Shown here: positions 1 through 64,000 of the stretch, one piece after another | How the letters are laid out: every line of letters starts with the position of its first letter | Position numbering within the stretch: the stretch's first letter is position 1 | From: Actinacidiphila epipremni | GTDB lineage: Bacteria > Actinomycetota > Actinomycetes > Streptomycetales > Streptomycetaceae | DNA: 64,000 nt | Assembly (NCBI RefSeq): GCF_012034175.1 | Contig: NZ_JAATEJ010000001.1 | Span: 620,001-684,000 of the forward strand | Reading direction: 5' to 3' | The notes under the pieces: model-generated | What the model saw: only the letters and a program-made list of their open reading frames with translations | What the model was told of the DNA's origin: nothing | Database searches by the model: none | Made by a program: the position numbers and the translations under genes

Positions 1-230
1 AGACCAAGCTGCTCACCCGCGTCGTCACCGACATCAAGACCCTCCTGACCCCGCCGGACGGCGCCGACTTCGACACACCGGAGCGCGGCGAACTCTGGGA
101 CGACAAGGACGGCACCGTCCCCTCGGGCGTCAACTGGTCCCGCGAGGCCGACCTCGGCGAGCAGCACATCGCCGTCATCGGCCCCGAACTCGAACCCCCC
201 GCCCCTGCGAGCGGCAGCGAGAACCCATGA
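1..230 (+). CDS. cas1: Cas1 (type I-E), C-terminal end only
   Basis: Reading frame 3 is open from the window edge to the TGA at 228-230 and gives about 75 residues starting TKLLTRVVTDIKTLLTPP. It has the charged helix and hydrophilic Pro-rich tail usual at the C-terminus of actinobacterial type I-E Cas1. Cas1 is the integrase subunit that, with Cas2, inserts new spacers. The identification leans on context: the stop overlaps the start of cas2 (ATGA) and a type I-E array follows. The catalytic residues lie upstream of the window, so activity cannot be judged. The rest of the cas operon should lie to the left. Confidence 0.85.
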   Translation, partial: TKLLTRVVTDIKTLLTPPDGADFDTPERGELWDDKDGTVPSGVNWSREADLGEQHIAVIGPELEPPAPASGSENP

Positions 231-529
231 CCGTCATCGTCCTGATCGCCGCCCCCGAGGGCCTGCGCGGCCACCTCACCCGCTGGATGGTCGAAGTCAA
301 CGCGGGCGTCTTCGTCGGCAACCCCAACCGCCGCGTCCGCGACCGCCTCTGGGAAGTCCTCGCCGCTCGCATCGGCGACGGCCAGGCAGTCCTCGTCGAA
401 CCCGCCCCCAACGAACAAGGCTGGGCCACCCGCACCGCCGGCCGCGACCGCTGGACCCCCACCGACTTCGACGGCCTCCTCCTCTCCGCCCGCGCCCGCC
501 GCCCCTCCCCGCCGCCCCCCGCGGGGTGA
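227..529 (+). CDS. cas2: CRISPR-associated endoribonuclease-like Cas2 (type I-E)
   Basis: This 100-residue protein begins MTVIVLIAAPEGLRGHLTRW and contains the GVFVGNPNRRVRDRLWE segment characteristic of the type I-E Cas2 subfamily (E. coli Cas2/CT1978 type). Its length fits the family. Cas2 forms the dimeric core of the Cas1-Cas2 spacer integration complex. The ATG overlaps the cas1 stop in an ATGA junction, so the two are translationally coupled and probably made in the fixed ratio that the integrase needs. The last 15 residues are Pro/Arg-rich and probably disordered. The CRISPR array starts about 100 bp downstream but appears to be transcribed toward this gene. Confidence 0.93.
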   Translation: MTVIVLIAAPEGLRGHLTRWMVEVNAGVFVGNPNRRVRDRLWEVLAARIGDGQAVLVEPAPNEQGWATRTAGRDRWTPTDFDGLLLSARARRPSPPPPAG

Positions 530-630
530 CCCCCGACGCGCCGGTCCGGCTCAGTCCGACATAGAGCCAGACCGGCACCGCACGGTCCCTTCGCATGCCG
601 ACCCCAACCAATCGCCCCGGCCCCGGGGCG

Positions 631-3600
631 GAAGAGCCCCCGCTCGCGCGGGGACGACGGCGCTGCCGGAGCGCACTCCCGCAGGGGCGTCGGAGAACCC
701 CCGCTCGCGCGGGGACGACCCCTCCCCCACCCCCCCGGGGGGAAGGGGAGGGAGAACCCCCGCTCGCGCAGGGACGGCCGGCGCTCATAGCGGCCACCGC
801 CCGGTAGAGGAGGAGGACCCCCGCTCGTGCGGGGACGACTGCAGCGCCGGTTGAGCATGCCCAACTCACCAGGGAGAACCCCCGCTCGCGCGGGGACGAC
901 CACCGCATGAGTTCGATCAGGCGGGCGGACAGGGGAGAACCCCCGCTCGCGCGGGGACGACATCTTCTCGCTGATCCTGGCCCGGCAGCAGCTGGGAGAA
1001 CCCCCGCTCGTGCGGGGACGACGGGCGAGCCGTACCTGTCGCGGGAGGGCGTGAAGGAGAACCCCCGCTCGTGCGGGGACGACCTTCCCGCTCAGGAAGA
1101 AATCCGCGCGCCCCTGGGAGAACCCCCGCTTGTGCGGGGACGACGCCGTCCTCGACTCGCGCGGCGACGACGTCACCGGAGAACCCCCGCTTGTGCGGGG
1201 ACGACGCCTGGACGGTGTCCCATGTGATCGCAGCCCCGGGAGAACCCCCGCTCGTGCGGGGACGATCACGCACCCTGCTCACACACGCCGGATACGACCG
1301 GAGAACCCCCGCTCGTGCGGGGACGACCCCTCGTGCTGGTCCTCGTCCTGGCCGGCTCGGGGAGAACCCCCGCTCGTGCGGGGACGACCGATCCGATGGA
1401 GCGCGGCAGCGCTTCCCCTGCGGAGAACCCCCGCTCGTTCGGGGACGACGCTCGGCGTCGCCGGAGGCTGCTGGATCAGTCGGGAGAACCCCCGCTCGCG
1501 CGGGGACGACCCCCAGATGTGGCCTACGGCGTGAGCTGCGCGTGGAGAACCCCCGCTCGTGCGGGGACGACCCCCCGAGGCGAGAACGCCCGTCGCGTCG
1601 GGGGGGAGAACCCCCGCTCGTGCGGGGACGACAAGCGGGCGCTGGGCGCGAAGGTCGACCCGCTGGGAGAACCCCCGCTCGTGCGGGGACGACGCCGCCC
1701 TGGCCCTATGGGCGCAGCCGAACCCCGGAGAACCCCCGCTCGTGCGGGGACGACGCATACGTAGTCAAGGGCGGCTCCACCGCGCAGGGAGAACCCCCGC
1801 TCGTGCGGGGACGACTGCGAGTTGGTCTGGGTGGCGACGTCCTGGGCGGGAGAACCCCCGCTCGTGCGGGGACGACTTCTCCCAATCCGACTGGAGCGTC
1901 TCGGCGATCGGAGAACCCCCGCTCGTGCGGGGACGACGAGAGGTAGGCGGGGGCGGCAGTCGAGGCGGCCGGAGAACCCCCGCTCGTGCGGGGACGACGT
2001 GTTGATGAGCTGCACGGGCTCCGGGGCTGGGGGAGAACCCCCGCTCGTGCGGGGACGACGGATACAACGCCGGATGGGGCCGGGTCGATCAGGGAGAACC
2101 CCCGCTCGTGCGGGGACGACTCAGGCGTCGGCGGGCGGCTGTTCGCGCAGGACGGAGAACCCCCGCTCGTGCGGGGACGACCCGGGAGTCGGGCCGGGTG
2201 CAGAGCCGGGCCAGGGAGAACCCCCGCTCGTGCGGGGACGACCCGACTTGCGGTGACCGGGCGTGCACGAGAGCGGGAGAACCTCCGCTCGCGCGGGGAC
2301 GACTCGACGACGTGCGCGAGGCTCGGCTGGACCCGCGGAGAACCCCCGCTCGCGCGGAGACGACTGCGCCGCCTTGTGCAGCATCGTCTCCAGCACCGGA
2401 GAACCCCCGCTCGCGCGGGGACGACCCCTGTGGGAGCAGGCCGACACTCTCGCCGGAGGGAGAACCCCCGCTCGCGCGGGGACGACACGCCGAGGCTGTG
2501 TGCAGTCGGGCCGACGTACGGAGAACCCCTGCCGCTCGCGCGGGGACGACTCGATGGCGCCGCGCTGTATCTCCGGGGAGATCGGAGAACCCCCGCTCAC
2601 GCGGGGACGACCCGTAACAAGGGCCGGGCCGAACGCCGCGCGGAGGAGAACCCCCGCTCGTGCGGGGACGACTTCTGATGGATGAGGTCTACCGTCGCGC
2701 GGGCCGGAGAACCCCCGCTCGTGCGGGGACGACGGATCTCAGCCACGGCGGCCACCGCCCCGGCGGGGAGAACCCCCGCTCGTGCGGGGACGACCGCGGC
2801 CCGGATGTCCTGGAGGGTCCGCAGCAGGGAGAACCCCCGCTCGTGCGGGGACGACTGGCGGCGCCGTACCCGGGTGCTGCTGGAGCCGGGAGAACCCCCG
2901 CTCGTGCGGGGACGACGCGGCGGAGACGAGGGCGAAGTTGTCGAGGCGGGGAGAACCCCCGCTCGTGCGGGGACGACCTGATGAAGAGGTCGGCCAAGAA
3001 GCCGTTCGTCGGAGAACCCCCGCTCGTGCGGGGACGACGAGCTGTTGGGACCGTTGACGACGGTCTTCCACGGAGAACCCCCGCTCGTGCGGGGACGACG
3101 GACGCTCGATCACCACCGGCGTCCGCGCGCTGGGAGAACCCCCGCTCGTGCGGGGACGACTTCGACAGGCCGCCGAGGATCAGTTTCGTGCAGGGAGAAC
3201 CCCCGCTCGTGCGGGGACGACCAGGAAGTCGTCATCGACCAGGCCCGCACCATGGGAGAACCCCCGCTCGTGCGGGGACGACCCCCGCAGGTGTCCGTCG
3301 CCGGGTCGTTCGGGCGGAGAACCCCCGCTCGTGCGGGGACGACACCCGGCTGAGACCGAAGGTCTCGTCAGCCGGGGGAGAACCCCCGCTCGTGCGGGGA
3401 CGACAGCGAGGGGGGCAGGCCAGTGCCTGACCACGGAGGAGAACCCCCGCTCGTGCGGGGACGACAGAACGACGTTCAAAAGTGTTCTGACGTGGGAAGG
3501 AGAACCCCCGCTCGTGCGGGGACGACCGAAAGCCTCCTGCGCCAACAGGACCTGCAGCAGGAGAACCCCCGCTCGTGCGGGGACGACTGGTCCGGGACGG

Positions 3601-3892
3601 TCCCGCCGTCGAAGATGAAGGGAGAACCCCCGCTCGTGCGGGGACGACACGCGCCCGGCCCCATGTCGATGGACGTGCGCAGGAGAACCCCCGCTCGTGC
3701 GGGGACGACACGAGGGCGTAATGGCGGAGACGACAGGTCCGAGGAGAACCCCCGCTCGTGCGGGGACGACGACGGAGGCGTACTCCGTCGTACTCACGAT
3801 CTGGGAGAACCCCCGCTCGTGCGGGGACGACCCCGAAGCGCTCGGCGCGCAGCTGGCCGCCCGGGGAGAACCCCCGCTCGTGCGGGGACGAC
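631..3892 (-). CRISPR. Type I-E CRISPR array, 54 repeats / 53 spacers
   Basis: A 28-nt repeat recurs with a 61-nt period (33-nt spacers). On the plus strand it begins GGAGAACCCCCGCTCG and ends TGCGGGGACGAC. I count 54 repeats, the first at 631-658 and the last at 3865-3892. Read on the minus strand the repeat begins GTCGTCCCCGC and ends GCGGGGGTTCTCC, which lines up with the E. coli type I-E repeat in crRNA orientation. The repeats nearest cas2 (631, 751, 812) are degenerate, as expected for the old, leader-distal end, whereas the last 20 or so repeats up to 3892 look identical. The array is therefore read on the minus strand from a leader beyond 3892. Exceptions: the spacer at 720-750 is 31 nt, the repeat at 2520-2550 is 31 nt because of a 3-nt insertion, and repeats 2276-2611 carry a GCG loop variant. 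Confidence 0.97.
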
Positions 3893-4060
3893 ACTTGCTG
3901 AGCTGGGATTCTATCGGCCGGAGGGTCGGTTTTTCTTTAGTCGTTCGTGGCCGGGCCCGAGGTGTGTTGGTCTGGTGGACCAAGGGGTGATCACTTTACC
4001 GCCGGGTGTTTGGGGGCCGTCTTTGTAGGTTGAGGACAGTTTATGGGGGAGGCGGGGCGT
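3893..4060 (-). promoter_or_regulatory. Probable CRISPR leader
   Basis: The sequence next to the intact-repeat end of the array is clearly less GC-rich than the flanking genes. It holds a T-rich run near 3930 (TTTTTCTTTAG on the plus strand) and AT patches near 3990 and 4035. An inverted repeat TTGGTC-N5-GACCAA lies at about 3967-3983. Position and composition fit the leader that drives array transcription toward decreasing coordinates and marks where Cas1-Cas2 inserts new spacers. The exact promoter was not identified. Confidence 0.6.
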
Positions 4061-4739
4061 GGTTGTGGTCTCGTGGGCGGAGGGTGGCGCGGACTGGGGT
4101 AGTTGCCGATGAGCTGCGGCATTAGGCCCCGTTGGTGGCGTCAACGGCAGGCAGTGGCTTGGTGCTGGGCGCGGATGCCGCTGTTCGCCGTTGAGCTGGA
4201 GCGTACGGGGGGTGGGCGGCTGTGTAGCGGTGGCGGTGCGGGTGAGGGTGGTCTGTCGGCGGCGGGCATGTTCGACCAGATCGTGGGGGTGGGGCGTGAG
4301 TGGGTGGCTGCGGCGTGGTCGTTGGCCGGCTCGCAGACGGGGGAGCCCTGTTCGTACGGAGGTTCGGGGGAGTCCGCGGGGGTTTGCGGCGTGCTGCTGC
4401 CGGGGGGTGAGACGCGGGTGACTGTTGGCGGGCACGGCGTCAGGTGGTCGTCTTGTGGCACACATGAGGCCGAGAAGCGCGGGGATGCGTTCTCGCAGGT
4501 CAGCCGGGTAGTGGGCGGCCTTGTTGCAGGTCAGAGGCTTGGTCGGGAAACTATGCGGCGGATGTCGACGGCTTGAGACCGTCCACGCCTTGCCTTCCCT
4601 TGCGGACTCCCCCTGCCCCGCTCGGCTCCCCGCCGGCCCGGGGCCACGGGATCGTGGTCGTCACCCGTCTGCCCGCACGGCGAGCGCTCGGGAGCGTCCG
4701 GGTCGAGAGTGGAACCCCGACCTCACGTAGGAGCGCCCG
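4061..4739. other. Region without a convincing gene
   Basis: Open frames exist on both strands (for example 4103-4576 plus and 3911-4465 minus), but none has a recognisable domain, a ribosome binding site or normal codon composition. The sequence may be a decayed gene beside the CRISPR locus. I see no tRNA, repeat or insertion-sequence end here. Confidence 0.4.
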
Positions 4740-4955
4740 GTGATTGTGAAACTGCTGCATGACAAGGGCCTGCGAGCCGACCACTGCTTTGATGCCGGTC
4801 TCGCGTCGATCGGTCTGTCCGTCGTGGCGTGGGCGCTGTCGATGCAGGCGGAGGCGTCGGGCGTGAGCCGCGCCGACAGGTGGGGGATCTTCGTCGGTGA
4901 GTGGGCACCCACCTTCTTCGCTCTCGGGCTGGCTCTGTCCCGGTACGAGGACTGA
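4740..4955 (+). CDS. Small conserved hypothetical membrane protein
   Basis: This 71-residue protein starts at GTG 4740, preceded by TAGGAG. It has two hydrophobic stretches, LASIGLSVVAWALSM (residues about 21-35) and APTFFALGLALS (about 56-67), separated by a polar segment with SRADRWGIFVGEW. That arrangement suggests two membrane helices with a short loop. Short proteins of this look are common in Streptomyces genomes, but I know no function for them. The neighbours give no operon context: the gene stands alone between the CRISPR leader region and a proline-rich protein gene. Confidence 0.7.
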   Translation: MIVKLLHDKGLRADHCFDAGLASIGLSVVAWALSMQAEASGVSRADRWGIFVGEWAPTFFALGLALSRYED

Positions 4956-5150
4956 CGGGCCCGGGCCTGGCCCAGTCTTGCCCGTGTCCTGCCGGCTGCG
5001 GCGGCGAACCCGGGCTGCGCGATGTCGCGGTGGGGGTGGCTGGGAAGTGGTTCGTACGGATGATCGTATGTTTGGTGGGGGTGTTACTCCTTACGGGGAA
5101 TGTCGGGCTTGGGGGCTCGTGCGGGGGGCCGGGGTGCTGACGATGAAGGC

Positions 5151-6002
5151 GTGAGCACTTCTAGGGGGAGGCGTCTGCGGGTCTGGGCGGTGGTTGCCGT
5201 GGTCACGGCGGCTGTCGGGGCGTGGGGGGTTCAGGGGGCGGCCGAGGCTGCTCCCGGGCGTCCGCGTCTGCCGGGGATCGCGGGGGCCTCCGAGTTCGCC
5301 GCGCAATTGTCCGTGCCCGGGGGTGGGGAACTGCCGGTGGCCGGTCCCGTACGACTGGCTGGTGCTGGTGCTGGTGCTGGTGCTGGTGGCCGTGGCGGGG
5401 GCGGTGCTGGCGGCGGGGGGCTTTCGTTGGCGCATGGCGCCAAGCCCTCGCACGCGCCGCGTCATACGCCGGGGCCGCCGCACAAACCGCGCAAGCCCCG
5501 CAAGCCGCACCGGCCGAAGCCGCCGCGTCTGCCGCGGCCGGCGTACTGGTGCGGGCGGTGGCATCGGGAGTGGAAGTGGCCGCCGCCGCTGCATTGCCAC
5601 AAGCCGAAACCGCCGGTCAAGCCGACGCCCACGCCGACGCCCACGCCCACACCCAAGCCGACGCCGACTCCGCCGCCCACCCCCGCGCCGCAACCGAAAC
5701 CCACACCCAAGCCCAAGCCCACGCCGAAACCGGTGGTGAGAGCCATTCCCAAGCCCGCACCCAAGCCCGCCCCCAAACCCGCAGCGCCCAAGCCAAACCC
5801 CGCGCCCCCCGAACCGGCCCCCGCGCCGCAACCCGCCCCGCCCGTCGTCCACTGGCCCAGGCAAGCCGTCGTCCCGGCCGCCGCCCCGCAGCCGCACCGC
5901 CGCAAGCTCACCACCGCGCTGCTGCTCACGACCGTGCCGGGGCTGCTGGCCGCCGCGGTGCTCAAACCCGGCTCAGGGGCCTATCGCAGGAACAACCGGT
6001 AA
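5151..6002 (+). CDS. Secreted/membrane protein with long Pro-Lys repeat region
   Basis: I chose the GTG at 5151, behind GAAGG, because it places a signal-like sequence ([27 protein letters not shown]) at the N-terminus. The predicted product is 283 residues. A Gly/Ala-rich stretch follows, then about 120 residues dominated by P, K and T in [11 protein letters not shown]-type repeats, and finally one hydrophobic segment, [19 protein letters not shown], with a short basic tail. This suggests an exported protein anchored at its C-terminus with a wall-spanning Pro-rich stalk. There is no LPXTG sortase motif. The stop lies 19 bp upstream of a DUF4239 membrane protein gene, so the two probably form an operon. 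Function unknown. The repeats make the frame hard to judge by composition, but the anchor segment supports it. Confidence 0.65.
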
Positions 6003-6021
6003 GCAGGCAGGGGGAGTTCAC

Positions 6022-6771
6022 ATGACGCAATGGTTGGCCCTGCTGATCGCGATGGTCGCGGTCTGCGCGGTCGTGATCGTCGTGGTCGTGCTGCGGCAGC
6101 GCAGGATCGGCGAGGACGACGACCCGAACGAGACACCGGACGTCATCGAGTACATGGTCATGATGATCGGCGTGATCTACGCGATCGTGCTCGGCCTGGC
6201 GATCGCCGGCGTGTGGGAGGGCCAGGGCGGGGCGCAGACCGCCGTCCAGGCCGAGGCGCAGGCGCTGCACGAGGTCAAGGAGCGCGTGCAGGTCTACCCG
6301 CCCGCGGTACGCGACAAGGTACGCGCGGACGTGGACGCGTACGCCGCCTTCGTCGCCGACAAGGAGTGGCCGTACATGCGCGAGCACGGCGACGTCTCGC
6401 CGCACGGCACACAACTTCTGGACAAGGTACGCACCGACGTCACGCAGTTCGCCCCGACCACCGACCTGGAGGCGCAGGCGTACCAGCCCGTGGTGGACGA
6501 GGTCGCCGCCGCCGACGCGGCGCGTACCACGCGGGCGCAGAGCGCCGGGGCGACGATGCCGCCGGTGGTGTGGTTCGGCCTGGTGACCGGCGCGCTGGTC
6601 ACCGTGGGGCTGATCTTCACCTTGCAGATCCGCCGCTCGGCGCGCGAACTGCTGCTCGCCGGGCTCTTCAGCGCGCTGATCGCCTTCCTGCTGTTCCTCA
6701 TCTGGGACCTGGACGCGCCCTTCGGCAGCGGCCTGGCCGTCTCCGCGGACGTCTTCCGCCAGTTGGGCTGA
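6022..6771 (+). CDS. DUF4239 (bestrophin-like) membrane protein
   Basis: This 249-residue protein follows a strong GGGGGAG ribosome site. The N-terminal membrane helix (WLALLIAMVAVCAVVIVVVVL) is followed by an acidic linker and a second helix, VIEYMVMMIGVIYAIVLGLAIAGVW. A soluble helical domain comes next (about residues 75-175), and two C-terminal helices end in LLFLIWDLDAPFGSG. This layout and the closing D-x-PF motif match the DUF4239 family, which is distantly like bestrophin anion channels. The biochemical role is not established. It probably shares a transcript with the Pro-rich anchored protein upstream, and a strong hairpin at 6780-6824 ends the unit. Confidence 0.85.
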   Translation: MTQWLALLIAMVAVCAVVIVVVVLRQRRIGEDDDPNETPDVIEYMVMMIGVIYAIVLGLAIAGVWEGQGGAQTAVQAEAQALHEVKERVQVYPPAVRDKVRADVDAYAAFVADKEWPYMREHGDVSPHGTQLLDKVRTDVTQFAPTTDLEAQAYQPVVDEVAAADAARTTRAQSAGATMPPVVWFGLVTGALVTVGLIFTLQIRRSARELLLAGLFSALIAFLLFLIWDLDAPFGSGLAVSADVFRQLG

Positions 6772-6779
6772 GCCCGCCG

Positions 6780-6824
6780 GGTCCGGGCGGCGGCGGCAAC
6801 GGGCACCCCGCCGCCGCCCGGACC
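6780..6824. terminator. Bidirectional terminator hairpin
   Basis: A perfect 17-bp stem, GGTCCGGGCGGCGGCGG paired with its complement at 6808-6824, encloses an 11-nt loop. It sits between the stop of the DUF4239 gene (plus) and the stop of the antiporter gene (minus, at 6844), as expected for a shared terminator. Confidence 0.85.
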
Positions 6825-6843
6825 GTAACCCGGCATACATTGC

Positions 6844-8433
6844 TCAGCCTTCCGGCTGCGGATGATGCGCCAACCGGTGGCCCTCAAGGCCCAGTTCCAG
6901 CCGCAGATCCTCCGCGTCCAGCGACTCCTGCACCCGCCGCAGCACCGAGTCGTCGATGCGCCGCCGGTCGCGCAGATCGACCAGCGCCGTGCGCTTGGCG
7001 GCGATGATCTGCCGGCGCAGGGCGTATTCCGTGCGGTGGCCCGGCGAGGGGCCCTCGGTCATCGCGGCGTGGGCCCGCAGCTCATTGCCGACCCGTTCGA
7101 CGACCGCGGCCGGCGTGTGCAGCCGGGCGGCGTGGCCGGGCAGCGACTCCAGGGCGGCCTCCGCGATGTGGCGGTAGGCCAGTTGCTCCTCGGTGTCGGC
7201 CTCGCGGTCCGGCGGCAGGCGGGCCCAGCGGATGACCGCGGGGAGGGTCTGGCCCTGGAGCAGCAGGGTCGCGACGATGACCATGGCGGTGACGAAGACG
7301 ACGGTGTCGCGCGAGGCCAGGTGCTGCCCGCTCTCGGTGAGCGTCGGCATGGACAGCGCCGCCGCGAGCGAGACGCCGCCGCGCACCCCGCCCCACGCGG
7401 TGGGGATGCGGTAGCGGGGCGGGATGCGGCGCAGCCGCTGCACCTTGCGCCGGTCCACCGCCCGTACGGCGTAGGGGCTGAAGAAGACGTAGACCAGCCG
7501 GGTGGCCATGACGACCGCGCTGACCGCCGCCGCGAGCTGCACCGCCCGCCAGGGGCTCATGGCCGTCAAGTCACCGACGACATGCGGGAGTTGCGTGCCG
7601 ACCAGCACGAACAGCGAGCCGTTGAGCAGGAATGCGGTGACGCTCCAGAAGTCCACGACCTGCATACGGCTGCGCGCCGGGATGAGCAGCGGGCTCGCCC
7701 GGCTGATGACGAGCCCGCCCACCACCACGGCGAGCACCCCGGAGACGCCGGCCGCCTCGGCCGGCAGATACGCCGCGAACGGCGTGAGCACGCTCAACCC
7801 GCTCTCCAGCGGCGTGCTGTGCAGATGCCGCCGCACCGCGATCACCAGCAGCCCCACGCCCGCGCCGATCGCCAGCCCGCCCGCGTAGTCGAGCAGGAAG
7901 CGGCCCACGGCCTCGCCCCAGGAGAAGGAGTTGCGGCCGGTCGCCACGTCCACGGCGACGGCGTACGCGGCCAGCGCCGTACCGTCGTTGACCAGGCTCT
8001 CGGCCTGCATCGTGGTGAGGAACCGGCGCGGCAGCCCGCGCGCGACGGCCGCGACGGCGGTCGCGTCGGTGGGGGAGAGCACCGCGCCCAGCACGAAGGC
8101 GACCGCCCAGGTCAGCCCGAAGGCGTGGCCGGTCGCCGCGACCGTCGCGGTGGTGGCGAGCACCAGGCCCACCGAGAGCAGCACGATCACCCGGAAGTTG
8201 GCCCGGATCTGGTACTGCGAGATGGTCAGCGCCTCGGCGTAGAGCAGCGGCGGCAGGAAGCCGAGCAGCACGACGTTCCCGGACAGGTGCACCCCGCCGA
8301 TGTCGGGGGCCGCGGCGAGCACCAGCCCGCCGAGCAGCAGGAGCAGCGGCTCGCTCACCCGCAGCCGCTGGGCGAGCCAGGTCAGGGCGAGCACAGCCGT
8401 CAGCACCACGACGATGATCTCCAGCCCGCGCAC
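6844..8433 (-). CDS. Na+/H+ antiporter (CPA1/NhaP family)
   Basis: This 529-residue protein starts at GTG 8433. The N-terminal 400 residues form a chain of about 12 hydrophobic helices and include FLPPLLYAEAL, GAVLSPTDATAVAAV and ESLVNDGTALAAY, the hallmark segments of monovalent cation:proton antiporter-1 proteins. The acidic pair in the ND region corresponds to the ion-binding site. The last 130 residues form a soluble, Arg/Glu-rich helical tail. Expected role: exchange of Na+ (or K+) for protons across the cytoplasmic membrane for pH and salt balance. The gene stands alone, divergent from the SDR gene at 8587. Substrate specificity cannot be read from sequence. Confidence 0.9.
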   Translation of the reverse strand: MRGLEIIVVVLTAVLALTWLAQRLRVSEPLLLLLGGLVLAAAPDIGGVHLSGNVVLLGFLPPLLYAEALTISQYQIRANFRVIVLLSVGLVLATTATVAATGHAFGLTWAVAFVLGAVLSPTDATAVAAVARGLPRRFLTTMQAESLVNDGTALAAYAVAVDVATGRNSFSWGEAVGRFLLDYAGGLAIGAGVGLLVIAVRRHLHSTPLESGLSVLTPFAAYLPAEAAGVSGVLAVVVGGLVISRASPLLIPARSRMQVVDFWSVTAFLLNGSLFVLVGTQLPHVVGDLTAMSPWRAVQLAAAVSAVVMATRLVYVFFSPYAVRAVDRRKVQRLRRIPPRYRIPTAWGGVRGGVSLAAALSMPTLTESGQHLASRDTVVFVTAMVIVATLLLQGQTLPAVIRWARLPPDREADTEEQLAYRHIAEAALESLPGHAARLHTPAAVVERVGNELRAHAAMTEGPSPGHRTEYALRRQIIAAKRTALVDLRDRRRIDDSVLRRVQESLDAEDLRLELGLEGHRLAHHPQPEG

Positions 8434-8586
8434 GGGATCACTATCCCATTACGTCGCTGTTTTTCCGTTATGCGACGGGCGGTGGCAGCCGCTGACGCCC
8501 CGAGGCCGGCGGCTGCCGGGGGAAGGGGAAGAGGAGCGCGGGCGGCCGGGTTGACCGGACGGGAACCCGGAACGGAAAGAGGAATC

Positions 8587-9351
8587 GTGGATCTGCGACT
8601 GGACGGACGGCGGGCCGTGGTCACCGGCGGCAGCAAGGGCATCGGCCTGGCAGTGGGCAAGGCGCTGGCCGCGGAGGGTGTACGGGTGGCGCTGGTGGCC
8701 CGCGGCGAGGAGGCGCTGGCCGCGGCGGCGGCGCAGGTGCCGGGCGCGGTGGCGGTGAGCGCGGACACCGGCGACGACGCCTCGGTCGCCGCGCTGGCCC
8801 GCGAGGTGAACGAGCGGCTCGGCGGGGTGGACATCCTCGTCAACGCCGCCGCCACCCCGAGCTCCGGGCGCTTCGAGGAGAGCGACCTGGAGGCGGAGAT
8901 CAACGTCAAGGTACGCGGCTATCTGCGCACCGCCCGGGCGTTCGCGCCGGGCATGACGGCCGCGGGGTGGGGCCGTATCGTCAACATCAGCGGCCTGGCG
9001 GCCCGGCAGAGCGGCAGCCTGGTCGGCTCGGTGCGCAATGTCGCGGTCGCGGCGCTGACCAAGAACCTCGCCGACGAGCTGGGCCCGCAGGGCGTCAACG
9101 TGGTCGTCGTCCACCCGGGCCTGACCCGCACCGAGAAGACCCCGCAGACGCTCGCCGCGATGGCGGCGGCCCGCGGGGTGGAGGCCGCCGACGTCGAGCG
9201 CGCCGCGGTCGCCGGTATCTCGATCGGCCGCATCGTCACCGCCGAGGAGGTCGCCTCGGTGGTGGCCTTCCTCGCCAGCCCGCTCAGCGTGGCCATCAAC
9301 GGCGACGCGATCGCCGTGGGCGTCGGCGCCAAGGGCGCGATCCACTACTGA
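8587..9351 (+). CDS. SDR-family protein lacking the catalytic YxxxK
   Basis: GTG 8587 follows GGAAAGAGGA, and the product has 254 residues. It has the short-chain dehydrogenase Rossmann motif VVTGGSKGIG, the NAA motif (ILVNAAA) and the NISG strand that normally carries the active-site Ser. Where YxxxK should stand, the sequence reads GSVRNVAVAALTKN, so both Tyr and Lys are absent. The rest of the fold, including the PG motif (VVHPGLTRTEK), is intact, so this is unlikely to be a decayed gene. It may belong to an SDR branch with a different chemistry or a binding-only role. It is followed by a strong terminator and has no obvious operon partner. Confidence 0.85.
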   Translation: MDLRLDGRRAVVTGGSKGIGLAVGKALAAEGVRVALVARGEEALAAAAAQVPGAVAVSADTGDDASVAALAREVNERLGGVDILVNAAATPSSGRFEESDLEAEINVKVRGYLRTARAFAPGMTAAGWGRIVNISGLAARQSGSLVGSVRNVAVAALTKNLADELGPQGVNVVVVHPGLTRTEKTPQTLAAMAAARGVEAADVERAAVAGISIGRIVTAEEVASVVAFLASPLSVAINGDAIAVGVGAKGAIHY

Positions 9352-9356
9352 CGCGG

Positions 9357-9392
9357 CCGGTCCGGGCGGCGGGGCCCCACCGCCCGGACCGG
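9357..9392. terminator. Bidirectional terminator hairpin
   Basis: A 13-bp perfect stem, CCGGTCCGGGCGG with its complement at 9380-9392, lies just after the SDR stop. It is shared with the converging encapsulin gene, whose stop is at 9484. Confidence 0.8.
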
Positions 9393-9483
9393 CGACGGGG
9401 CCCCTTCCCACCCCCTCACGCGGCTCCGTATGACTGCTGACCACCCAAGGGGCGGGGAAGCTGAGCCCCCAAGGGGCGGGGAA

Positions 9484-10902
9484 TCAGCGCCAGTTCGACA
9501 CGTTCACGTTCTCCAGCACGCCCAGCGCGTCCGGCACCAGGACCGCCGCCGAGAAGTACGTACTGACCAGATAGCTGATGACCGCCTTGTCGTCGATGCC
9601 CATGAACCGGACGTTGAGCCCCGGCTCGTACTCGTCGGGCAGGCCGGTCTGGTTGAGGCCGATCACGCCCTGGTTGTCCTCGCCGGTGCGGACCGCGATG
9701 ATCGAGCTGGTCCTGGCCTCGGTGACCGGGATCTTGTTGCAGCTCAGGATCGGGACGCCGCGCCAGGCCGGCACGGTGTGGCCGTGCAGCTCCACCGGGT
9801 CGGGGTAGATGCCGGCCCTGGTCCACTCCCGGCCGATCGCCGCGATGGTGCGCGGGTGGGCGAACAGGAAGCGGGTGCCGCGCCGGCGGCTGATCAGCTC
9901 GTCCAGGTCGTCGGGCAGCGGCGGCCCGGCGTGCGGCTGGATGCGCTGGTCGTACTCGGCGTTGTGGAGCAGGCCGAACTCCGGGTTGTTGATGAGCTCG
10001 TGCTCCTGGCGCTCGCGCAGCGCCTCGATCGTGAGCTTCAACTGCTCCTCGGTCTGGTTCATCGGCTCGTTGTAGAGGTCGGCGACCCTGCTGTGCACCC
10101 GCAGCACGGTCTGCGCGACGCTCAGCTCGTACTCGCGCGGCCGGACCTCGTAGTCGACGAACGTGCCCGGCAGCTGCTGCTCGCCCCGGTGGCCGGAGGC
10201 GAAGGCGATGTCGGCCTCGCCCTTGCGGTTGGTCCGCTGCGAGGGGATGAGCCGGATGGCGGCGAGGTGCTCGCGCAGCGAGCCGGCCTGGGCGAGCAGC
10301 TGCTCCAGGTCCTGCCGGGACAGTGCCAGCGCCGTCGTCGCGGTGACCGCGCGGGCGGTGTACGCCCACTCGCTGTCCCCGTCGAGCAGCGCCTGCTCGC
10401 CGAAGTGGTCGCCGTCGGCGACCGTGCCGAGACGGTTCTGCTCGCCGTAGGAGCCCTCGCTGAGCTTCTCCACCTTTCCGTGCGCGATCAGGTAGACCGT
10501 GTGGGCCGGCTCCCCGGCCTGGGCCAGCACGTCCCCCGGGGCGAACTCGCGCTGCACGAAGCGGTCGGCGAGCGCGGTCAGCGCCTCCTCGTCGCCGAAG
10601 GACCGCAGCGCGGCGATCTCGCCCAACTCCTGCGGGATGACCCGGACATGCGACCCGGTCTTGACGAACGTCACCCGCCCGTCCCCGACGGCGTACGAAA
10701 GCCGCCGGTTGACGCGGTACGTGCCCGCGTTGACCTGCACCCAGGGCAGCGCCTTCAGCAGCCACCTGGACGAGATCCCCTGCATCTGGGGCGCGGACTT
10801 GGTCGTCGTGGCCAGATTCCGCGCAGCCGCGGTGTCGAGGCTCGTCCGCGCGTTGTCCGGGGAATTGCCGAGTGCGGTGTCCTGGCCCGCATCTACCGAC
10901 AT
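9484..10902 (-). CDS. Family 2B encapsulin shell protein with cyclic nucleotide-binding domain
   Basis: This 472-residue protein starts at ATG 10902 behind AAGGACAGG. After a flexible N-terminus (about 1-40), the N-arm and E-loop segments include [21 protein letters not shown] cyclic-nucleotide-binding domain follows (about residues 95-215), with [19 protein letters not shown] and the phosphate-cassette-like [10 protein letters not shown] and [10 protein letters not shown]. The C-terminal half (about 230-472) carries the HK97-fold shell region, ending [38 protein letters not shown]. This architecture is that of family 2B encapsulins, protein nanocompartments in which the inserted domain may sense cyclic nucleotides. 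Known relatives often sit beside terpene cyclases or other cargo enzymes. No such cargo gene is adjacent here: the neighbours are an SDR and a DedA protein. It could be misannotated as a Crp-type regulator, but it has no HTH. Confidence 0.92.
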
Positions 10903-11024
10903 GGTGCCTGTCCTTCCCGTATGGGGGTGATACGGGAGAATTCTTGTCGTTACGCTGCGTGTTGCCTATTGCCGTATCGAGTGAGAATACTTTTGACGGA
11001 ACGGGGCACTGGTGCAGGAAACGG

Positions 11025-11084
11025 GCGGCCTACGGCGAACTGCGGCGGCCTACGGCGACCTGCAGCGGCCTACGGCGACCTACA
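11025..11084. repeat. 20-bp tandem repeat, three copies
   Basis: The unit GCGGCCTACGGCGACCTGC recurs at exact 20-bp spacing across 11025-11084, with one or two differences between copies. It lies between the encapsulin start and the dedA gene, and the last copy supplies the dedA stop codon (11080-11082). It may be a recombination scar or a protein-binding array upstream of the encapsulin gene. Confidence 0.7.
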
Positions 11085-11766
11085 GCGCCTCGACGACCGA
11101 ACTGCGGTCCGGCCCGGCGGTCCCCTGCGGCGGGATCGACAGCGGCACCGCGGCATACGTGGCGGCGGCCATCGCCGTACGGCGCTCCCGGCGGAAGACG
11201 TACGCGGCGAACGCGCCCGCGCCCAGCAGCGCCACGAACGACATCAGCGTCCCCAGCCAGCTCGCGCCCAGCCATTCGCCGCCGACCCAGCCCAGGCCCA
11301 CGCTGTACGACGCCCAGCACACCCCGGCCAGCGCCGACCACGGCAGGAACTCGCGCGGTCGGCGGCGGGCCGTACCGGCGCCCAGGCTCACCACGCTGCG
11401 GCCCGCGGGGGCGAACCGGGCGAGCACCACCAGGGCGCCACCGCCGTGCGCCAGCACCTGGCCGAGGCGGTCGTGGGCGGCCTCCAGGCGGCGCGAGGAG
11501 GCCATCCGGCGGGCGAACCAGTCGCCGCCGCGGAAGGCCAGCCGGTAGGCGATCAGATCACCCAGGCAGGAGGCGACGGCCGCGCATCCCAGCAGCGCGA
11601 GCACGTCGAGCAGGCCGTCACTGGTGCCGGACGAGCCGGCGGTCGCGGCGCTGACGACGAGCACACCGCTCGGCAGCACGGGAACGAAGACGTCCAGCAG
11701 GACGGACAGCGCGACGAGCACATAGATCCACGGCCACTCGAAAAGAGAGCCCAGGCCTTGCAGCAC
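11080..11766 (-). CDS. DedA/VTT-domain membrane protein
   Basis: This 228-residue protein starts at GTG 11766 behind GAGGAGG. It contains hydrophobic helices and the DedA-type segments VFVPVLPSGVLVVSAA, GDLIAYRLAFRGG, VVLARFAPAGRSVVSLGAG and WSALAGVCWASYSVGLGWVGG. DedA proteins are implicated in moving lipid carriers such as undecaprenyl phosphate or phospholipids across the membrane, and they affect envelope integrity. The F/R-x3-G-R segment matches the conserved family motif. The last 30 residues are hydrophilic and variable. It may be cotranscribed with the encapsulin gene downstream, although the 180-bp gap argues for a separate promoter. Confidence 0.88.
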   Translation of the reverse strand: MLQGLGSLFEWPWIYVLVALSVLLDVFVPVLPSGVLVVSAATAGSSGTSDGLLDVLALLGCAAVASCLGDLIAYRLAFRGGDWFARRMASSRRLEAAHDRLGQVLAHGGGALVVLARFAPAGRSVVSLGAGTARRRPREFLPWSALAGVCWASYSVGLGWVGGEWLGASWLGTLMSFVALLGAGAFAAYVFRRERRTAMAAATYAAVPLSIPPQGTAGPDRSSVVEAL

Positions 11767-12149
11767 CGCGCCTCCTCGTCTTCGCCGGTCCTACGCTTGC
11801 CATCTGGTCCTGTCGGGTCCTGCGGTGCCGTAACGAAGCGCGTTCGGTGACCGTTTGTGCTGGTCAGAGCCTTGCTGGGCTGTCCGTGCCGGTCTCGCGT
11901 CAACGGCGGCGGATCTTCATCCGCCGTCAGCCGTACAGGTTACGCCAGCACGGCCCGGCGGTCCCTGCCAGGGTGCGTGACGTACGAGACAATCACGACC
12001 TTGTCACGACAGGAATACCTGCCCGATCAACGTGCCGGCCGCCGTGGAAGTGCCTCCGGTACCGCGTCGGCATGCCGCCGCGGCACACGGCCGCGATCCC
12101 GCCGGTACCTGAATCTGCCCAGGTCCGGGGTCCCGTACACTGGTCGCAG
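11767..12149. other. Intergenic region upstream of the riboswitch
   Basis: No gene is supported. A short hairpin with an 8-bp stem (CGGCGGAT, loop CTTC, ATCCGCCG) lies at about 11905-11930. The promoters of the divergent dedA gene and of the riboswitch transcript should both lie in this stretch. Confidence 0.5.
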
Positions 12150-12257
12150 CAGAAGGGGAGTAGCTCTTCGCCGGACCGTCGACATACTGCCGGGTTCCAT
12201 GTGCTTCGCCGAACGGCGCGGCAATGGACCGGGCCGGCGCCCGGAGGCAGCGATACG
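12150..12257 (+). ncRNA. yybP-ykoY (manganese) riboswitch
   Basis: The 5' signature AAGGGGAGTAG (12153-12163) and the 3' signature CCGGAGGCAGCGATACG (12241-12257) are the two conserved halves of the yybP-ykoY element, which binds Mn2+. The intervening sequence can form the coaxial helices that bring the two loops together. It lies about 130 nt upstream of the start of a TMEM165/GDT1-family transporter gene, one of the families of genes this riboswitch is known to control. I could not fold the expression platform reliably. Mn2+ binding would be expected to raise expression of the exporter. Confidence 0.85.
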
Positions 12258-12389
12258 TGATCGATACCGACCGCGTGCCGCCGCCAGCGAGACCTTCGGC
12301 CGCAGTGTCCCGACGCTGCCGTGCCGAAGCGACCCCGTTCTCGTGTGTCTCTCGGCAGGGCGGCCCCTACCGATCGAGGAACCCGACCC

Positions 12390-12971
12390 GTGCTCAGCCT
12401 GACCGTCATCGTCGTCGTCTTCGGCGTGATCTTCCTGGCCGAACTCCCCGACAAGACCGCGCTCGCCAGCCTGATGCTCGGCACGCGCTACCGCGCCTCC
12501 TACGTCTTCGCCGGCGTCGCGGCGGCCTTCGTGGTCCATGTGGCCCTCGCCATCGCCGCCGGCAGCCTCCTGACGCTGCTGCCGCACCGCCTGGTGCAGG
12601 GCGTGGTGGGCCTGCTCTTCCTCGGCGGCGCGGCGATGCTGCTGTTCTCCAAGGGCGAGGAGGAGGAAGAGGTCAGGCCGCCCGCCGACCAGTCCTTCTG
12701 GAAGGTCGCGGGCGCGGGCTTCATGCTCATCCTGGTGGCCGAGTTCGGCGATCTGACGCAGATCATGACGGCCAACCTCGCCGCCCGGTACGACAATCCG
12801 GTTTCCGTGGCCATTGGCGCGGTGCTCGGCCTGTGGGCGGTGGGCGCGCTGGGCATCTTCGGCGGGCGGATGCTGATGAAGAAGGTGCCGCTGAAGCTGA
12901 TCACGAAGATCGCCGCCGGCGTCATGGTGGTGCTGGCCGCCTTCAGCCTTGCCGAGGCGATCGCCGGCTGA
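12390..12971 (+). CDS. TMEM165/GDT1 (UPF0016) family transporter, likely Mn2+ export
   Basis: I chose the GTG at 12390 behind GAGGA. An ATG 69 nt upstream would add an Arg-rich, non-conserved lead. The product has 193 residues and six hydrophobic helices in two repeats, each carrying the family motif: AELPDKTALASLMLG (about residue 14) and AEFGDLTQIMTANLA (about 123). An acidic loop (KGEEEEEV) separates the halves. Bacterial members such as MneA-type proteins export Mn2+. The Mn-type riboswitch upstream makes manganese the most likely substrate, although Ca2+ transport is known in eukaryotic relatives. It ends in a strong shared terminator. Confidence 0.92.
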   Translation: MLSLTVIVVVFGVIFLAELPDKTALASLMLGTRYRASYVFAGVAAAFVVHVALAIAAGSLLTLLPHRLVQGVVGLLFLGGAAMLLFSKGEEEEEVRPPADQSFWKVAGAGFMLILVAEFGDLTQIMTANLAARYDNPVSVAIGAVLGLWAVGALGIFGGRMLMKKVPLKLITKIAAGVMVVLAAFSLAEAIAG

Positions 12972-12995
12972 GCATCCGGGCCGGGCGTCCGGCGG

Positions 12996-13100
12996 GGCAT
13001 CCGGCTGGGTATCCGGCATCGGCGTCCGGCTGGGTATCCGGCATCGGCGTCCGGCTGGGTATCCGGCATCGGCGTCCGGCCGGGCGCCCGGCGTCGGCGT
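12996..13100. repeat. 25-bp tandem repeat
   Basis: The unit that begins GGCGTCCGGCTGGGTATCC and ends GGCATC repeats with a period of exactly 25 bp from 13021, with two perfect copies and one diverged copy. Partial copies precede it. It fills the gap between two converging genes and abuts a terminator hairpin. Confidence 0.8.
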
Positions 13101-13125
13101 CCGGCTCGGCATATTGCCGAGCCGG
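13101..13125. terminator. Terminator hairpin between converging genes
   Basis: A perfect 11-bp stem (CCGGCTCGGCA, loop TAT, TGCCGAGCCGG) lies between the ends of the GDT1-family gene and the HAD phosphatase gene. It can serve both. Confidence 0.85.
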
Positions 13126-13144
13126 CTTGGCACATTGCTGCGGC

Positions 13145-13804
13145 TCAGCCCACGGTCACGGTGAGCAGCCCGCCGGCGGCGCTCACCGTGACGGCCTCCA
13201 GCGAGCCGGCGAGCGCGTCCGGCGCGAAGGCCGCGGCCCGCGCCCCGACGCCCACCACCGGCATCCCGGCGGCCCGGGCCGCGGCGATGCCGACCTCGGC
13301 GTCCTCGAAGACCAGGCAGTCGGCGGGCCCGAAGCCCAGTTCGGCGGCGCCCTTGAGGAAGCCCTCCGGGTCCGGCTTGCTCGCGCCGACCCGTTCGGCG
13401 GTCACCCGCACGGGCGGCATGGCCAGGCCTGCGGCGCCCATCCGCGCCCGGGCCAGGCCCTCGCTCGCGGAGGTCACCAGCGCGTGCGGGCAGCCGGCGA
13501 GGGCGGCGAGGAAGGCGGGGGCGCCGGGGATCGGGACGACGCCGTCCAGGTCGGCGGTCTCCTCGGCGAGCAGCACCGCGTTCTCGGCGTAGTTCTCCGC
13601 CATCGGGCGGCCCGGCAGCAGCGCGGCCATGGTGGCGTGCCCCTGCCGGCCGTGCACCACGGACAGGACGGCGGCCGGGTCGAGGTCGTGCGCCACCGCC
13701 CAGCGGGTCCAGCAGCGTTCGACCACGGCGTGGGAGTCGACGAGCGTGCCGTCCATGTCGAGCAGCAGGGCGCGAGTGGTGAACGTGACGGGCGCGGACG
13801 GCAT
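13145..13804 (-). CDS. HAD-IA phosphatase (sugar-phosphate type)
   Basis: This 219-residue protein starts at ATG 13804, preceded by GAGGAG. It carries all four HAD motifs: DMDGTLVDS (motif I, nucleophile Asp at about 16), TSAS (motif II), the Lys of SKPDPEGF (motif III) and EDAEVGIAAARAAGM (motif IV). The helical cap between motifs I and II puts it in the subfamily of beta-phosphoglucomutases and small sugar-phosphate phosphatases. The likely reaction is hydrolysis of a sugar phosphate, but the substrate cannot be read from the sequence. It has its own upstream gap and no operon partner. Confidence 0.9.
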   Translation of the reverse strand: MPSAPVTFTTRALLLDMDGTLVDSHAVVERCWTRWAVAHDLDPAAVLSVVHGRQGHATMAALLPGRPMAENYAENAVLLAEETADLDGVVPIPGAPAFLAALAGCPHALVTSASEGLARARMGAAGLAMPPVRVTAERVGASKPDPEGFLKGAAELGFGPADCLVFEDAEVGIAAARAAGMPVVGVGARAAAFAPDALAGSLEAVTVSAAGGLLTVTVG

Positions 13805-13858
13805 GGGGCTCCTCGGCAGGCGTCGCGGGGTCCGGCGGCGGCCTCGCGGGACGTACGC

Positions 13859-13900
13859 AGTGGTTCCGCCCGACGGTCAGGGCGAGCGGGCGGAACCACT
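13859..13900 (-). terminator. Terminator hairpin
   Basis: A perfect 14-bp stem (AGTGGTTCCGCCCG with its complement at 13887-13900) and a 14-nt loop lie just downstream of the minus-strand gene at 14014-14574 and upstream of the HAD gene. It separates the two transcripts. Confidence 0.75.
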
Positions 13901-14013
13901 TTGTTCCTGCACGATACAAAACCGCGGGCCAGTACGCCAGCCCCGATTTCGGCGGCGCGCCGATCGCCGGCGGATACGGCCGACCACGTACGGCCGGCCA
14001 CGTCGCCGGAACG

Positions 14014-14574
14014 TCAGCGGTCGGCGACGTACTGCAGCAGGCCCCACGTGAAGTGCGCGACCAGCCGCTCGCCCGTCACCGGCGCGGTGAAGGCCAGCCT
14101 CGCACGGCTCGGCGCGTCGGGCGGCAGCGGCTCGGTCGGCGGGAAGGCCCGCACCACGTCCTCGACGACGCACGACCACGGCGCCAGGTCCGCGACGTCC
14201 TCCAGCGCCGGCGGCGCCGCGCCCGGGGCGCGGACCAGCCACTCGTTCCACACCGCCTGCCCGCCCGGTGCGCACAGCACCTCGAAGCGCAGGTCGGGCC
14301 ACAGCGGCAGCGGCCATTGCAGCGCGGTGCACACCAGGTCCCCGACCTGCCGCCGCACCTCACGCTCGGGCACGCCGAGCGTGATCCGGTACCGCTGGGC
14401 GCCGCCGGGATGCGTGCGCGAGCGCAGCCGCGCCTGCCAGTTGCGGTGCGCCTCGCGCAGGTCGGCGTGCGTGGCGCCGAGTTCGCGCAGGGCGTCGTCC
14501 ACCAGCTCGGGGTGGTGGTCGGCCATCCTGCGCAACAGGACCAGCTGGAACTGCTCCCTCGTGAACCGCGGCAT
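14014..14574 (-). CDS. Conserved hypothetical protein
   Basis: I chose the ATG at 14574, which gives 186 residues starting MPRFTREQFQLVLL. The frame stays open upstream, but that part is low-complexity Pro/Gly. It is a soluble protein with no signal peptide or membrane segment. Noticeable features are an N-terminal helix with RRMADHHPELVDDALRELG, a central YRITLGVPEREVRRQVGDLV segment, and a Trp-rich middle (LQWPLPLWPDLRF, WNEWLVRAP). I do not recognise the family. It stands alone between a terminator and a peptidoglycan-binding protein gene on the same strand. Confidence 0.65.
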   Translation of the reverse strand: MPRFTREQFQLVLLRRMADHHPELVDDALRELGATHADLREAHRNWQARLRSRTHPGGAQRYRITLGVPEREVRRQVGDLVCTALQWPLPLWPDLRFEVLCAPGGQAVWNEWLVRAPGAAPPALEDVADLAPWSCVVEDVVRAFPPTEPLPPDAPSRARLAFTAPVTGERLVAHFTWGLLQYVADR

Positions 14575-14706
14575 TCCGGTGACACTACCCGGACCGGGAC
14601 GGACCGAGCCGGGAGGGGCGGTCGGGCCGGCGGCTCCTACGGGCGCGGCCGGCGGCCCCAGCGGGCCCATGGCGACGCCCCGGCGGAAGGCCCCGCGCGG
14701 AAGCGC

Positions 14707-15924
14707 TCAGCGGTGGTGGTCGTGCCCGTCGTCGGAGGCGGTCGCGGCCATCAGCGCGGTGCGCGTCGCGGGCCCGTAGACGCCCGACGGGTCGCCCTGG
14801 ACGCCGTACCAGACCTGGAACATCGCGACGGCCTGCTGCACGCGCTGGTCGTACGTGCCGTTCTGCGGCCCGTGGTAGACCCATACGTCGGTCAGCCGGC
14901 GCTGGAGGTCCTGGACCGCCGGGCCGCTGTCGCCGAGCCTGAGCACGGACGGCTGGGAGGCCGGCGGCGGGGTGCCGGTCGGGCTCTGCGACGGCGTGGT
15001 GCTCGCCGGGGTGGTCGGCGGCGCGGTCGTGGTGGCCGAGGCGGAGGGCGTGGCGGAGGAGGGCGGCGTCGTCTTCGGCGCGGGCGTCGTCGTGGCCCGC
15101 ATCGGGTGGTGCGTGACGGGCACCGGCTCGGAGGCCGCGCCCGGCGCCGCGTCGGCGGGCAGCGTGACGTCCGGCGAGGCGGCGGACGGCTCGGGCAGCG
15201 CGCGCTTGGCGGAGCCCTCGTCGCCCATCACCTGGCCGGTCACGGCCACCGCCCCGGCGGCCAGCGCGGACGCGGCGACGGCCGCCGCGGCCACCACGAT
15301 GCCGCGCCGCCTGCGCCGGTGCCGCCCGTGCGCGGCGCCCGTGGCGCCGACCAGGCCCGGCGGTTCCTCGGCGCCGCCGCCGTCCGCGGGGTGCTCCTGC
15401 GGGTATTCCTCGGCGGCCTCCATCTCGGCGTAGGCCGCCGGGAAGAGGCCGAGGTCGGTGGTCGCGGGACCGCCGTCGGGGTCGACGTCGATGAGCGGGC
15501 GCGCGGTCGTACCGGCGGGGAAGGCGTCCTCCGAGTCGGCGACGTAGGGGCGTACGCGCAGCGGATGGAAGCCCTCGGTCACCGCGAGCGCCGCGGCGCG
15601 CTCGGCCGAGCGCTCGTCGGCCCGGGTGGCGCCATCGCCCGCGGCGTCGTCCATTGCCACGCCGCCCGCCACGGCCTTGCCCATTGCCACGCCGCCGGTC
15701 ATGGCCCCGCCCATGGCGGAGCCGTCCGCAACGGCGTGGCCTATTGCCACGCCGTTTGCCCCGCCGTCCATGACGGCTGTGCCTATGGCGGAGTCGTCGT
15801 CGGCGTGCCCGCCCTTGACGACGGTGCCCTGGATGACCTCGCCGGTCCCACTCGTCACATCCGTCACACCGCCGTCGTCGGACTCGTACGACCCGGCTCT
15901 TCGGTGCGGCTGCTGCGGCGCCAC
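14707..15924 (-). CDS. Membrane-anchored peptidoglycan-binding protein with N-terminal repeats
   Basis: This 405-residue protein starts at GTG 15924 behind AGGAGGGG. Residues about 50-95 consist of roughly 10-residue repeats (VAIGHAVADG, SAMGGAMTGG, VAMGKAVAGG, VAMDDAAGDG). A basic cluster (HRRRRRG) precedes one membrane helix (IVVAAAAVAASALAAGAVAV, about 209-228). A long Ser/Thr/Pro linker follows, then a C-terminal PG_binding_1 domain (about 325-395) with LRLGDSGPAVQDLQRRL and the closing GVYGPATRTALMA. The topology is type II: cytoplasmic repeats and an external domain that binds cell-wall glycan. No catalytic domain is present, so it probably anchors or senses rather than cleaves. Confidence 0.85.
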   Translation of the reverse strand: MAPQQPHRRAGSYESDDGGVTDVTSGTGEVIQGTVVKGGHADDDSAIGTAVMDGGANGVAIGHAVADGSAMGGAMTGGVAMGKAVAGGVAMDDAAGDGATRADERSAERAAALAVTEGFHPLRVRPYVADSEDAFPAGTTARPLIDVDPDGGPATTDLGLFPAAYAEMEAAEEYPQEHPADGGGAEEPPGLVGATGAAHGRHRRRRRGIVVAAAAVAASALAAGAVAVTGQVMGDEGSAKRALPEPSAASPDVTLPADAAPGAASEPVPVTHHPMRATTTPAPKTTPPSSATPSASATTTAPPTTPASTTPSQSPTGTPPPASQPSVLRLGDSGPAVQDLQRRLTDVWVYHGPQNGTYDQRVQQAVAMFQVWYGVQGDPSGVYGPATRTALMAATASDDGHDHHR

Positions 15925-16100
15925 TGGGTTCCCCTCCTGCCGTCGTTCGCGCGTTCGCGTAGACGTGTCAGTGATTATGCCGACACACCATGCCGCCGCC
16001 TACCCGGTCCCTCCCACTGGCGCACTCCCGCACGTCATATCCGTACAAACGGTGCGACGATGAGAGTCCGACCGTCGGGGGGCGACGCGAGGAGCCGTTG

Positions 16101-18158
16101 ATGGCGCAGGACACCGCCACCGCCGTGGCGCCCGGGACGCCCGGCGAGGGCCAGGACCGGCGCCAGGTGCGGATCGCCATCGGTGCCCTCGCGCTCGGCC
16201 TGCTGCTCGCCGCCCTCGACCAGACCATCGTCTCCACCGCGCTGCCCACCATCGTCAGCGAACTCGGCGGCATCGACCACCTGTCGTGGGTCGTCACCGC
16301 CTACCTGCTCGCCTCGACCGCCGCGACCCCGCTGTGGGGCAAGCTCGGCGACATGTACGGCCGCAAGCGGCTGTACCAGGGCGTCATCGTCCTGTTCCTG
16401 GTCGGCTCGGCCCTGTGCGGAGTCGCGCAGTCCATGGGCGAGCTGATCGCCTTCCGGGCCCTCCAGGGCCTGGGCGGCGGCGGGTTGATCGTGCTGTCCA
16501 TGGCGATCGTCGGCGACATCGTGCCGCCCCGCGACCGTGGCCGCTACCAGGGCGTCTTCGGCGGGGTGTTCGGCGCCGCGAGCGTCCTCGGGCCGCTGCT
16601 GGGCGGGGTGTTCACCGAGCAGCTGTCCTGGCGGTGGGTCTTCTACGTCAACCTGCCGATCGGCGTCATCGCGCTCGCCGTCATCGCCGCCGTCCTGCAC
16701 ATCCCGGCCCGCCGCACCGACCACCGCATCGACTACCTCGGCATGGCGGTCGTCGCAGCCGCCGCGACCTGCCTGGTGCTGGTCACCTCGCTCGGCGGCA
16801 GCACCCTGGCGTGGGGCTCGGCGGCGATCATCACCCTCGCCGTCGTCGGCGTGCTGCTGGTCGGCGTGTTCGTCCTGATCGAGCGGCGCGCCCAGGAACC
16901 CGTCCTGCCGCCGCGGCTGTTCCGGGTGCGGACCTTCGTCGTCTGCTCGGTGATCTCCTTCATCATCGGCTTCGCCATGTTCGGCGCCATGACCTATCTG
17001 CCGACCTTCCTCCAGGTCGTGCACGGCTACTCGCCGACGCTCTCCGGCGTCCACATGATCCCCATGGTCGTCGGCCTGCTCGTGGCCTCCACCGGCTCCG
17101 GGCAGATCGTCAGCCGCACCGGGCACTACAAGCCGTTCCCGATCATCGGCACCGCCGTCACCGCGGTCGGCCTGCTGCTCCTGCACACCCTCGACGAGCA
17201 CACCGCCACCTGGGTGATGAGCCTGTACTTCTTCGTCTTCGGCTTCGGGCTCGGCCTGGTGATGCAGGTGCTGGTGCTCGCCGTGCAGAATGCCGTCGGA
17301 TACGAGGACCTGGGCTCGGCGACCTCCGGCGCGACCTTCTTCCGCTCCATCGGCGCGTCCTTCGGCGTGTCCGTCTTCGGCACCGTCTTCACCAACCAGC
17401 TCTCCGACAAGCTCACCGCGGCGCTGCGCGGCGTACCCGTGCCGCCCGGCTTCGACTTCGGGCAGCTCCAGGCCGATCCCACGGCCGTGGGCCGGCTGCC
17501 GCCGGTCGTCAAGGCACCCGTGCTGCACGCGTACTCACAGGCCATCACCACCGTCTTCCTGTGGGCGGTGCCGGTCGCCGCGCTCGGCTTCGCCATGGCG
17601 TGGCTGCTCAAGGAGCAGCCGCTGCGCGGCAGCGTCACCGTGCCGGACGGCGGCGAGACGGTCGGCGTCAACCCCGTCGAGCGGTCCTCGCTGGACGAGA
17701 TCGCCCGCTGCCTGTCGCTGCTCGGCAGCCGCGACGCGCGCCGCGACCTGTACGAGCGCATCACCCGCCTCGCCGGCCTCGACATCCGCCCCGCCACCAG
17801 CTGGCTGCTGCTGCGGCTGGCCCACGACGGCGGCGCCGACCCCGTCGAGCTCGCGCGCCGCACCACCGTGCCGGCCCAGGTCATCGAGGAGGCCGCCGTC
17901 GAGGCGGAGTCCGGCGGCTACGCGGTGCGCGCCGGCAACCCGCTGGTCCTGACCGCCTCCGGCGCCGCGCTCGCCGAACGCCTCACCGACGCCCGCCGCT
18001 CGGTCCTGGCCGGCCTGCTGGGCGACTGGGACCCCGCCGGGCACGAGGAGCTGGCCGCGCTGGTCCGCAAGCTCGCCACCGAGCTGTGCGGCGGCGACAC
18101 CGACCACCCCGACCGCAAGCCCCGCGCGGTCCGCGAGGCCGCCGGCGGCGAGGCCTGA
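16101..18158 (+). CDS. MFS drug exporter (DHA2, 14 TM) with C-terminal winged-helix-like domain
   Basis: ATG 16101 follows GAGGAGCC, and the product has 685 residues. Residues about 20-520 form 14 membrane helices with EmrB/QacA landmarks: LDQTIVSTALPTIV, GKLGDMYGRKR and the motif C-like GPLLGGVFTEQLSWRWVFYVNLP. Such proteins export drugs or antibiotics by proton antiport. An extra soluble domain of about 140 residues follows, from ERSSLDEIARCLSLLG. It resembles a MarR-type winged helix: TSWLLLRLAHDGGADPVELARRTTV, then AEERLTD-type helices. Similar fusions occur in actinobacteria, where the tail may regulate transport rather than bind DNA. No adjacent regulator gene is seen. Confidence 0.88.
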   Translation: MAQDTATAVAPGTPGEGQDRRQVRIAIGALALGLLLAALDQTIVSTALPTIVSELGGIDHLSWVVTAYLLASTAATPLWGKLGDMYGRKRLYQGVIVLFLVGSALCGVAQSMGELIAFRALQGLGGGGLIVLSMAIVGDIVPPRDRGRYQGVFGGVFGAASVLGPLLGGVFTEQLSWRWVFYVNLPIGVIALAVIAAVLHIPARRTDHRIDYLGMAVVAAAATCLVLVTSLGGSTLAWGSAAIITLAVVGVLLVGVFVLIERRAQEPVLPPRLFRVRTFVVCSVISFIIGFAMFGAMTYLPTFLQVVHGYSPTLSGVHMIPMVVGLLVASTGSGQIVSRTGHYKPFPIIGTAVTAVGLLLLHTLDEHTATWVMSLYFFVFGFGLGLVMQVLVLAVQNAVGYEDLGSATSGATFFRSIGASFGVSVFGTVFTNQLSDKLTAALRGVPVPPGFDFGQLQADPTAVGRLPPVVKAPVLHAYSQAITTVFLWAVPVAALGFAMAWLLKEQPLRGSVTVPDGGETVGVNPVERSSLDEIARCLSLLGSRDARRDLYERITRLAGLDIRPATSWLLLRLAHDGGADPVELARRTTVPAQVIEEAAVEAESGGYAVRAGNPLVLTASGAALAERLTDARRSVLAGLLGDWDPAGHEELAALVRKLATELCGGDTDHPDRKPRAVREAAGGEA

Positions 18159-18253
18159 AGCCGCGCCCCCGCGGGCACTTACGGGTTTGCGCCGCCCTTT
18201 CGCGGCAAACCGACCGTCTGGAGGGCGACCACCGGAACAGACGGAGGCAGACC

Positions 18254-19021
18254 ATGTCCACAGCAGCGATCATCGCCGTCGTGGCGGCGGTGATCATCGT
18301 CGCCGCGGTCGTCGCGGCCCTCGTCCTACGGGGCGGCGGAGCCGGTCCGAACCTGAAGCGGCGCTTCGGCCCCGAGTACGAGCGCACCCTGAGCCTGCAC
18401 GACGGCGACGCCCGCGCCACCCGGCGCGAACTGGGCGAGCGGCTCAAGCGCTACCGCGGCATCGAGCCGCGCGAGCTGACCGCCGAGGAGAGCGAGCGGT
18501 ACGCCGCCCGCTGGCGCGCGGTCCAGGGGCAGTTCGTGGACGACCCGGCGGGCGCGCTCGGCGCCGCCGACACGCTCATCGCCGACCTCGCCGTCGACCG
18601 CGGCTACCCGCCGGCCGACTCGCCCGAGCACGTCGACGCGCTGTCCGTGCACCACCCGCACCAGGTCCAGGGCTACCGCGACGCGCACGCCGCGACCCTG
18701 GCCGCGGGCGGCGGGCACCGCCTCGACACCGAGGAGCAGCGCACCGCGCTGGTGGCCGCGCGCGGCCTGTTCACCGAGCTGCTGCGCTCCGGCACGCACC
18801 GGGGCGCGGGCACGCCGGACACCGCCGACGGTACGCAGGCGCCGACGCCGGCGCCCGAGCCCGAGCGGACGGCCGAGCCGGCCGCCGAGCAGGCCCCGGA
18901 CCCGGCGGAGGGCCCCGTACCGCACGACGGTGCGGCGGACGGCTCCAAGGACGGGCACAAGACGCTCGGCAGGCGGTTCGCGGCACTGACGGAACGTGGA
19001 CGGACGGAGGCGCACCAGTGA
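18254..19021 (+). CDS. Membrane-anchored hydrophilic protein sharing a motif with its neighbour
   Basis: ATG 18254 follows GGAGGCAG, and the product has 255 residues. One N-terminal membrane helix (AAIIAVVAAVIIVAAVVAALVLRGG) is followed by a charged helical region (PNLKRRFGPEYERTLSLHDG) and a domain with WRAVQGQFVDDPAGALGAADTLIADLAVDRGYP. The tail is disordered and rich in Pro/Glu/Ala. I recognise it only as a conserved actinobacterial type with no known function. The FVDDP..A...AD..L motif recurs in the next gene, which overlaps this one (GTGA at 19018), so the pair is coupled and the two products may interact. Confidence 0.75.
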   Translation: MSTAAIIAVVAAVIIVAAVVAALVLRGGGAGPNLKRRFGPEYERTLSLHDGDARATRRELGERLKRYRGIEPRELTAEESERYAARWRAVQGQFVDDPAGALGAADTLIADLAVDRGYPPADSPEHVDALSVHHPHQVQGYRDAHAATLAAGGGHRLDTEEQRTALVAARGLFTELLRSGTHRGAGTPDTADGTQAPTPAPEPERTAEPAAEQAPDPAEGPVPHDGAADGSKDGHKTLGRRFAALTERGRTEAHQ

Positions 19022-19794
19022 GGGACACCACGGCCCAGGCACGGCACACCCAGGACCCGACGCGTACGGCCGACGGCGAGGACGCGGACCGTACGAGCAA
19101 GGCGGCGGACGTGAGCGACCCCGGGCGTACGACCAAGGCGGCGGACACGCGCGACCCTGAGCGTACGACCGAGGCGGGCACGCGCGACCCCGGGCGTACG
19201 ACCGAGGCAGCGCGTACGACCGCGGCCGGCGGCGGCTCCGCGCGGGCGGGCGACACCGCGGCCACGCGGGAAGCAGCCGGTGCGAGCGGCCCGGCGCGGG
19301 GCGCGGGGCCGGCGGGCGACGCACACACCACGGACTCCGCGGGCCGGGACCCGCGGACCGGAAGCCCCGGGCGCGAGAAAGCGACCCCCGACGCTCCGCA
19401 GGCCATGAGCCCGGAGCCCCGGGCGGCCCGTGCCGAGGCTCCCCAGGCCGAGCGGACCCGGCCCGTGACAGGGCCGGCGCAAGGGCCCGCTCAGGCGCCG
19501 TCGCCGGACGGGACCCCGCAGGGCCCGGACCCGGCGTCGCGCGCCGAGGCCGCGCGGCTCGGCCGCCGCATGGACGACGCGGTCCACACGTTCGTCGACG
19601 ACCCGCGGGCCGCGGTCCGCGAGGCCGACGCCGTACTGGACGAGGCCATCGCGCGCCTGGAGCGTGCCGTGGAGGCCCGTCGCGACGCCCTGCGGACCGG
19701 GTCGGCGGAAGGCGCCGACACCGAGGCGCTGCGCGTGGCGCTGACCCGCTACCGGTCGCTCGCCGCGCACATCCTCACCCTTCCGGCGGAGTGA
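19018..19794 (+). CDS. Low-complexity protein with C-terminal domain resembling the preceding gene product
   Basis: The GTG at 19018 overlaps the previous stop, and the product has 258 residues. Residues 1-170 are disordered and repetitive, with DPGRTTKAAD / DPERTTEAG / DPGRTTEAA units, then a Pro/Ala/Glu-rich part. The ordered part (about 180-258) has RRMDDAVHTFVDDPRAAVREADAVLDEAIARL, which mirrors the FVDDP motif of the upstream protein, then a second helix pair ending SLAAHILTLPAE. There is no signal or membrane segment. A local duplication followed by divergence would explain the pair. Its 3' end overlaps the converging ECF S-component gene by 20 bp. Confidence 0.65.
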   Translation: MRDTTAQARHTQDPTRTADGEDADRTSKAADVSDPGRTTKAADTRDPERTTEAGTRDPGRTTEAARTTAAGGGSARAGDTAATREAAGASGPARGAGPAGDAHTTDSAGRDPRTGSPGREKATPDAPQAMSPEPRAARAEAPQAERTRPVTGPAQGPAQAPSPDGTPQGPDPASRAEAARLGRRMDDAVHTFVDDPRAAVREADAVLDEAIARLERAVEARRDALRTGSAEGADTEALRVALTRYRSLAAHILTLPAE

Positions 19795-20632
19795 ACGACG
19801 TCGCAGGGGAGAACGAGGCCCGCCGGGTCGCCCGCCGCAGCGCGGCGAGCACCGGCGGGCCGAGCGTGCAGGACAGCACCGCGGTCAGGGCCGCGCGCGG
19901 CAGGTCCCAGCCGAGCGACGTGGTCAGGCAGTACGCGGCGAAGCGCGCGAGGTTCGCGCCCAGCGAGAGGTGCGGGGAGTAGCTGATGTCCGAGGCCAGG
20001 CCGCCGATGTAGGGCCAGCCCTGGAGGTTCATCACCGTCCCGTACGCCACCGCCGCCAGGGCCCCGTACACCGCGAGCATCAGCAGCTCGGGCCGCCCGC
20101 GCAGCCATGGGCGCGGCAGCAGCCCCGCGCCCATCGTGACCCACCCCATTGCCAGCATCTGGAACGGCAGCCACGGCCCGACCCCGCCGGTCAGCAGCGC
20201 GGAGGCGAACATCGTGAGCGAGCCGAGGGTGAAGCCGAAGCCGGGCCCGAGGACCCGGCCGGAGAGCACCATCAGGAAGAACATCGGCTCGATGCCGGCC
20301 GTGCCCGCGCCGAGCGGACGCAGCGCCGCGCCCGCCGCGGCGAGCATGCCGAGCATGGCGACGGCCTTCGGGTCCATCCCGTCGTCCGCGACCGTGGCGA
20401 TGACGACGGCCACCAGCAGCGGCAGCAGCGCCGCGAACAGCCAGGGCGCGTCCGCGCTGTGCGCGGCGACCGCGGAGCCGTGCGCGGCCAGCAGCGGCCA
20501 GCAGAAGGCGGCCACCCCGACCGCCGAGACCAGCGCCAGGACGACGATCCCGCGCGGCCCGAGCCGTACGGGGTCGGTACGTGTCCGGGTCCGCGCCCGG
20601 CCCATTGCGCCGGCCTGCGTGCGCCCGCTCAT
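19775..20632 (-). CDS. ECF transporter S component (substrate-binding membrane subunit)
   Basis: This 285-residue protein starts at ATG 20632, overlapping the upstream ATPase stop (ATGA). It has about seven hydrophobic helices, including LLPLLVAVVIATVADD, AVAMLGMLAAAGAALRPL, EPMFFLMVLSGRVLGPGFGFTLGSLTMFASALLTGGVGPWLPFQMLA and AVYGALAAVAYGTVMN. The GRVLGPGFGFTLG...GPWLPFQML region is typical of ECF-type S components in the cobalamin/queuosine-like group. As the last gene of the operon it would give substrate specificity to the fused ATPase and the T component encoded upstream. The substrate is unknown. Confidence 0.8.
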   Translation of the reverse strand: MSGRTQAGAMGRARTRTRTDPVRLGPRGIVVLALVSAVGVAAFCWPLLAAHGSAVAAHSADAPWLFAALLPLLVAVVIATVADDGMDPKAVAMLGMLAAAGAALRPLGAGTAGIEPMFFLMVLSGRVLGPGFGFTLGSLTMFASALLTGGVGPWLPFQMLAMGWVTMGAGLLPRPWLRGRPELLMLAVYGALAAVAYGTVMNLQGWPYIGGLASDISYSPHLSLGANLARFAAYCLTTSLGWDLPRAALTAVLSCTLGPPVLAALRRATRRASFSPATSFTPPEG

Positions 20633-22257
20633 TGTGCCGCCTCCAGGGCTGCCAGCGCGTCGCCGACCTGCGTGACGGTCAGCCAGGGGGCGGGGGCGAG
20701 GATCTTGGCCGTCTGGGGGGCGAAGGCGGGGGAGGACAGCACGACGTCGGCGGCCCGGCCGTCGGCGACGACCTCCCCGTCGGCGAGGATCACCACCCGG
20801 TCGGCGAGGTCGGCGGCCAACTCGACGTCGTGCGTGGCCAGGACGATCGCATGGCCCGCGGCGGCGAGTCCGCGCAGGTGGGCGACCAGCCGGGATTTCG
20901 CCGCGTAGTCCAGGCCGCGGGTCGGCTCGTCGAGCAGCAGCACCGGCGGGCCCGCGGTCAGCACGATCGCCAGCGCGAGGGAGAGCCGCTGGCCCTCCGA
21001 CAGGTCCCGCGGGTGGACGCCGTCCGGCACGCCGGGCAGCAGCTCGGCGACCAGGGCGCGGCAACTGCCGGGCGGGGCCGCGGCGTCGCGGTCCGCGGCG
21101 GCGCATTCGGCGGCGACGGTGTCGGCGTACAGCAGATCGCGCGGCTCCTGCGGCACGAGCCCGACGCGGCGCAGCAGTTGGGCGGGCCGGGTGCGGTGCG
21201 GGACGGCGCCGCCCACGCGCACCGAGCCCGCCGCCGGGGCGTGCAGCCCCACCAGCGCCGACAGCAGCGTGGACTTGCCCGCGCCGTTGCGCCCCATGAG
21301 CGCGACCGTCTCGCCGGCCCGTACGGTCAGGTCCACCCCGCGCAGCGCCTCGACGCGCCCGCGCCGCACGGCCAACCGCCTTGCTTCTACGAGCAGTTCA
21401 CCGGCGGCGCCGACCACGGTGGGCGGGGTGCGGCCGGCCAGCCGCTCGCGCAGCGGGGCCGCGGCGCGGCGGGCGTCGCGGACCGACAGCGGCAGCGGGG
21501 ACCAGCCGGCGAGCCGGCCCAGCGCCACGACGGGCGGGTGCACGGGCGAGACGGCCATCACCTCGGCCGGCGGTCCCACGACGGGCGGGGCGCCCGGCGC
21601 GGGCAGCAGGACGACCTGGTCGGCGTACTGCACGACCCGCTCCAGCCGGTGCTCGGCCAGCAGCACGGTCGTGCCGAGGTCGTGCACGAGCCGCTGGAGG
21701 ACGGCCAGCACCTCCTCGGCCGCGCCCGGGTCGAGCGCGGACGTCGGCTCGTCGAGCACCAGCACCCGCGGGTGCACGGTCAGCACCGAGCCGATCGCGA
21801 CCCGCTGCTGCTGGCCGCCGGAGAGCGCCGCGATGGGCCGGTCGCGCAGGTCCGCGAGCCCCAGCAGGTCCAGCGTCTCCTCGACCCGCCGCCGCATCGT
21901 CTCCGGCGGTACGCCCAACGACTCCATGCCGTAGGCGAGTTCGTCCTCGACGGTGTCGGTGACGAAGTGCGAGAGCGGGTCCTGGCCCACCGTGCCGACG
22001 ACGTCGGCGAGTTCCCGCGGGCGGTGGGTGCGGGTGTCGCGGCCGGCGACGGTCACCCTGCCGGTCAGGTGGCCGCCGGTGAAGTGCGGGACGAGGCCGC
22101 TCACCGCGCCCAGCAGCGTCGACTTGCCGACCCCGGACGGGCCGACGACCAGGCACAACTCCCCTTCGGGGACGGTGAAGTCGAGGCCGCCGAGCGCGGG
22201 CGGCGCGTCCGGGTCCGCGCCGTCGTAGCGGAACGACACGCGCTCGAAGCGGATCAC
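20629..22257 (-). CDS. ECF transporter ATPase, fused A and A' subunits
   Basis: GTG 22257 overlaps the stop of the T-component gene, and the product has 542 residues. Two complete ABC ATPase domains are fused. The first (about 1-230) has GPSGVGKST, signature ALSGGQQQRVAIGS and Walker B VLVLDEPTSALD. The second (about 280-540) has GRNGAGKST, the variant signature DLSEGQRLSLALA and VLLLDEPTRGLD. ECF modules normally use two ATPases, EcfA and EcfA'. The fusion is usual in actinobacteria. It powers vitamin or metal uptake by tilting the S component in the membrane. Both sites look intact. Confidence 0.9.
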   Translation of the reverse strand: MIRFERVSFRYDGADPDAPPALGGLDFTVPEGELCLVVGPSGVGKSTLLGAVSGLVPHFTGGHLTGRVTVAGRDTRTHRPRELADVVGTVGQDPLSHFVTDTVEDELAYGMESLGVPPETMRRRVEETLDLLGLADLRDRPIAALSGGQQQRVAIGSVLTVHPRVLVLDEPTSALDPGAAEEVLAVLQRLVHDLGTTVLLAEHRLERVVQYADQVVLLPAPGAPPVVGPPAEVMAVSPVHPPVVALGRLAGWSPLPLSVRDARRAAAPLRERLAGRTPPTVVGAAGELLVEARRLAVRRGRVEALRGVDLTVRAGETVALMGRNGAGKSTLLSALVGLHAPAAGSVRVGGAVPHRTRPAQLLRRVGLVPQEPRDLLYADTVAAECAAADRDAAAPPGSCRALVAELLPGVPDGVHPRDLSEGQRLSLALAIVLTAGPPVLLLDEPTRGLDYAAKSRLVAHLRGLAAAGHAIVLATHDVELAADLADRVVILADGEVVADGRAADVVLSSPAFAPQTAKILAPAPWLTVTQVGDALAALEAAQ

Positions 22258-23414
22258 TGCGCGGCCCTCTTCGAAGTGGCCGCGTAGGCCGGGGACTTGG
22301 CGGCACGCGGCGGCTTCGGCGCCGCGAACGCCGGGAGCAGGCCCAGCAGTACGCAGGCGGCCGGCCACAGCGGCAGCACCGGCGCGGCCAGCGGCACCGC
22401 GGGCGGGTCGAGGGCGGCGGGCGCGTACGAGGCGGCGGCGATCGTCGCGGCGGCCACGGCCGCGCCGGAACCGGCGACCAGCCACGCCCGGGCGCCCCAC
22501 GCGTCGGGCCGGTAGCGGGTCCGCGGCGAGCGCCGCCCGCCGAGCCGCAGCCCCGCCGTGGCCGCCGCGAGGCCCAGCAGCAGCACCGGCAGCCCGTAGC
22601 CCGCCCCGGACGCCGCGAGCAGCCCGTAGGTGCCCGCGCACACCCCGAGCAGGCCGCCGACGGTCAGCACGGCGGTGGCCCGGCGTACGGCGGGCGGCAC
22701 GTCGGCCGTACGCCCGTATCCGCGCGCGTCCATCGCGGCGGCCAGCGCTACGGACCGCTCCAGCGCGCCCTCCAGCACCGGCAACCCGACCTGGAGCAGG
22801 GCCCGTACGCCCCGGTCGTCGCGCCCGCGCAGCCGGCGGGCGGCACGCAGCCGCGCCACGTCGGCGACCAGGTGCGGGGCGAACGTCATGGCGACGACGA
22901 CCGCGACGCCCGCCTCGTACAGCGCGCCCGGCAGCGACTTGAGCAACCGGGCAGGGTTGGCGAGGGAGTTGGCGGCGCCCAGGCAGACCAGCAGGGTCGC
23001 GAGCTTCAGGCCGTCGCGCAGCGCGAAGACCACCGCCTCGGCGGTGACCCGCCCGCCGAGCCTGACGCCCTGCGCCCAGCCGGGCAGCGGCACTTGGGGC
23101 AGCGTGAAGAGGGTGTGCGTGCCGGGGATCGGCGAACCGAGGGCGACGGCGAAGACCACGCGGATGGCCACGACGATCAGGCCGAGCCGCAGGAAGGTGC
23201 CGTAGGAGCGGGCCCAGGGCGCGTCCCCGCGGGTGGTCGCGACGACGTACGCGGTGACGGCGGCGACCAGGCCGAGCAGCAGCACGTTGGTGGTGCGGCT
23301 CGCGGCGGTCGCCAGGCCCAGCGCCCAGACCCACCACGCCCCGGCGTGCAGCGCGCGGGCCCGCCGGACCGCCGGGAGGGCGGCCGGTGCCGCGGAGGGT
23401 GCCGCGGCGGTCAT
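22254..23414 (-). CDS. ECF transporter T component (EcfT/CbiQ family)
   Basis: This 386-residue membrane protein starts at ATG 23414, which overlaps the previous stop. It has an N-terminal helix pair, several further hydrophobic segments, and the cytoplasmic coupling motif ERSVALAAAMDARGYGRTA with the Ala-Arg-Gly signature of EcfT. A second copy-like segment, VADVARLRAARRLRGRDDRG, lies upstream of it. EcfT couples the ATPases to the S component. The C-terminal 140 residues add further hydrophobic helices beyond the usual length of about 260, a feature of the actinobacterial versions. Confidence 0.85.
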   Translation of the reverse strand: MTAAAPSAAPAALPAVRRARALHAGAWWVWALGLATAASRTTNVLLLGLVAAVTAYVVATTRGDAPWARSYGTFLRLGLIVVAIRVVFAVALGSPIPGTHTLFTLPQVPLPGWAQGVRLGGRVTAEAVVFALRDGLKLATLLVCLGAANSLANPARLLKSLPGALYEAGVAVVVAMTFAPHLVADVARLRAARRLRGRDDRGVRALLQVGLPVLEGALERSVALAAAMDARGYGRTADVPPAVRRATAVLTVGGLLGVCAGTYGLLAASGAGYGLPVLLLGLAAATAGLRLGGRRSPRTRYRPDAWGARAWLVAGSGAAVAAATIAAASYAPAALDPPAVPLAAPVLPLWPAACVLLGLLPAFAAPKPPRAAKSPAYAATSKRAAQ

Positions 23415-24142
23415 CGGGCGCGGCGGCGGGACTGCCGGACAGCGGCGACCGCGAGCCCGGCGATGGCCGCGGCGCCGGCGAGCAGCCCGACCGAGGGGCC
23501 GGTGTGCGAGGACTCCGGGGCCGACGCGGTGCTGCCGGCCGCGACCTGCTCGCCGCAGCCGGCCGCCGGGTAGCCGGCGATGGCGCACAGGATGCCGGCG
23601 GAGTCGTACCGCAGCGGTTTCGCGACCGCGGCGAGCGCGTCGGCGGACGAGGCGTCCGCCGGCACCCGCGCGCACGCCGTACGGGGCGCCGGCGGCGTCG
23701 CCTTCGCGTCGGGCGCGTCGGCGGCGGTGCCGGCGTCGATGACGAGCGCGATCCGCTTGCGCCCGGCCTCGGCGGGCGTCCCGCCGCATATGGCCGCGAA
23801 GTCGGCCGCCCCGCGCGGCTGTACGGCCTTGTCGGCGGCGTCCTTGCTGACGGCGAACCGCCACCCCTCGACGCTCCCGTCACCCGGCACATGCATCGCG
23901 GGACCCGTCTGCGCGTACGTCCACGCCCCGCTGCCGGAGCGCAGCCAGTACGACCAGTAGCGGTAGCCGGCGGCGTGCGCGGGCGCGGCGAGCAGCAGCA
24001 CCAGGGCGGCGACGAGGCCGAGCACGGCGACGGCGGCCCGTGGGGAGCCGGTTCGCGGCAAGACGGCCCGCGGGGAGGGTAGTTGCGGCGCGGCGGCCTG
24101 CGGGGCGCGGCATATTGCGCCGGGAAAGCGGGGCGTGCGCAT
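23411..24142 (-). CDS. Exported protein of the ECF operon (SCO2322-like)
   Basis: ATG 24142 overlaps the upstream stop, and the product has 243 residues. After about 35 residues comes a signal-like helix (AAVAVLGLVAALVLLLAAPAHA). A compact extracellular domain follows, with YRYWSYWLRSGSGAWTYAQTGP, CGG and two further Cys. The C-terminus has a membrane anchor (GPSVGLLAGAAAIAGLAVAAV) and the basic tail RQSRRRAR. It resembles the family called SCO2322-like in Streptomyces. The Trp/Tyr-rich opening recalls DUF4430-type ligand-binding domains. Its place between an EcfT gene and a toroid-domain surface protein suggests a role in capturing the ECF substrate outside the membrane. That role is inference. 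Confidence 0.75.
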   Translation of the reverse strand: MRTPRFPGAICRAPQAAAPQLPSPRAVLPRTGSPRAAVAVLGLVAALVLLLAAPAHAAGYRYWSYWLRSGSGAWTYAQTGPAMHVPGDGSVEGWRFAVSKDAADKAVQPRGAADFAAICGGTPAEAGRKRIALVIDAGTAADAPDAKATPPAPRTACARVPADASSADALAAVAKPLRYDSAGILCAIAGYPAAGCGEQVAAGSTASAPESSHTGPSVGLLAGAAAIAGLAVAAVRQSRRRAR

Positions 24143-25446
24143 CAGGCGCGCCGTCGCTTGCGGCCACTGAGCAGGATGCCCGCGCCGGCGCTCGCGACGA
24201 AGACGGCGCCGACGATGATCCAGGTCGTGGAGCTGGAGGAGGCGTCGCCCTTGTCGCTGTCGGCCTTGGTCATCGCGCCGGTGGGGCGCTTGGTGGGGGC
24301 CGGGCCGAGGGCGATGAGCTGGGCGACCGGGTCGGCGCCGCCGGCGAGGGTGCGACCGCCCTGGACGGCGTCGGCGGCGAAGATCAGCTGGGCGAGCGCG
24401 GCCGGGTTGCCCTTGGCCCAGGCGCCGGCGTTCGCGGCGAGCCAGGTGTAGGCGGCCTTGGCGTCGGCGGGGCGCAGGACGGCCAGGGCCGCGGCGGCGT
24501 CCGCGGTGGTGCCGTAGTCCGGGGTCGGGGTGTCGGAGCCGGGCGTCACCGCGTCCAAGTGCCCGCCGCCCGCGCGCAGTTGGGCCGCCAGCCAGTCCGC
24601 GGCGGCGAAGGCGGCGGCGTGCGGGTCGAGCGTGTCGTACGCCTTGGGGTCCGCGGTGCAGTCCGCGGCCTTCGGCGTGGGCGGCGCGGACTCGGTCTCG
24701 GTGTACGTGGTGAGGTTCGCGGCGGCCATGCCGCTCAGCGCGTCGGCGGTGGCCTTCGCGTTGGGCGCCAGCTTGCCGTCGGTGCCGGGGTAGCCGAAGG
24801 CGCCGCGGTCGGCGGCCTTGGCGGCGCAGCCGAACTGGAAGGCGCGCAGGGCCTCGTACGGCGACCTGCCCTTCGCGCCGGCCTTCATGGCCGCGTCCTC
24901 GCCGAGCGCGCCGAGCGCGATCGCGGTGGAGTCGGGGTCGGAGGGCCCGCCGGGGTTGTACGACCAGCCGCCGTCCGCGTTCTGCACTGTGCGCAGCCAC
25001 GCCTGCCCGCGGTCCAGCGCCTGCCTGCTCGCGCCGCCGGGACTCATCGCCCGGAGCGTGTCGACCGCCTCGCCGGTGGCGTTGGTGTCCTCGGTCTTCG
25101 GGTCGCACGGCTTGGCGGTGTCCGGGCGGTAGGAGGGCCAGCCGCCGTCGGCGCACTGCTGCGCGAGCAGCCATCCGACGGCGGAGGTGGAGGCGAAGTA
25201 GCCGGACCTGTTCACCGCGCGTATCGCGTACGACTGCCGCCACACGCCGTCGTACGTCGGGTCGCCCGCGCCGTAGAGGTCCGCGCGGGTGGGCGCCGGG
25301 GCCGCCGCGGCGGTGCCGGTGGCCGTACCCGTGGCGGTGGGCGCGGGGTCCGCGGACGCCGCCTGCGCCGGCCCGCCCAGTGCCGTGAGGGCGGCGAGCG
25401 TCGAGGCGGCGGTCGCCAGCAGGGCGGCACGGCGGCGCAGAGGCAT
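24142..25446 (-). CDS. Surface-anchored prenyltransferase/squalene-oxidase-repeat (alpha-toroid) protein
   Basis: I chose ATG 25446 behind GGAAAGG, which gives 434 residues. The signal peptide is LRRRAALLATAASTLAALTALGGPAQA. The mature part is an (alpha/alpha) toroid with the repeats SAVGWLLAQQCADGGWPSYRP, RGQAWLRTVQNADGGWSYNPG and ADWLAAQLRAGGG, and Cys residues that may form disulfides. A Ser-rich stretch and a C-terminal helix (WIIVGAVFVASAGAGILLSG) with a basic tail anchor it. It lacks the DxDD and QW motifs in the order needed for a cyclase. In other bacteria such toroids resemble transcobalamin and sit beside ECF systems, so a cobamide-binding role is plausible but unproven. Confidence 0.82.
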   Translation of the reverse strand: MPLRRRAALLATAASTLAALTALGGPAQAASADPAPTATGTATGTAAAAPAPTRADLYGAGDPTYDGVWRQSYAIRAVNRSGYFASTSAVGWLLAQQCADGGWPSYRPDTAKPCDPKTEDTNATGEAVDTLRAMSPGGASRQALDRGQAWLRTVQNADGGWSYNPGGPSDPDSTAIALGALGEDAAMKAGAKGRSPYEALRAFQFGCAAKAADRGAFGYPGTDGKLAPNAKATADALSGMAAANLTTYTETESAPPTPKAADCTADPKAYDTLDPHAAAFAAADWLAAQLRAGGGHLDAVTPGSDTPTPDYGTTADAAAALAVLRPADAKAAYTWLAANAGAWAKGNPAALAQLIFAADAVQGGRTLAGGADPVAQLIALGPAPTKRPTGAMTKADSDKGDASSSSTTWIIVGAVFVASAGAGILLSGRKRRRA

Positions 25447-25551
25447 GGGGCGGGGCCTTTCCGGGGTCGGGGGTCCGTTCACCCTAACCTGCGCCCCGCG
25501 GCCCTCCGGCGCGGGCTCCAGGAGGCCGTACGCGGCCCCTGCGCCGCCCGC

Positions 25552-25746
25552 TCAGGACCCGGCGGCCCCGCGTTTGATCGCGTGCAGGAAGCGGGCCAGC
25601 GCCGACGGTGTGGTGGACAGCACGACGCCGGGCTCGTCGCTCTCCCGTATCAGCACCGCACCCCCCTTCGCGACCGCTAGCTCCACGCAGTCGCCCTCTT
25701 CGCCCGAGTACGTGGACTTCTGCCAGCTCAGCGTCTGCGCGGTCAT
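25552..25746 (-). CDS. DUF397 domain protein
   Basis: This 64-residue protein begins MTAQTLSWQKSTYSGEEGDCVELA, the signature of DUF397 (W.KSSYS...G..CVEVA), and continues with VLIRESDEPGVVLSTTP..LARFLHAI. It lies 58 bp downstream of an Xre-DUF5753 gene on the same strand. Such pairs are abundant in Streptomyces, where some affect development and some have been reported to behave like toxin-antitoxin modules. The small protein probably acts together with the adjacent regulator. Confidence 0.93.
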   Translation of the reverse strand: MTAQTLSWQKSTYSGEEGDCVELAVAKGGAVLIRESDEPGVVLSTTPSALARFLHAIKRGAAGS

Positions 25747-25804
25747 CGGCTGCCTTCGGGGGTCAGAGGCCGGGTGGGGGAGGACGGGTCCTCCCGGCCG
25801 GGGG

Positions 25805-26659
25805 TCAGAGGTCTCGGGAGGCGCTGAGGATGAAGTCCCGCGACTGGGACTCGTCGAGCGCGCCGGCGGCCAGCCGCTCGAAGTGGGTGCGGTACTTGAG
25901 CAGATGGGGCGCGGCGTGCAGAAAGGTGACGCCGTGCGCGGTGTCGATCTGCACCGTGTCGAGCGCCTGCACCGCGCCGAAGGTGTAGAGGCTCGCGTGC
26001 CCGGTGCCGATGTAGCCGCTCCCGGCGAACGGCACGATCCGCACGCTTATGTGCGGCAGGTGGCTCAGCTCCATCAGATGGTCCAGTTGCGCGCGGGTGA
26101 TCTTCGTGCCGCCGAACCGCATGCGCAGCGCCGCCTCGTGGATCACCGCCTCGTAGGGCGGCGCGGAGTCGCGGTAGAGCACACCGGTGCGCTCCATGCG
26201 GTGCGCGACCCGCGCCTCCAACTCGGCGGTCGGCAGCGGCGGGATCACGTAGCCGAAGACGGTGCGGGTGTAGTCCTCGGTCTGGAACACCCCGGGGATG
26301 TGGGTGATCTGGATCGTGCGCAGGCCCGTGGCGTAGTACTCCAGCTCCGCGATGTCCAGCATCGCCGCCGGCACCACCCCGCGGTAGGCCTCCCACCAGC
26401 CCTTGCGGCCGAGGCCGTTGGCCATCGCCACGAGCGCGTCGATGAGCGCGCCGTCCCCGCACTGGTAGAAGGACGCCAGCCGCCGCAGCCGCTCCTCGCT
26501 GACACCGAGCCGCCCGGCCTCGATATGGCTGACCTTCGCCGGGTCGGTGCCGAGCAGACGGGCGGTGTCGCGGGCGGTGATTCCTGCTGCCTCGCGCATC
26601 TTCCGTAGCTCCGCACCGAGGCGCTCCTGACGGGCGGTTGCGGTGCTTCTGAGCGGCAT
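25805..26659 (-). CDS. Xre-type HTH regulator with DUF5753 domain
   Basis: ATG 26659 follows AAGGGA, and the product has 284 residues. The N-terminal helix-turn-helix (about 10-65) has LGAELRKMREAAGITARDTARLLGTDPAKVSHIEAGRLGVS. The C-terminal DUF5753 domain (about 95-280) includes GVFQTEDYTRTVFG, the RMERTGVLYRDSAPPYEAVIHEAAL segment, HISVRIVPFAGSGYIG and SRDFI. The architecture matches WhiJ-like developmental regulators. It probably represses its own operon with the DUF397 gene, and a palindrome lies in its upstream region at 26750-26765. Confidence 0.93.
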   Translation of the reverse strand: MPLRSTATARQERLGAELRKMREAAGITARDTARLLGTDPAKVSHIEAGRLGVSEERLRRLASFYQCGDGALIDALVAMANGLGRKGWWEAYRGVVPAAMLDIAELEYYATGLRTIQITHIPGVFQTEDYTRTVFGYVIPPLPTAELEARVAHRMERTGVLYRDSAPPYEAVIHEAALRMRFGGTKITRAQLDHLMELSHLPHISVRIVPFAGSGYIGTGHASLYTFGAVQALDTVQIDTAHGVTFLHAAPHLLKYRTHFERLAAGALDESQSRDFILSASRDL

Positions 26660-27146
26660 GGTGTCCCTTCTTGACGCTGGTTCGAGTGTGCCGTTCCGCT
26701 CACGCCGGGTCCAGATCGTTTCTGGAAATTTCGGCGACAACGTTGCAGAGGGGCAGTATTGCCCCATAAAGACCCGCGGCGTGTGCGTACGTGAACAGTC
26801 AACTCCCCTATGGCGCACGGTAGTTGACGGGGGATGGGTTACTCCGGGTCCACTGCCGGACCGACGCCGTCAGGCGCTTGACCAGCGTGACGGGGGAGGC
26901 GCCGGGGACGGCTGAACATCAACCGGACGGCGTCCGCCCGGCATGTCACGCGGTTGACGCACGGGGCTCGCGGGGCCTGATTTCCGGGCGCGGGCGGTGC
27001 CGGCCGGGCCCAGGGCCGAGCGATGCCGGCCGGGGCGTGCGCCGAGCCTGGTGGTGCCACCACCGGTAAAACCGGCACTCTTCACGGCCGGCGCCCGCGC
27101 GCCGAGGGTGGAGGGGAGCCCACCGACCACCCGAAAGGCAGCACTC
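26660..27146. other. Divergent intergenic region
   Basis: This gap separates the minus-strand Xre gene from the plus-strand SDR gene. Apart from the palindromes at 26750-26765 and about 26799-26830 I see no gene. The right half is GC-rich and low in information. Confidence 0.5.
26750..26765. promoter_or_regulatory. Palindrome upstream of the Xre gene
   Basis: GGGGCA-GTAT-TGCCCC is a perfect 6-bp inverted repeat about 90 bp upstream of the Xre-DUF5753 start, inside an unusually AT-rich stretch. It is a candidate operator for autoregulation. A second inverted pair (GTCAACT ... AGTTGAC) lies at about 26799-26830. Confidence 0.5.
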
Positions 27147-28010
27147 GTGTCGCACTCTGCCACCCCGCCCGCCCGGTCCGTGCTGGTCACCGGCGCCACC
27201 GGCGGCCTCGGCCGCGCCGTCGCCCGGCGGCTCGCCGCCGAGGGCTGGACGGTCCACGCGGCCCACCGCGCCCCCGCCGACGCCGCCCGCCTGGCCCAAC
27301 TCCCCGGCGACGTACGCCCGGTGGCCCTCGACGTCACCGACGAGGCGAGTGTGCGATCCGCAGTCGCACACCTGGGCACCGCCCGGCTCGACGGCCTCGT
27401 CAACAGCGCGGGCCTGATCGTCCAGGGCTTCTGGGAGCAGGTGCCCGGCGACGCGCTGCGCCGCCAGTTCGACGTCAACGTCCTCGGCCTGATGGCCGTC
27501 ACCCGCGCGGCACTTCCCGCGCTGCGGGCCGGCGGCGGGCGGGTGGTCAACATCGGCGCCCTCAGCTCGCTCGTCGCGCTGCCCTTCTTCGGCCCGATCG
27601 CCGCGTCCAAGGCCGCGCTGGCCTCGCTGAGCGACTCGCTGCGCATCGAGCTGCGCCACCAGGGCGTGAAGGTCGCCCTCGTCGAGCCCGGCGCGATGCG
27701 CACCGAGATCTTCGCGCGCGCCGTCCGCTCCGGGCAGGCCGACGGGCTCGCCGGCGGACCGGAGGTCGGCAGGCACTACGCCCGCGCCCTGGAGAGCGCC
27801 GCGGCGGCCGTTGCGGCGACCGAACTGCACCCGGTCGACGCGGCCGTCGACGCCGTCCACCACGCCCTCACCGCCCGCCGCCCGCGCACCCGCTACCTCG
27901 TCGGCCCCGACGCCCGCACGGTCCGTATCGCCCGCCGCCTGCCCACCGGCGTGCGCGACCGCGCGCTGCTGTCCGCCCTCAAGCTCACGCCGGCCTCCTT
28001 CGGCGGCTGA
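27147..28010 (+). CDS. SDR-family oxidoreductase lacking the catalytic tyrosine
   Basis: GTG 27147 follows GAAAGG, and the product has 287 residues. The classical SDR features are present: VLVTGATGGLGRAVARRLA (cofactor loop), DVTDEASV, LVNSAGL and VVNIGALSS. The active-site block reads FGPIAASKAALASLSDSLR, so Lys is kept but Tyr of YxxxK is replaced by Ile. A C-terminal extension (about 230-287) has THELHP-like and RTRYLVGPDART segments, as in steroid/retinol-type SDRs. The family fold is clear, but normal Tyr-based proton transfer is not possible. It stands alone, just upstream of the amf cluster. Confidence 0.85.
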   Translation: MSHSATPPARSVLVTGATGGLGRAVARRLAAEGWTVHAAHRAPADAARLAQLPGDVRPVALDVTDEASVRSAVAHLGTARLDGLVNSAGLIVQGFWEQVPGDALRRQFDVNVLGLMAVTRAALPALRAGGGRVVNIGALSSLVALPFFGPIAASKAALASLSDSLRIELRHQGVKVALVEPGAMRTEIFARAVRSGQADGLAGGPEVGRHYARALESAAAAVAATELHPVDAAVDAVHHALTARRPRTRYLVGPDARTVRIARRLPTGVRDRALLSALKLTPASFGG

Positions 28011-28218
28011 GCGGGCACGTCCGCCGCCCCGCCCGCGCCGCCCCACCTGCGCCTGCCCGCCCCTGCCCGCGCCCGTACGCCGGCGGCGCCCGGCGCCGGC
28101 CGCGCATTCCGCCCGCCGGACCCGTGCGTTCCGCACGGCCATGAGGTGACAACGGTTACTTCTCGGCCGGCCCGCCGCTGTGGAAATCTTTTGTCCGTCA
28201 CCGCCACAAGGGGGATCG

Positions 28219-31032
28219 ATGGACAATCGCTACGAGGTTTTCTGCCTCGCGGACCGGTATTTCTACGAAAGCCTCGACCGGCTTCCGCTGGCGCAGTCCA
28301 CCGATTCCGTTTCGGCGCCGGGGGAGCGTACGGGCGGTGCCGGGGGCGAGCCGGCGGGGGAATGTACGGGGGAGCGGGCGGGCGAGCCGGCCGCGGCGCC
28401 GCCGCTGGTGGCCGCCTTCGAGACCGCCGAGCGCGACGTGCCCGACGGCTGGCGGCAGATCCGCTTCGGCGACTGGCTCAGCCTCGACCCGCTCGCCACC
28501 GTGGAGGGCGGCTCCGGCGGGGCGGGCCACCCGGCGCAGGGCTGGAAGATCCATGTCTCCGCCGGCCTCGGCAACGCCGACAAGGTCGCCGCGAAGGTGT
28601 GGGACTACTGCGTGCCGCGCGGCATTCCGTTTAAATTCGTGCCGAGCCCGCAGCTGCTCCACCTGCGCAATTCCAAATACGCCGGCCGCGACACCAGCGG
28701 GAAATTCGTCACCGTCTACCCGGACGGCGAGCAGCAGCTGCGCACGATCCTCGAAGAACTCGGCGAACTCCTCGACGGCGAACCCGGCCCGTACATCCTC
28801 ACCGACCTGCGCTGGCGCGAAGGCCCGCTCTATGTGCGCTACGGCGCCTTCGCCAAACGCTTCTGCGTCGGCGAGCACGGCACCCTCGTGCCGGCCGTCG
28901 AGGACGGCGAGGGGCGGCTCGTGCCCGACAGCCGCGCGCCCGCCTTCCACGTCCCCGCGTGGGTGACGCTGCCGGACTTCCTGCGCCCGCACCTGGAGGC
29001 GCGCAACGCCACCACCGTCGGCGACCTGCCGTACCGCATCGAGTCGGCGCTGCACTTCTCCAACGGCGGCGGCGTCTACGTCGGCACCGACACCCGCAGC
29101 GGCGAGAAGGTCGTCCTCAAGGAGGGCCGCCCGCACGCCGGGCTCGCCTCCGACGGCGCGGACGCCGTCACCCGGCTGGAGCGCGAACGCGACATGCTGC
29201 GCGCGCTGTCCGGGCTCGGCGTCGCGCCCGAGGTCCGCGACTGGTTCACCCTCGGCGACCACCGGTTCCTGGTCATGGAGTTCCTGGAGGGCAAGCCGCT
29301 CAACAGCTTCTTCGGCCACCGCCACCCGCTGCTCACCCCCGACCCGGACCCGGCCGACGTCGCCGACTACACCGGCTGGGCGCTGCGCGTCCACGCGAAC
29401 GTCGAGCGCGCGGTCGCCGCGGTGCACGGGCGCGGCGTCGTCTTCAACGACCTGCACATGTACAACATCATGGTCGGCCCGGACGGCGAGTCCGTACGGC
29501 TGCTGGACTTCGAGGCCGCGACCACCACCGGCGACAACCTCCGCCAGTCCGTCGCCCACCCCGGCTTCATGGCCCCGCCCGACCGCCGCGGCACCTCCGT
29601 CGACCACTACGCCCTCGCCTGCCTGCGGCTGGCCCTCTTCCTGCCGGTGACGACGCTGCTCGCGATCGACCGCACGAAGGCGGCGCACCTCGCGGAGGTC
29701 ATCGCCGGGCAATTCCCGCTGCCCCAGGGCTTCTTGGACGAGGCCGTCCGCGAGATCACCCGGGGGATGCCGCCCGCGCCCGCGGCCGGCGTACCGGAAC
29801 CGCACCCAACGCCCTTACGCACGGCCGGCGTTGCCGCGGTACCGGTAACGCGCCCTGCATCCGCGCCGGTCGGGACCGCGGGACGGTACCTGCCCGCCGC
29901 GACCACCGACTGGGCCGGGGCGCGCGACGCCATGGTCGAGGCGATCCTGGCGTCCGCGACGCCCGGGCGCGGGGACCGGCTCTTCCCCGGCGACATCGCC
30001 CAGTTCTCCGACGGCGGCGGCCTCGGCATCGCGCACGGCGCCGCCGGCGTCCTGCTCGCCCTCGCCGACAGCGGCCTGCCGCCGTACCCCGAAGGCGAGC
30101 AGTGGCTGCTGGACCACACCGCCCCGCCGCCCGGCGGCACCCCGCTGGGACTGTACGACGGCGTCGCCGGCATCGCGTACGCCCTGGACCGGCTCGGCCA
30201 CACCGAGCGCGCCCTCGACCTCGTACGCGGCCTGCTCGCCGAGAAGTGGCAGCAGTTGGCGCCCGACCTGTCCGGCGGGCTCGCCGGCATCGGCCTGGTC
30301 CTGGACCACCTCGCCCGCAGCACCGGCGAGAGCGAGCTGCGCGACCGCGCCCTGGAGGCCGCCGGCATCGTCGCCGCCCGGCTCGGCGGCGGCACCACCC
30401 GCGCCGGCCTCATGCACGGCGCCACCGGCGCGGCCCTGCTCTTCGTGCGGCTGTACGAGCACACCGGCGCGCCCGCCCTGCTCACCCACGCCGCCCGCGC
30501 CCTGCGCCTGGACCTCGACCGCTGCGTGCACACCGCCGCGGGCGGCCTCGACGTGGACGAGGGCTGGCGCACCATGCCGTACGTCGGCGACGGCAGCGCC
30601 GGGATCGGCCTGGTCCTCGACGACTTCCTGCCGCTCGCCCGCGCGGCCCGCGCCGCCGGGACCCTCGAAGCCGGCGCTTTCGACGCGGAGTCGGACGCCC
30701 GCTTCGAGCAGGCCCGCACCGACATCGTCCGCGCGGCCACCTTGCGGCTGTACGCCCAGCCCGGCCTCTTCGCCGGCCGGGCCGGCATGATCCTGCACCT
30801 GGCGCGCACCCGTACCGCGGTGCCCGCCGGCGCGCTCGCCGAACAGGTCGACGCGCTCGGCTGGTACGGCATGCCCTACCGCGGCGGGCTCGCCTTCCCC
30901 GGCAACCAGATGATGCGGCTGTCCATGGACTACGGCACCGGCACCGCCGGCTGCCTGCTCGCCCTGGGCGCGGCCATCGGCGGCACCGCCGCCGGGTTGC
31001 CCTTCCTGCCGCCGCTCACCGGCGGCTCCTGA
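28219..31032 (+). CDS. amfT: Class III lanthionine synthetase (AmfT/RamC-like)
   Basis: ATG 28219 follows AAGGGGGA, and the product has 937 residues. The order is an N-terminal lyase region (about 1-270, containing WKIHVSAGLGNADKVAAKV and KFVPSPQLLHLRNSKYAGRDTSGKF), a protein-kinase domain (about 280-520; VVLKEGRPHAG lysine, catalytic loop FNDLHMYNIM with Asp411, LLDFEAA), and a LanC-like cyclase (about 570-930; LYDGVAGIAYAL, LMHGATGAALL, GDGSAGIGLVLDD) without the usual Zn-ligand CHG, as in class III. It phosphorylates Ser of the AmfS precursor, eliminates phosphate and forms (labi)onine rings. Codon 533 (29815-29817) is TTA, decoded by the bldA tRNA, in the linker between kinase and cyclase. 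It is the first gene of the amf operon. Confidence 0.96.
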   Translation: MDNRYEVFCLADRYFYESLDRLPLAQSTDSVSAPGERTGGAGGEPAGECTGERAGEPAAAPPLVAAFETAERDVPDGWRQIRFGDWLSLDPLATVEGGSGGAGHPAQGWKIHVSAGLGNADKVAAKVWDYCVPRGIPFKFVPSPQLLHLRNSKYAGRDTSGKFVTVYPDGEQQLRTILEELGELLDGEPGPYILTDLRWREGPLYVRYGAFAKRFCVGEHGTLVPAVEDGEGRLVPDSRAPAFHVPAWVTLPDFLRPHLEARNATTVGDLPYRIESALHFSNGGGVYVGTDTRSGEKVVLKEGRPHAGLASDGADAVTRLERERDMLRALSGLGVAPEVRDWFTLGDHRFLVMEFLEGKPLNSFFGHRHPLLTPDPDPADVADYTGWALRVHANVERAVAAVHGRGVVFNDLHMYNIMVGPDGESVRLLDFEAATTTGDNLRQSVAHPGFMAPPDRRGTSVDHYALACLRLALFLPVTTLLAIDRTKAAHLAEVIAGQFPLPQGFLDEAVREITRGMPPAPAAGVPEPHPTPLRTAGVAAVPVTRPASAPVGTAGRYLPAATTDWAGARDAMVEAILASATPGRGDRLFPGDIAQFSDGGGLGIAHGAAGVLLALADSGLPPYPEGEQWLLDHTAPPPGGTPLGLYDGVAGIAYALDRLGHTERALDLVRGLLAEKWQQLAPDLSGGLAGIGLVLDHLARSTGESELRDRALEAAGIVAARLGGGTTRAGLMHGATGAALLFVRLYEHTGAPALLTHAARALRLDLDRCVHTAAGGLDVDEGWRTMPYVGDGSAGIGLVLDDFLPLARAARAAGTLEAGAFDAESDARFEQARTDIVRAATLRLYAQPGLFAGRAGMILHLARTRTAVPAGALAEQVDALGWYGMPYRGGLAFPGNQMMRLSMDYGTGTAGCLLALGAAIGGTAAGLPFLPPLTGGS

Positions 31033-31092
31033 ACCGGGCCCGGCCACCCGGCCGGGACCGCGCACCACCACACCCATCCGAAAGGAACGGTC

Positions 31093-31212
31093 ATGGCCCT
31101 TCTCGACCTGCAGAACATGGAGCCCGAGAACAACCACGGCGCCGGCGCCCCCGCGAGCTCCCTGAGCCTGCTGGGCTGCATCAGCTCCGTGAGCTTCCTG
31201 ATCTGCCTCTAA
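31093..31212 (+). CDS. amfS: AmfS/RamS-type lanthipeptide precursor (SapB-like)
   Basis: This 39-residue peptide, too short for routine ORF calling, starts at ATG 31093 behind AAAGGAACGG. The leader starts MALLDLQNMEPENN, with the LLDLQ box recognised by class III synthetases. The core holds two S-x-x-S-x-x-x-C motifs, SSLSLLGC and SSVSFLIC, each able to give one labionin or lanthionine ring. The hydrophobic residues around them give the amphiphilic surfactant of the SapB/AmfS type, which lowers surface tension for aerial hyphae. It lies 60 bp after the synthetase stop and is followed by a strong hairpin. Confidence 0.95.
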   Translation: MALLDLQNMEPENNHGAGAPASSLSLLGCISSVSFLICL

Positions 31213-31588
31213 GCACCTCCCGGCCCCGGGCGGCGGCCCCAACCGCCGCCCGGGGCCACCTGCGTCGCACCCCGCGCATCCCGCCGGGCGCCGCCCGTCG
31301 CGGCCCCGACACCTGGCCTCCGTCGCCCGGCCCCGCCGCGCGCCACCCGGCACCTGCGCACTCCGGTGCGACCGCGGTCCGCCGCACGGCATGGGGCATG
31401 CGGCGGACCGTACGACGCGTGGGCTACGCGGGCCGCGTGGGCTGCGTTGGCCGCGCGGGCCGCGCGGCTTCCGGCGCCAGGGGGGCGCCTGTCCCGGGAC
31501 GGCCGGGGGTCCCGCCCAGGCGGTTCGGGAGCCGGCGTCGCCGGCCCGCCGTACCGGCTCAACCACCGCACCGGAGAGGGGACTTGCC
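31213..31588. other. Gap between amfS and the transporter genes
   Basis: Besides the hairpin at 31222-31257, this very GC-rich stretch holds no gene that I can support. Frames here lack ribosome sites and recognisable motifs. Imperfect GCGGGCCGCG repeats occur near 31420-31480. Confidence 0.5.
31222..31257 (+). terminator. Hairpin after amfS, likely partial terminator
   Basis: A perfect 15-bp stem (GGCCCCGGGCGGCGG with its complement at 31243-31257) and a 6-nt loop lie just after the amfS stop, with no T-run. It could protect the amfT-amfS mRNA and reduce read-through into the transporter genes, giving more precursor than exporter. Confidence 0.7.
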
Positions 31589-33262
31589 ATGGCCGTCATC
31601 GCGGACGCGGCCCGGCGCGACGCCGGGCGGGTGGTCGCGCTGGGGGTGCTCGGCCTCGGGTCCGCGGGGCTCGCGCTGGTGCTGCCCGCGGCGCTCGGGC
31701 ATGCGCTCGACCTGCTGCTGCGCGGCGAGCCCGCGGGGCGCTGGACGGCGCTGTGCGCGCTCATCGTGGGGGTCCAGGCCGCCACCGCCGCCGTCGAGGA
31801 CCTGCTCACCGGCGTCACCACCGCCCGCGCCACCGCGCACATCCGCCGTACCGCCGTACGGCACATGCTCGCCGCCGGGCCGCGCGCGGCGCACCGCGGC
31901 ACCGGCGACCTCGTCACGCGGCTGGTCGGCAACGCCTCCGACGCCGCCGGCACCCCCGCCTCCGCCGCGTCGCTGCCGGCCGCGCTCGCCGCGCCCGTGG
32001 GCGGCATCGTCGCGCTCGGCCTCACCGACCCCTGGCTCGCCGTCGTCTTCCTCGCCGGCGCGCCCCTACTCACCCTGCTCGTACGGCACTTCGCCCGCGC
32101 CTCCGCCGACTGCGTCACCGGCTACCAGCATGTCCAGGGCCGGATCGCCACGCTGCTCGTCGAGGCGCTGGGCGGCGCCCGTACCATCGCCGCGGCCGGC
32201 ACGAAGGAGCGCGAGGCCGCGCGGGTGCTCGGGCCGCTGCCCGAACTCGCCGCGCACGGGCGGACGATGTGGCACGTGCAGGGCCGGGCGACCGCGCAGG
32301 CCGCGGTGCTCGTCCCGCTGCTCCAGGTCGCCGTGCTCGCCGTCGGCGGTATCCGCCTCGCCCAGGGCGCGCTGAGCCCCGGCGACCTGCTCGCCGCCGG
32401 GCGCTATGTGCTGCTCGCCACCGGAATCGGCGTCGTCGTCGGCCAGTTGGGAGCGGTGGTACGCGGGCGGGCCGCGGCCGGACGGGTCGCCGACGTGCTC
32501 GCCGAGCCCGTACCGGCGTACGGGCAGCGGCAGTTGCCGCCGGACGGTCCCGGCACCCTCGAACTGCGCGGCGTCACCGCGGTCCGCGGCGGCGAGACCG
32601 TGCTGGACGGGCTCGACCTGACGGTGCCCGGCGGCAGTTGCGTCGCCGTCGTCGGCCGTTCGGGCGCCGGCAAGTCCGTACTGGCCGCGCTCGCCGGGCG
32701 GTTGGCCGACCCGGACGCCGGCACCGTCCTGCTCGACGGCTGCCCGCTGCCCGACCTCACCGAGACGGGATTGCGCGACGCGGTCGGCTACGCCTTCGAG
32801 CGCCCCGTCCTGCTCGGTGACACGATCGAGGACACGATCACCTTCGGCCCCCGCCCCCTGCCACCGCGGGCCGCCGAAGAGGCCGCCCGCGCCGCGGAGG
32901 CCGACGGCTTCGTCCGGCTCCTCCCGGCCGGTTACGCGACCGCGCGCGACCGCGCCCCCTTCTCCGGCGGCGAGGTCCAACGCCTCGGCCTGGCAAGGGC
33001 GTTCGCCCACCCCGGCCGCCTCCTCGTCCTCGACGACGCAACGTCCAGCCTCGACACCGTCACCGAACTCCGCGTCGCCCAGGCCCTCTTCCGCGACCAC
33101 CCGCACCGCACCCGCCTGCTCACCACCCACCGCGCCTCCACCGCCGCCCGCGCCGACACCGTCGCCTGGCTCGACTCCGGCCACCTCCGCGCCCTGGCCC
33201 CCCACGCAACCCTCTGGCCCGACCCGGAATACCGGGCACTCTTCGGAGGTGAGGATGCGTAA
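31589..33262 (+). CDS. amfB: ABC exporter half-transporter of the amf cluster (degenerate site)
   Basis: ATG 31589 follows GGAGAGGGG, and the product has 557 residues. The N-terminal membrane domain (about 1-310) has six helices of the ABC exporter type. The nucleotide-binding domain has Walker A GRSGAGKS, signature FSGGEVQRLGLARAF and Walker B LLVLDDATSSLD, where the catalytic Glu is replaced by Asp. With its partner (33255-35138) it should form a heterodimer with one consensus and one degenerate site that exports the modified AmfS peptide. The gene letter follows the amf/ram order and is tentative. Confidence 0.9.
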   Translation: MAVIADAARRDAGRVVALGVLGLGSAGLALVLPAALGHALDLLLRGEPAGRWTALCALIVGVQAATAAVEDLLTGVTTARATAHIRRTAVRHMLAAGPRAAHRGTGDLVTRLVGNASDAAGTPASAASLPAALAAPVGGIVALGLTDPWLAVVFLAGAPLLTLLVRHFARASADCVTGYQHVQGRIATLLVEALGGARTIAAAGTKEREAARVLGPLPELAAHGRTMWHVQGRATAQAAVLVPLLQVAVLAVGGIRLAQGALSPGDLLAAGRYVLLATGIGVVVGQLGAVVRGRAAAGRVADVLAEPVPAYGQRQLPPDGPGTLELRGVTAVRGGETVLDGLDLTVPGGSCVAVVGRSGAGKSVLAALAGRLADPDAGTVLLDGCPLPDLTETGLRDAVGYAFERPVLLGDTIEDTITFGPRPLPPRAAEEAARAAEADGFVRLLPAGYATARDRAPFSGGEVQRLGLARAFAHPGRLLVLDDATSSLDTVTELRVAQALFRDHPHRTRLLTTHRASTAARADTVAWLDSGHLRALAPHATLWPDPEYRALFGGEDA

Positions 33263-35138
33263 GTTCTCTTCCCGGAAAGGCGCCCTCGGCGCCACGCGAC
33301 GACCAGGTGCGGCGGCCGGCCACCAGGTCGATGCGGTACCCCGGTTGGGCCCCGCGGGTGCCGTCGAGGAGCCGTCCGTAGAGGGCAAGGCGGCTTCCCG
33401 GCCGCGTCGTGCCGATGCCCCCGCGGCAAGCGCGTCGCGCCCGCTGCGGCTGCGTGACGCCCTGCGCGGGCAGGCCCGCGTCGTCGGGGTGCTGCTCGCG
33501 TGGTCGGTGCTGGAGGCCGGGCAGACGTTTCTGCTCGGGTACGCCCTCGCGCGGGCGATGGACGACGGGTTCCTGCGGGGGCGGCAGGGCACCGGCCTGT
33601 GGTGGCTCGGGCTCGCCGCGGTGGGGGTGCCGGTCGGGGCGTACGGGACCGGGCGGGTCTTCCGGGGGGTCGCCGCGCTCGTGGAGCCGCTGCGGGACCG
33701 GCTGGTGCGGCGGGTGGTGCGGCGCGGGCTCGGCGACGCCGTGCGCGGCGGGGGGAGCGGGGCCGCCCGGCCGGCGGACTCCGCGGTGGTGTCCCGGCTC
33801 ACGCACCAGGTCGAGATCGCCCGCGACGCCTTCGGCGGCCTCGTCATGGTGCTGCGCTCCTTCGTCTTCACCGCGGCCGGCGCGCTCGCCGGCATGATCG
33901 CGCTCGCGCCCGTCCTGCTGCTCGTCGTGCTGCCGCCGCTCGCCGCCGGCGTCGGCCTCTTCGTCGCCGCCCTGCGCCCGCTCGCCCGCCGCCAGGACCG
34001 CTTCCTGAGCGCGGACGAGGCCGTCGCCGAGGAGTGCGGGGAACTCGCTGCCGGGCTGCGCGACATCACCGCGTGCGGCGCGCGCGAGCCCATGGCGGCC
34101 AGGGCCGACGTCCGCATCGAGGCCGCGCAGCGCGCCGCCCGCTCACTGGCCCGCTTCGGCGTCGTCCGCACCGCCGCCCTCGCGATCGGCGGCCAACTGC
34201 CCCTGGTCCTGCTGCTGCTCACCGCGCCCTGGCTGCTGTCCTCGCACCGCGTCACACCCGGCGCGCTGCTCGGCGCCTTCGCCTACCTCACGCAATCCCT
34301 CCAGCCCGCCCTGCAGAACCTCCTGCACACCCTGGGCGCCGCCGGCACCCGCCTCGGCGTCATCCTCGCCCGCCTCACCGCCCCCGAGCCGCCTGAGGCC
34401 CCTGAGCTTCCTGAGCCGCCCGCGCCGCCCGCCGTCACCGCCACGGAGCCCGGCCTCGCCCTCCAGCTGCGCCGCCTCACCTTCGCGTACGGCCCCGGCG
34501 CCGAGCCGGTCCTGCGCGACCTGGACCTCGGCGTCGCGCAGGGCGAGCACCTGGCCGTCGTCGGGCCCAGCGGCACCGGCAAGTCGACGCTCGCCGGCCT
34601 GGTCGCCGGGCTGCTGCGGCCCGCCGCGGGGGAGGTGCGGCGTAACGGCGAGGTCGTGCTCGTACCCCAGGAGGCGTACGTCTTCCGGGGGACGGTCGCG
34701 GAGAACGTCGGCTATCTGCGCCCCGAGGCCGGGCCGGACGACGTGCTCGCCGCCGTGGCCGCGGTGGGCGCCGACGCGCTGGTCGCCGCGCTCGGCGGGC
34801 CCGAGGGCGCGGTGGACCCCGCGGAGCTGTCCGCGGGCGAGCGGCAGCTGCTCGCGCTGGCCCGCACCTATGCCGCCCGCGGCCGTATCGTCGTCCTGGA
34901 CGAGGCGACCTGCCATCTGGACGCCGCCGCCGAGGCCCGCGCCGAGCGGGCGTTCGCGGCCCGCCCGGCGACCACTCTGCTGGTCGTCGCGCACCGCATC
35001 AGCTCCGCGCGGCGCGCCGACCGTACGCTCGTCCTCGACGGCCCGCGCACCGTGTGCGCCCCGCACGACACGCTGCTGGCGGCCTCACCGCTCTACCGCG
35101 ACCTCACCGCCGCCTGGTCGCCTGCCCCGGCCGGCTGA
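33255..35138 (+). CDS. amfA: ABC exporter half-transporter of the amf cluster
   Basis: ATG 33255 overlaps the previous gene's end and follows GGAGGTGAGG. The product has 627 residues. A disordered basic N-terminus (about 1-70) precedes a six-helix membrane domain (about 75-370), a Pro/Glu linker (PEPPEAPELPEPPAPP) and a nucleotide-binding domain with GPSGTGKST, LSAGERQLLALARTY and the intact Walker B VVLDEATCHLD. It would supply the catalytically competent site of the exporter heterodimer. No peptidase C39 domain is present, so leader removal must happen elsewhere, as in other class III systems. Confidence 0.9.
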   Translation: MRKFSSRKGALGATRRPGAAAGHQVDAVPRLGPAGAVEEPSVEGKAASRPRRADAPAASASRPLRLRDALRGQARVVGVLLAWSVLEAGQTFLLGYALARAMDDGFLRGRQGTGLWWLGLAAVGVPVGAYGTGRVFRGVAALVEPLRDRLVRRVVRRGLGDAVRGGGSGAARPADSAVVSRLTHQVEIARDAFGGLVMVLRSFVFTAAGALAGMIALAPVLLLVVLPPLAAGVGLFVAALRPLARRQDRFLSADEAVAEECGELAAGLRDITACGAREPMAARADVRIEAAQRAARSLARFGVVRTAALAIGGQLPLVLLLLTAPWLLSSHRVTPGALLGAFAYLTQSLQPALQNLLHTLGAAGTRLGVILARLTAPEPPEAPELPEPPAPPAVTATEPGLALQLRRLTFAYGPGAEPVLRDLDLGVAQGEHLAVVGPSGTGKSTLAGLVAGLLRPAAGEVRRNGEVVLVPQEAYVFRGTVAENVGYLRPEAGPDDVLAAVAAVGADALVAALGGPEGAVDPAELSAGERQLLALARTYAARGRIVVLDEATCHLDAAAEARAERAFAARPATTLLVVAHRISSARRADRTLVLDGPRTVCAPHDTLLAASPLYRDLTAAWSPAPAG

Positions 35139-35204
35139 GCCGCCCCCGAAGCCCTCCGGACGCCCTCCGAAGCCCCCCAGATGCCCCCGGGCGCCCCGGG
35201 GAGC

Positions 35205-35840
35205 TCACACCCACCCGGCGAAGCGCGAGATGCGGATCGCGTCCACCCGGTTGCGCGCCCCGGTCTTGCGGGTGATCGCCGCCAGGTAATTGCGCACGGT
35301 CCCGTTGCACAGGTGCAGGCTGCGGGCGATCTCGGTCACCGACGCGCCCTCCGCGCTGAGCGACAGCACGCTCAGCTCGCGCGGCGTCAGCGGCATGTCC
35401 GCCGCCTGGAGGAATTCGACGGCCAGCGACTCGTCGACGAAGCGTTTCCCCTCCGCGACCGCCCGTATGGCCGCGGGCAGCCGGTCGGCGGAGCGGTCCT
35501 TGTTGACGAAGCCGAGGACGTCCGCCTCGTACGCGCGCCGCAGGCTGCCCGGCTTGCCGCTGCTGGTCAGCACGATGACCCCGCACTCCTGGTGCACCAT
35601 CTGCGCCGCGGCGGCCCCGGCACCGGATCCGCCGGGACCCGCCGCCCGGTCGGTGTGCCGGCGCCAGCCGGGGCAGTCCGCGTCCACCACGCACACATGC
35701 GGCCGGCCGGTACATCGGCCGGCCTCGCCCACCTGGTGCCACCCCGCGTCGGTCACGTCGAAGTCCGGTTCCTTGACCAGCAGCGCGGCGATCGCGGATC
35801 GCAGCAGGCTGGTGTCGTGGGCCACCAGTACGCGTATCAA
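35205..35840 (-). CDS. amfR: AmfR/RamR-like LuxR-family response regulator
   Basis: I chose TTG 35840 because AAGGGGAAA lies at good spacing. An ATG at 35885 would add 15 residues but has its ribosome site too close. The product has 211 residues. The receiver domain starts IRVLVAHDTSLLRSA, so the first residue of the usual acidic pair is His. The phospho-acceptor Asp (VCVVDADCPG) and the Lys (GFVNKDRS) are kept. The C-terminal LuxR HTH reads LTPRELSVLSLSAEGASVTEIARSLHLCNGTVRNYLAAITRKTGARNRVDA. It converges on the amf operon and should activate it. No sensor kinase is nearby. Confidence 0.9.
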   Translation of the reverse strand: MIRVLVAHDTSLLRSAIAALLVKEPDFDVTDAGWHQVGEAGRCTGRPHVCVVDADCPGWRRHTDRAAGPGGSGAGAAAAQMVHQECGVIVLTSSGKPGSLRRAYEADVLGFVNKDRSADRLPAAIRAVAEGKRFVDESLAVEFLQAADMPLTPRELSVLSLSAEGASVTEIARSLHLCNGTVRNYLAAITRKTGARNRVDAIRISRFAGWV

Positions 35841-36004
35841 CTCGGCTTTCCCCTTGGCTCGTCGGACCGGAAGAGACCGGTCCATTCCTACCCTGGCGAG
35901 TTGTCCCGGAGGGCCCGGATTCCCGTCATTCGGGGGTAGATCGGGGGTGAACGGATGCTCTGGAGGGGCGCACGTGACAACGCCGCGCGCGCCACCCGTG
36001 TGGG

Positions 36005-36088
36005 TGACGTACGGCCTGACGTACGGCCTGACGTACGGCCTGACGTACGGCCTGATGTTCGGCCTGATGTTCGGCCCGACGTACGGCC
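36005..36088. repeat. 12-bp tandem repeat, seven copies
   Basis: Seven head-to-tail copies of GACGTACGGCCT run from 36005 to 36088, the fifth and sixth as GATGTTCGGCCT/C. They lie between amfR and a TetR-family gene, both on the minus strand, upstream of amfR. Each unit contains ACGTAC, so the array could bind a repressor cooperatively, or it could be a slippage product. Confidence 0.85.
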
Positions 36089-36132
36089 CTGCGGGAGTCC
36101 CGCCTCCAGGCGGCGCCCACCGCCTCCTGCGA

Positions 36133-36723
36133 CTATGGCGCCTCCGCCGGCACGAGCCGGCAGACCGTACGGATGTCCGCCTGCACCTGTGCGACCGGCG
36201 CACGGTCCGCCAGCCACCCCACCAGCGCCGCGTGCCAGGTGTGCTCCACCACCCGGATGGCCGAAAGGCACTCCGGCGACGGGTCGGCGCCCAGCCGCAT
36301 CGCGTCCAGGATGATCGCCCGGGTCAGCACGGACACCGTGTCGACCTCCTCGCGCACCGACCGGTCGGCGAAGATCACCGCCCGCACCATCGCCTCGGCC
36401 AGCAGCGGCTCGCGCTGCAGCGCCCGGAAGGCCCGCAGCAGCGTCTCGGCGACCCGCTCGCCGGGCGTCGCGGCGGTCGGCGGCCGGTGCAGCAGCGTGC
36501 CGTGCAGCCGCCCCAGCTGGTCCTGCATGACCGCGACCAGCAGATGGATCTTGGACGGGAAGTAGCGGTAGAGCGTGCCGAGCGCGACCCCGGACTCCTC
36601 GGCGACCTCCCGCATCTGGACCGCGTCAAAACCGCCGCCGGCCGCGAGCCGGATGCTGGCCTCCAGGATGCGCCGCCGTCTGGCCTCCTGCCGTACGGTC
36701 AAGGCGGTGGTGCTGCGGTCCAT
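36133..36723 (-). CDS. TetR-family regulator (KstR-like)
   Basis: This 196-residue protein has the N-terminal TetR helix-turn-helix (about 12-65): [51 protein letters not shown]. The C-terminal ligand domain is helical. The HTH resembles KstR-type regulators of lipid and sterol metabolism. The intergenic region toward the divergent glycosyltransferase operon holds TGAAACTTGTTCTA, which fits the KstR operator consensus TNNAACNNGTTNNA. It therefore probably represses that operon and itself, with an acyl-CoA-like or lipid inducer. The inducer is inference. Confidence 0.85.
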
Positions 36724-36825
36724 GGCTGCGTCCGTCCGTCACGCGCGGGGCCGGTGGCAAGCCGCCGGGACCCGCGCCGGGGGCCGTCCGCTTGCCGGGC
36801 GATCCGGCTTCTGTACCATCGAGTC

Positions 36826-36839
36826 TGAAACTTGTTCTA
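36826..36839. promoter_or_regulatory. KstR-type operator
   Basis: TGAAACTTGTTCTA matches the KstR consensus TNNAACNNGTTNNA at every fixed position. It lies 103 bp before the TetR start and 52 bp before the glycosyltransferase start, in an AT-rich patch typical of a promoter. Confidence 0.7.
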
Positions 36840-36890
36840 GATTAGCGCGACCGGTTACGCTCCGGCTCAATGCTTGCGAAGGGGGCCGGA

Positions 36891-38291
36891 GTGACGGCAG
36901 AGGCCAGACCGCTGCGGGTCGCGCTGCTGAGCTACAAGGGCAATCCCTACTGCGGCGGCCAGGGCGTGTACGTCCGGCACCTGTCCCGCGAGCTGGCCGC
37001 GCTCGGCCACCGCGTCGAGGTCATCGCCGCGCAGCCCTACCCGGTCCTGGACGCCCTCGGCGAGGGCGTGACCCTCACCGAACTGCCGAGCCTGGACCTC
37101 TACCGCCAGCCGGACCCGTTCCGTACGCCCAGGCGCGGCGAGTACCGCGACTGGATCGACGCGCTGGAGGTCGCCACCATGTGGACCGGCGGCTTCCCCG
37201 AGCCGCTGACCTTCAGCCTGCGCGCCCGCCGCCATCTGGCCGCCCGCCGCGCCGACTTCGACGTCGTGCACGACAACCAGACGCTCGGCTACGGGTTGTT
37301 GGACCTGGGCATGCCGCTGGTCACCACCGTGCACCACCCCATCACCGTCGACCGCCGCCTGGACCTGGCCGCCGCCCCCACCTGGCGGCGCCGCGCCTCG
37401 ATCCGCCGCTGGTACGGCTTCACGCGCATGCAGAAGCGGGTCGCCCGCCGGCTGCCGTCCGTGCTCACCGTCTCCGGCTCCTCCAGCGCCGAGATCAGCG
37501 CCGACCTCGGCGTGCCGCCCGCGCGCATCCACACCGTGCCGATCGGCGCCGACACCCGGCTGTTCAGCCCCGACCCGGCGGTGCCCGAGGTGCCCGGCCG
37601 GATCGTCACGACCTCCAGCGCCGACGTGCCGCTCAAGGGCCTGGTCTTCCTCGTCGAAGCGCTCGCCAAGGTGCGCGTGCAGCACCCCGAGGCGCATCTG
37701 GTCGTCGTCGGCAAGCGCCCCGACGGCGGCCCGGTCGCCGACGCCGTCGAGAGCTTCGGGCTCCAGGAGGCGGTGAAGTTCGTCAAGGGCATCAGCGACG
37801 CCGAACTCGTCGACCTGATCCGCAGCGCCCAGGTCGCCTGCGTCCCGTCCCTCTACGAGGGCTTCTCGCTGCCCGCCGCCGAGGCCATGGCGACCGGCAC
37901 CGCGCTGGTCGCCACGACCGGCGGCGCCGTCCCCGAGGTCGCCGGGCCCGACGGCGAGACGTGCCTGGCCGTACCGCCGGGCGACGCCGGGGCGCTCGCC
38001 GCGGCCCTGGACCGCGCCCTCACCGACCCCGGGCTGCGCCGCCGGCTGGCCGCCGCCGGCCGCGCCCGGGTGCTGGCGCACTTCACCTGGACCCGCGCGG
38101 CCGTCCGCACCGCCGAGCTCTACCACGAGGCGATCGCGACGCAGGGTGCCAAGTCCCCGGTGGGCGAGCGCGGTTCGGACGCCGGCCGGCGCGGGCGGCC
38201 CACCGCCGGCGGGCCGGCCGGCCACGACAGCAACACCCCCTTCGGTGCGGAACCGGAGCGGGCCGCCGCACACGGGAGCCGCACATGCTGA
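36891..38291 (+). CDS. Glycosyltransferase family 4
   Basis: I prefer GTG 36891, behind AAGGGGG, over the ATG at 36870. The product has 466 residues. The N-terminal Rossmann half has LRVALLSYKGNPYCGGQGVYVRHLSRELAALGHRVEVIAAQ (the GGQGVYV loop of GT4 enzymes). The C-terminal half has TTSSADVPLKGLVFLVEALAKV, HLVVVGKRP and the E-x7-E region PSLYEGFSLPAAEAMATGTALVAT. It should transfer a sugar from a nucleotide sugar to a lipid or polyisoprenoid-type acceptor. The last 50 residues are disordered. It overlaps the next gene and heads a three-gene operon. Donor and acceptor are unknown. Confidence 0.9.
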   Translation: MTAEARPLRVALLSYKGNPYCGGQGVYVRHLSRELAALGHRVEVIAAQPYPVLDALGEGVTLTELPSLDLYRQPDPFRTPRRGEYRDWIDALEVATMWTGGFPEPLTFSLRARRHLAARRADFDVVHDNQTLGYGLLDLGMPLVTTVHHPITVDRRLDLAAAPTWRRRASIRRWYGFTRMQKRVARRLPSVLTVSGSSSAEISADLGVPPARIHTVPIGADTRLFSPDPAVPEVPGRIVTTSSADVPLKGLVFLVEALAKVRVQHPEAHLVVVGKRPDGGPVADAVESFGLQEAVKFVKGISDAELVDLIRSAQVACVPSLYEGFSLPAAEAMATGTALVATTGGAVPEVAGPDGETCLAVPPGDAGALAAALDRALTDPGLRRRLAAAGRARVLAHFTWTRAAVRTAELYHEAIATQGAKSPVGERGSDAGRRGRPTAGGPAGHDSNTPFGAEPERAAAHGSRTC

Positions 38292-39082
38292 CCGTCGACT
38301 TCACCCGCTTCCCCGTCGCCGAAGGCGACCGCGTCCTCGACCTCGGATGCGGCGGCGGCCGGCACGCCTTCGAGTGCTACCGGCGCGGCGCCCGCGTCGT
38401 CGCCCTCGACCGCAACGGCGAGGAGATCCGCGAGGTCGCCCGCTGGTTCGCGGCGATGAAGGAGGCCGGCGAGGCCCCGGCGGGCGCCACCGCCACCGCC
38501 ATGGAGGGCGACGCCCTCCAACTCCCCTTCCCCGACGCCAGCTTCGACGTCGTCATCATCTCCGAGGTGATGGAGCACATCCCCGACGACAAGGGCGTGC
38601 TCGCCGAGATGGTGCGGGTGCTGCGCCCTGGCGGCCGTCTCGCGGTGACCGTGCCGCGCTACGGCCCGGAAAAGGTCTGCTGGGCCCTGTCCGACGCCTA
38701 CCACGAGGTCGAGGGCGGCCACATCCGCATCTACAAGGCCCACCAACTCCTGGAGCGGATACGGGAAGCGGGCCTGCGCCCGTACGGCACCCACCACGCG
38801 CACGGGCTGCACGCGCCGTACTGGTGGATCAAGTGCGCGGTCGGCGTGGACAACGACAAGGCCCTGCCGGTGAAGCTGTACCACAAGCTGCTGGTGTGGG
38901 ACATCATGAAGAAACCGCTGGCCACCAGGGTCGCCGAGCAGGCGCTCAACCCGCTGATCGGCAAGAGCTTCGTGGCCTACGCCACCAAGCCGCACCTGCC
39001 GGCGGACGCGCTCGACGACGTCCTCGACGAGGCGCTCGGCGACGCCCCGGGCGGCGCGGACTCCGCGGACGCCCTCACGTGA
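38285..39082 (+). CDS. Class I SAM-dependent methyltransferase
   Basis: ATG 38285 overlaps the glycosyltransferase stop, and the product has 265 residues. Motif I is VLDLGCGGGRHAFECYRRGARVVALD. Motif II is DALQLPFPDASFDVVIISEVMEHI, and LRPGGRLAVTVPRYGPE follows. The C-terminal third (YWWIKCAVGVDNDKALPVKLYHKLLVWDIMKKP) is characteristic of lipid- or glycan-associated methyltransferases and may bind membranes. Its position suggests that it methylates the product of the upstream glycosyltransferase or a shared lipid carrier. The target is not known. Confidence 0.88.
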   Translation: MLTVDFTRFPVAEGDRVLDLGCGGGRHAFECYRRGARVVALDRNGEEIREVARWFAAMKEAGEAPAGATATAMEGDALQLPFPDASFDVVIISEVMEHIPDDKGVLAEMVRVLRPGGRLAVTVPRYGPEKVCWALSDAYHEVEGGHIRIYKAHQLLERIREAGLRPYGTHHAHGLHAPYWWIKCAVGVDNDKALPVKLYHKLLVWDIMKKPLATRVAEQALNPLIGKSFVAYATKPHLPADALDDVLDEALGDAPGGADSADALT

Positions 39083-40176
39083 CCCGGGCCGGGCGGCAGC
39101 GCGGCACGGAGCGGCTGGTCCTGCCCGGCGTGCTGAGCGCCGCGCAGGCCGAGCGGACCGTGGACGCGCTGCTTGCGGTGCAGCGGCCGGACGGCGCCAT
39201 CCCGTGGTTCCCCGGCCACCACCTCGACCCGTGGGACCACATCGAGGTCGCCATGGCGCTGGACGCGGCCGGCGAACACGATGCCGCGGAGGCCGCGTAC
39301 GGCTGGCTCGTGACCCACCAGCAGCCGGACGGCGGGTGGTTCGCCGCCTACCAGGACGGCGATCCGGCCCGGCCCACCGACCGCGGCCGGGAGTCCAACT
39401 TCTGCGCCTACATCGCCGTCGGCGCCTGGCACCACTACCTGTCCACCGGCGACGACGCGTTCGTCGACCGCATCTGGCCCTCGGTGTCGGCCGCCGTGGA
39501 GTTCGTGCTGGCGCTCCAGCAGCCCGGCGGGCAGATCGGCTGGAAGCGCGAGGCCGACGCGGACGGCGGCGCGGCCGTCACCGACGCGCTGCTGACCGGG
39601 AGTTCATCGGTGCACCAGGCGCTGCGCTGCGCGCTGGCCATCGCCGAGCACCTCGAAGAGCCGCAGCCGGACTGGGAGTTGGCGACCGGTGCGCTCGGCC
39701 ACGCGATCCGCCGGCACCCCGAGCGCTTCCTGGACAAGTCCCGCTACTCGATGGACTGGTACTACCCGGTGCTGTCCGGCACCCTGCGCGGGCCGCGCGC
39801 CCTGGCCAGGATCGAGGAGGGCTGGTCGCGCTTCGTCGTGCCCGGCCTCGGGGTGCGCTGCGTGCTGCCCAACCCGTGGGTCACCGGCGGCGAGAGCGCC
39901 GAACTGGCCCTGGCGCTGTGGGCGATGGGGGAGTCGGACCGCGCGGTGCGCATCCTCGCCGACATCCAGCACCTGCGCCACGACGACGGGCTGTACTGGA
40001 CCGGCTACGTCTTCGACGACCAGGCGTACTGGCCGGTGGAGCGCACCACATGGACCGCCGGCGCCATGCTGTTGGCGGTGGCCGCACTCGGGGGGGACGA
40101 GGCGACCACCGCCGTCTTCGGGGCGGAACGACTGCCGAACGGCCTTGCGCCCGGCTGCTGTCCGCCCCGGCTCTGA
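39079..40176 (+). CDS. Prenyltransferase/toroid-fold protein of the glycosyltransferase operon
   Basis: GTG 39079 overlaps the previous stop (GTGA), and the product has 365 residues. It is made of alpha-hairpin repeats: QRPDGAIPWFPGHHLDPWDHIEVAMALDAAGE, THQQPDGGWFAAYQD, FCAYIAVGAWHHYLSTGDDAF and LALQQPGGQIGWKRE. It is often annotated as prenyltransferase because of the toroid repeats. The Trp-rich surface and the WP.V..AV.FVL segment also recall (alpha/alpha)6 glycosidases, so either a terpenoid or a glycan substrate is possible. There is no signal peptide. It is fixed in an operon with a GT4 and a methyltransferase. Confidence 0.78.
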   Translation: MTRAGRQRGTERLVLPGVLSAAQAERTVDALLAVQRPDGAIPWFPGHHLDPWDHIEVAMALDAAGEHDAAEAAYGWLVTHQQPDGGWFAAYQDGDPARPTDRGRESNFCAYIAVGAWHHYLSTGDDAFVDRIWPSVSAAVEFVLALQQPGGQIGWKREADADGGAAVTDALLTGSSSVHQALRCALAIAEHLEEPQPDWELATGALGHAIRRHPERFLDKSRYSMDWYYPVLSGTLRGPRALARIEEGWSRFVVPGLGVRCVLPNPWVTGGESAELALALWAMGESDRAVRILADIQHLRHDDGLYWTGYVFDDQAYWPVERTTWTAGAMLLAVAALGGDEATTAVFGAERLPNGLAPGCCPPRL

Positions 40177-40190
40177 AGGGGCACCGGGCG

Positions 40191-40478
40191 TCAGGCCCGG
40201 TTGACCCGGCCGGAGATCGCGTGGGCGATCAGCAGGTAGACCACCGCGGGCAGGCCGTAGTTGAGCACGGTGCGCCACTTGGCGTTGTCCACGGTGAAGA
40301 GGTCCTTCGACCAGCCCGCCAGCCAGTTGGCCGCATGGTGAACCCAGTCGACCAGGTCGTTCGCCCGGTTGGCGTCGAAGACGAAGAACAGGATCCACAG
40401 GATCAGGATCAGTGCAGCGATGTCTGCGGCGAGCAGGATGATCGCCGCGGCGGGGTTGCCGCCGTAACGTCTGGCCAT
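40191..40478 (-). CDS. Small membrane protein
   Basis: I chose ATG 40478, which gives 95 residues. Segment AAAIILLAADIAALILILWILFFVF (about 9-33) is a strong membrane helix. An amphipathic part with DLVDWVHHAANWLAGWSKDLF follows, then a second helix (VLNYGLPAVVYLLIAHAI). The Trp-rich middle and two helices resemble small actinobacterial membrane proteins of unknown function. The gene converges on the toroid-protein gene with a 14-bp gap. Confidence 0.75.
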   Translation of the reverse strand: MARRYGGNPAAAIILLAADIAALILILWILFFVFDANRANDLVDWVHHAANWLAGWSKDLFTVDNAKWRTVLNYGLPAVVYLLIAHAISGRVNRA

Positions 40479-40586
40479 GACCGCCGCCTTGCCCCGATCG
40501 GCCGGTTGAAACCCGCCACCCGCACACCCGCACACCCGCACGGCCCGGGTCCCGGGTCCCGGCGCCCGGCAGGACCGGGCCGTACA

Positions 40587-40633
40587 CGCACGGCGGCCGG
40601 CCGCCCCGGATCGGGGTGACCGGCCGTCGTGCG
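40587..40633. terminator. Hairpin with T-run
   Basis: A 14-bp stem (CGCACGGCGGCCGG with CCGGCCGTCGTGCG, one mismatch) is followed on the plus strand by GTTTTC. It lies downstream of the minus-strand DUF5336-like gene and upstream of the small membrane protein gene and could separate them. Confidence 0.55.
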
Positions 40634-40693
40634 GTTTTCAGACCCGCGTCAGCAGATGTGGTGCGCTGGTGGAGCTATGTGTGCAGATACGGT

Positions 40694-41512
40694 TCAGCCG
40701 CGCTGGATGCCGCTGCTGTCCTGCAGCACACCGCGCCGCCCGTCCTGGGTCTGCGCGATCAGCGAGGCACCCCGCTGGTCGACGGCCAGGTACCAGGTGC
40801 CCGGGGTCAGTTCGGCGATCTGCGCGCCCGAGCCGTCCTCCGCGTACAGCGGGCGCGGCACCGGCACGGCGAACCAGAAGGCGCTGAAGTCCGAGGCCGG
40901 CGCGGCCGGCTGCGCCGCCTGCGGGGCCGCGGCCTGGGCGCCGTACGGCTGCTGCTGGCCGAAGGCCGGGTCGACGGACTGCGCGCCGCCCGGGTAGCCG
41001 TAACCGGCCTGCTGCGGGGCCGGGCCGCCGTAGGGCGCGCCGCCCACCGCGTACGGCTGCGGGGCCGGCGAAGGGGCGCCCGCCAGCGGGGCCTTGAGCG
41101 CCGGCAGCCGGCTCGACAGCGGCGCGACGACCGCGATGGCCAGCCCGAAGACCAGCGTCAGCCACAGGCCCGCGCCCTTGTCCAGGCCGCCGGAGTCCGC
41201 GAACAGCGTGGCCCACACGGCCGTCCAGCCGCTGAAGACGGCCAGCGCCACCGCCCACTGGTCGAACGTGAGGCCCAGGATCTGCTTGCCGGTGAACTGC
41301 GGGGAGCGCGCGGCCAGTATCGCGGCGGCGGCTGCGATCGCGGTCAGCGTCACCGACGGCAGGATCGGGAAGAACTGCGAGTGCCACAAGTTCCTGGACG
41401 CGGACCCGAATTCGGACTTGTAACTGTAGAACGGCAAGAAGGAAGCGATCAGCAGCAGCACCGCTGCTCCGATCACCGCGCCGTCTCCTCGGGTCAGGGA
41501 GCGGATGTTCAC
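40694..41512 (-). CDS. Membrane protein with Gly/Pro/Gln-rich region (DUF5336-like)
   Basis: This 272-residue protein has four hydrophobic helices in the first half (AVIGAAVLLLIASFLPFYSY, VTLTAIAAAAAILAA, WAVALAVFSGWTAVWATLF, GLWLTLVFGLAIAVVAPL). A repetitive cytoplasmic or external region of APQPYAVGGAPYGG, YGYPGGAQ and GQQQPYGAQAA follows. A small C-terminal domain includes FWFAVPVPRPLYAEDGSGAQIAELTPGTWYLAV, which reads like a short beta fold. Proteins of this layout are common in Streptomyces without a defined role. Confidence 0.75.
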   Translation of the reverse strand: MNIRSLTRGDGAVIGAAVLLLIASFLPFYSYKSEFGSASRNLWHSQFFPILPSVTLTAIAAAAAILAARSPQFTGKQILGLTFDQWAVALAVFSGWTAVWATLFADSGGLDKGAGLWLTLVFGLAIAVVAPLSSRLPALKAPLAGAPSPAPQPYAVGGAPYGGPAPQQAGYGYPGGAQSVDPAFGQQQPYGAQAAAPQAAQPAAPASDFSAFWFAVPVPRPLYAEDGSGAQIAELTPGTWYLAVDQRGASLIAQTQDGRRGVLQDSSGIQRG

Positions 41513-41669
41513 GTCAGGTCCTGTCCTTTGTCGGTACTGCTTCTGTCAGGTCGTGATCTGGTCGTACGTCCGTCAACCGGAGCGGTGCCCCATGGTACGA
41601 GGACGATCTTGGCCGGAGGGCCGGGCATGGTCATTGGTGCACGATCCATACCGGACTGCTACAGCCCTG

Positions 41670-42611
41670 TCACCTCTTGCCTTCCAGGAAGGAGGTGAGC
41701 CCGTCGGCGATCCCGACGGCGGCCTTCTGCCGCCACGCGGGATCGGTCATCTCGGCGGCGTCGTGCGCGTTGCGCATGTTGCCGCATTCGATGAAGACCT
41801 TGGGCACGGTCGTGAGATTGAGCCCGCCGAGGTCGTCGCGGATCGTCAGACCCTTCCCACCGAGGTAGTTTGCCAGCGGTTCGCCGGTCGCCGCCTGGAA
41901 ATGCGCGCGCAAAGTGGTGGCAAGGAGCAGGGAAGGCGCCGCGACGGCGCGGGTGTCCGCCGCGCCCTTGTGCACCGACTTCGGTGCGATCACATGGAAG
42001 CCGAAGCGGTCGGCGGGTGCGCCGTCCGCATGGATGGACAGGGCCGCGTCCGCATGCGCGGCGTTGCCTATGCGGGCCCTTTCGTCCACGCACGGACCCC
42101 ACGGCCGGTCCCCGTCGTACGTCAGGATCACCTTCGCGCCGCGCGCCTCCAGCAGCGCCCGCGCCCGGTGGGCCACGTCCAGCGTGTAGGCCGCCTCCGG
42201 ATAACCGGCGTTGGTGGCCGTGCCGGTGGTGTCGCACGCCTTGCGGTTGGTGCCGATGTCCACGAGCTTGTCGATCTCGGCGGTGTGCTTGGCGTTGCCC
42301 AGGTTGTGGCCGGGGTCGATCACGATGGTCCGGCCGGTCAGCTCCTTGCGGGGCGCGGCCGATGTCGCGTCGGGCAGGGCCGGCGCGGTGGTCGCGCCGT
42401 CACCGTGCGCCACCGGGGAGCCCGTCGTACGGCCGGCGTCCGCGGTCGCGGAGGCCCCGGCGGAGGGGCCGTGCGCCCCCGCGGGACCTGCGTCGTCGCC
42501 GCGCTGCGCGTCGTACACGAACCAGCCCCCGGTCAGTGCCGCCGCCACCACGATCGCCGTGATGACCAGCGGTCTGCCCCGAGCGCCCCCGCGTGACTCG
42601 TTGCTGAACAC
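41670..42611 (-). CDS. N-acetylmuramoyl-L-alanine amidase (Amidase_3)
   Basis: GTG 42611 gives 313 residues. A membrane-anchor or signal helix (PLVITAIVVAAALTGGWFVYDA) is followed by a Ser/Thr/Ala linker and the catalytic domain (about 105-313). Zn-site elements are IVIDPGHNLG (His), the PEAAYTLDVA region (Glu), LSIHADGAP (His) and the catalytic Glu in KVFIECGNMRN. The enzyme cuts the bond between MurNAc and L-Ala in peptidoglycan, outside the membrane, and would act in cell separation or wall turnover. An insertion with two Cys (KACDTTG, WGPCVDE) may form a disulfide. The ribosome site is weak. Confidence 0.9.
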   Translation of the reverse strand: MFSNESRGGARGRPLVITAIVVAAALTGGWFVYDAQRGDDAGPAGAHGPSAGASATADAGRTTGSPVAHGDGATTAPALPDATSAAPRKELTGRTIVIDPGHNLGNAKHTAEIDKLVDIGTNRKACDTTGTATNAGYPEAAYTLDVAHRARALLEARGAKVILTYDGDRPWGPCVDERARIGNAAHADAALSIHADGAPADRFGFHVIAPKSVHKGAADTRAVAAPSLLLATTLRAHFQAATGEPLANYLGGKGLTIRDDLGGLNLTTVPKVFIECGNMRNAHDAAEMTDPAWRQKAAVGIADGLTSFLEGKR

Positions 42612-42685
42612 GCCCGCGACTCTATCGGCCCCGCTCGCCGCCTCGCACCGCCCCTGTCGAAAGCGCCCCCGGGCGCCGCCGCGCA

Positions 42686-43324
42686 CTACCGTACGGCGCC
42701 GCCCGTCACTCTGCGCAGCAGCCGCAGCGAGCCGGTGCCGGGCTCCTCGGCGAAGACGCCCGACTCCAGGGCGCGGCGGTAGATCCGGTACGGCGCCTGG
42801 CCGCCGTCGGCGGGGTCGGGGAAGACGTCGTGGACGGCCAGCAGGCCGCCCTCGGCGACATGCGGGGCCCAGCCCTCGTAGTCGGCGCCGGCGTGCTCGT
42901 CGGTGTGGCCGCCGTCGACGAAGACCAGGGCGAACGGCCGCCCCCACAGCGCCGCGACCTGCGGCGAGCGCCCCACGATCGCGACGACGTGCTCCTCCAG
43001 GCCCGCGTCGTACAGGGCGCGGCGGAAGTGCGGGAGGGTGTCCATGCGGCCGGTGTGCTCGTCGACCAGGTCCGTATCGTGGTACTCCCAGCCCGGCTGC
43101 TGCTCCTCACTGCCGCGGTGGTGGTCCACGGTCACCGCGACCGTGCCCGCCTGCCGGGCGGCGTCGGCGAGCAGGATCGTGGAGCGCCCGCAGTAGCTGC
43201 CGATCTCCAGCACCGGCAGCCGCAGCTCCCGCGCGGCGCCGCGGGCCGCCTCGTAGAGCGCCAGGCCCTCGTCCGCGGGCATGAACCCCTTGGCGGCCTC
43301 GAACGCCGCGAGCACGTCGGTCAT
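42686..43324 (-). CDS. Class I SAM-dependent methyltransferase (O-methyltransferase type)
   Basis: ATG 43324 gives 212 residues. Motif I is VLEIGSYCGRSTILLADAAR. Acidic motifs are TVDHHRGSEEQQPGWEYHDTDLVDE and LVFVDGGHTDEHAGADYEGWAPHVAEGGLLAVHDVF, the latter with the metal-type DGGH..D pattern of caffeoyl-CoA-like O-methyltransferases (Methyltransf_24). The substrate is unknown. It is encoded between the amidase gene (same strand) and a divergent MFS gene. Confidence 0.88.
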   Translation of the reverse strand: MTDVLAAFEAAKGFMPADEGLALYEAARGAARELRLPVLEIGSYCGRSTILLADAARQAGTVAVTVDHHRGSEEQQPGWEYHDTDLVDEHTGRMDTLPHFRRALYDAGLEEHVVAIVGRSPQVAALWGRPFALVFVDGGHTDEHAGADYEGWAPHVAEGGLLAVHDVFPDPADGGQAPYRIYRRALESGVFAEEPGTGSLRLLRRVTGGAVR

Positions 43325-43554
43325 CCCCGTATCGTACGAAGCCGCTGGTGGCTGGGGCCCCGCGGGACCGGGCGATACGGTCGCGGGCTGACGCCGTACG
43401 GGTGAGGCGTGCGGTGGGCGGCGTACGACGGGGGCGGGCGGGGCGTAGGGCGCACGCGGTACGGGCCGGCGGGCGGGTCGGTCCCGGGTTGTGGTCCCGG
43501 GCCTGAGGAAGTAGGCCCGAAAGCCGATGCGCCGCGCCGGGGCGGGAGGGGACG

Positions 43555-45012
43555 ATGGTGCCCATGAGCGAAATCCTCGGACAGCGCACCACCTCGACAT
43601 CCGACTGCAAGCCGCGCCGGGCCGCGCCGGCCTGGGCGGTGCTGCTCGCGGTGTGTGCCGGGCAGTTCCTCGTCGTCCTCGACGTGTCGGTGGTCAACGT
43701 GGCGCTGCCGTCCATGCGCAGCGCCCTCGGCCTCGGCGAGAGCGCCCAGCAGTGGGTGGTCAACGGCTACGCGCTCACCTTCGCCGGCTTCCTGCTGCTC
43801 GGCGGGCGGGCCGCCGACCTCTTCGGCCGCAAGCGGATATTCGTCGCGGGGCTGGGCCTGTTCACGGCGGCGAGCCTGGCCGGCGGGCTCGCGCAGAACC
43901 CGACGATGCTGATCACCGCGCGGGCGGTGCAGGGCCTGGGCTCGGCGATCCTCGCGCCCACCACGCTGTCCATCCTCACCACCTCCTTCCCCGAGGGCCC
44001 CGAGCGGACCCGGGCGATCGCGACCTGGTCGGCGGTCGGCGCGGGCGGCGGCGCGGCCGGCAGCCTCGTCGGCGGCACCCTGACCGATCTGCTGTCCTGG
44101 CGCTGGGTGCTGCTGGTCAACGTGCCGGTGGGCGCGGTGGTGCTGGTCGCGGCGGCGCTGTTCCTGACCGAGGGCCGCGGCACGACCGTGCGGCGCCTCG
44201 ACATCCCCGGCGCGATCCTCGTCACCGGCGGCGTGGCCGCGCTGGCGTACGGCATCGCCGAGACCGAGACGCACGGGTGGTCCTCGCCGCACTCGCTGGT
44301 GCCGCTGGTCGGCGGTGTGCTGATCCTCGCGCTCTTCACGGCGGTCGAGGCGCGCGCCGCCCAACCGCTCGTGCCGTTGCGGCTGTTCACGGTGCGGTCG
44401 GTGGCGTCGGCGAACACGGTGCTCTTCGCGTCGGGCGCGGCGACCTTCGCCGTCTGGTATTTCCTGTCCCTCTACATGCAGCAGGTGCTGCACTACAGCC
44501 CGATCAAGGCGGGGCTGTCCTTCCTGCCGCACACCATCGCGATCGTGGCCGGCTCCAAGCTCGCGCCACGGCTGATGAGCCGGCTCGACTCGCGGCTGAT
44601 CGTCGCGTGCGGCGGCGCGATATCCGCGGTGGGGCTGGTGTGGCAGAGCCGGGTCAGCGCGGACGGCACGTTCCTCGGCATCATCCTCGGGCCCGGCATC
44701 CTGGCGATGTTCGGCGCGGGCCTGATGATGACGCCGGTCGCCGCGGCGGCGATGTCCGGCGTGGGCCGGGCGGAACAGGGCCTGGTGTCCGGCCTGCTCA
44801 ACACCTCCCGGCAACTCGGCGGCGCGCTGGGCCTGACGATCCTCGCCACGACCGCGGCCTCCCGCATCACCGCGCGCACGCAGGCCGGCGCCTCCACGGC
44901 CTCGGCCCTGTCCTCCGGCTACGGCCTGGCGTTCCTGGTCAGCGCGGCGTTCCTCGCGGCGGCGGCATGCCTGGCGATGCTCCTGCCGAAGCCGCAGCCG
45001 CACGAGGTCTGA
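43555..45012 (+). CDS. MFS drug exporter (DHA2 family, 14 TM)
   Basis: ATG 43555 follows GGGAGGGG (ATG 43564 is an alternative), and the product has 485 residues. It shows the EmrB/QacA landmarks LDVSVVNVALPSMR, GGRAADLFGRKRI (motif A), RAVQGLGSAILAPTTLSIL and LVGGTLTDLLSWRWVLLVNVP (motif C region), and 14 hydrophobic helices. It should export small toxic compounds or an own metabolite by proton antiport. No TetR or MarR gene is adjacent to suggest the inducer. Confidence 0.9.
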   Translation: MVPMSEILGQRTTSTSDCKPRRAAPAWAVLLAVCAGQFLVVLDVSVVNVALPSMRSALGLGESAQQWVVNGYALTFAGFLLLGGRAADLFGRKRIFVAGLGLFTAASLAGGLAQNPTMLITARAVQGLGSAILAPTTLSILTTSFPEGPERTRAIATWSAVGAGGGAAGSLVGGTLTDLLSWRWVLLVNVPVGAVVLVAAALFLTEGRGTTVRRLDIPGAILVTGGVAALAYGIAETETHGWSSPHSLVPLVGGVLILALFTAVEARAAQPLVPLRLFTVRSVASANTVLFASGAATFAVWYFLSLYMQQVLHYSPIKAGLSFLPHTIAIVAGSKLAPRLMSRLDSRLIVACGGAISAVGLVWQSRVSADGTFLGIILGPGILAMFGAGLMMTPVAAAAMSGVGRAEQGLVSGLLNTSRQLGGALGLTILATTAASRITARTQAGASTASALSSGYGLAFLVSAAFLAAAACLAMLLPKPQPHEV

Positions 45013-45136
45013 GCGGGCGGCTGCGCCGGGCTTGCGGGGGTGCGGTGGCGCCCCGGCGCCGGGCGCGGGCTGTAGCGCTGCCGGGTGCCGGGTGGGCCTG
45101 GCGTCGGGCCCGCGGGCCCGGAGGGCGTGGTGGGGG

Positions 45137-45763
45137 TCAGAGCCAGCCGTTCTGGCGGGCGGTGCGGACGGCCTCCATGCGGTTGCGGGTGCCGGTCTTG
45201 CCGATCGCGGCGGAGAGGTAGTTCCGTACGGTCGACTCGGACAGGAAGAGCTTGCCGGCGATGTCGGCGACGGTGGCGCCGTCCGCCGCCGCGTTCAGCA
45301 CGTCCCGTTCACGCGGGGTGAGCGGGCTCGGGCCCGCGCTGAGCGCGGCGGCGGCCAGGGCGGGGTCGATGACGCGCTCCCCGCGCAGCACCCGGCGGAT
45401 CGCCCCGGCCAGCTCCTCCACGGGCCCGTCCTTGACGAGGAAGCCGGCCGCGCCCGCCTCCATCGCCCGCCGCAGATAGCCGGGCCGCCCGAAGGTCGTG
45501 AGGATCAGCACCTGGCAGCCCGGCAGCTTCTGCCGCAACTCGGCGGCTGCGTCCAGCCCACTGCGCCCGGGCAGCTCGATGTCCAGCAGGGCCACATCCG
45601 GCCGCGCGGCCAGCGCCTCCGCGACGATCCGGTCGCCCGCGGACACCTGGGCGACGACCTCCATGTCGTCCTCCAGGTCCAGCAGCAGCGCGAGCGCCCC
45701 GCGCATCATCCCCTGATCCTCGGCGAGCAGTACCCTCACGGCCTTGGGTGCGTCCTCAGTCAC
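45137..45763 (-). CDS. NarL/LuxR response regulator (DesR-like), orphan
   Basis: I chose GTG 45763, which gives 208 residues. The receiver is complete: VRVLLAEDQGMMRGAL (acidic pair), DVALLDIELPGRSGL (phospho-Asp), LILTTFGRPG (Thr) and GFLVKDGP (Lys). The HTH is LTPRERDVLNAAADGATVADIAGKLFLSESTVRNYLSAAIGKTGTRNRMEAV. The DQGMMRGALA.LL and TTFGRPGYLRRAM signatures are those of DesR-type regulators that normally follow a DesK-type kinase and an ABC exporter. No kinase gene is adjacent here. A kinase of that type without a regulator lies at 54700-55947. Confidence 0.92.
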   Translation of the reverse strand: MTEDAPKAVRVLLAEDQGMMRGALALLLDLEDDMEVVAQVSAGDRIVAEALAARPDVALLDIELPGRSGLDAAAELRQKLPGCQVLILTTFGRPGYLRRAMEAGAAGFLVKDGPVEELAGAIRRVLRGERVIDPALAAAALSAGPSPLTPRERDVLNAAADGATVADIAGKLFLSESTVRNYLSAAIGKTGTRNRMEAVRTARQNGWL

Positions 45764-45896
45764 CCCGCCAGAGTACGATCCGACTCCGCCGGACCGTCCG
45801 CCGAGATCCACTCCGGGCGAGGCCGTACAGCTCTTGCGGCGTGCGCGGCCGGCTTATGGGCCGGGGCCGGTGGGGGTGGCGGCGTCCGGCGCTGGC

Positions 45897-47081
45897 TCAT
45901 GCGCCGGGGGCCGGTACGGGGTGGGCGTCATCGTCCAGCCACACCTGCCGTGCGCCGGTGGCGTCCGCCGTGAGGCCGAAGCGGCTTACCGGCGGGGTGC
46001 CCTGCGCTTGCCACCAGGACAGGGCTCGCGTGACCTCGTCCCACAGTCGGCGGGTGCCGGACTGGCGGACGAGGGCCCGTGTCGCCCCGGGGCGGAATTC
46101 GGCGGAGGCCCAGGCGCGCGAGCCCGGGCGCATGTCGAAGAACCAGAGGGTGGCGCCGGCGCCGGCGGTGTTGAGCACATGCGCGCAGTCCGGTACGAGC
46201 AGGCCGAGGACGAAGGCGGTGCCGCCCATCCGCCGCCGCCCCTCGCCGAGTTCGGTGAGGCTCACGGCGGTCTCGGAGGTGTCGGCGTCGCCGGGGTAGG
46301 GCCCGACGTGTGCGCGGAAGCGCCCCCAGTCCAGCCGCTGGGCCCGCAGCTTCATGAACTCCACCGGCCGCAGGAAGGGCCCGCTCGCGGTGCCGTCGCC
46401 GCGGACGGTGAGGCGTACGAGGGCGTCACCGTTGCCGTAGTGCGTCCCCCACGGCGCGAGCACCACCCCGCCGGGCCGGGTCTGCTCCAGCCACGCCGCC
46501 GGCAGCGCCCGTACGCCCGCGGTTGCGATCAGCCGGTCGTACGGCGCCCCGGCGGCCCAGCCGTCCCGCCCGTCCCCGCACACCACCTCGGCCCGCAGCC
46601 CCGCCCGTACCAGCGCGGCCCGCGCCCGTACGGCGACGGCCTCGTCCACCTCGACGGTGACGACACCGCCGCTGCCGCCCAGCCGCGCGGCGAGCAGCCC
46701 GGCGTTCCAGCCCGTCCCGGTCCCGACCTCCAGCACGCGCATCCCGGGCCGTACGTCGAGGTCCCGCAGCATGCCGGCGACGACGGACGGCATGCTCGCG
46801 GAACTCGTCGGCACATGCCCGGGGCCGGGCCCTTCATGCGCTCCGTCGTCCCACTGCGTGGTGACCGGCACATCCGCGTACGCGGCCCGCTCCCACGCGT
46901 CCCCGTCCACCCGCCGGTCCACGACCCGGCTCGCGCCGGACCCCATGTCGTACGGCCATATGACGTCGGGCAGGAACGCCCCCCGAGGCACGGCCTCGAA
47001 GACCTCGACCCACTCCGCCGCCAACGCCCCGCCCTCCCGCAGCAACCGCGTGAGCTCACCCCGCGGCCCGCCCGTACTCAC
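45897..47081 (-). CDS. Protein-L-isoaspartate O-methyltransferase homologue, likely RiPP-tailoring
   Basis: GTG 47081 overlaps the stop of a 40-residue peptide gene, and the product has 394 residues. The N-terminal half is a PIMT domain: VFEAVPRGAFLPD, the Thr/Ser-rich active segment VPTSSASMPSVVAGML, motif I VLEVGTGTGWNAGLLAARLG, and IATAGVRALPAAWLEQTRPGGVVLAPWG. A C-terminal domain of about 190 residues (from FLRPVEFMKLRAQRLDW) is not found in repair-type PIMT, which is near 210 residues. Long PIMT homologues coupled to a short Asp-rich peptide install aspartimide in imiditide/pamtide RiPPs. A protein-repair role is the alternative. Confidence 0.85.
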   Translation of the reverse strand: MSTGGPRGELTRLLREGGALAAEWVEVFEAVPRGAFLPDVIWPYDMGSGASRVVDRRVDGDAWERAAYADVPVTTQWDDGAHEGPGPGHVPTSSASMPSVVAGMLRDLDVRPGMRVLEVGTGTGWNAGLLAARLGGSGGVVTVEVDEAVAVRARAALVRAGLRAEVVCGDGRDGWAAGAPYDRLIATAGVRALPAAWLEQTRPGGVVLAPWGTHYGNGDALVRLTVRGDGTASGPFLRPVEFMKLRAQRLDWGRFRAHVGPYPGDADTSETAVSLTELGEGRRRMGGTAFVLGLLVPDCAHVLNTAGAGATLWFFDMRPGSRAWASAEFRPGATRALVRQSGTRRLWDEVTRALSWWQAQGTPPVSRFGLTADATGARQVWLDDDAHPVPAPGA

Positions 47082-47200
47082 TTCCGGTGCTTCCCGTCTC
47101 CCTCGGGAGCGTCCCCGTCCGGTGACGGCGGCTCCTTCGGGGGCGTCCAGGGCTGGCCGGGCAGGGGGTCGTCGTCACCCTGGGTGTTCCGCTGCGACAT
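47078..47200 (-). CDS. Asp/Pro/Gly-rich 40-residue peptide, candidate RiPP precursor
   Basis: ATG 47200 follows GAGGAGGCGG, an excellent ribosome site. The 40-residue product begins MSQRNTQGDDDPLPGQPW, continues with TPPKEPPSP, and ends DGDAPEGDGKHRK. It has six Asp residues, several in Asp-Gly or Asp-Pro context, no Cys, and a basic C-terminus. The stop overlaps the GTG of the PIMT homologue, so the two are translated together. Asp-Gly sites are the easiest to methylate and cyclise to aspartimide, which fits a substrate of the neighbouring enzyme. It could instead be only a small coupling peptide. No similar characterised precursor comes to mind with certainty. Confidence 0.7.
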   Translation of the reverse strand: MSQRNTQGDDDPLPGQPWTPPKEPPSPDGDAPEGDGKHRK

Positions 47201-47262
47201 GCGCCGCCTCCTCTCCGTTCCCTCCGATGATGCCGAACTCCGCGCCGGCATATGCCAATTGC

Positions 47263-48027
47263 CTACGCTTCCCACTCCCACGTGTGACGCCCCGGGTGCG
47301 CCGCGAACAGCGAGCAGCCGCCGACGTCGCCGGGCCCGAGGGCAGGGCAATCCGGCAGGACGCAAATGGCCCGGGCCCGGGTCTCGCCCTCCTCCCAGCG
47401 GGCCCATACCGCCCCGGCGTCGGGGCCGTCGAGGTGGTCGTAGGCGAGGGCGACGTGCCCGCCGAGGTGCCGGGCCTCCAGGTAACACAGAAGCGTCGCC
47501 GCGACGAGGTCCGGCGCGATGCGCGCGCCGAGCGCGAGCACCTGGCTCGTCAGCCCGGGCCCGAGGCGTACGGAGGCGTGGCAATAGGGGGCGGATTCCT
47601 CGACCTCCCCGCCGATGTGCGCCCACACGACCTTGCCGGGCTGGCCCTCCCGGGTGGCCACGCCCCACGCGTGCCGCGTGACGGCGTCCACGATCTGCAG
47701 CCCCCGCCCCCGCACCTGCTCCTCCCCGGCCTTCCCCAGCGCCGGCAGGCGATACGCGTCGCCGTCCCACACCTCCAGCCGCACACCACCGCGTCCGCGG
47801 CGGAGCAGGCGCGTCCCGACCGGCCCACCCGCCGCATGCTCCACGGCATTCGTGAGCAGCTCCGCCAGCACGACCTCCGCCTCATCCCCGAGCCCACCCA
47901 GCCCCCACCCCACGAGCACCGCCCGCAGGGCGTGCCTTGCCTGTGGCACGGAGGCCGGCGCGGCCGGCCAGAGCTGCACCACAGGTGCCGGGGAAACCAG
48001 CGGTGCCGCAGTGCTCGCAGGTGCCAT
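47263..48027 (-). CDS. ATP-binding protein (RsbW-like HATPase) with C-terminal extension
   Basis: ATG 48027 gives 254 residues. The N-terminal part (about 15-130) is an anti-sigma-type GHKL ATPase: VPQARHALRAVLVGWGLGGLGDEAEVVLAELLTNAVEHA (N box), VWDGDAYRLP (G1-like D.G) and GRGLQIVDAVTRHAWGV (G2). A second part of about 120 residues has LVAATLLCYLEARHLGGHVALAYDHLDGP and three Cys. Such proteins, divergent from Xre-DUF5753 genes, are frequent in Streptomyces and may act as kinases or partners of regulators. The divergent gene at 48159 is of that type. Confidence 0.85.
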   Translation of the reverse strand: MAPASTAAPLVSPAPVVQLWPAAPASVPQARHALRAVLVGWGLGGLGDEAEVVLAELLTNAVEHAAGGPVGTRLLRRGRGGVRLEVWDGDAYRLPALGKAGEEQVRGRGLQIVDAVTRHAWGVATREGQPGKVVWAHIGGEVEESAPYCHASVRLGPGLTSQVLALGARIAPDLVAATLLCYLEARHLGGHVALAYDHLDGPDAGAVWARWEEGETRARAICVLPDCPALGPGDVGGCSLFAAHPGRHTWEWEA

Positions 48028-48158
48028 GGGGCTTGCCCTTCCCTCTGTTCCGGCCCCGGGGCCGGAGCGGTACCTCTAGGTTGGGACCTGTCTACGGTCA
48101 GTGACAGAGGTGCCGCGTATTCAGAAGTGACCGAATACGCCGGAGGGGACGGTGCGCG

Positions 48159-49037
48159 ATGGGCTCGGCAAATGGCGACGGCCAGGGGTATATGGCGGTC
48201 CGGGCGGACGGTCTGCTGTCCTGGCTGCGCTACTTCGGGGAGGAGTTGCGCCTGGCGCGGGAGGCGTGCGGGATGTCCGTACGGCAACTCGCCGCGCACA
48301 CCTCGTATTCGTACCAGCAGCTCGCCAACGTCGAGACCGGGCGGCGTACACCGTCCGAGTCGTTCGCCGGCGAGGTCGACGCCGCTTTGGGCGCGGACGG
48401 GCGGTTCACGCGCCTGCTGCAACGGGTGCTGGCGGAAGCGCTGCCGGACTGGTTCGAGGGCTTCGTGCGGGAGGAGTCGCGGGCAACCCGCGTGCGGACG
48501 TACCAATGCCAGGTCGTGCACGGCCTGTTGCAGACCGAGGAGTACGCGCGCGCCCTGATCCGCGCCGGGTTGCCGAGGGCGTCCCCGGAGCAGGTCGAGG
48601 AGCTGGTCGCCCGGCGGATCGCCCGGCGGGCGATCTTCGAGCGGCCGGAGCCGCCCCACCTGTGGGTCGTCCTGGACGAGGCCGCGCTGCACCGGGCGGT
48701 GGGCGGCCCCGCGGTGATGGCCGGGCAGCTCAGGCAGCTGCTCAAGGACGCGGAGAACCCGCACGTGATCATCCAGGTCCTGCCGTTCTCCGCGGGCGCG
48801 CACGCGGCGACCAACGGCTCCTTCGTCCTCTGGTCCTACCGCGACCGCCCCGACACGATGTACATGGAGGGGATGTACGGCGACCGCGTCGTCCAGCAGC
48901 GGGCGAGCCTGGAGGACGTCCGGCTGCGCTACGAGCACCTCCAGGCGGTCGCCCTGCCGCAGGCGCAGTCGGCGGACATGATCCGCGGCGCACTGGAGCG
49001 CTTCACCGCGGCCCCGGCGCCAGAGGCCCCGGCGTAA
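48159..49037 (+). CDS. Xre-type HTH regulator with DUF5753 domain
   Basis: ATG 48159 gives 292 residues. The HTH (about 25-80) reads FGEELRLAREACGMSVRQLAAHTSYSYQQLANVETGRRTPS. The DUF5753 part (about 105-285) includes VVHGLLQTEEYARALIRAGLP, RQLLKDAENPHVIIQVLPFSAGAHAATNGSFVLW and YMEGMYGDRVVQ. It is divergent from the RsbW-like gene and 958 bp from the peptide/PIMT pair, so it may control those minus-strand genes. A role in development or metabolite control is typical of the family. Confidence 0.92.
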   Translation: MGSANGDGQGYMAVRADGLLSWLRYFGEELRLAREACGMSVRQLAAHTSYSYQQLANVETGRRTPSESFAGEVDAALGADGRFTRLLQRVLAEALPDWFEGFVREESRATRVRTYQCQVVHGLLQTEEYARALIRAGLPRASPEQVEELVARRIARRAIFERPEPPHLWVVLDEAALHRAVGGPAVMAGQLRQLLKDAENPHVIIQVLPFSAGAHAATNGSFVLWSYRDRPDTMYMEGMYGDRVVQQRASLEDVRLRYEHLQAVALPQAQSADMIRGALERFTAAPAPEAPA

Positions 49038-49170
49038 GCGGCCCCCGTGCAAGCGCCCCCGGCGTAACGGATCGCGGGGCCGTTCGGCGTGCCGGAGGGT
49101 GGGGACGGGGTACGGGCGGCCCACGATGGGGAAAGCTCTCATTTCCCGTCGAACGAGGAGAAAACGCCCG

Positions 49171-50652
49171 ATGCGCCACGGTCCGCTGGCCCGGCACTAT
49201 CCCGCGGTGGCGACAATGGTCGTCTTCGCCCTGGTGCCCTTCCTCGCGCTCTCCGCCGCGCTGGGGCCCATCACGCCGATCATCACCCGCGACCTCCACA
49301 TGAGCGCCCAGACGTTCAGCATCACCGAGGGCATGGCGAACGCCGGGTACGCGTTCGGCACCGTCCTGGCCGTGCAGTTCGCGCAGCACCTCCCGCAGCG
49401 GCGGATGCTCCTGGTCTACGGCATCGTGCTGGTCGTCGGCTCCGTGCTCACCGCCGCCGCGACCGGGCCGGGCATGTTCATCACCGGGCACATCCTCCAG
49501 GGCCTGTGCACCAGCCTGCTCCTCATCGCGGCCGTGCCGCCGCTCATCATCGGGTATCCGGCGTCCCGCCTGCGCACGACCGTCATCGTCCTGAACGTCT
49601 GCATCTTCGGCGCCGTCGCGCTCGGCCCGGTCGTCGGCGGCATCCAGGCCGACGCCCACGGATGGCGTCCGCTCTTCTGGGTCATCGCCGGCATCGCGGT
49701 GGCCGCGCTGATCCTCTCCGTCGTGACGTACCAGGAGGTCCCGCCGGCGAACAAAGGCGCCAGGATCGACTGGATCGCCCTCGTCCTGGCCTCCGCCGGC
49801 TGCGCCGCGGCCTTCTTCGGCGCCTCCGAGCTGACCACCCACCGCTTCCTCGACCCCGTCGCGAGCGGCCCGCTGCTGGGCGGGCTGCTGCTCATCGTGA
49901 TCCTCTTCGTCCACGAGTACCTGAGCAGGAACCCGCTGCTGTGTGTGGCCAGCCTGGTCAGCACGCTGCCGGTCGCCGGCATCGTCGCGGCCGTGTGCGC
50001 CGCCGCCGCGTCGGTCTCGGCGATCTCGCTGACGCTGACCGGCCTCGCGCCCACCATGAGCCCGCTGCACCTCGGCCTGCTCTACCTGCCCGAGTTCGGC
50101 GGCGCGGTGCTCGCCGCGTTCGTCTTCGGCACCGTCTTCCGCACCCACCTCCTGCACTACTTCGTCCTGGTCGGCCTGGCCTTCCTCGCCGTGGGCGTCG
50201 TGCTGATGAACGCCGCCTCGCCGCCCACCGGCGTCCTGACCTCCGTCGGCTCGGGCTTCGTCGGCGTCGGCGTGGGCTCCTCCGTCGTGCCGGCGCTGTT
50301 CATCGCCGGCTTCTCGCTGCGCTCCAACAATGTGCAGCGGGTCTTCGCGATCATCGAGCTGGTCCGGGCGGTCGCGGCGTTCATGGTCGCGCCGGTCCTG
50401 GTGTACGTCGCCGCGACGGTCGGCGGCGGCCTGGCCTCGGGCACCCGTACGGCGCTGTGGGTCTGCTTCGCGATCACCTGCGCCGGCGCGGTGATCGGGG
50501 CGGCGCTGTACGCGCTCGGCGGCGTACGACGGCCGCCGCACCCTTCCGTACCGGCGTGGATGAGCGGCGAGCAGCCCGGCTGGGACTCACCGCCGCTGCT
50601 GGCCGCCGTGCGGCGGGGCAAGGAGACGCAGCGGGACGACAACTGCCTTTAG
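49171..50652 (+). CDS. MFS transporter
   Basis: ATG 49171 follows GAGGAG, and the product has 493 residues. About 14 hydrophobic helices begin HYPAVATMVVFALVPFLALSAALGPITPII. Others include YAFGTVLAVQFAQHLPQRRMLLVYGIVLVVGSVL (motif A-like), LLLIAAVPPLIIGYP, and a conserved GPVVGGIQADAHGWRPLFWVIAGIA turn. The C-terminal 45 residues are soluble. It resembles actinobacterial drug-resistance-type MFS exporters but lacks the classical LDxTIVNVALP motif. The substrate is unknown. The following TetR gene could be its regulator. Confidence 0.87.
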   Translation: MRHGPLARHYPAVATMVVFALVPFLALSAALGPITPIITRDLHMSAQTFSITEGMANAGYAFGTVLAVQFAQHLPQRRMLLVYGIVLVVGSVLTAAATGPGMFITGHILQGLCTSLLLIAAVPPLIIGYPASRLRTTVIVLNVCIFGAVALGPVVGGIQADAHGWRPLFWVIAGIAVAALILSVVTYQEVPPANKGARIDWIALVLASAGCAAAFFGASELTTHRFLDPVASGPLLGGLLLIVILFVHEYLSRNPLLCVASLVSTLPVAGIVAAVCAAAASVSAISLTLTGLAPTMSPLHLGLLYLPEFGGAVLAAFVFGTVFRTHLLHYFVLVGLAFLAVGVVLMNAASPPTGVLTSVGSGFVGVGVGSSVVPALFIAGFSLRSNNVQRVFAIIELVRAVAAFMVAPVLVYVAATVGGGLASGTRTALWVCFAITCAGAVIGAALYALGGVRRPPHPSVPAWMSGEQPGWDSPPLLAAVRRGKETQRDDNCL

Positions 50653-50745
50653 GGCCTGCCACCCCTTCAGGGCCTCCTCCCAGGACCCGGCCAAGGCCCC
50701 AGGGCCCTACCGCCTCCGGAGTCCGTCGCCTACACCTCGTCCCCA

Positions 50746-50768
50746 CTTGCCTAAAGCTATTAGGCAAG
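50746..50768. promoter_or_regulatory. Perfect palindromic operator of the TetR gene
   Basis: CTTGCCTAA-AGCTA-TTAGGCAAG is a perfect 9-bp inverted repeat, 34 bp before the TetR start. A further half-site, TAGGCAAAA, lies at about 50782-50790 near the ribosome site. Its position over the presumed promoter fits autorepression by the TetR protein. Confidence 0.85.
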
Positions 50769-50802
50769 GGCAAGATGGCTGTAGGCAAAAGGAGGCAAGC
50801 CC

Positions 50803-51378
50803 ATGGTGAGAGCGGGACTGACCCCGGAGCGGCTGGCGCGCGCGGGAGCGGAGCTGGCGGACGAGGTCGGCTTCGACCAGGTGACCGTCTCCGCGCTCGC
50901 CCGGCGGTTCGACGTCAAGGTCGCGAGCCTGTACTCGCACGTCAAGAGCTCGCACGACCTCAAGACCCGCATCGCGCTGTACGCCCTCGCGGAGCTGGCC
51001 GACCGGGTCTCCGACGCGGTCGCGGGGCGGGCCGGCAAGGACGCGCTCACCGCCTTCGCAGACGCGTACCGCCGTTACGCCCACGAGCACCCCGGCCGCT
51101 ACGACGCCGCCCGCTTCCGCCTCGACCCCGCCACCGCAGCCGCGAGCGCCGGTGTGCGGCACGCGCAGACGGCCCGGGCGATCCTGCGCGGCTACGACCT
51201 CGCCGAGCCCGACGCGACGCACGCCGTCCGCATGCTCGGCAGCGCCTTCCACGGCTACATCAGCCTGGAGGCCGCCGGCGGCTTCGCCCACAGTGCCCCG
51301 GGCCCGCAGGAGTCGTGGGCCTGGATGGTCGACTCCCTCGACCTCCTGCTGCGCGGCCGGGCGGCCACCACCCCCTGA
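50803..51378 (+). CDS. TetR/AcrR-family regulator (WHG domain)
   Basis: ATG 50803 follows AAAAGGAGG, and the product has 191 residues. The HTH region is RLARAGAELADEVGFDQVTVSALARRFDVKVASLYSHVKSSHDLKTRI. The C-terminal part, with AFADAYRRYAHEHPGRYDAARF and LGSAFHGYISLEAAGGF, matches the WHG-type TetR ligand domain. A perfect palindrome at 50746-50768 is its likely operator. Candidate targets are its own gene with the SGNH hydrolase gene 49 bp downstream and, possibly, the MFS gene upstream. Confidence 0.9.
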   Translation: MVRAGLTPERLARAGAELADEVGFDQVTVSALARRFDVKVASLYSHVKSSHDLKTRIALYALAELADRVSDAVAGRAGKDALTAFADAYRRYAHEHPGRYDAARFRLDPATAAASAGVRHAQTARAILRGYDLAEPDATHAVRMLGSAFHGYISLEAAGGFAHSAPGPQESWAWMVDSLDLLLRGRAATTP

Positions 51379-51427
51379 CCCGCCCCGGCCCGCCCCATAC
51401 ACCCCCGACAAGCACCAGGCAGAGGCA

Positions 51428-52621
51428 ATGAACCCCCAGCACCACCACGGCAAGAGCCCCACCGTCACCACCCCCGTCACCGCGGACCTGCTCCGCGGCC
51501 ACCTCGACGTCGAGGCGACCGCGCACGGCCTGCTCCCGCACCGGCTGACCGCCCGGGCCCGCCGGCAGATCCCCGACGACCAGCTCGCCGTCGCCGAGGC
51601 CCAGCCCTCCGGCGTACGGCTGGCCTTCCGCACCCGGGCCACCGTCGTCGAGCTCGACACACTCCCCACCAAGCGCGTCTACCAGGGCTTCCCGCCCCCG
51701 CCGGACGGCGTCTACGACCTGCTCGTCGACGGCGTCCCCGCAGGCCGGGCCACCGTGCCCGGCGGCAACCTGCGCACGATCACCGACATGTTCACCCAGA
51801 CCGCCGAGCTGACCGAGGGCCAGCCCGGCACCGCCCGGTTCGCCGGGCTACCGGGGGGCGACAAGGACGTCGAGATCTGGCTCCCGCACACCGAGATCAC
51901 CGAGCTGATCGCCCTGCGCACCGACGCCCCCGTCGAACCGGCCCGGGCCGCCGGGCGCCGGGTGTGGCTGCACCACGGCAGCTCCATCAGCCACGGCTCC
52001 AACGCCACCCGCCCCACCGCCATATGGCCCGCCCTGGCCGCCGCGTCCGGCGGTGTGGAGCTGGTCAACCTGGGCTTCAGCGGCAGCGCCCTGGTCGACC
52101 CCTTCACCGCCCGCGCCATGCGCGACACCCCCGCGGACCTGATCAGCGTCAAGCTCGGCATCAACGTCGTCAACGCCGACCTCATGCGGCTGCGCGCCTT
52201 CACGCCCGCCGTCCACGGCTTCCTCGACACCCTCCGCGAGGGCCACCCGACGACGCCCCTCCTCGTCGTCTCGCCGATCCTGTGCCCGGTCCAGGAGGAC
52301 ACCCCCGGCCCCCTCGCCCCCGACTTCGCCGACGGCACCCTCCGCTTCAAGGCCCTCGGCGACCCCGCCGAGCGCGCCGCCGGCCGCCTCACCCTCACCG
52401 CCGTCCGGGAAGCCCTCGCCGCCGTCGTCACCGCCCGCACCCCCGACGACCCCCACCTCCACTACCTCGACGGCCTCGCCCTCTACGGCCCCGAGGACCA
52501 CGCCGAACTCCCCCTCCCCGACGGCCTCCACCCCGACGACCCCGGCCACCACCGCATCGCCGCCAACTTCACCCGCCTCGCCTTCACGCCCGGCGGCCCC
52601 TTCGCCGAACACGCTGCGTGA
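51428..52621 (+). CDS. SGNH/GDSL-type hydrolase
   Basis: ATG 51428 follows GGCAGAGG, and the product has 397 residues. The N-terminal 170 residues form a probable beta domain (VRLAFRTRATVVELDTL, GVYDLLVDGVPAGRATV). The catalytic domain follows: the nucleophile block is WLHHGSSISHGSNA (Ser in place of GDSL), then LVNLGFSGSALVDPF (Gly), SVKLGINVVNADLM (Asn), and the C-terminal pair DGLHPDDPGHHRIA (Asp, His). There is no signal peptide, so an intracellular esterase or deacetylase is likely. It is placed 49 bp after the TetR gene and is probably cotranscribed and repressed by it. Confidence 0.88.
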   Translation: MNPQHHHGKSPTVTTPVTADLLRGHLDVEATAHGLLPHRLTARARRQIPDDQLAVAEAQPSGVRLAFRTRATVVELDTLPTKRVYQGFPPPPDGVYDLLVDGVPAGRATVPGGNLRTITDMFTQTAELTEGQPGTARFAGLPGGDKDVEIWLPHTEITELIALRTDAPVEPARAAGRRVWLHHGSSISHGSNATRPTAIWPALAAASGGVELVNLGFSGSALVDPFTARAMRDTPADLISVKLGINVVNADLMRLRAFTPAVHGFLDTLREGHPTTPLLVVSPILCPVQEDTPGPLAPDFADGTLRFKALGDPAERAAGRLTLTAVREALAAVVTARTPDDPHLHYLDGLALYGPEDHAELPLPDGLHPDDPGHHRIAANFTRLAFTPGGPFAEHAA

Positions 52622-52745
52622 CCGACCCTCGGACCCTCCCGTTCCGGCACGACCCTGCCGCCCGGCGTGGTGGACGGGGTCCGGGGCCCCGAGGGGGTGG
52701 TCGCCGCCTGGCCCGGCGGGTGAACCGCGCGGCTCTGCGCGCCGC

Positions 52746-53930
52746 TCAGAAGCGGACGTGCAGCGTCGTCGGGCCGCGGACGATGAGGCCCTGGCGCCAG
52801 GCGGGGGGTTCGGCGGCGAGGGTGAGGCCGGGGGCGCGGGCGAGCAGGGTGGGGATGGCGACCTTGGCCTCCAGGCGGGCCAGCGGGGCGCCGAGGCAGT
52901 AGTGGATGCCGTGGCCGAAGGCGATGTTGCCCTGCGGAGGGCGGAGGATGTCGAACGTGTCGGGCTCGGGGAAGCGCTGCGGGTCGCGGTCTGCGGCGGC
53001 CAGCGAGACCAGGACGGAGTCGCCGCGGGCGATGTGCGTGCCGCCGATGGTGAGCGGTTCGCGGGCAAAGCGCCAGGTCGTGGTCTCCACCGGGCCGTCG
53101 TAGCGCAGCATCTCCTCGACGGCGCCGTCGATCAGGCCGGGGTCGGCGCGTAGCGCGGCGAGCTGGTCGGGGTGCCGGAGCAGGGCGAGCACGCCGTTGG
53201 TGATGAGGTTCACCGTCGTCTCGTGGCCGGCTATCAGCAGCAGGAAGGCCATGCCGACCAGCTCGTCCGCCGAGAGCTTGTCGCCGTCCTCGTCGCGGGT
53301 CCTGATCAGCGCGCTGAGCAGGTCGTCGGCCGGGGCGCCGGCCCGCTTGGCCTCGATCAGCTCGGCCAGATACACCGACATCGCGCCGATCGCGGTGCGC
53401 TCGGTGTGCGGGTCGCCGGTGATGAAGTCGTTGGACCAGTTGCGGAAGGTCTCCCGGTCCAGGTCCGGGACGCCCAGCAGCTCGCAGATGACGTTCATCG
53501 GCAGCGGGAAGGCCAGCGCCTCGACGAGGTCCGCGGACGGCCGGCTCATCGCTGCGTCCAGCAGCTCGTCGGTGATGCGCTGCACCCGCGGTCGCAGCGC
53601 CGCGACGCGCCGGGTGGTGAACTCGCGCGCGACCAGGCGGCGCAGCCGGGGGTGCAGCGGCGGGTCGGAGTTCAGCATGTTCGCCCGGGCCGGCGGCTCG
53701 TCCCCGCGGTCGGCCATGACGCTGCGGTCCTTCGACAGCCGCCCGTCCGCCAGCGCCTCCCGCGCCGCCTCGTGCCCGACGACGAGCCAGGTCTCCCCGA
53801 CCTCCGCGGCCCGCACCCAGTGCACCGGCCCCTTGGCCCGTAACCGCTCGTACGTCGCGTACGGATCCGCGGCGAACTCCGCGCCGCCCAGCTCCACCGG
53901 CGCCTCCGCCGGCTCAGGCGTCCGACCCAT
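52746..53930 (-). CDS. Cytochrome P450
   Basis: This 394-residue protein has the size of bacterial class I P450s. The I-helix motif is LLLIAGHETTVNLI, the K-helix is VEEMLRYDGPVETTTWRFA (E-x-x-R), and the heme loop is FGHGIHYCLGAPLARLEAKVA with the Cys ligand. It should oxidise a small molecule using electrons from a ferredoxin and reductase. Neither partner is encoded nearby. It is most like CYP105/CYP107-type enzymes in motif spelling, but the family assignment is tentative. It converges on the SGNH gene. Confidence 0.93.
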   Translation of the reverse strand: MGRTPEPAEAPVELGGAEFAADPYATYERLRAKGPVHWVRAAEVGETWLVVGHEAAREALADGRLSKDRSVMADRGDEPPARANMLNSDPPLHPRLRRLVAREFTTRRVAALRPRVQRITDELLDAAMSRPSADLVEALAFPLPMNVICELLGVPDLDRETFRNWSNDFITGDPHTERTAIGAMSVYLAELIEAKRAGAPADDLLSALIRTRDEDGDKLSADELVGMAFLLLIAGHETTVNLITNGVLALLRHPDQLAALRADPGLIDGAVEEMLRYDGPVETTTWRFAREPLTIGGTHIARGDSVLVSLAAADRDPQRFPEPDTFDILRPPQGNIAFGHGIHYCLGAPLARLEAKVAIPTLLARAPGLTLAAEPPAWRQGLIVRGPTTLHVRF

Positions 53931-54090
53931 GCCCTGCCCCCAGCCACATGCTGCCTACGGTTGTGTCCTGCACCGCACAACGTAGCGGCAGAGGCGTGCA
54001 CGGCCGATGGCGTCACGACTCCGTAATTGCCCTGGATGAGCGAACCGGGGGATTCCGGGCCCGGGCAGCCGCCCGCTAGGGTTCCTGCCC

Positions 54091-54552
54091 ATGACCGATG
54101 ACGCCGGACGCACCGCCGACCCCTCCGCCGACCCCACCGCCCTGCCCCCGCTGGAGCTGGGCTTCCCCGGCGAGCTGCGGGACCGGCTGGTCGCGGCGGT
54201 GCTCGACGGCAGCAAGACGGCCACCACCGGCGTCGTCGCCGGCTACGCGCACGAGGGCGAGGAGCTGCCCCGGGTCGGGCGGCGCTCCCTGGTGCTGGAC
54301 TCGGCGGGGGAGAGCGTCGCCGTGGTCGAGGTCACCGAGGTGCGGGTCGTCCCGCTCGGGGACGTCGACCTCGGGCACGCGGTGGACGAGGGCGAGGGCC
54401 ACACGACGCTCGCCGAGTGGCGGCGCGACCACGAGGCTTTCTGGCACGGGCCGGACATGCGCACGGCCCTGGACGACCCGCACTTCACCGTCGACGACGA
54501 CACGCCGGTGGTGCTGGAACGCTTCCGCGTCGTCGCCGACCTGCGCGCCTGA
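54091..54552 (+). CDS. ASCH-domain protein
   Basis: ATG 54091 follows the GGGTTC region, and the product has 153 residues. The core (about 25-150) shows the ASCH signature: ELGFPGELRDRLVAAVLDGSKTATTGV, SLVLDSAGESVAVVEVTEVRVVPLGDVD and a GEGHTTLAEWRRDHEAFW segment before the final strands. ASCH domains have a PUA-like fold. Some bind RNA, and others act as hydrolases of N4-acetylcytidine or as nucleoside-binding proteins. A specific role cannot be assigned. It stands alone. Confidence 0.88.
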   Translation: MTDDAGRTADPSADPTALPPLELGFPGELRDRLVAAVLDGSKTATTGVVAGYAHEGEELPRVGRRSLVLDSAGESVAVVEVTEVRVVPLGDVDLGHAVDEGEGHTTLAEWRRDHEAFWHGPDMRTALDDPHFTVDDDTPVVLERFRVVADLRA

Positions 54553-54699
54553 CGGCCCGGCCCCCGCGTCGTACGACCCGGCGCGTACGCCTGTACCGCC
54601 CGGTGTACGCCCCGCCGGGTACGACCGGCGCCGTACGACCCCGCGCGTACGCCCAGGGACCCGGCCCCGTACGACCCGCGCCGTACCGCCGCCGCCCCC

Positions 54700-55947
54700 T
54701 CAGGCCGGCGTGTCCTCGCCCAGGGGCAGCACCGCCGTGACGCGGAAGCCGCCCGCCGTCGCCGGGCCCGTCGTGAGGGAGCCGCCCGCCGCGGCCAGGC
54801 GCTCGGTCAGGCCGCGCAGCCCCGTCCCCGTACGCGTCGACTCCAGCGTCGCCGTCCCGCCAGCAGCCCGCGGCGCCGGGGCGGCCGGCCCGCGGCCGTT
54901 GTCGGTGATCGTCAGCCGCGCCTGCCCCTCCGCCGCGTGCAGCTCGATCCGCGCCCGGGACGCGCCACTGTGCCGTACGACGTTGGTCACGCCCTCCCGT
55001 ACGACCCACCCCAGCAGCGCCTCGGTCTGCGGCGGCAGCGGCGGGCCCGACTCGTGCAGCACGACCTCGATGTCGGAGGCGGCCAGCGCCGAGCGGGCCC
55101 GGTCCAGCTCGGTGGCGAGGCTGCCCTCGCGGTAGCCGGTGACGGCCTCGCGGATCTCGGTGAGCGCCTGCCGCCCCACCGCCTCGATGTCGCCGACCTG
55201 CGTCAGCGCCGCGTCCAGGTCCCGCCCGGCGATCCGCCGCGCGGCCTCCGCCTTCACCACGACCACCGACAGCGTGTGCCCCAGCAGATCGTGCAGGTCG
55301 CGCGAGAAACGCAGCCGCTCCTCGGCGACGGCGTTGCGCGCCAGCTCCTGCCGGGTCGACTTCAGCTGCGCCACCGCCTGGAACAGCATGATGATCACCG
55401 ACACGACGAAACCCGACAGGAACGTCCCGTACGCCAGGCTCGCCGTGCTCCAGAAGCCCTCGTGGTGCATCCCCGAGACGATCCCCGCCGACGCGCTCAG
55501 CAGCATCAGCACCAGCCCCAGATGCCGGCGGCTGCGCGAGGCGCTGCCCGCGCACAGCGACACCAGCACGAACAGCAGCATGAAGTTGCCGCCGTAGCCG
55601 ATCGCGAGCGCCAGCGTGAGCCCGGCGAGCGTCCACAGCAGCTGGTACGGGACCGGTCCGCGCTTCCAGCGCTCGCCGAAGGCGGTCCGGATCGTGGCGA
55701 CGTACAGCACGCAGAAGGCGGCGAGCCCGGCGCCGGCCAGCCACGGCAGCGGCACATCGCCCTTGAGGATGTCCGTGCCGGGGCCGATCACCATCAGCAG
55801 CCACGGGATGAGCGCCCCGCCGTCCGGCGCCTTCAGGTGCTCGATCTCCTGCTCGAAGTCCGCGGGGCCGCGCTTCCACCAGGCCCGGCGGCAGGAGGCG
55901 TCCGCCGCCGGCCGCCGTGTGTCGTCCAGCGTCTCGTTCGATGCCAT
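54700..55947 (-). CDS. Sensor histidine kinase (DesK-like, HisKA_3)
   Basis: ATG 55947 gives 415 residues. The membrane part (about 45-210) has five or six helices (ALIPWLLMVIGPG, PWLAGAGLAAFCVLYVA, LLWTLAGLTLALAIGYG). The dimerisation/phosphotransfer block is EERLRFSRDLHDLLGHTLSVVVVKAEAARR with His in SRDLHDLLGH. The ATPase domain has LGWVVREGVTNVVRHSGA (N box) and LTITDNGRGP, GTGLRGLTERLAAAGG. It lies downstream of an ABC exporter on the same strand. Kinases of this kind are normally followed at once by a NarL-type regulator gene, but none follows here. Confidence 0.92.
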   Translation of the reverse strand: MASNETLDDTRRPAADASCRRAWWKRGPADFEQEIEHLKAPDGGALIPWLLMVIGPGTDILKGDVPLPWLAGAGLAAFCVLYVATIRTAFGERWKRGPVPYQLLWTLAGLTLALAIGYGGNFMLLFVLVSLCAGSASRSRRHLGLVLMLLSASAGIVSGMHHEGFWSTASLAYGTFLSGFVVSVIIMLFQAVAQLKSTRQELARNAVAEERLRFSRDLHDLLGHTLSVVVVKAEAARRIAGRDLDAALTQVGDIEAVGRQALTEIREAVTGYREGSLATELDRARSALAASDIEVVLHESGPPLPPQTEALLGWVVREGVTNVVRHSGASRARIELHAAEGQARLTITDNGRGPAAPAPRAAGGTATLESTRTGTGLRGLTERLAAAGGSLTTGPATAGGFRVTAVLPLGEDTPA

Positions 55948-56041
55948 GCCCGGTCCCCGTCTCCGTCGTCCCCGTCGTCCCGCTCGTCGCCGTCGTGTGC
56001 GCGTCGGTCCGGTGCCCGGCGGGGAGCCGACGATCGTACGG

Positions 56042-56776
56042 TCATACGGTCCGCGCGCTCCGCCGGTACGAGAACACAGCGTAACCGGCGAAAAGAACCA
56101 GCCAAAGGGCAAGAACGGACAGCGTCCCCGCCCCCGGGCCGTGGTGGGCCAGCACGCTCCAGCCGAGATCGCCGAAGCGGGCGGTCGGCGTCCAGCGGGA
56201 GATCGAGGCCAGCCAGTGCGGGAAGGCGTCCACCGGGAACCACAGACCGCCGATGACCGACAGGCCCATCATGCTGGCCATGCTCACCACACCGGTGGTC
56301 TGCGCGCTGAAGCCGTAGCCGTTGCCGAGGCCGAGCAACGTGAACGGGACCGTGCCGAGCCACATCAGGCCCGCCGCCGCGGCCCACTGCCACGCCGCGA
56401 GCCGCACGCCGTTGACCAGGGCGCCGGCGGCGAAGACCGACACGATCGCCGGCAGTACGGTGACGCCGGCGGTCAGCGCCCGGCCCACCACCACCTGGAA
56501 CGGGCTCAGCGGCGTGACCCGCAGCTGCCGCAGCCAGCCGCGCGCCTTGTCCTCCGCGACGCCCGGGCCCACCGCGAGGGCCGCGCCGAGCGCGCCGTAC
56601 GCGGCCATGCCGATCATCGAGTAGCGGGCGTAGTCCATCGAGTCCTTGGCGCTGTCGCTCGCGCCGATGTTGGTGAAGAGCACGTACATCAGCAGCGGGG
56701 TGGCTATCCCGACGATCACGAAACCGGTGTCCCGCAGGGTGCGGCGGATTTCGAGCCGGACGTAGGCGAGCATCAT
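56042..56776 (-). CDS. ABC-2 type transporter permease
   Basis: ATG 56776 overlaps the ATPase stop (ATGA), and the product has 244 residues. Six hydrophobic helices include TGFVIVGIATPLLMYVLF, MIGMAAYGALGAALAVGPGVA, the coupling segment EDKARGWLRQLRVTPLSPFQVVVGRAL, LPAIVSVFAAGALVNG, and VSMASMMGLSVIGGLWFPVDAFPHWL. With the ATPase at 56773-57765 it forms an ABC-2 exporter, probably for a lipid, peptide or drug. The linked DesK-like kinase suggests induction by membrane or antibiotic stress. Confidence 0.88.
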   Translation of the reverse strand: MMLAYVRLEIRRTLRDTGFVIVGIATPLLMYVLFTNIGASDSAKDSMDYARYSMIGMAAYGALGAALAVGPGVAEDKARGWLRQLRVTPLSPFQVVVGRALTAGVTVLPAIVSVFAAGALVNGVRLAAWQWAAAAGLMWLGTVPFTLLGLGNGYGFSAQTTGVVSMASMMGLSVIGGLWFPVDAFPHWLASISRWTPTARFGDLGWSVLAHHGPGAGTLSVLALWLVLFAGYAVFSYRRSARTV

Positions 56777-57765
56777 CGGGCGGCCTCCTCGTAGGACTGG
56801 GCGGGGTCGGGGGTGGCGCCGGTACCTGTTCCGGCGCCGGTACCTGCTCCGGCGCTGGCGTCGGTGCGGGCATCAGCGCCGGCGCTGTCGTGCGCGGTGA
56901 GGGTGAGGAAGGCGTCCTCCAGGCTCGCGGGCGTCACCGACAGGCCGCGCACCAGGCCGGCGGCGGCCAGCGCGAGGACGGTGGCGTCGGAGTCGGAGCT
57001 GCGCAGCACCGCGCGGTCGCCGCGTACCTCCAGGGCGAGCACGCCCGGCAGCCCGCGCAGGCCCCGCGTACTGCCGCCGGCCAGGTCGAACGCGACGAGC
57101 GTGGCGCCGACCGCGCGCTTGATCGCCTCGCCGGTGCCGTCGGCGACGGTACGGCCCTGGTCCAGGACGACGATGCGGTCGGCGTTGCCGTCCGCCTCCT
57201 CCAGGTAGTGCGTCGAGAACAGCACGGTGTTGCCGCGCCCGGCGTACGCCCGCATCGAGCGCCAGAACGCCCGCCGGGCCTCCACGTCCAGCGCGGCGGT
57301 CGGCTCGTCCAGCACCAGCAGCTCGGGCCCGCCGGCCACCGCCAGCGCGAACCGCAGCCGCTGCGCCTGCCCGCCCGACAGCCGGTCCGCCCGCCGCTCC
57401 GCGAGCTCCCCGATCCCGGCGAGCTCCAGCGCCTCCCGCCACGGCAGGGGCCGCGGATACGTCGACGCGACGAAGCTCACCAGTTCCTTTACGGTCGCCC
57501 GGGGCACGGGCTGGCCCTCCTGCAGCATCGCCCCGACCCGCCCGGCCCGCACGGCCGCCTCCGGCACCCCGCCGAACAACTCCACCTCGCCGTCGTCGGG
57601 CCGGTCCAGCCCCAGCAGCAGCGCGATCGTCGTCGACTTCCCGGCGCCGTTGCGCCCGAGCAGCGCGAGCGTCTCGCCTGCGGCGATCCCCAGGTCCAGT
57701 CCCCTCAGCGCCTGGACGGCCCCGAACCTCTTCCCTACAGCGCGAAACCGCGCGGCTTCCGTCAT
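56773..57765 (-). CDS. ABC transporter ATP-binding protein
   Basis: ATG 57765 gives 330 residues. Walker A is LLGRNGAGKSTT. The Q loop region is VGAMLQEGQPVPRAT, the signature is RLSGGQAQRLRFALA, Walker B is LLVLDEPTAALD, and the H loop is FSTHYLEEADG. The C-terminal 100 residues form the regulatory part found in ABC-2 exporter ATPases, then a Gly/Ala/Thr-rich disordered tail built of GAGTGAG repeats. It is the first gene of the exporter-kinase operon. Confidence 0.92.
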   Translation of the reverse strand: MTEAARFRAVGKRFGAVQALRGLDLGIAAGETLALLGRNGAGKSTTIALLLGLDRPDDGEVELFGGVPEAAVRAGRVGAMLQEGQPVPRATVKELVSFVASTYPRPLPWREALELAGIGELAERRADRLSGGQAQRLRFALAVAGGPELLVLDEPTAALDVEARRAFWRSMRAYAGRGNTVLFSTHYLEEADGNADRIVVLDQGRTVADGTGEAIKRAVGATLVAFDLAGGSTRGLRGLPGVLALEVRGDRAVLRSSDSDATVLALAAAGLVRGLSVTPASLEDAFLTLTAHDSAGADARTDASAGAGTGAGTGTGATPDPAQSYEEAAR

Positions 57766-57851
57766 ACCCCGAAGCTAAGCCGCGCCCTTGCGCGGCAGGC
57801 AGCGCCGTTTGTCCCCGCCCGCCCAGGACATTTGTCCTGCGGCCCGGGTCG

Positions 57852-58340
57852 TCACCGGACCAAGGGGGCTGTTGCTGTCGCGTCCGGGCCGGCGGCCGGT
57901 GGCAGGAGCTTGGACGTCAGGTCCGAGAAGACCGCACGCTCCTGCGGGCTGAGCCGGGAGGCAAGTGTGGCGACGGACGTCGCGATGGCTGCCGCGCAGC
58001 GGGTGGTGAGGGCGCGGCCCTCGGGAGTGAGGGTGACGAGGACGGCGCGGCCGTCGTGCGGGGAGGGCTCGCGGCGGACGAGGCCGCGGCGTTCCGCTCG
58101 GGTGACCAGGCCGGTCATGGAGGACTTGTCCAGGCCCAGGTGCCGGGCCAGCTCCAGCATGCCGGGGCGGCGGTCCCGCAGGATGCCCAGCAGCCGCGCC
58201 TGCACCACCGAGAGGTCGAACTCCGCCGCCACCCGCGCCAGTTCCGCCTGGACGACGAACGACAGCTGCACCACCGCGTCCATCATCCGCACCTCCTCCG
58301 GATCGCCGCCCTCCCCGCCCCACAGCTCGTTCGCACCCAC
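57852..58340 (-). CDS. MarR-family regulator
   Basis: I chose GTG 58340, behind GGAGGAGGAGG. The open frame extends to 58418, but that part overlaps the promoter repeats. The product has 162 residues. The winged helix (about 40-125) has LSVVQARLLGILRDRRPGMLELARHLGLDKSSMTGLVTRAERRGLVRREPSPHDGRAVLVTLTPEGRAL, with the wing Asp-x-Arg. It is divergent from the oxidoreductase gene at 58451. The two 18-bp direct repeats in the intergenic region are its likely binding sites. Confidence 0.92.
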   Translation of the reverse strand: MGANELWGGEGGDPEEVRMMDAVVQLSFVVQAELARVAAEFDLSVVQARLLGILRDRRPGMLELARHLGLDKSSMTGLVTRAERRGLVRREPSPHDGRAVLVTLTPEGRALTTRCAAAIATSVATLASRLSPQERAVFSDLTSKLLPPAAGPDATATAPLVR

Positions 58341-58369
58341 CGCGACCTCCTCCTCCACCCGCGCTTGAC

Positions 58370-58415
58370 GTAGTACGTGCCACAAACTACCGTCGAAGTA
58401 GTACGCGGCACAAAC
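58370..58415. promoter_or_regulatory. Two 18-bp direct repeats in a divergent promoter
   Basis: GTAGTACGTGCCACAAAC (58370-58387) and GTAGTACGCGGCACAAAC (58398-58415) are 28 bp apart and differ at two positions. A TTGACG (58365-58370) with TACCGT 17 bp further on could be the promoter of the plus-strand gene. The repeats overlap it, so MarR binding would block transcription. Confidence 0.75.
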
Positions 58416-58450
58416 CATACGCCGGCCCCATCACCACCCGGAGACCCGCC

Positions 58451-59413
58451 ATGCACGCAGCCCTCGTCCGCTCCTTCGACGCCCCGCCCCGCTACGAGAC
58501 CGTCGAAGCCCCCACCCCCCGCACCGAGGACCACGTCCTCGTCGACGTCCTCGCCGCCGGCCTCCACCCCCGCGTCCGCTCGGACGCGAACGGCAGCCAC
58601 TACACCACCTCCGCCGGCAAGCTCCCTTTCGTCCCCGGCATCGACGCCGTCGGCCGCACGGAGGACGGCGAACTCCTCTACTTCGTCGCCCCCGACGACG
58701 TCCCCGGCACGATGGCCGGCAAAGCCCTCGCCGACCGCCGCCGCGCGGTCGTACTGCCCGCCGGTACGGACCCGGTCGCGGTCGCCGCGGCCATGAACCC
58801 GGGCATGTCCTCCTGGGTCGCCCTGCGCCGCCGCGCCCACCTCGAACCCGGCGGCAAAGTCCTGATCCTCGGCGCCACCGGCAACGCCGGCATGCTCGCC
58901 GTCCAGATCGCCAAGCACCTCGGCGCCGGCGAGGTCGTCGCCGCCGGCCGTAACGCCGCCCGGCTCGCCCTGCTGCCCGGCCTCGGCGCCGACGCCACCG
59001 TCCCGCTGGCCGGCGACCCGGCCGCGACCGCCGACGCCCTCGGCCGTGACGCAGGCGACGCCGACGTCGTCCTGGACTACCTCTGGGGCCCGGTCACCGA
59101 GAGCGCGATGCGCGCCGTCCTCACCGCCCGCCCCGACCGCGCCAAGCCCCTCGCGTGGGTGCAGATCGGCGCGGTCGCGGGCCCCGGCATCACCCTGCCC
59201 TCCGCGCTGCTGCGCGGCGCCGCCCTCCAGCTCACCGGCAGCGGCCAGGGCTCGGTCAGCACCGCCGGCATCCTCGCCGAACTCCCCGCGCTCGCCGCCC
59301 ACATCACCTCCGGGCGGCTGGCGGTCACCCCCGTGCCCGTACCGCTCAAGGACGTCGAGTCCGCGTGGACGTCCCCCGCCGCGCCCGGCCACCGCGTCGT
59401 CCTCACACCCTGA
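58451..59413 (+). CDS. Zinc-free quinone-oxidoreductase-like MDR protein
   Basis: ATG 58451 gives 320 residues. It has the MDR fold: an N-terminal GroES-like part (VRSFDAPPRYETVEAPTPRTEDHVLVDVLAAGLHPR, FVPGIDAVGR) and a cofactor domain with VLILGATGNAGMLAVQIAKHLGAGEVVAAGRN. The Cys/His zinc ligands of alcohol dehydrogenases are missing, as in quinone oxidoreductases. It should reduce an enone or quinone with NADPH. Regulation by the divergent MarR gene is very likely given the promoter repeats. Confidence 0.88.
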   Translation: MHAALVRSFDAPPRYETVEAPTPRTEDHVLVDVLAAGLHPRVRSDANGSHYTTSAGKLPFVPGIDAVGRTEDGELLYFVAPDDVPGTMAGKALADRRRAVVLPAGTDPVAVAAAMNPGMSSWVALRRRAHLEPGGKVLILGATGNAGMLAVQIAKHLGAGEVVAAGRNAARLALLPGLGADATVPLAGDPAATADALGRDAGDADVVLDYLWGPVTESAMRAVLTARPDRAKPLAWVQIGAVAGPGITLPSALLRGAALQLTGSGQGSVSTAGILAELPALAAHITSGRLAVTPVPVPLKDVESAWTSPAAPGHRVVLTP

Positions 59414-59437
59414 CCGCAACCCCCGGAAGGGACCCGC

Positions 59438-60850
59438 TCACAGCCGGGTCACCATCAGCGACACGTCGTCCTGCTGCCCGTCCGGATTCGCCATCTCCGC
59501 CAGCAGCCCGTCCGCCAGCTCCTCCGGCGGCAGCCCCCGCATCCCGCGCATCGCCCCGACCAGCCGGTCCAGCCCGACGTCGATGTCCTCGGTGCGCCGC
59601 TCCACCAGCCCGTCCGTGTACATCACCAGCGTGTCGCCCCGCCGGTATTCGACCGTCGCCTGGGGTCTGGGCACATGCTCGAACCGCACACCCAGCGGCG
59701 GGTCGGTCGCGCCGTCCAGGAAGACGTACGAGCCGTCCGCGCGCATCAGCACCGGCGGCAGATGGCCGGCGTTGCTGTACATCAGCAGCCTGCTGGCCGG
59801 ATACACCTGGCAGGCGAACGTGGTCGTCGCCATCGCGCCCTTCTGCGCCCTCGCGTACAGCCCCAGCGTCTCCAGCGCCCCGCTCGGCCCGTCCGCGACC
59901 CGCATCGCCGCGCTCAGCGCGCTGCGCAGCATGCCCATGACGCTCGCCGCGTCCACGCCGTGCCCGACGACGTCCCCGACCGTCAACCCGAGCCGCCCGC
60001 CCGGCAGATCGACCACGTCGTACCAGTCGCCGCACGCGTTCAGCTCGCGCAGCGCGGGGCGGTAGCGCACCGCGATCTCCGGGTGGTCGGCCAGGTCGGG
60101 CGTGGCGAGCATCGCCTGCTGGAGGGTGAGCGCGAGATCCCGGGTGCGGCTGGTCATCTCCTGGAGCCGGGCGTTGGCCTCCTGCAACTCCCGCGCCCGG
60201 GTGAACAGTTCCGCGCGCGGCGCCTTCACCTGCTCGCCGTCCGCGACCGGTTCGACGCCCTCGCGCTCCCACCGCACGAACGCCGTGACGTCGTCGATAC
60301 GGTGGACGATCAGCTCCACCCGGCCCTCCGGGCCGATGATCGGCCGGTTGGTGACGTTCCACCAGCGCGGCTCGAACTCGCCGGGGCGGTTGGGGTTCGG
60401 GATCGCGAAACGGTGCAGCAGGAGCATGTTCTGCCGGCCGGTCCGCAGCGCCAGCTCCAGCCCCTGGCGCTGCGCCTCGGCGCCCTGCGAGGTGGGCTCG
60501 TCGGGGTCGGGCGGATAGGCCTCGAAGAAGTCCGTGCCGGCCAGCTCCGCCGCCGTCCGGCCGGTGACCTCCGTATACGCCTCGTTGAGGGTGACGATGC
60601 GGAGGTCGCGGTCGAGGACGACGCAGGCCGCCGGGACGGCGGTGAACAGCGCTTTGTAGTCCAGCGTGTCCGCAGCCGGGCCCCGGCGCCCGCCGCCCTT
60701 GCCGTGGCCGCCGCCGGACGCGCTGCCGCCGCCGCCCGCGCTCTCCCTGCCCGCGCCGTCCCGGCCCGTACCGTCCGCGCTGCCCGCGCCCGTACCGTCC
60801 GCACCGCCCGTCGCCACCACCGCGCCGCCGCCTCCCTCCCGCATCCGCAT
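59438..60850 (-). CDS. PAS/SpoIIE-type PP2C phosphatase
   Basis: The start is uncertain. ATG 60850 gives 470 residues, and the ribosome site is weak. A Gly-rich lead is followed by a PAS domain (about 60-185) with YKALFTAVPAACVVLDRDLRIVTLNEAYTEVTGR, a short coiled coil (LQEANARLQEMTSRTRDL), and the PP2C-like SpoIIE domain (about 240-470): CGDWYDVVDLPGGRLGLTVGDVVGHG, with metal-binding Asp, then YTDGLVERR and DGQQDDVSLMV. Such proteins dephosphorylate anti-anti-sigma factors. The PAS domain would sense a signal inside the cell. The partner is not encoded here. Confidence 0.88.
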   Translation of the reverse strand: MRMREGGGGAVVATGGADGTGAGSADGTGRDGAGRESAGGGGSASGGGHGKGGGRRGPAADTLDYKALFTAVPAACVVLDRDLRIVTLNEAYTEVTGRTAAELAGTDFFEAYPPDPDEPTSQGAEAQRQGLELALRTGRQNMLLLHRFAIPNPNRPGEFEPRWWNVTNRPIIGPEGRVELIVHRIDDVTAFVRWEREGVEPVADGEQVKAPRAELFTRARELQEANARLQEMTSRTRDLALTLQQAMLATPDLADHPEIAVRYRPALRELNACGDWYDVVDLPGGRLGLTVGDVVGHGVDAASVMGMLRSALSAAMRVADGPSGALETLGLYARAQKGAMATTTFACQVYPASRLLMYSNAGHLPPVLMRADGSYVFLDGATDPPLGVRFEHVPRPQATVEYRRGDTLVMYTDGLVERRTEDIDVGLDRLVGAMRGMRGLPPEELADGLLAEMANPDGQQDDVSLMVTRL

Positions 60851-61151
60851 CCACCGGCGAGTCAACCCGCGCCGCCGCCCCGCCCCGCGCAGGCGACCCG
60901 CGACGCGCCCGTACTGCGCCCGTACAGCGCATTGGCCGCGCGGACGGCCACCGCCCCCACCTGCGGAAACTGACGTAACTCTTGCCACGCACGTGACGGC
61001 CCCTTACCTTCCTTGTTTCGAAGCAGTTGTGGGAGCGCTCCCACTCGGATCGAATGGCATCGAACCCGGATCGAAACGAGATCGAACGGAGCCCGCCCGC
61101 ACCGCGCTTGCTCAATCCCCCCCACCTCCGTGCCTGTCGGAAAGGACAAGC
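60851..61151. other. Intergenic region with cellulase promoter
   Basis: This gap between the phosphatase start and the GH12 gene is GC-rich on the left. On the right it holds an AT-richer promoter area with a CebR-type palindrome. No gene is supported. Confidence 0.5.
61029..61044. promoter_or_regulatory. CebR-type operator
   Basis: GTGGGAGCGCTCCCAC is a perfect palindrome that contains TGGGAGCGCTCCCA, the binding site of the cellobiose-responsive repressor CebR. It lies 107 bp upstream of the GH12 start, so the cellulase should be induced by cello-oligosaccharides. Confidence 0.92.
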
Positions 61152-62423
61152 ATGAAGTCGATACGGCAAGCTCTCCGCTCCACGCGCCGAACGGCCGTCG
61201 CCGCCCTCGCGGCCCTCGGCCTCGGCATCGGCGGCCTGGTCACCCTGACCGTCGCGCCCGCCGCGCACGCCGACACCCAGATCTGCGACCAGTACGGCTC
61301 GACGACCGTCGGCGGCAAGTACGTCGTCCAGAACAACCGCTGGGGCACCACCGAGCAGCAGTGCATCAACGTCACCAGCAGCGGTTTCCAGGTCACCACG
61401 GCCGACGGCTCGGTCGCGACCAACGGCGCGCCCAAGTCGTACCCGTCGATCTACAACGGCTGCCACTACAAGAACTGCTCGCCCGGCACCAACCTGCCCG
61501 CGCAGCTCAGCGCGATCAGCAGCGCGCCGACCAGCATCTCGTACGGCTACGTCAGCAACGCCGTCTTCGACGCGGCCTACGACATCTGGCTGGACCCGAC
61601 CGCGAAGACGGACGGCGTCAACAAGACCGAGATCATGGTGTGGTTCAACCATGTCGGCTCGATCCAGCCGGTCGGCTCCAAGGTCGGCACCGCGAACGTC
61701 GCCGGCCGCAGCTGGGACGTGTGGACCGGCAACAACGGCGGCAACGACGTGATCTCCTTCGTCGCGCCCTCGGCGATCGACAGCTGGAGCTTCGACGTCA
61801 AGGCGTTCGCGAACGAGACGATCAGCCGCGGCCTGGCGCAGAGCAACTGGTACCTGACCAGCGTGCAGGCCGGCTTCGAGCCGTGGCAGAACGGCGCGGG
61901 CCTGGCCGTCAACTCCTTCTCGTCCTCGGTCAACACCGGCGGCGGCTCGACCAACGGCGGCACCACCAACGGCGGTACGACGTCCGGCACGACCAACGGC
62001 GGTACGTCCAGCGGTACGACGTCCGGTACGACCTCGGGCACGACGTCCGGCACGACCTCCGGCACCACCAACGGCGGCCAGACCGGCGGCAGCACGGGCG
62101 GCAACGGCTCCTCGTCCTGCAAGGTGACGTACGCGGCGCAGACCTGGAACGGCGGCTTCACGGCGAACGTCACGATCGCCAACACCGGCTCCAGCGCGGT
62201 CAACGGCTGGAAGCTCGGCTTCACGCTGCCGTCCGGCCAGAGCGTCACCAGCGCCTGGAACGCCTCCCTGAGCCCCACCTCCGGCGCCGTCACGGCCACG
62301 AACCTCTCCTACAACGCGGCCATCCCGGCCGGCGGCTCCCAGTCCTTCGGCTTCCAGGGCTCCGCCACCGGCAGCACGGCCTCCCCGACCAGCTTCACCC
62401 TCAACGGCACCCCCTGCTCCTGA
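61152..62423 (+). CDS. Secreted endoglucanase: GH12 with CBM2
   Basis: ATG 61152 follows GGAAAGGA, and the product has 423 residues. The signal peptide is about 1-40 (RRTAVAALAALGLGIGGLVTLTVAPAAHA). GH12 domain (about 41-258): WGTTEQQCINV, nucleophile Glu160 in NKTEIMVWFNHVG, acid/base Glu243 in GFEPWQNGAGL. A linker (about 261-323) is built of TSGTT and TNGGTT units. The C-terminal CBM2 cellulose-binding domain (about 324-423) has CKVTYAAQTWNGGFTANVTI, WKLGF and a terminal Cys. It hydrolyses beta-1,4-glucan outside the cell and is probably under CebR control. Confidence 0.95.
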   Translation: MKSIRQALRSTRRTAVAALAALGLGIGGLVTLTVAPAAHADTQICDQYGSTTVGGKYVVQNNRWGTTEQQCINVTSSGFQVTTADGSVATNGAPKSYPSIYNGCHYKNCSPGTNLPAQLSAISSAPTSISYGYVSNAVFDAAYDIWLDPTAKTDGVNKTEIMVWFNHVGSIQPVGSKVGTANVAGRSWDVWTGNNGGNDVISFVAPSAIDSWSFDVKAFANETISRGLAQSNWYLTSVQAGFEPWQNGAGLAVNSFSSSVNTGGGSTNGGTTNGGTTSGTTNGGTSSGTTSGTTSGTTSGTTSGTTNGGQTGGSTGGNGSSSCKVTYAAQTWNGGFTANVTIANTGSSAVNGWKLGFTLPSGQSVTSAWNASLSPTSGAVTATNLSYNAAIPAGGSQSFGFQGSATGSTASPTSFTLNGTPCS

Positions 62424-62439
62424 CCCTTCCCCCCACCCC

Positions 62440-62469
62440 GGCGCCGCCCGCCCCACCGCGGGCGGCGCC
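62440..62469. terminator. Terminator hairpin
   Basis: A perfect 12-bp stem (GGCGCCGCCCGC, loop CCCACC, GCGGGCGGCGCC) lies 17 bp after the cellulase stop. Confidence 0.85.
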
Positions 62470-62513
62470 CCGCCATGCCCCTCCCGCCCAGCCCCAAGCC
62501 GCGAGGCGGCACG

Positions 62514-62757
62514 TCACCTCGCCCGGTTCCCCGTGGTCGCGTCCACGATCGCCTTGGACACGGCTGTCGCCGTGGCGGCGTCCGTGGCAAGGCCGGTGAC
62601 GCGTGAGCCGACCGGCGGTCGGCCGCACACAGCGATGTAATGCGCGTTGCCGGGTGGGGAGTCGGTCCCGAACGCCCGGCACAAGTCGTCGCCGACCGTG
62701 ACGACGACGGAACACCGCATCTGGACGAGCGTCGCCAGGTAGGTGCTCGGCGTGACA
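62514..62757 (-). pseudogene. C-terminal remnant of an unidentified gene
   Basis: The minus-strand frame reads sensibly only from about 62757 to the stop at 62514 (about 80 residues: TPSTYLATLVQMRCSVVVTVGDDLCRAFG ... IVDATTGNRAR). Beyond 62757 the same frame runs antisense to the Rhs sequence. The piece has a VVTVGDDL strand-loop that faintly recalls periplasmic-binding-protein folds, but I do not recognise it. It looks like a gene cut off at the junction with the Rhs fragment. Confidence 0.55.
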
Positions 62758-62762
62758 CCCGA

Positions 62763-64000
62763 GGGCAGTGCGAACCTCTCGTCTCGGACGGCGCGAGCAC
62801 GTACGGCTACACCGCCCGCGGCACCACGACGGGATCGACCGTCACAACGACGGGCTTCACCACGGCCTCCGCCTTCGACGCGTTCGGACAGGAGATCAGC
62901 GCCGGCGGCATCACCTACGGCTACGATGCGCTGGGTCGCGCCACGTCGGCAGGCGGCACCCCGCTCGCCTATTCGGGACAGGACAACACCGTCGCCGCGG
63001 ACGGCACCGGCACGTACACCCACGACTCCGGCGGCTCCCTCGTCGCGGTCGCCCCGTCGGCCGCCCCGGCCACCCTGGCGTTCACCGACCTCCACACCGA
63101 CCTGGTCGGCGAATACGCCCCGGACGGCACCGCCCTGACCGGCTCCGCTGCCTACGACCCCTGGGGAACCCCGACCGTTCCCAGCACCCTCGCGGGCAGC
63201 ATCGGCTATCAGAGCGAATACACCGACCCGGCATCCGGCCAGGTCAACATGCACGCCCGCTGGTACACCCCGGCAACCGGCACCTTCATCTCGGCGGACA
63301 CGGCCGAGAACCCGGCAGTCGGCACATCGGCCGCCGCCAACCCCTTCGCCTACGGCAACGCGAGCCCTTTGAACGGCACTGACTCGACGGGGCACAACTG
63401 GGCCGCAGCTCTCGACGCCCTGGAAGGAGTGGCAGGAGCAGAAGCCGCGAACGGCGCAAATGACTGGAATCCTGTCGGGTGGGCCACTGCTGCAGGGATC
63501 GCCGTAGTCGGTGGGGCCTACGTAGGCTACAAGTACTACCAAAGCCACAGCGGGCCCAGCTCGCACACCGCATATGACGACTTTGCCTGGACAAGTTCCA
63601 GCGTCTACTCAAATCCGATTTACACCTATCAGCCATACGCCGCGCCCTCGTTCTACGCCAGATGCGCAAGCGCTTGGTCGCTCGCATGCGATAGCAATTT
63701 CGGTAACCCCGAGAGTTCGCCGAAGGGGACCCACCCTCGCACCCCGCACGGCCTCAACCCCCGCGCGATAGCTGCAGCCGCTGCGGCTGCGGCGGCAGCC
63801 CGAGCGGCAGCGATCAAACACAAAGCCGAGCAACTGACCAAGGCTATCGGCAGCGCCACCCTCACTACCCACTCCAGTGCAGTAGCCGCATCACCCACCA
63901 CTCACATCAACATCCCCGATCTTGGTGATCTCGCCAGGAATGCCGCAGCTGCTGTCAGTGCCGCTAGCACCGCAGTCGCAGTGTGCGTCGTTACTCAGGA
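62763..64000 (+). pseudogene. Rhs/YD-repeat protein, 5'-truncated, running off the window
   Basis: Frame 3 is open from about 62763 to the window end without an upstream start or ribosome site. It reads GASTYGYTARGTTTG, ITYGYDALGR (YD repeats), then the Rhs core end: LTGSAAYDPWGTP, IGYQSEYTDPASGQVNMHARWYTPATGTFISADT and NPFAYGNASPLNGTDSTGH. The variable C-terminal part follows (from NWAAALDALEG), with a hydrophobic segment (ATAAGIAVVGGAYVGYKYY), Ala-rich helices and visibly lower GC content. Rhs proteins carry toxic C-terminal domains used between cells. This copy lacks its N-terminal two thirds or more, so it is probably a displaced tail, a reservoir for tip exchange. The toxin type cannot be judged because the window ends. 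Confidence 0.8.

What the first reader, a model, noticed from the sequence alone, without database searches (positions are those of the whole stretch)
45897..47200. Two-gene peptide/PIMT cassette: candidate aspartimide RiPP (imiditide/pamtide type)
A 40-residue Asp/Pro/Gly-rich peptide with a strong ribosome site is coupled by overlap to a 394-residue PIMT homologue with an extra C-terminal domain. That is the minimal composition of RiPPs in which a methyltransferase turns Asp into aspartimide. Asp-Gly sites in the peptide's second half are suitable. Upstream RsbW-like and Xre-DUF5753 genes may be its regulators. I do not know this precursor sequence as described.
Basis: partly seen in the sequence, partly recalled or inferred. 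Interest (0 to 1): 0.75.

Follow-up and report, generated by a model that had tools for sequence, protein, structure and literature searches.

The report
Ordinary pamtide peptide-methyltransferase gene pair
A small peptide gene sits directly in front of an enzyme that should convert one aspartate of the peptide into an aspartimide; the pair is a clear new member of a recently described bacterial peptide family (type I pamtides, also called imiditides), not a new kind of system.

Summary
A 40-residue peptide (47200-47078, minus strand; AGGAGG six bases before its ATG) overlaps by GTGA a 394-residue PIMT homologue (47081-45897) with an extra C-terminal domain. The enzyme model (mean pLDDT 92.6) has the C-terminal element order published for RiPP-linked PIMTs, a WXXXGXP motif, and T. 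maritima PIMT as closest solved fold. The peptide is not a chance ORF. Its profile matched 87 of 394 family genomes; 100 fetched regions held 93 peptide-PAMT pairs (window included). Of these, 90 keep a PDG/TDG motif (Asp28 here) and 83 the stop/start overlap. Length and composition match published type I pamtides. No ATP-grasp gene is near. So it is a new member of a known kind, with over 1,400 type I loci reported. Possibly less known: Xre-DUF5753 regulators lie within 2.6 kb upstream in 47 of 93 pairs, roughly 70 times the density in this genome, and in one genome the peptide core is fused to such a regulator. The window's own Xre gene, however, falls outside the DUF5753 subgroup usual at these loci. 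No chemistry was tested.

The parts
47078..47200 (-). pamtide precursor peptide, 40 aa; predicted modified residue Asp28 (codon 47117-47119, P-D-G), alternative Asp35 (codon 47096-47098, G-D-G); basic tail KHRK
   Evidence: conserved peptide upstream of PAMT in 93 pairs, window included
47207..47212 (-). ribosome-binding site AGGAGG, six bases before the peptide ATG
   Evidence: read from the sequence; in 85 of 92 pairs with a start codon a core of at least 4 nt stands before the start (the start with the best core was picked, so this count leans upward)
45897..47081 (-). PAMT (PIMT homologue), 394 aa, GTG start overlapping the peptide stop; catalytic domain about 62-245, C-terminal domain about 265-360, WXXXGXP at residues 357-363
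47263..48027 (-). RsbW/AbaA-like HATPase protein, ending 62 nt before the peptide start on the same strand; possibly in the same transcript
   Evidence: Pfam HATPase_c_2 E=1.2e-9; RsbW-like gene directly upstream of the peptide in 12 of 93 pairs
48159..49037 (+). Xre-DUF5753 (WhiJ-type) regulator, divergent; candidate local regulator
   Evidence: PF19054 E=3.4e-57; DUF5753 within 2.6 kb upstream in 47 of 93 pairs; this one lies outside the pamtide-adjacent DUF5753 subgroup (long branch)
48115..48140 (.). perfect 8-bp inverted repeat GCGTATTC-N10-GAATACGC between the divergent HATPase and Xre genes; untested candidate operator
   Evidence: one of six inverted pairs listed; not compared with chance

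Best explanation
The locus is a type I pamtide (imiditide) cassette. Inferred working: the peptide and the PAMT are made from one transcript, coupled at the GTGA overlap. The PAMT, through its extra C-terminal domain, recognises the linear peptide, probably by its basic tail. It methylates one Asp with SAM, most likely Asp28 in S-P-D-G. The methyl ester closes on the next backbone amide to an aspartimide, which slowly opens mainly to isoaspartate. Shown here: gene anatomy, conservation, enzyme family, predicted fold. Inferred from characterised relatives: substrate, site and chemistry. Not known for this class: biological role and export.
For: PAMT: full-length match to TIGR04188 at 296 bits and PCMT. 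In a quick tree it groups with stand-alone pamtide PAMTs apart from the own genome's three ATP-grasp-linked PAMTs. Those three score 448-490 bits against TIGR04188 (cut-off 380), while the two PAMTs of this genome that follow a short peptide score 296 and 311. [quoted passage not shown] best solved fold 1dl5 over 383 alignment columns. W-QAQ-G-T-P at residues 357-363. Peptide: matches in 15 of 35 genus genomes and 87 of 394 family genomes (the weakest are probably chance). 93 pairs in 91 of 100 fetched regions; 90 of 93 with PDG/TDG, 75 of 93 with late GDG, 88 of 93 with basic end. Median length 44, G 21.6%, P 20.9%, D 11.2% against the published ~45, 17.3, 16.8, 10.2. Nearest TIGR04187 ATP-grasp match on this contig about 516 kb away; no RiPP cyclase among the window frames scanned at 40694-52621.
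Against: No chemistry tested. TIGR04188 score is below its curated cut-off. One pair (L220) has a strong PAMT match (7e-185) but no PDG/TDG in its peptide, so the site is not strictly universal. Four regions (L191, L217, L222, L226) hold a recognisable peptide without a PAMT recognised directly downstream, and in 13 of 93 pairs the best PAMT stretch is weaker than 1e-100, so some pairs may be broken or divergent. Published precursors SpaA and NmaA were not available as letters, so no alignment to a proven substrate was possible.
Confidence: 0.92

Rival explanations
1. The peptide is not an exported RiPP but an intracellular, modification-controlled ligand or partner of neighbouring Xre-DUF5753/RsbW-like regulators; the aspartimide works as a switch or timer. 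(Compatible with the cassette being a pamtide by chemistry.)
For: DUF5753 within 2.6 kb upstream in 47 of 93 pairs: 0.25-0.27 per kb in the two kb directly upstream against 29 in 8.245 Mb of this genome. RsbW-like gene directly upstream in 12 of 93. One natural fusion of a DUF5753 regulator to the peptide core, followed by a full-length PAMT frame (L014/L208).
Against: The usual neighbours belong to a DUF5753 subgroup that also occurs elsewhere: of 20 members that I chose away from known pamtide loci, 19 had no PAMT match within about 3 kb. DUF397 and DUF5753 genes are already noted beside graspetide groups 11 and 13 (PMC13097080, passage seen), so they may simply be transcriptional regulators. 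One fusion in 93 pairs. The window's Xre is not in the usual subgroup.
Confidence: 0.15
2. The PAMT is a graspetide tailoring enzyme whose ATP-grasp partner lies elsewhere.
For: Best NCBIfam model is the ATP-grasp-system methyltransferase TIGR04188; the genome has three TIGR04187 ATP-grasp genes above cut-off and one partial match below it.
Against: Each of the three full ATP-grasp genes lies beside its own PAMT. The window PAMT groups with stand-alone ones, and a dedicated peptide precedes it.
Confidence: 0.03
3. The enzyme is a housekeeping isoaspartate repair PIMT and the short frame in front is a chance ORF.
For: Pfam PCMT domain.
Against: Peptide conserved with its Asp, overlap and codon pattern; about 150 extra C-terminal residues; seven further PIMT-type matches in the genome, three of them beside ATP-grasp genes.
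Confidence: 0.02

Closest known systems
Type I pamtides / imiditides (SpaA-SpaM of Streptomyces sparsogenes; NmaA-NmaM of Nonomuraea maritima)
   Same: Two genes; linear Gly/Pro/Asp-rich ~45-residue precursor with acidic/basic ends and conserved Asp; long PAMT with C-terminal domain and WXXXGXP
   Different: Own sequence variant; activity untested; RsbW-like gene directly upstream and a divergent Xre-DUF5753 gene (whether the characterised loci have these was not checked)
Group 13 graspetides (graspimiditides)
   Same: Homologous PAMT (TIGR04188)
   Different: No ATP-grasp gene near; PAMT in a different branch
Type II pamtides / cysimiditides (FcaA-FcaM)
   Same: Two-gene pair with PAMT
   Different: No CxxCxGxG zinc motif in the peptide
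whiJ-bldB-abaA regulatory loci of Streptomyces (PMC10294661, passages seen)
   Same: Neighbouring Xre (WhiJ-type) and HATPase (AbaA-type) genes
   Different: No DUF397 (BldB-type) match within about 6 kb; the pamtide pair follows the HATPase gene

Membership tests
Type I pamtide / imiditide | Precursor gene directly followed by a PAMT gene, no other RiPP primary enzyme | tested here: met
   window frames at 40694-52621 scanned, none a RiPP cyclase; frames further out not scanned
Type I pamtide / imiditide | Precursor about 45 aa, rich in Gly, Pro, Asp, with acidic N-half and basic C-end | tested here: met
   40 aa; 5 Gly, 9 Pro, 6 Asp; DDD early, KHRK at end; family values; published values
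Type I pamtide / imiditide | Highly conserved Asp beside Pro/Gly | tested here: met
   PDG/TDG in 90 of 93 pairs, window included
Type I pamtide / imiditide | PAMT with extra C-terminal domain (beta-alpha-beta4-alpha) and WXXXGXP | tested here: met
   motif in 32 of 35 related PAMTs scanned (two further rows with a stop codon were left out)
Type I pamtide / imiditide | PAMT methylates the linear peptide, giving +14 and -18 Da species | not testable with these tools
   needs co-expression and mass spectrometry
Group 13 graspetide | Adjacent ATP-grasp ligase | tested here: not met
   nearest TIGR04187 match on this contig about 516 kb away
Type II pamtide | Two CxxCxGxG motifs in the precursor | tested here: not met
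   no cysteine in the peptide
Repair PIMT | Single-domain PIMT of about 210-230 aa | tested here: not met
   394 aa with C-terminal domain
whiJ-bldB-abaA locus (neighbours) | DUF397 gene next to the Xre-DUF5753 gene | tested here: not met
   no DUF397 match in L147, 12.2 kb around the cassette; 17 of 20 background DUF5753 genes have one directly after

The most novel reading that the evidence does not exclude
Type I pamtides are not secreted antibiotics but intracellular regulatory peptides: the PAMT-installed aspartimide/isoaspartate controls binding to the adjacent Xre-DUF5753 (or RsbW-like) regulator. In one genome the peptide core has become the C-terminal tail of such a regulator (L208), so that a transcription factor itself would be aspartimide-modified.
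Probability: 0.13. Interest if true: 0.75.

Novelty: new member of a known kind. Interest (0 to 1): 0.3.

Why it matters
It adds a well-supported precursor/enzyme pair, with a predicted site and a large aligned family, to a RiPP class whose biological role is unknown. The upstream DUF5753 enrichment and the single regulator-peptide fusion give that open question a testable direction.

Tried and rejected
Rejected: chance ORF, repair PIMT and orphan graspetide enzyme (see rivals).

Tried and scaled back: the idea that the pamtide pair replaces the DUF397 partner of WhiJ-type regulators. At first it looked strong: DUF397 directly follows 17 of 20 background DUF5753 genes (chosen by me: 14 of this genome, 6 of G008) but only 5 of 47 pamtide-adjacent ones, and 1 of 39 on the same strand. 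The tree then put 35 of the 37 same-strand neighbours long enough to use into one DUF5753 subgroup (42 rows, SH-aLRT 100). Members of that subgroup taken away from known pamtide loci also lack an adjacent DUF397: one DUF397 match in 20 regions, about 2 kb from the regulator. So the lack of DUF397 is a property of the subgroup, not of the pamtide. The window's own Xre lies outside it (on a long branch, so its exact place is unsure).

A PADLOC scan gave only a partial methyltransferase-domain overlap (mad2) for the PAMT and weak helix-turn-helix matches for the Xre protein. No sigma-70-type promoter was found by consensus in 45700-48300. Paper searches: 'imiditide', 'aspartimide', 'methyltransferase'; 'pamtide'; 'imiditide(s)'; 'DUF5753', 'methyltransferase', 'RiPP'; 'DUF397', 'DUF5753'; PIMT, Streptomyces, whiJ, abaA-like, DUF397. 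In the parts that I read of the two pamtide/imiditide papers I saw no mention of DUF5753, and one search counts none in either. The JACS 2023 imiditide paper did not appear in these searches and supplements were not available to me, so I cannot say that the association, or this very peptide, is unpublished.

Full report
What is there. On the minus strand, a 40-codon frame (47200-47078) begins with ATG six bases after AGGAGG and ends in TGA; the next frame (47081-45897, GTG start, 394 aa) starts inside that stop codon. 62 nt before the peptide ends an RsbW-like HATPase gene (47263-48027), and divergent from that lies an Xre-DUF5753 gene (48159-49037). I scanned window frames between 40694 and 52621 for families. 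Besides the pair and these two they include a response regulator, two MFS transporters, a TetR regulator, a GDSL lipase, an amidase, a Methyltransf_24 protein and one frame without a Pfam match; none is a RiPP cyclase. The nearest RiPP-type ATP-grasp match on this contig is about 516 kb away, and the genome's three full ATP-grasp genes each lie beside another PIMT homologue. The genome appears to belong to Actinacidiphila, inferred from the contig length shared by G026:C1 and the record titled Actinacidiphila alni.

The enzyme. It matches TIGR04188 (methyltransferase of ATP-grasp peptide systems) end to end but below the curated cut-off (296 against 380 bits). The three ATP-grasp-linked PIMT homologues of the same genome score 448-490 bits, and the other homologue that follows a short peptide scores 311. 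In a quick tree, the window enzyme groups with PAMTs that follow a pamtide peptide and apart from the ATP-grasp-linked ones. A model from 36 sequences (mean pLDDT 92.6, pTM 0.91; [quoted passage not shown] T. maritima PIMT (1dl5), which that paper names as the solved enzyme with such a domain, is the best fold match. The WXXXGXP motif that the review PMC13001092 describes is present at residues 357-363.

The peptide. Of 30 homologous loci first fetched (the window's own included), 15 carry a peptide with the same motif before the enzyme, all among the 16 best matches (49% identity or more); the other 15 showed none (the search pattern was made after seeing the first examples). A 14-row profile matched 15 of 35 genomes of the genus and 87 of 394 drawn from the family. 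I fetched 100 regions that hold 102 of the 108 listed matches: 93 peptide-PAMT pairs, the window's among them, lie in 91 of the regions. Of the nine regions without a pair, five have weak matches (E 1e-5 or worse) that look like chance. Four (L191, L217, L222, L226) hold a recognisable peptide; in L226 the PDG has become PGG, as expected if an orphan copy decays. PDG/TDG occurs within the last 24 residues in 90 of 93 pairs. The three exceptions are L178 (PEG), L216 (PDG present but the frame runs on differently after it) and L220 (motif lost). L178 and L216 have weak PAMT matches (4e-58 and 7e-50), as do 11 other pairs, but L220 has a strong one (7e-185). A late GDG is found in 75 of 93. A second form of the peptide in the named loci ends ...PTPDGGPGVPNPP and lacks the GDG, which favours the PDG Asp (Asp28 here) as the site. 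Codon differences lean to third positions: 48.9% over all 93 peptides, with 47% of codon differences synonymous (pairs are not independent).

Comparison with what is known. PMC10787088 defines type I pamtides as two-gene clusters with ~45-residue precursors (Gly 17.3%, Pro 16.8%, Asp 10.2%), a conserved Asp, and acidic and basic ends. My family has median length 44 and 21.6, 20.9 and 11.2%. The review counts 1,414 type I loci. The window pair is a member on every feature that I could test by sequence. Its chemistry is inferred from SpaA/SpaM and NmaA/NmaM.

Context. Xre-DUF5753 genes lie within 2.6 kb upstream of 47 of 93 pairs: 0.25 and 0.27 per kb in the two kb next to the peptide, 0 to 0.023 per kb downstream. 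The own genome has 29 such genes in 8.245 Mb, and the richest of the 16 genomes searched 46 in about 9.0 Mb. The local excess is therefore about 70-fold over the own genome and about 50-fold over the richest; the two counts use different profiles. RsbW-like genes lie directly upstream, same strand, in 12 of 93 pairs, the window among them. An earlier inference, that the peptide replaces the DUF397 partner, did not survive (see Tried and rejected). DUF397 and DUF5753 genes have already been noted beside graspetide groups 11 and 13 (PMC13097080, passage seen; a related table row in PMC8939145). WhiJ- and AbaA-type genes belong to a known developmental regulatory network with BldB/DUF397 proteins (PMC10294661, passages seen). 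One genome (G002; L014/L208) carries the peptide core as the in-frame tail of a 301-residue DUF5753 protein whose stop overlaps a full-length PAMT frame. It is a single case and could be recent.

Verdict. Observation confirmed, interpretation supported, novelty low: a new member of a known kind. The open and more interesting question is whether these peptides act with the DUF5753 regulators.

Noticed in passing
L014 563-1468 (same place in L208): Xre-DUF5753 regulator fused in frame to a pamtide core (...DDHVANAPWTPPEPSPDGQSPEGDGQHRK), with the PAMT gene starting in its stop codon; the only such fusion among 93 pairs.
   Followed up: partly
L281 5656-5790 (G000:C1, about 490 kb from the window cassette): A second stand-alone PAMT in the same genome follows a different 44-residue peptide (Gly/Ser/Asp-rich, one Pro) with a ribosome site; probably a second, different type I pamtide.
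   Followed up: partly
L220 around 6001: Pamtide peptide that has lost the PDG motif although its PAMT match is strong; the late GDG Asp is left.
   Followed up: no
L226 around 6000: Peptide copy without a PAMT recognised directly downstream in which PDG has become PGG.
   Followed up: no
L167 (6001 and 10128), L168 (6000 and 10354): Two pamtide cassettes on the same strand about 4 kb apart in two genomes.
   Followed up: no
L063, L069, L070, L073, L075, L076, L087, L107, L110, L125, L128: A second peptide subfamily ending like ...LPGEPYPGPHQPPTPDGGPGVPNPPK before PAMTs; it shares LPGxP and PDG with the window's type but not the late GDG.
   Followed up: partly
L164 / L056: The frame that holds the pamtide peptide is open upstream into an RsbW-like C-terminal sequence; fusion or decayed gene not decided.
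   Followed up: no
L358-L377: The DUF5753 subgroup seen at pamtide loci also occurs without adjacent DUF397 genes beside varied genes, e.g. an RsbW-like gene (L359, L373) and a protein with a CxxxCxxC stretch that looks like a radical SAM enzyme by eye (L358).
   Followed up: partly
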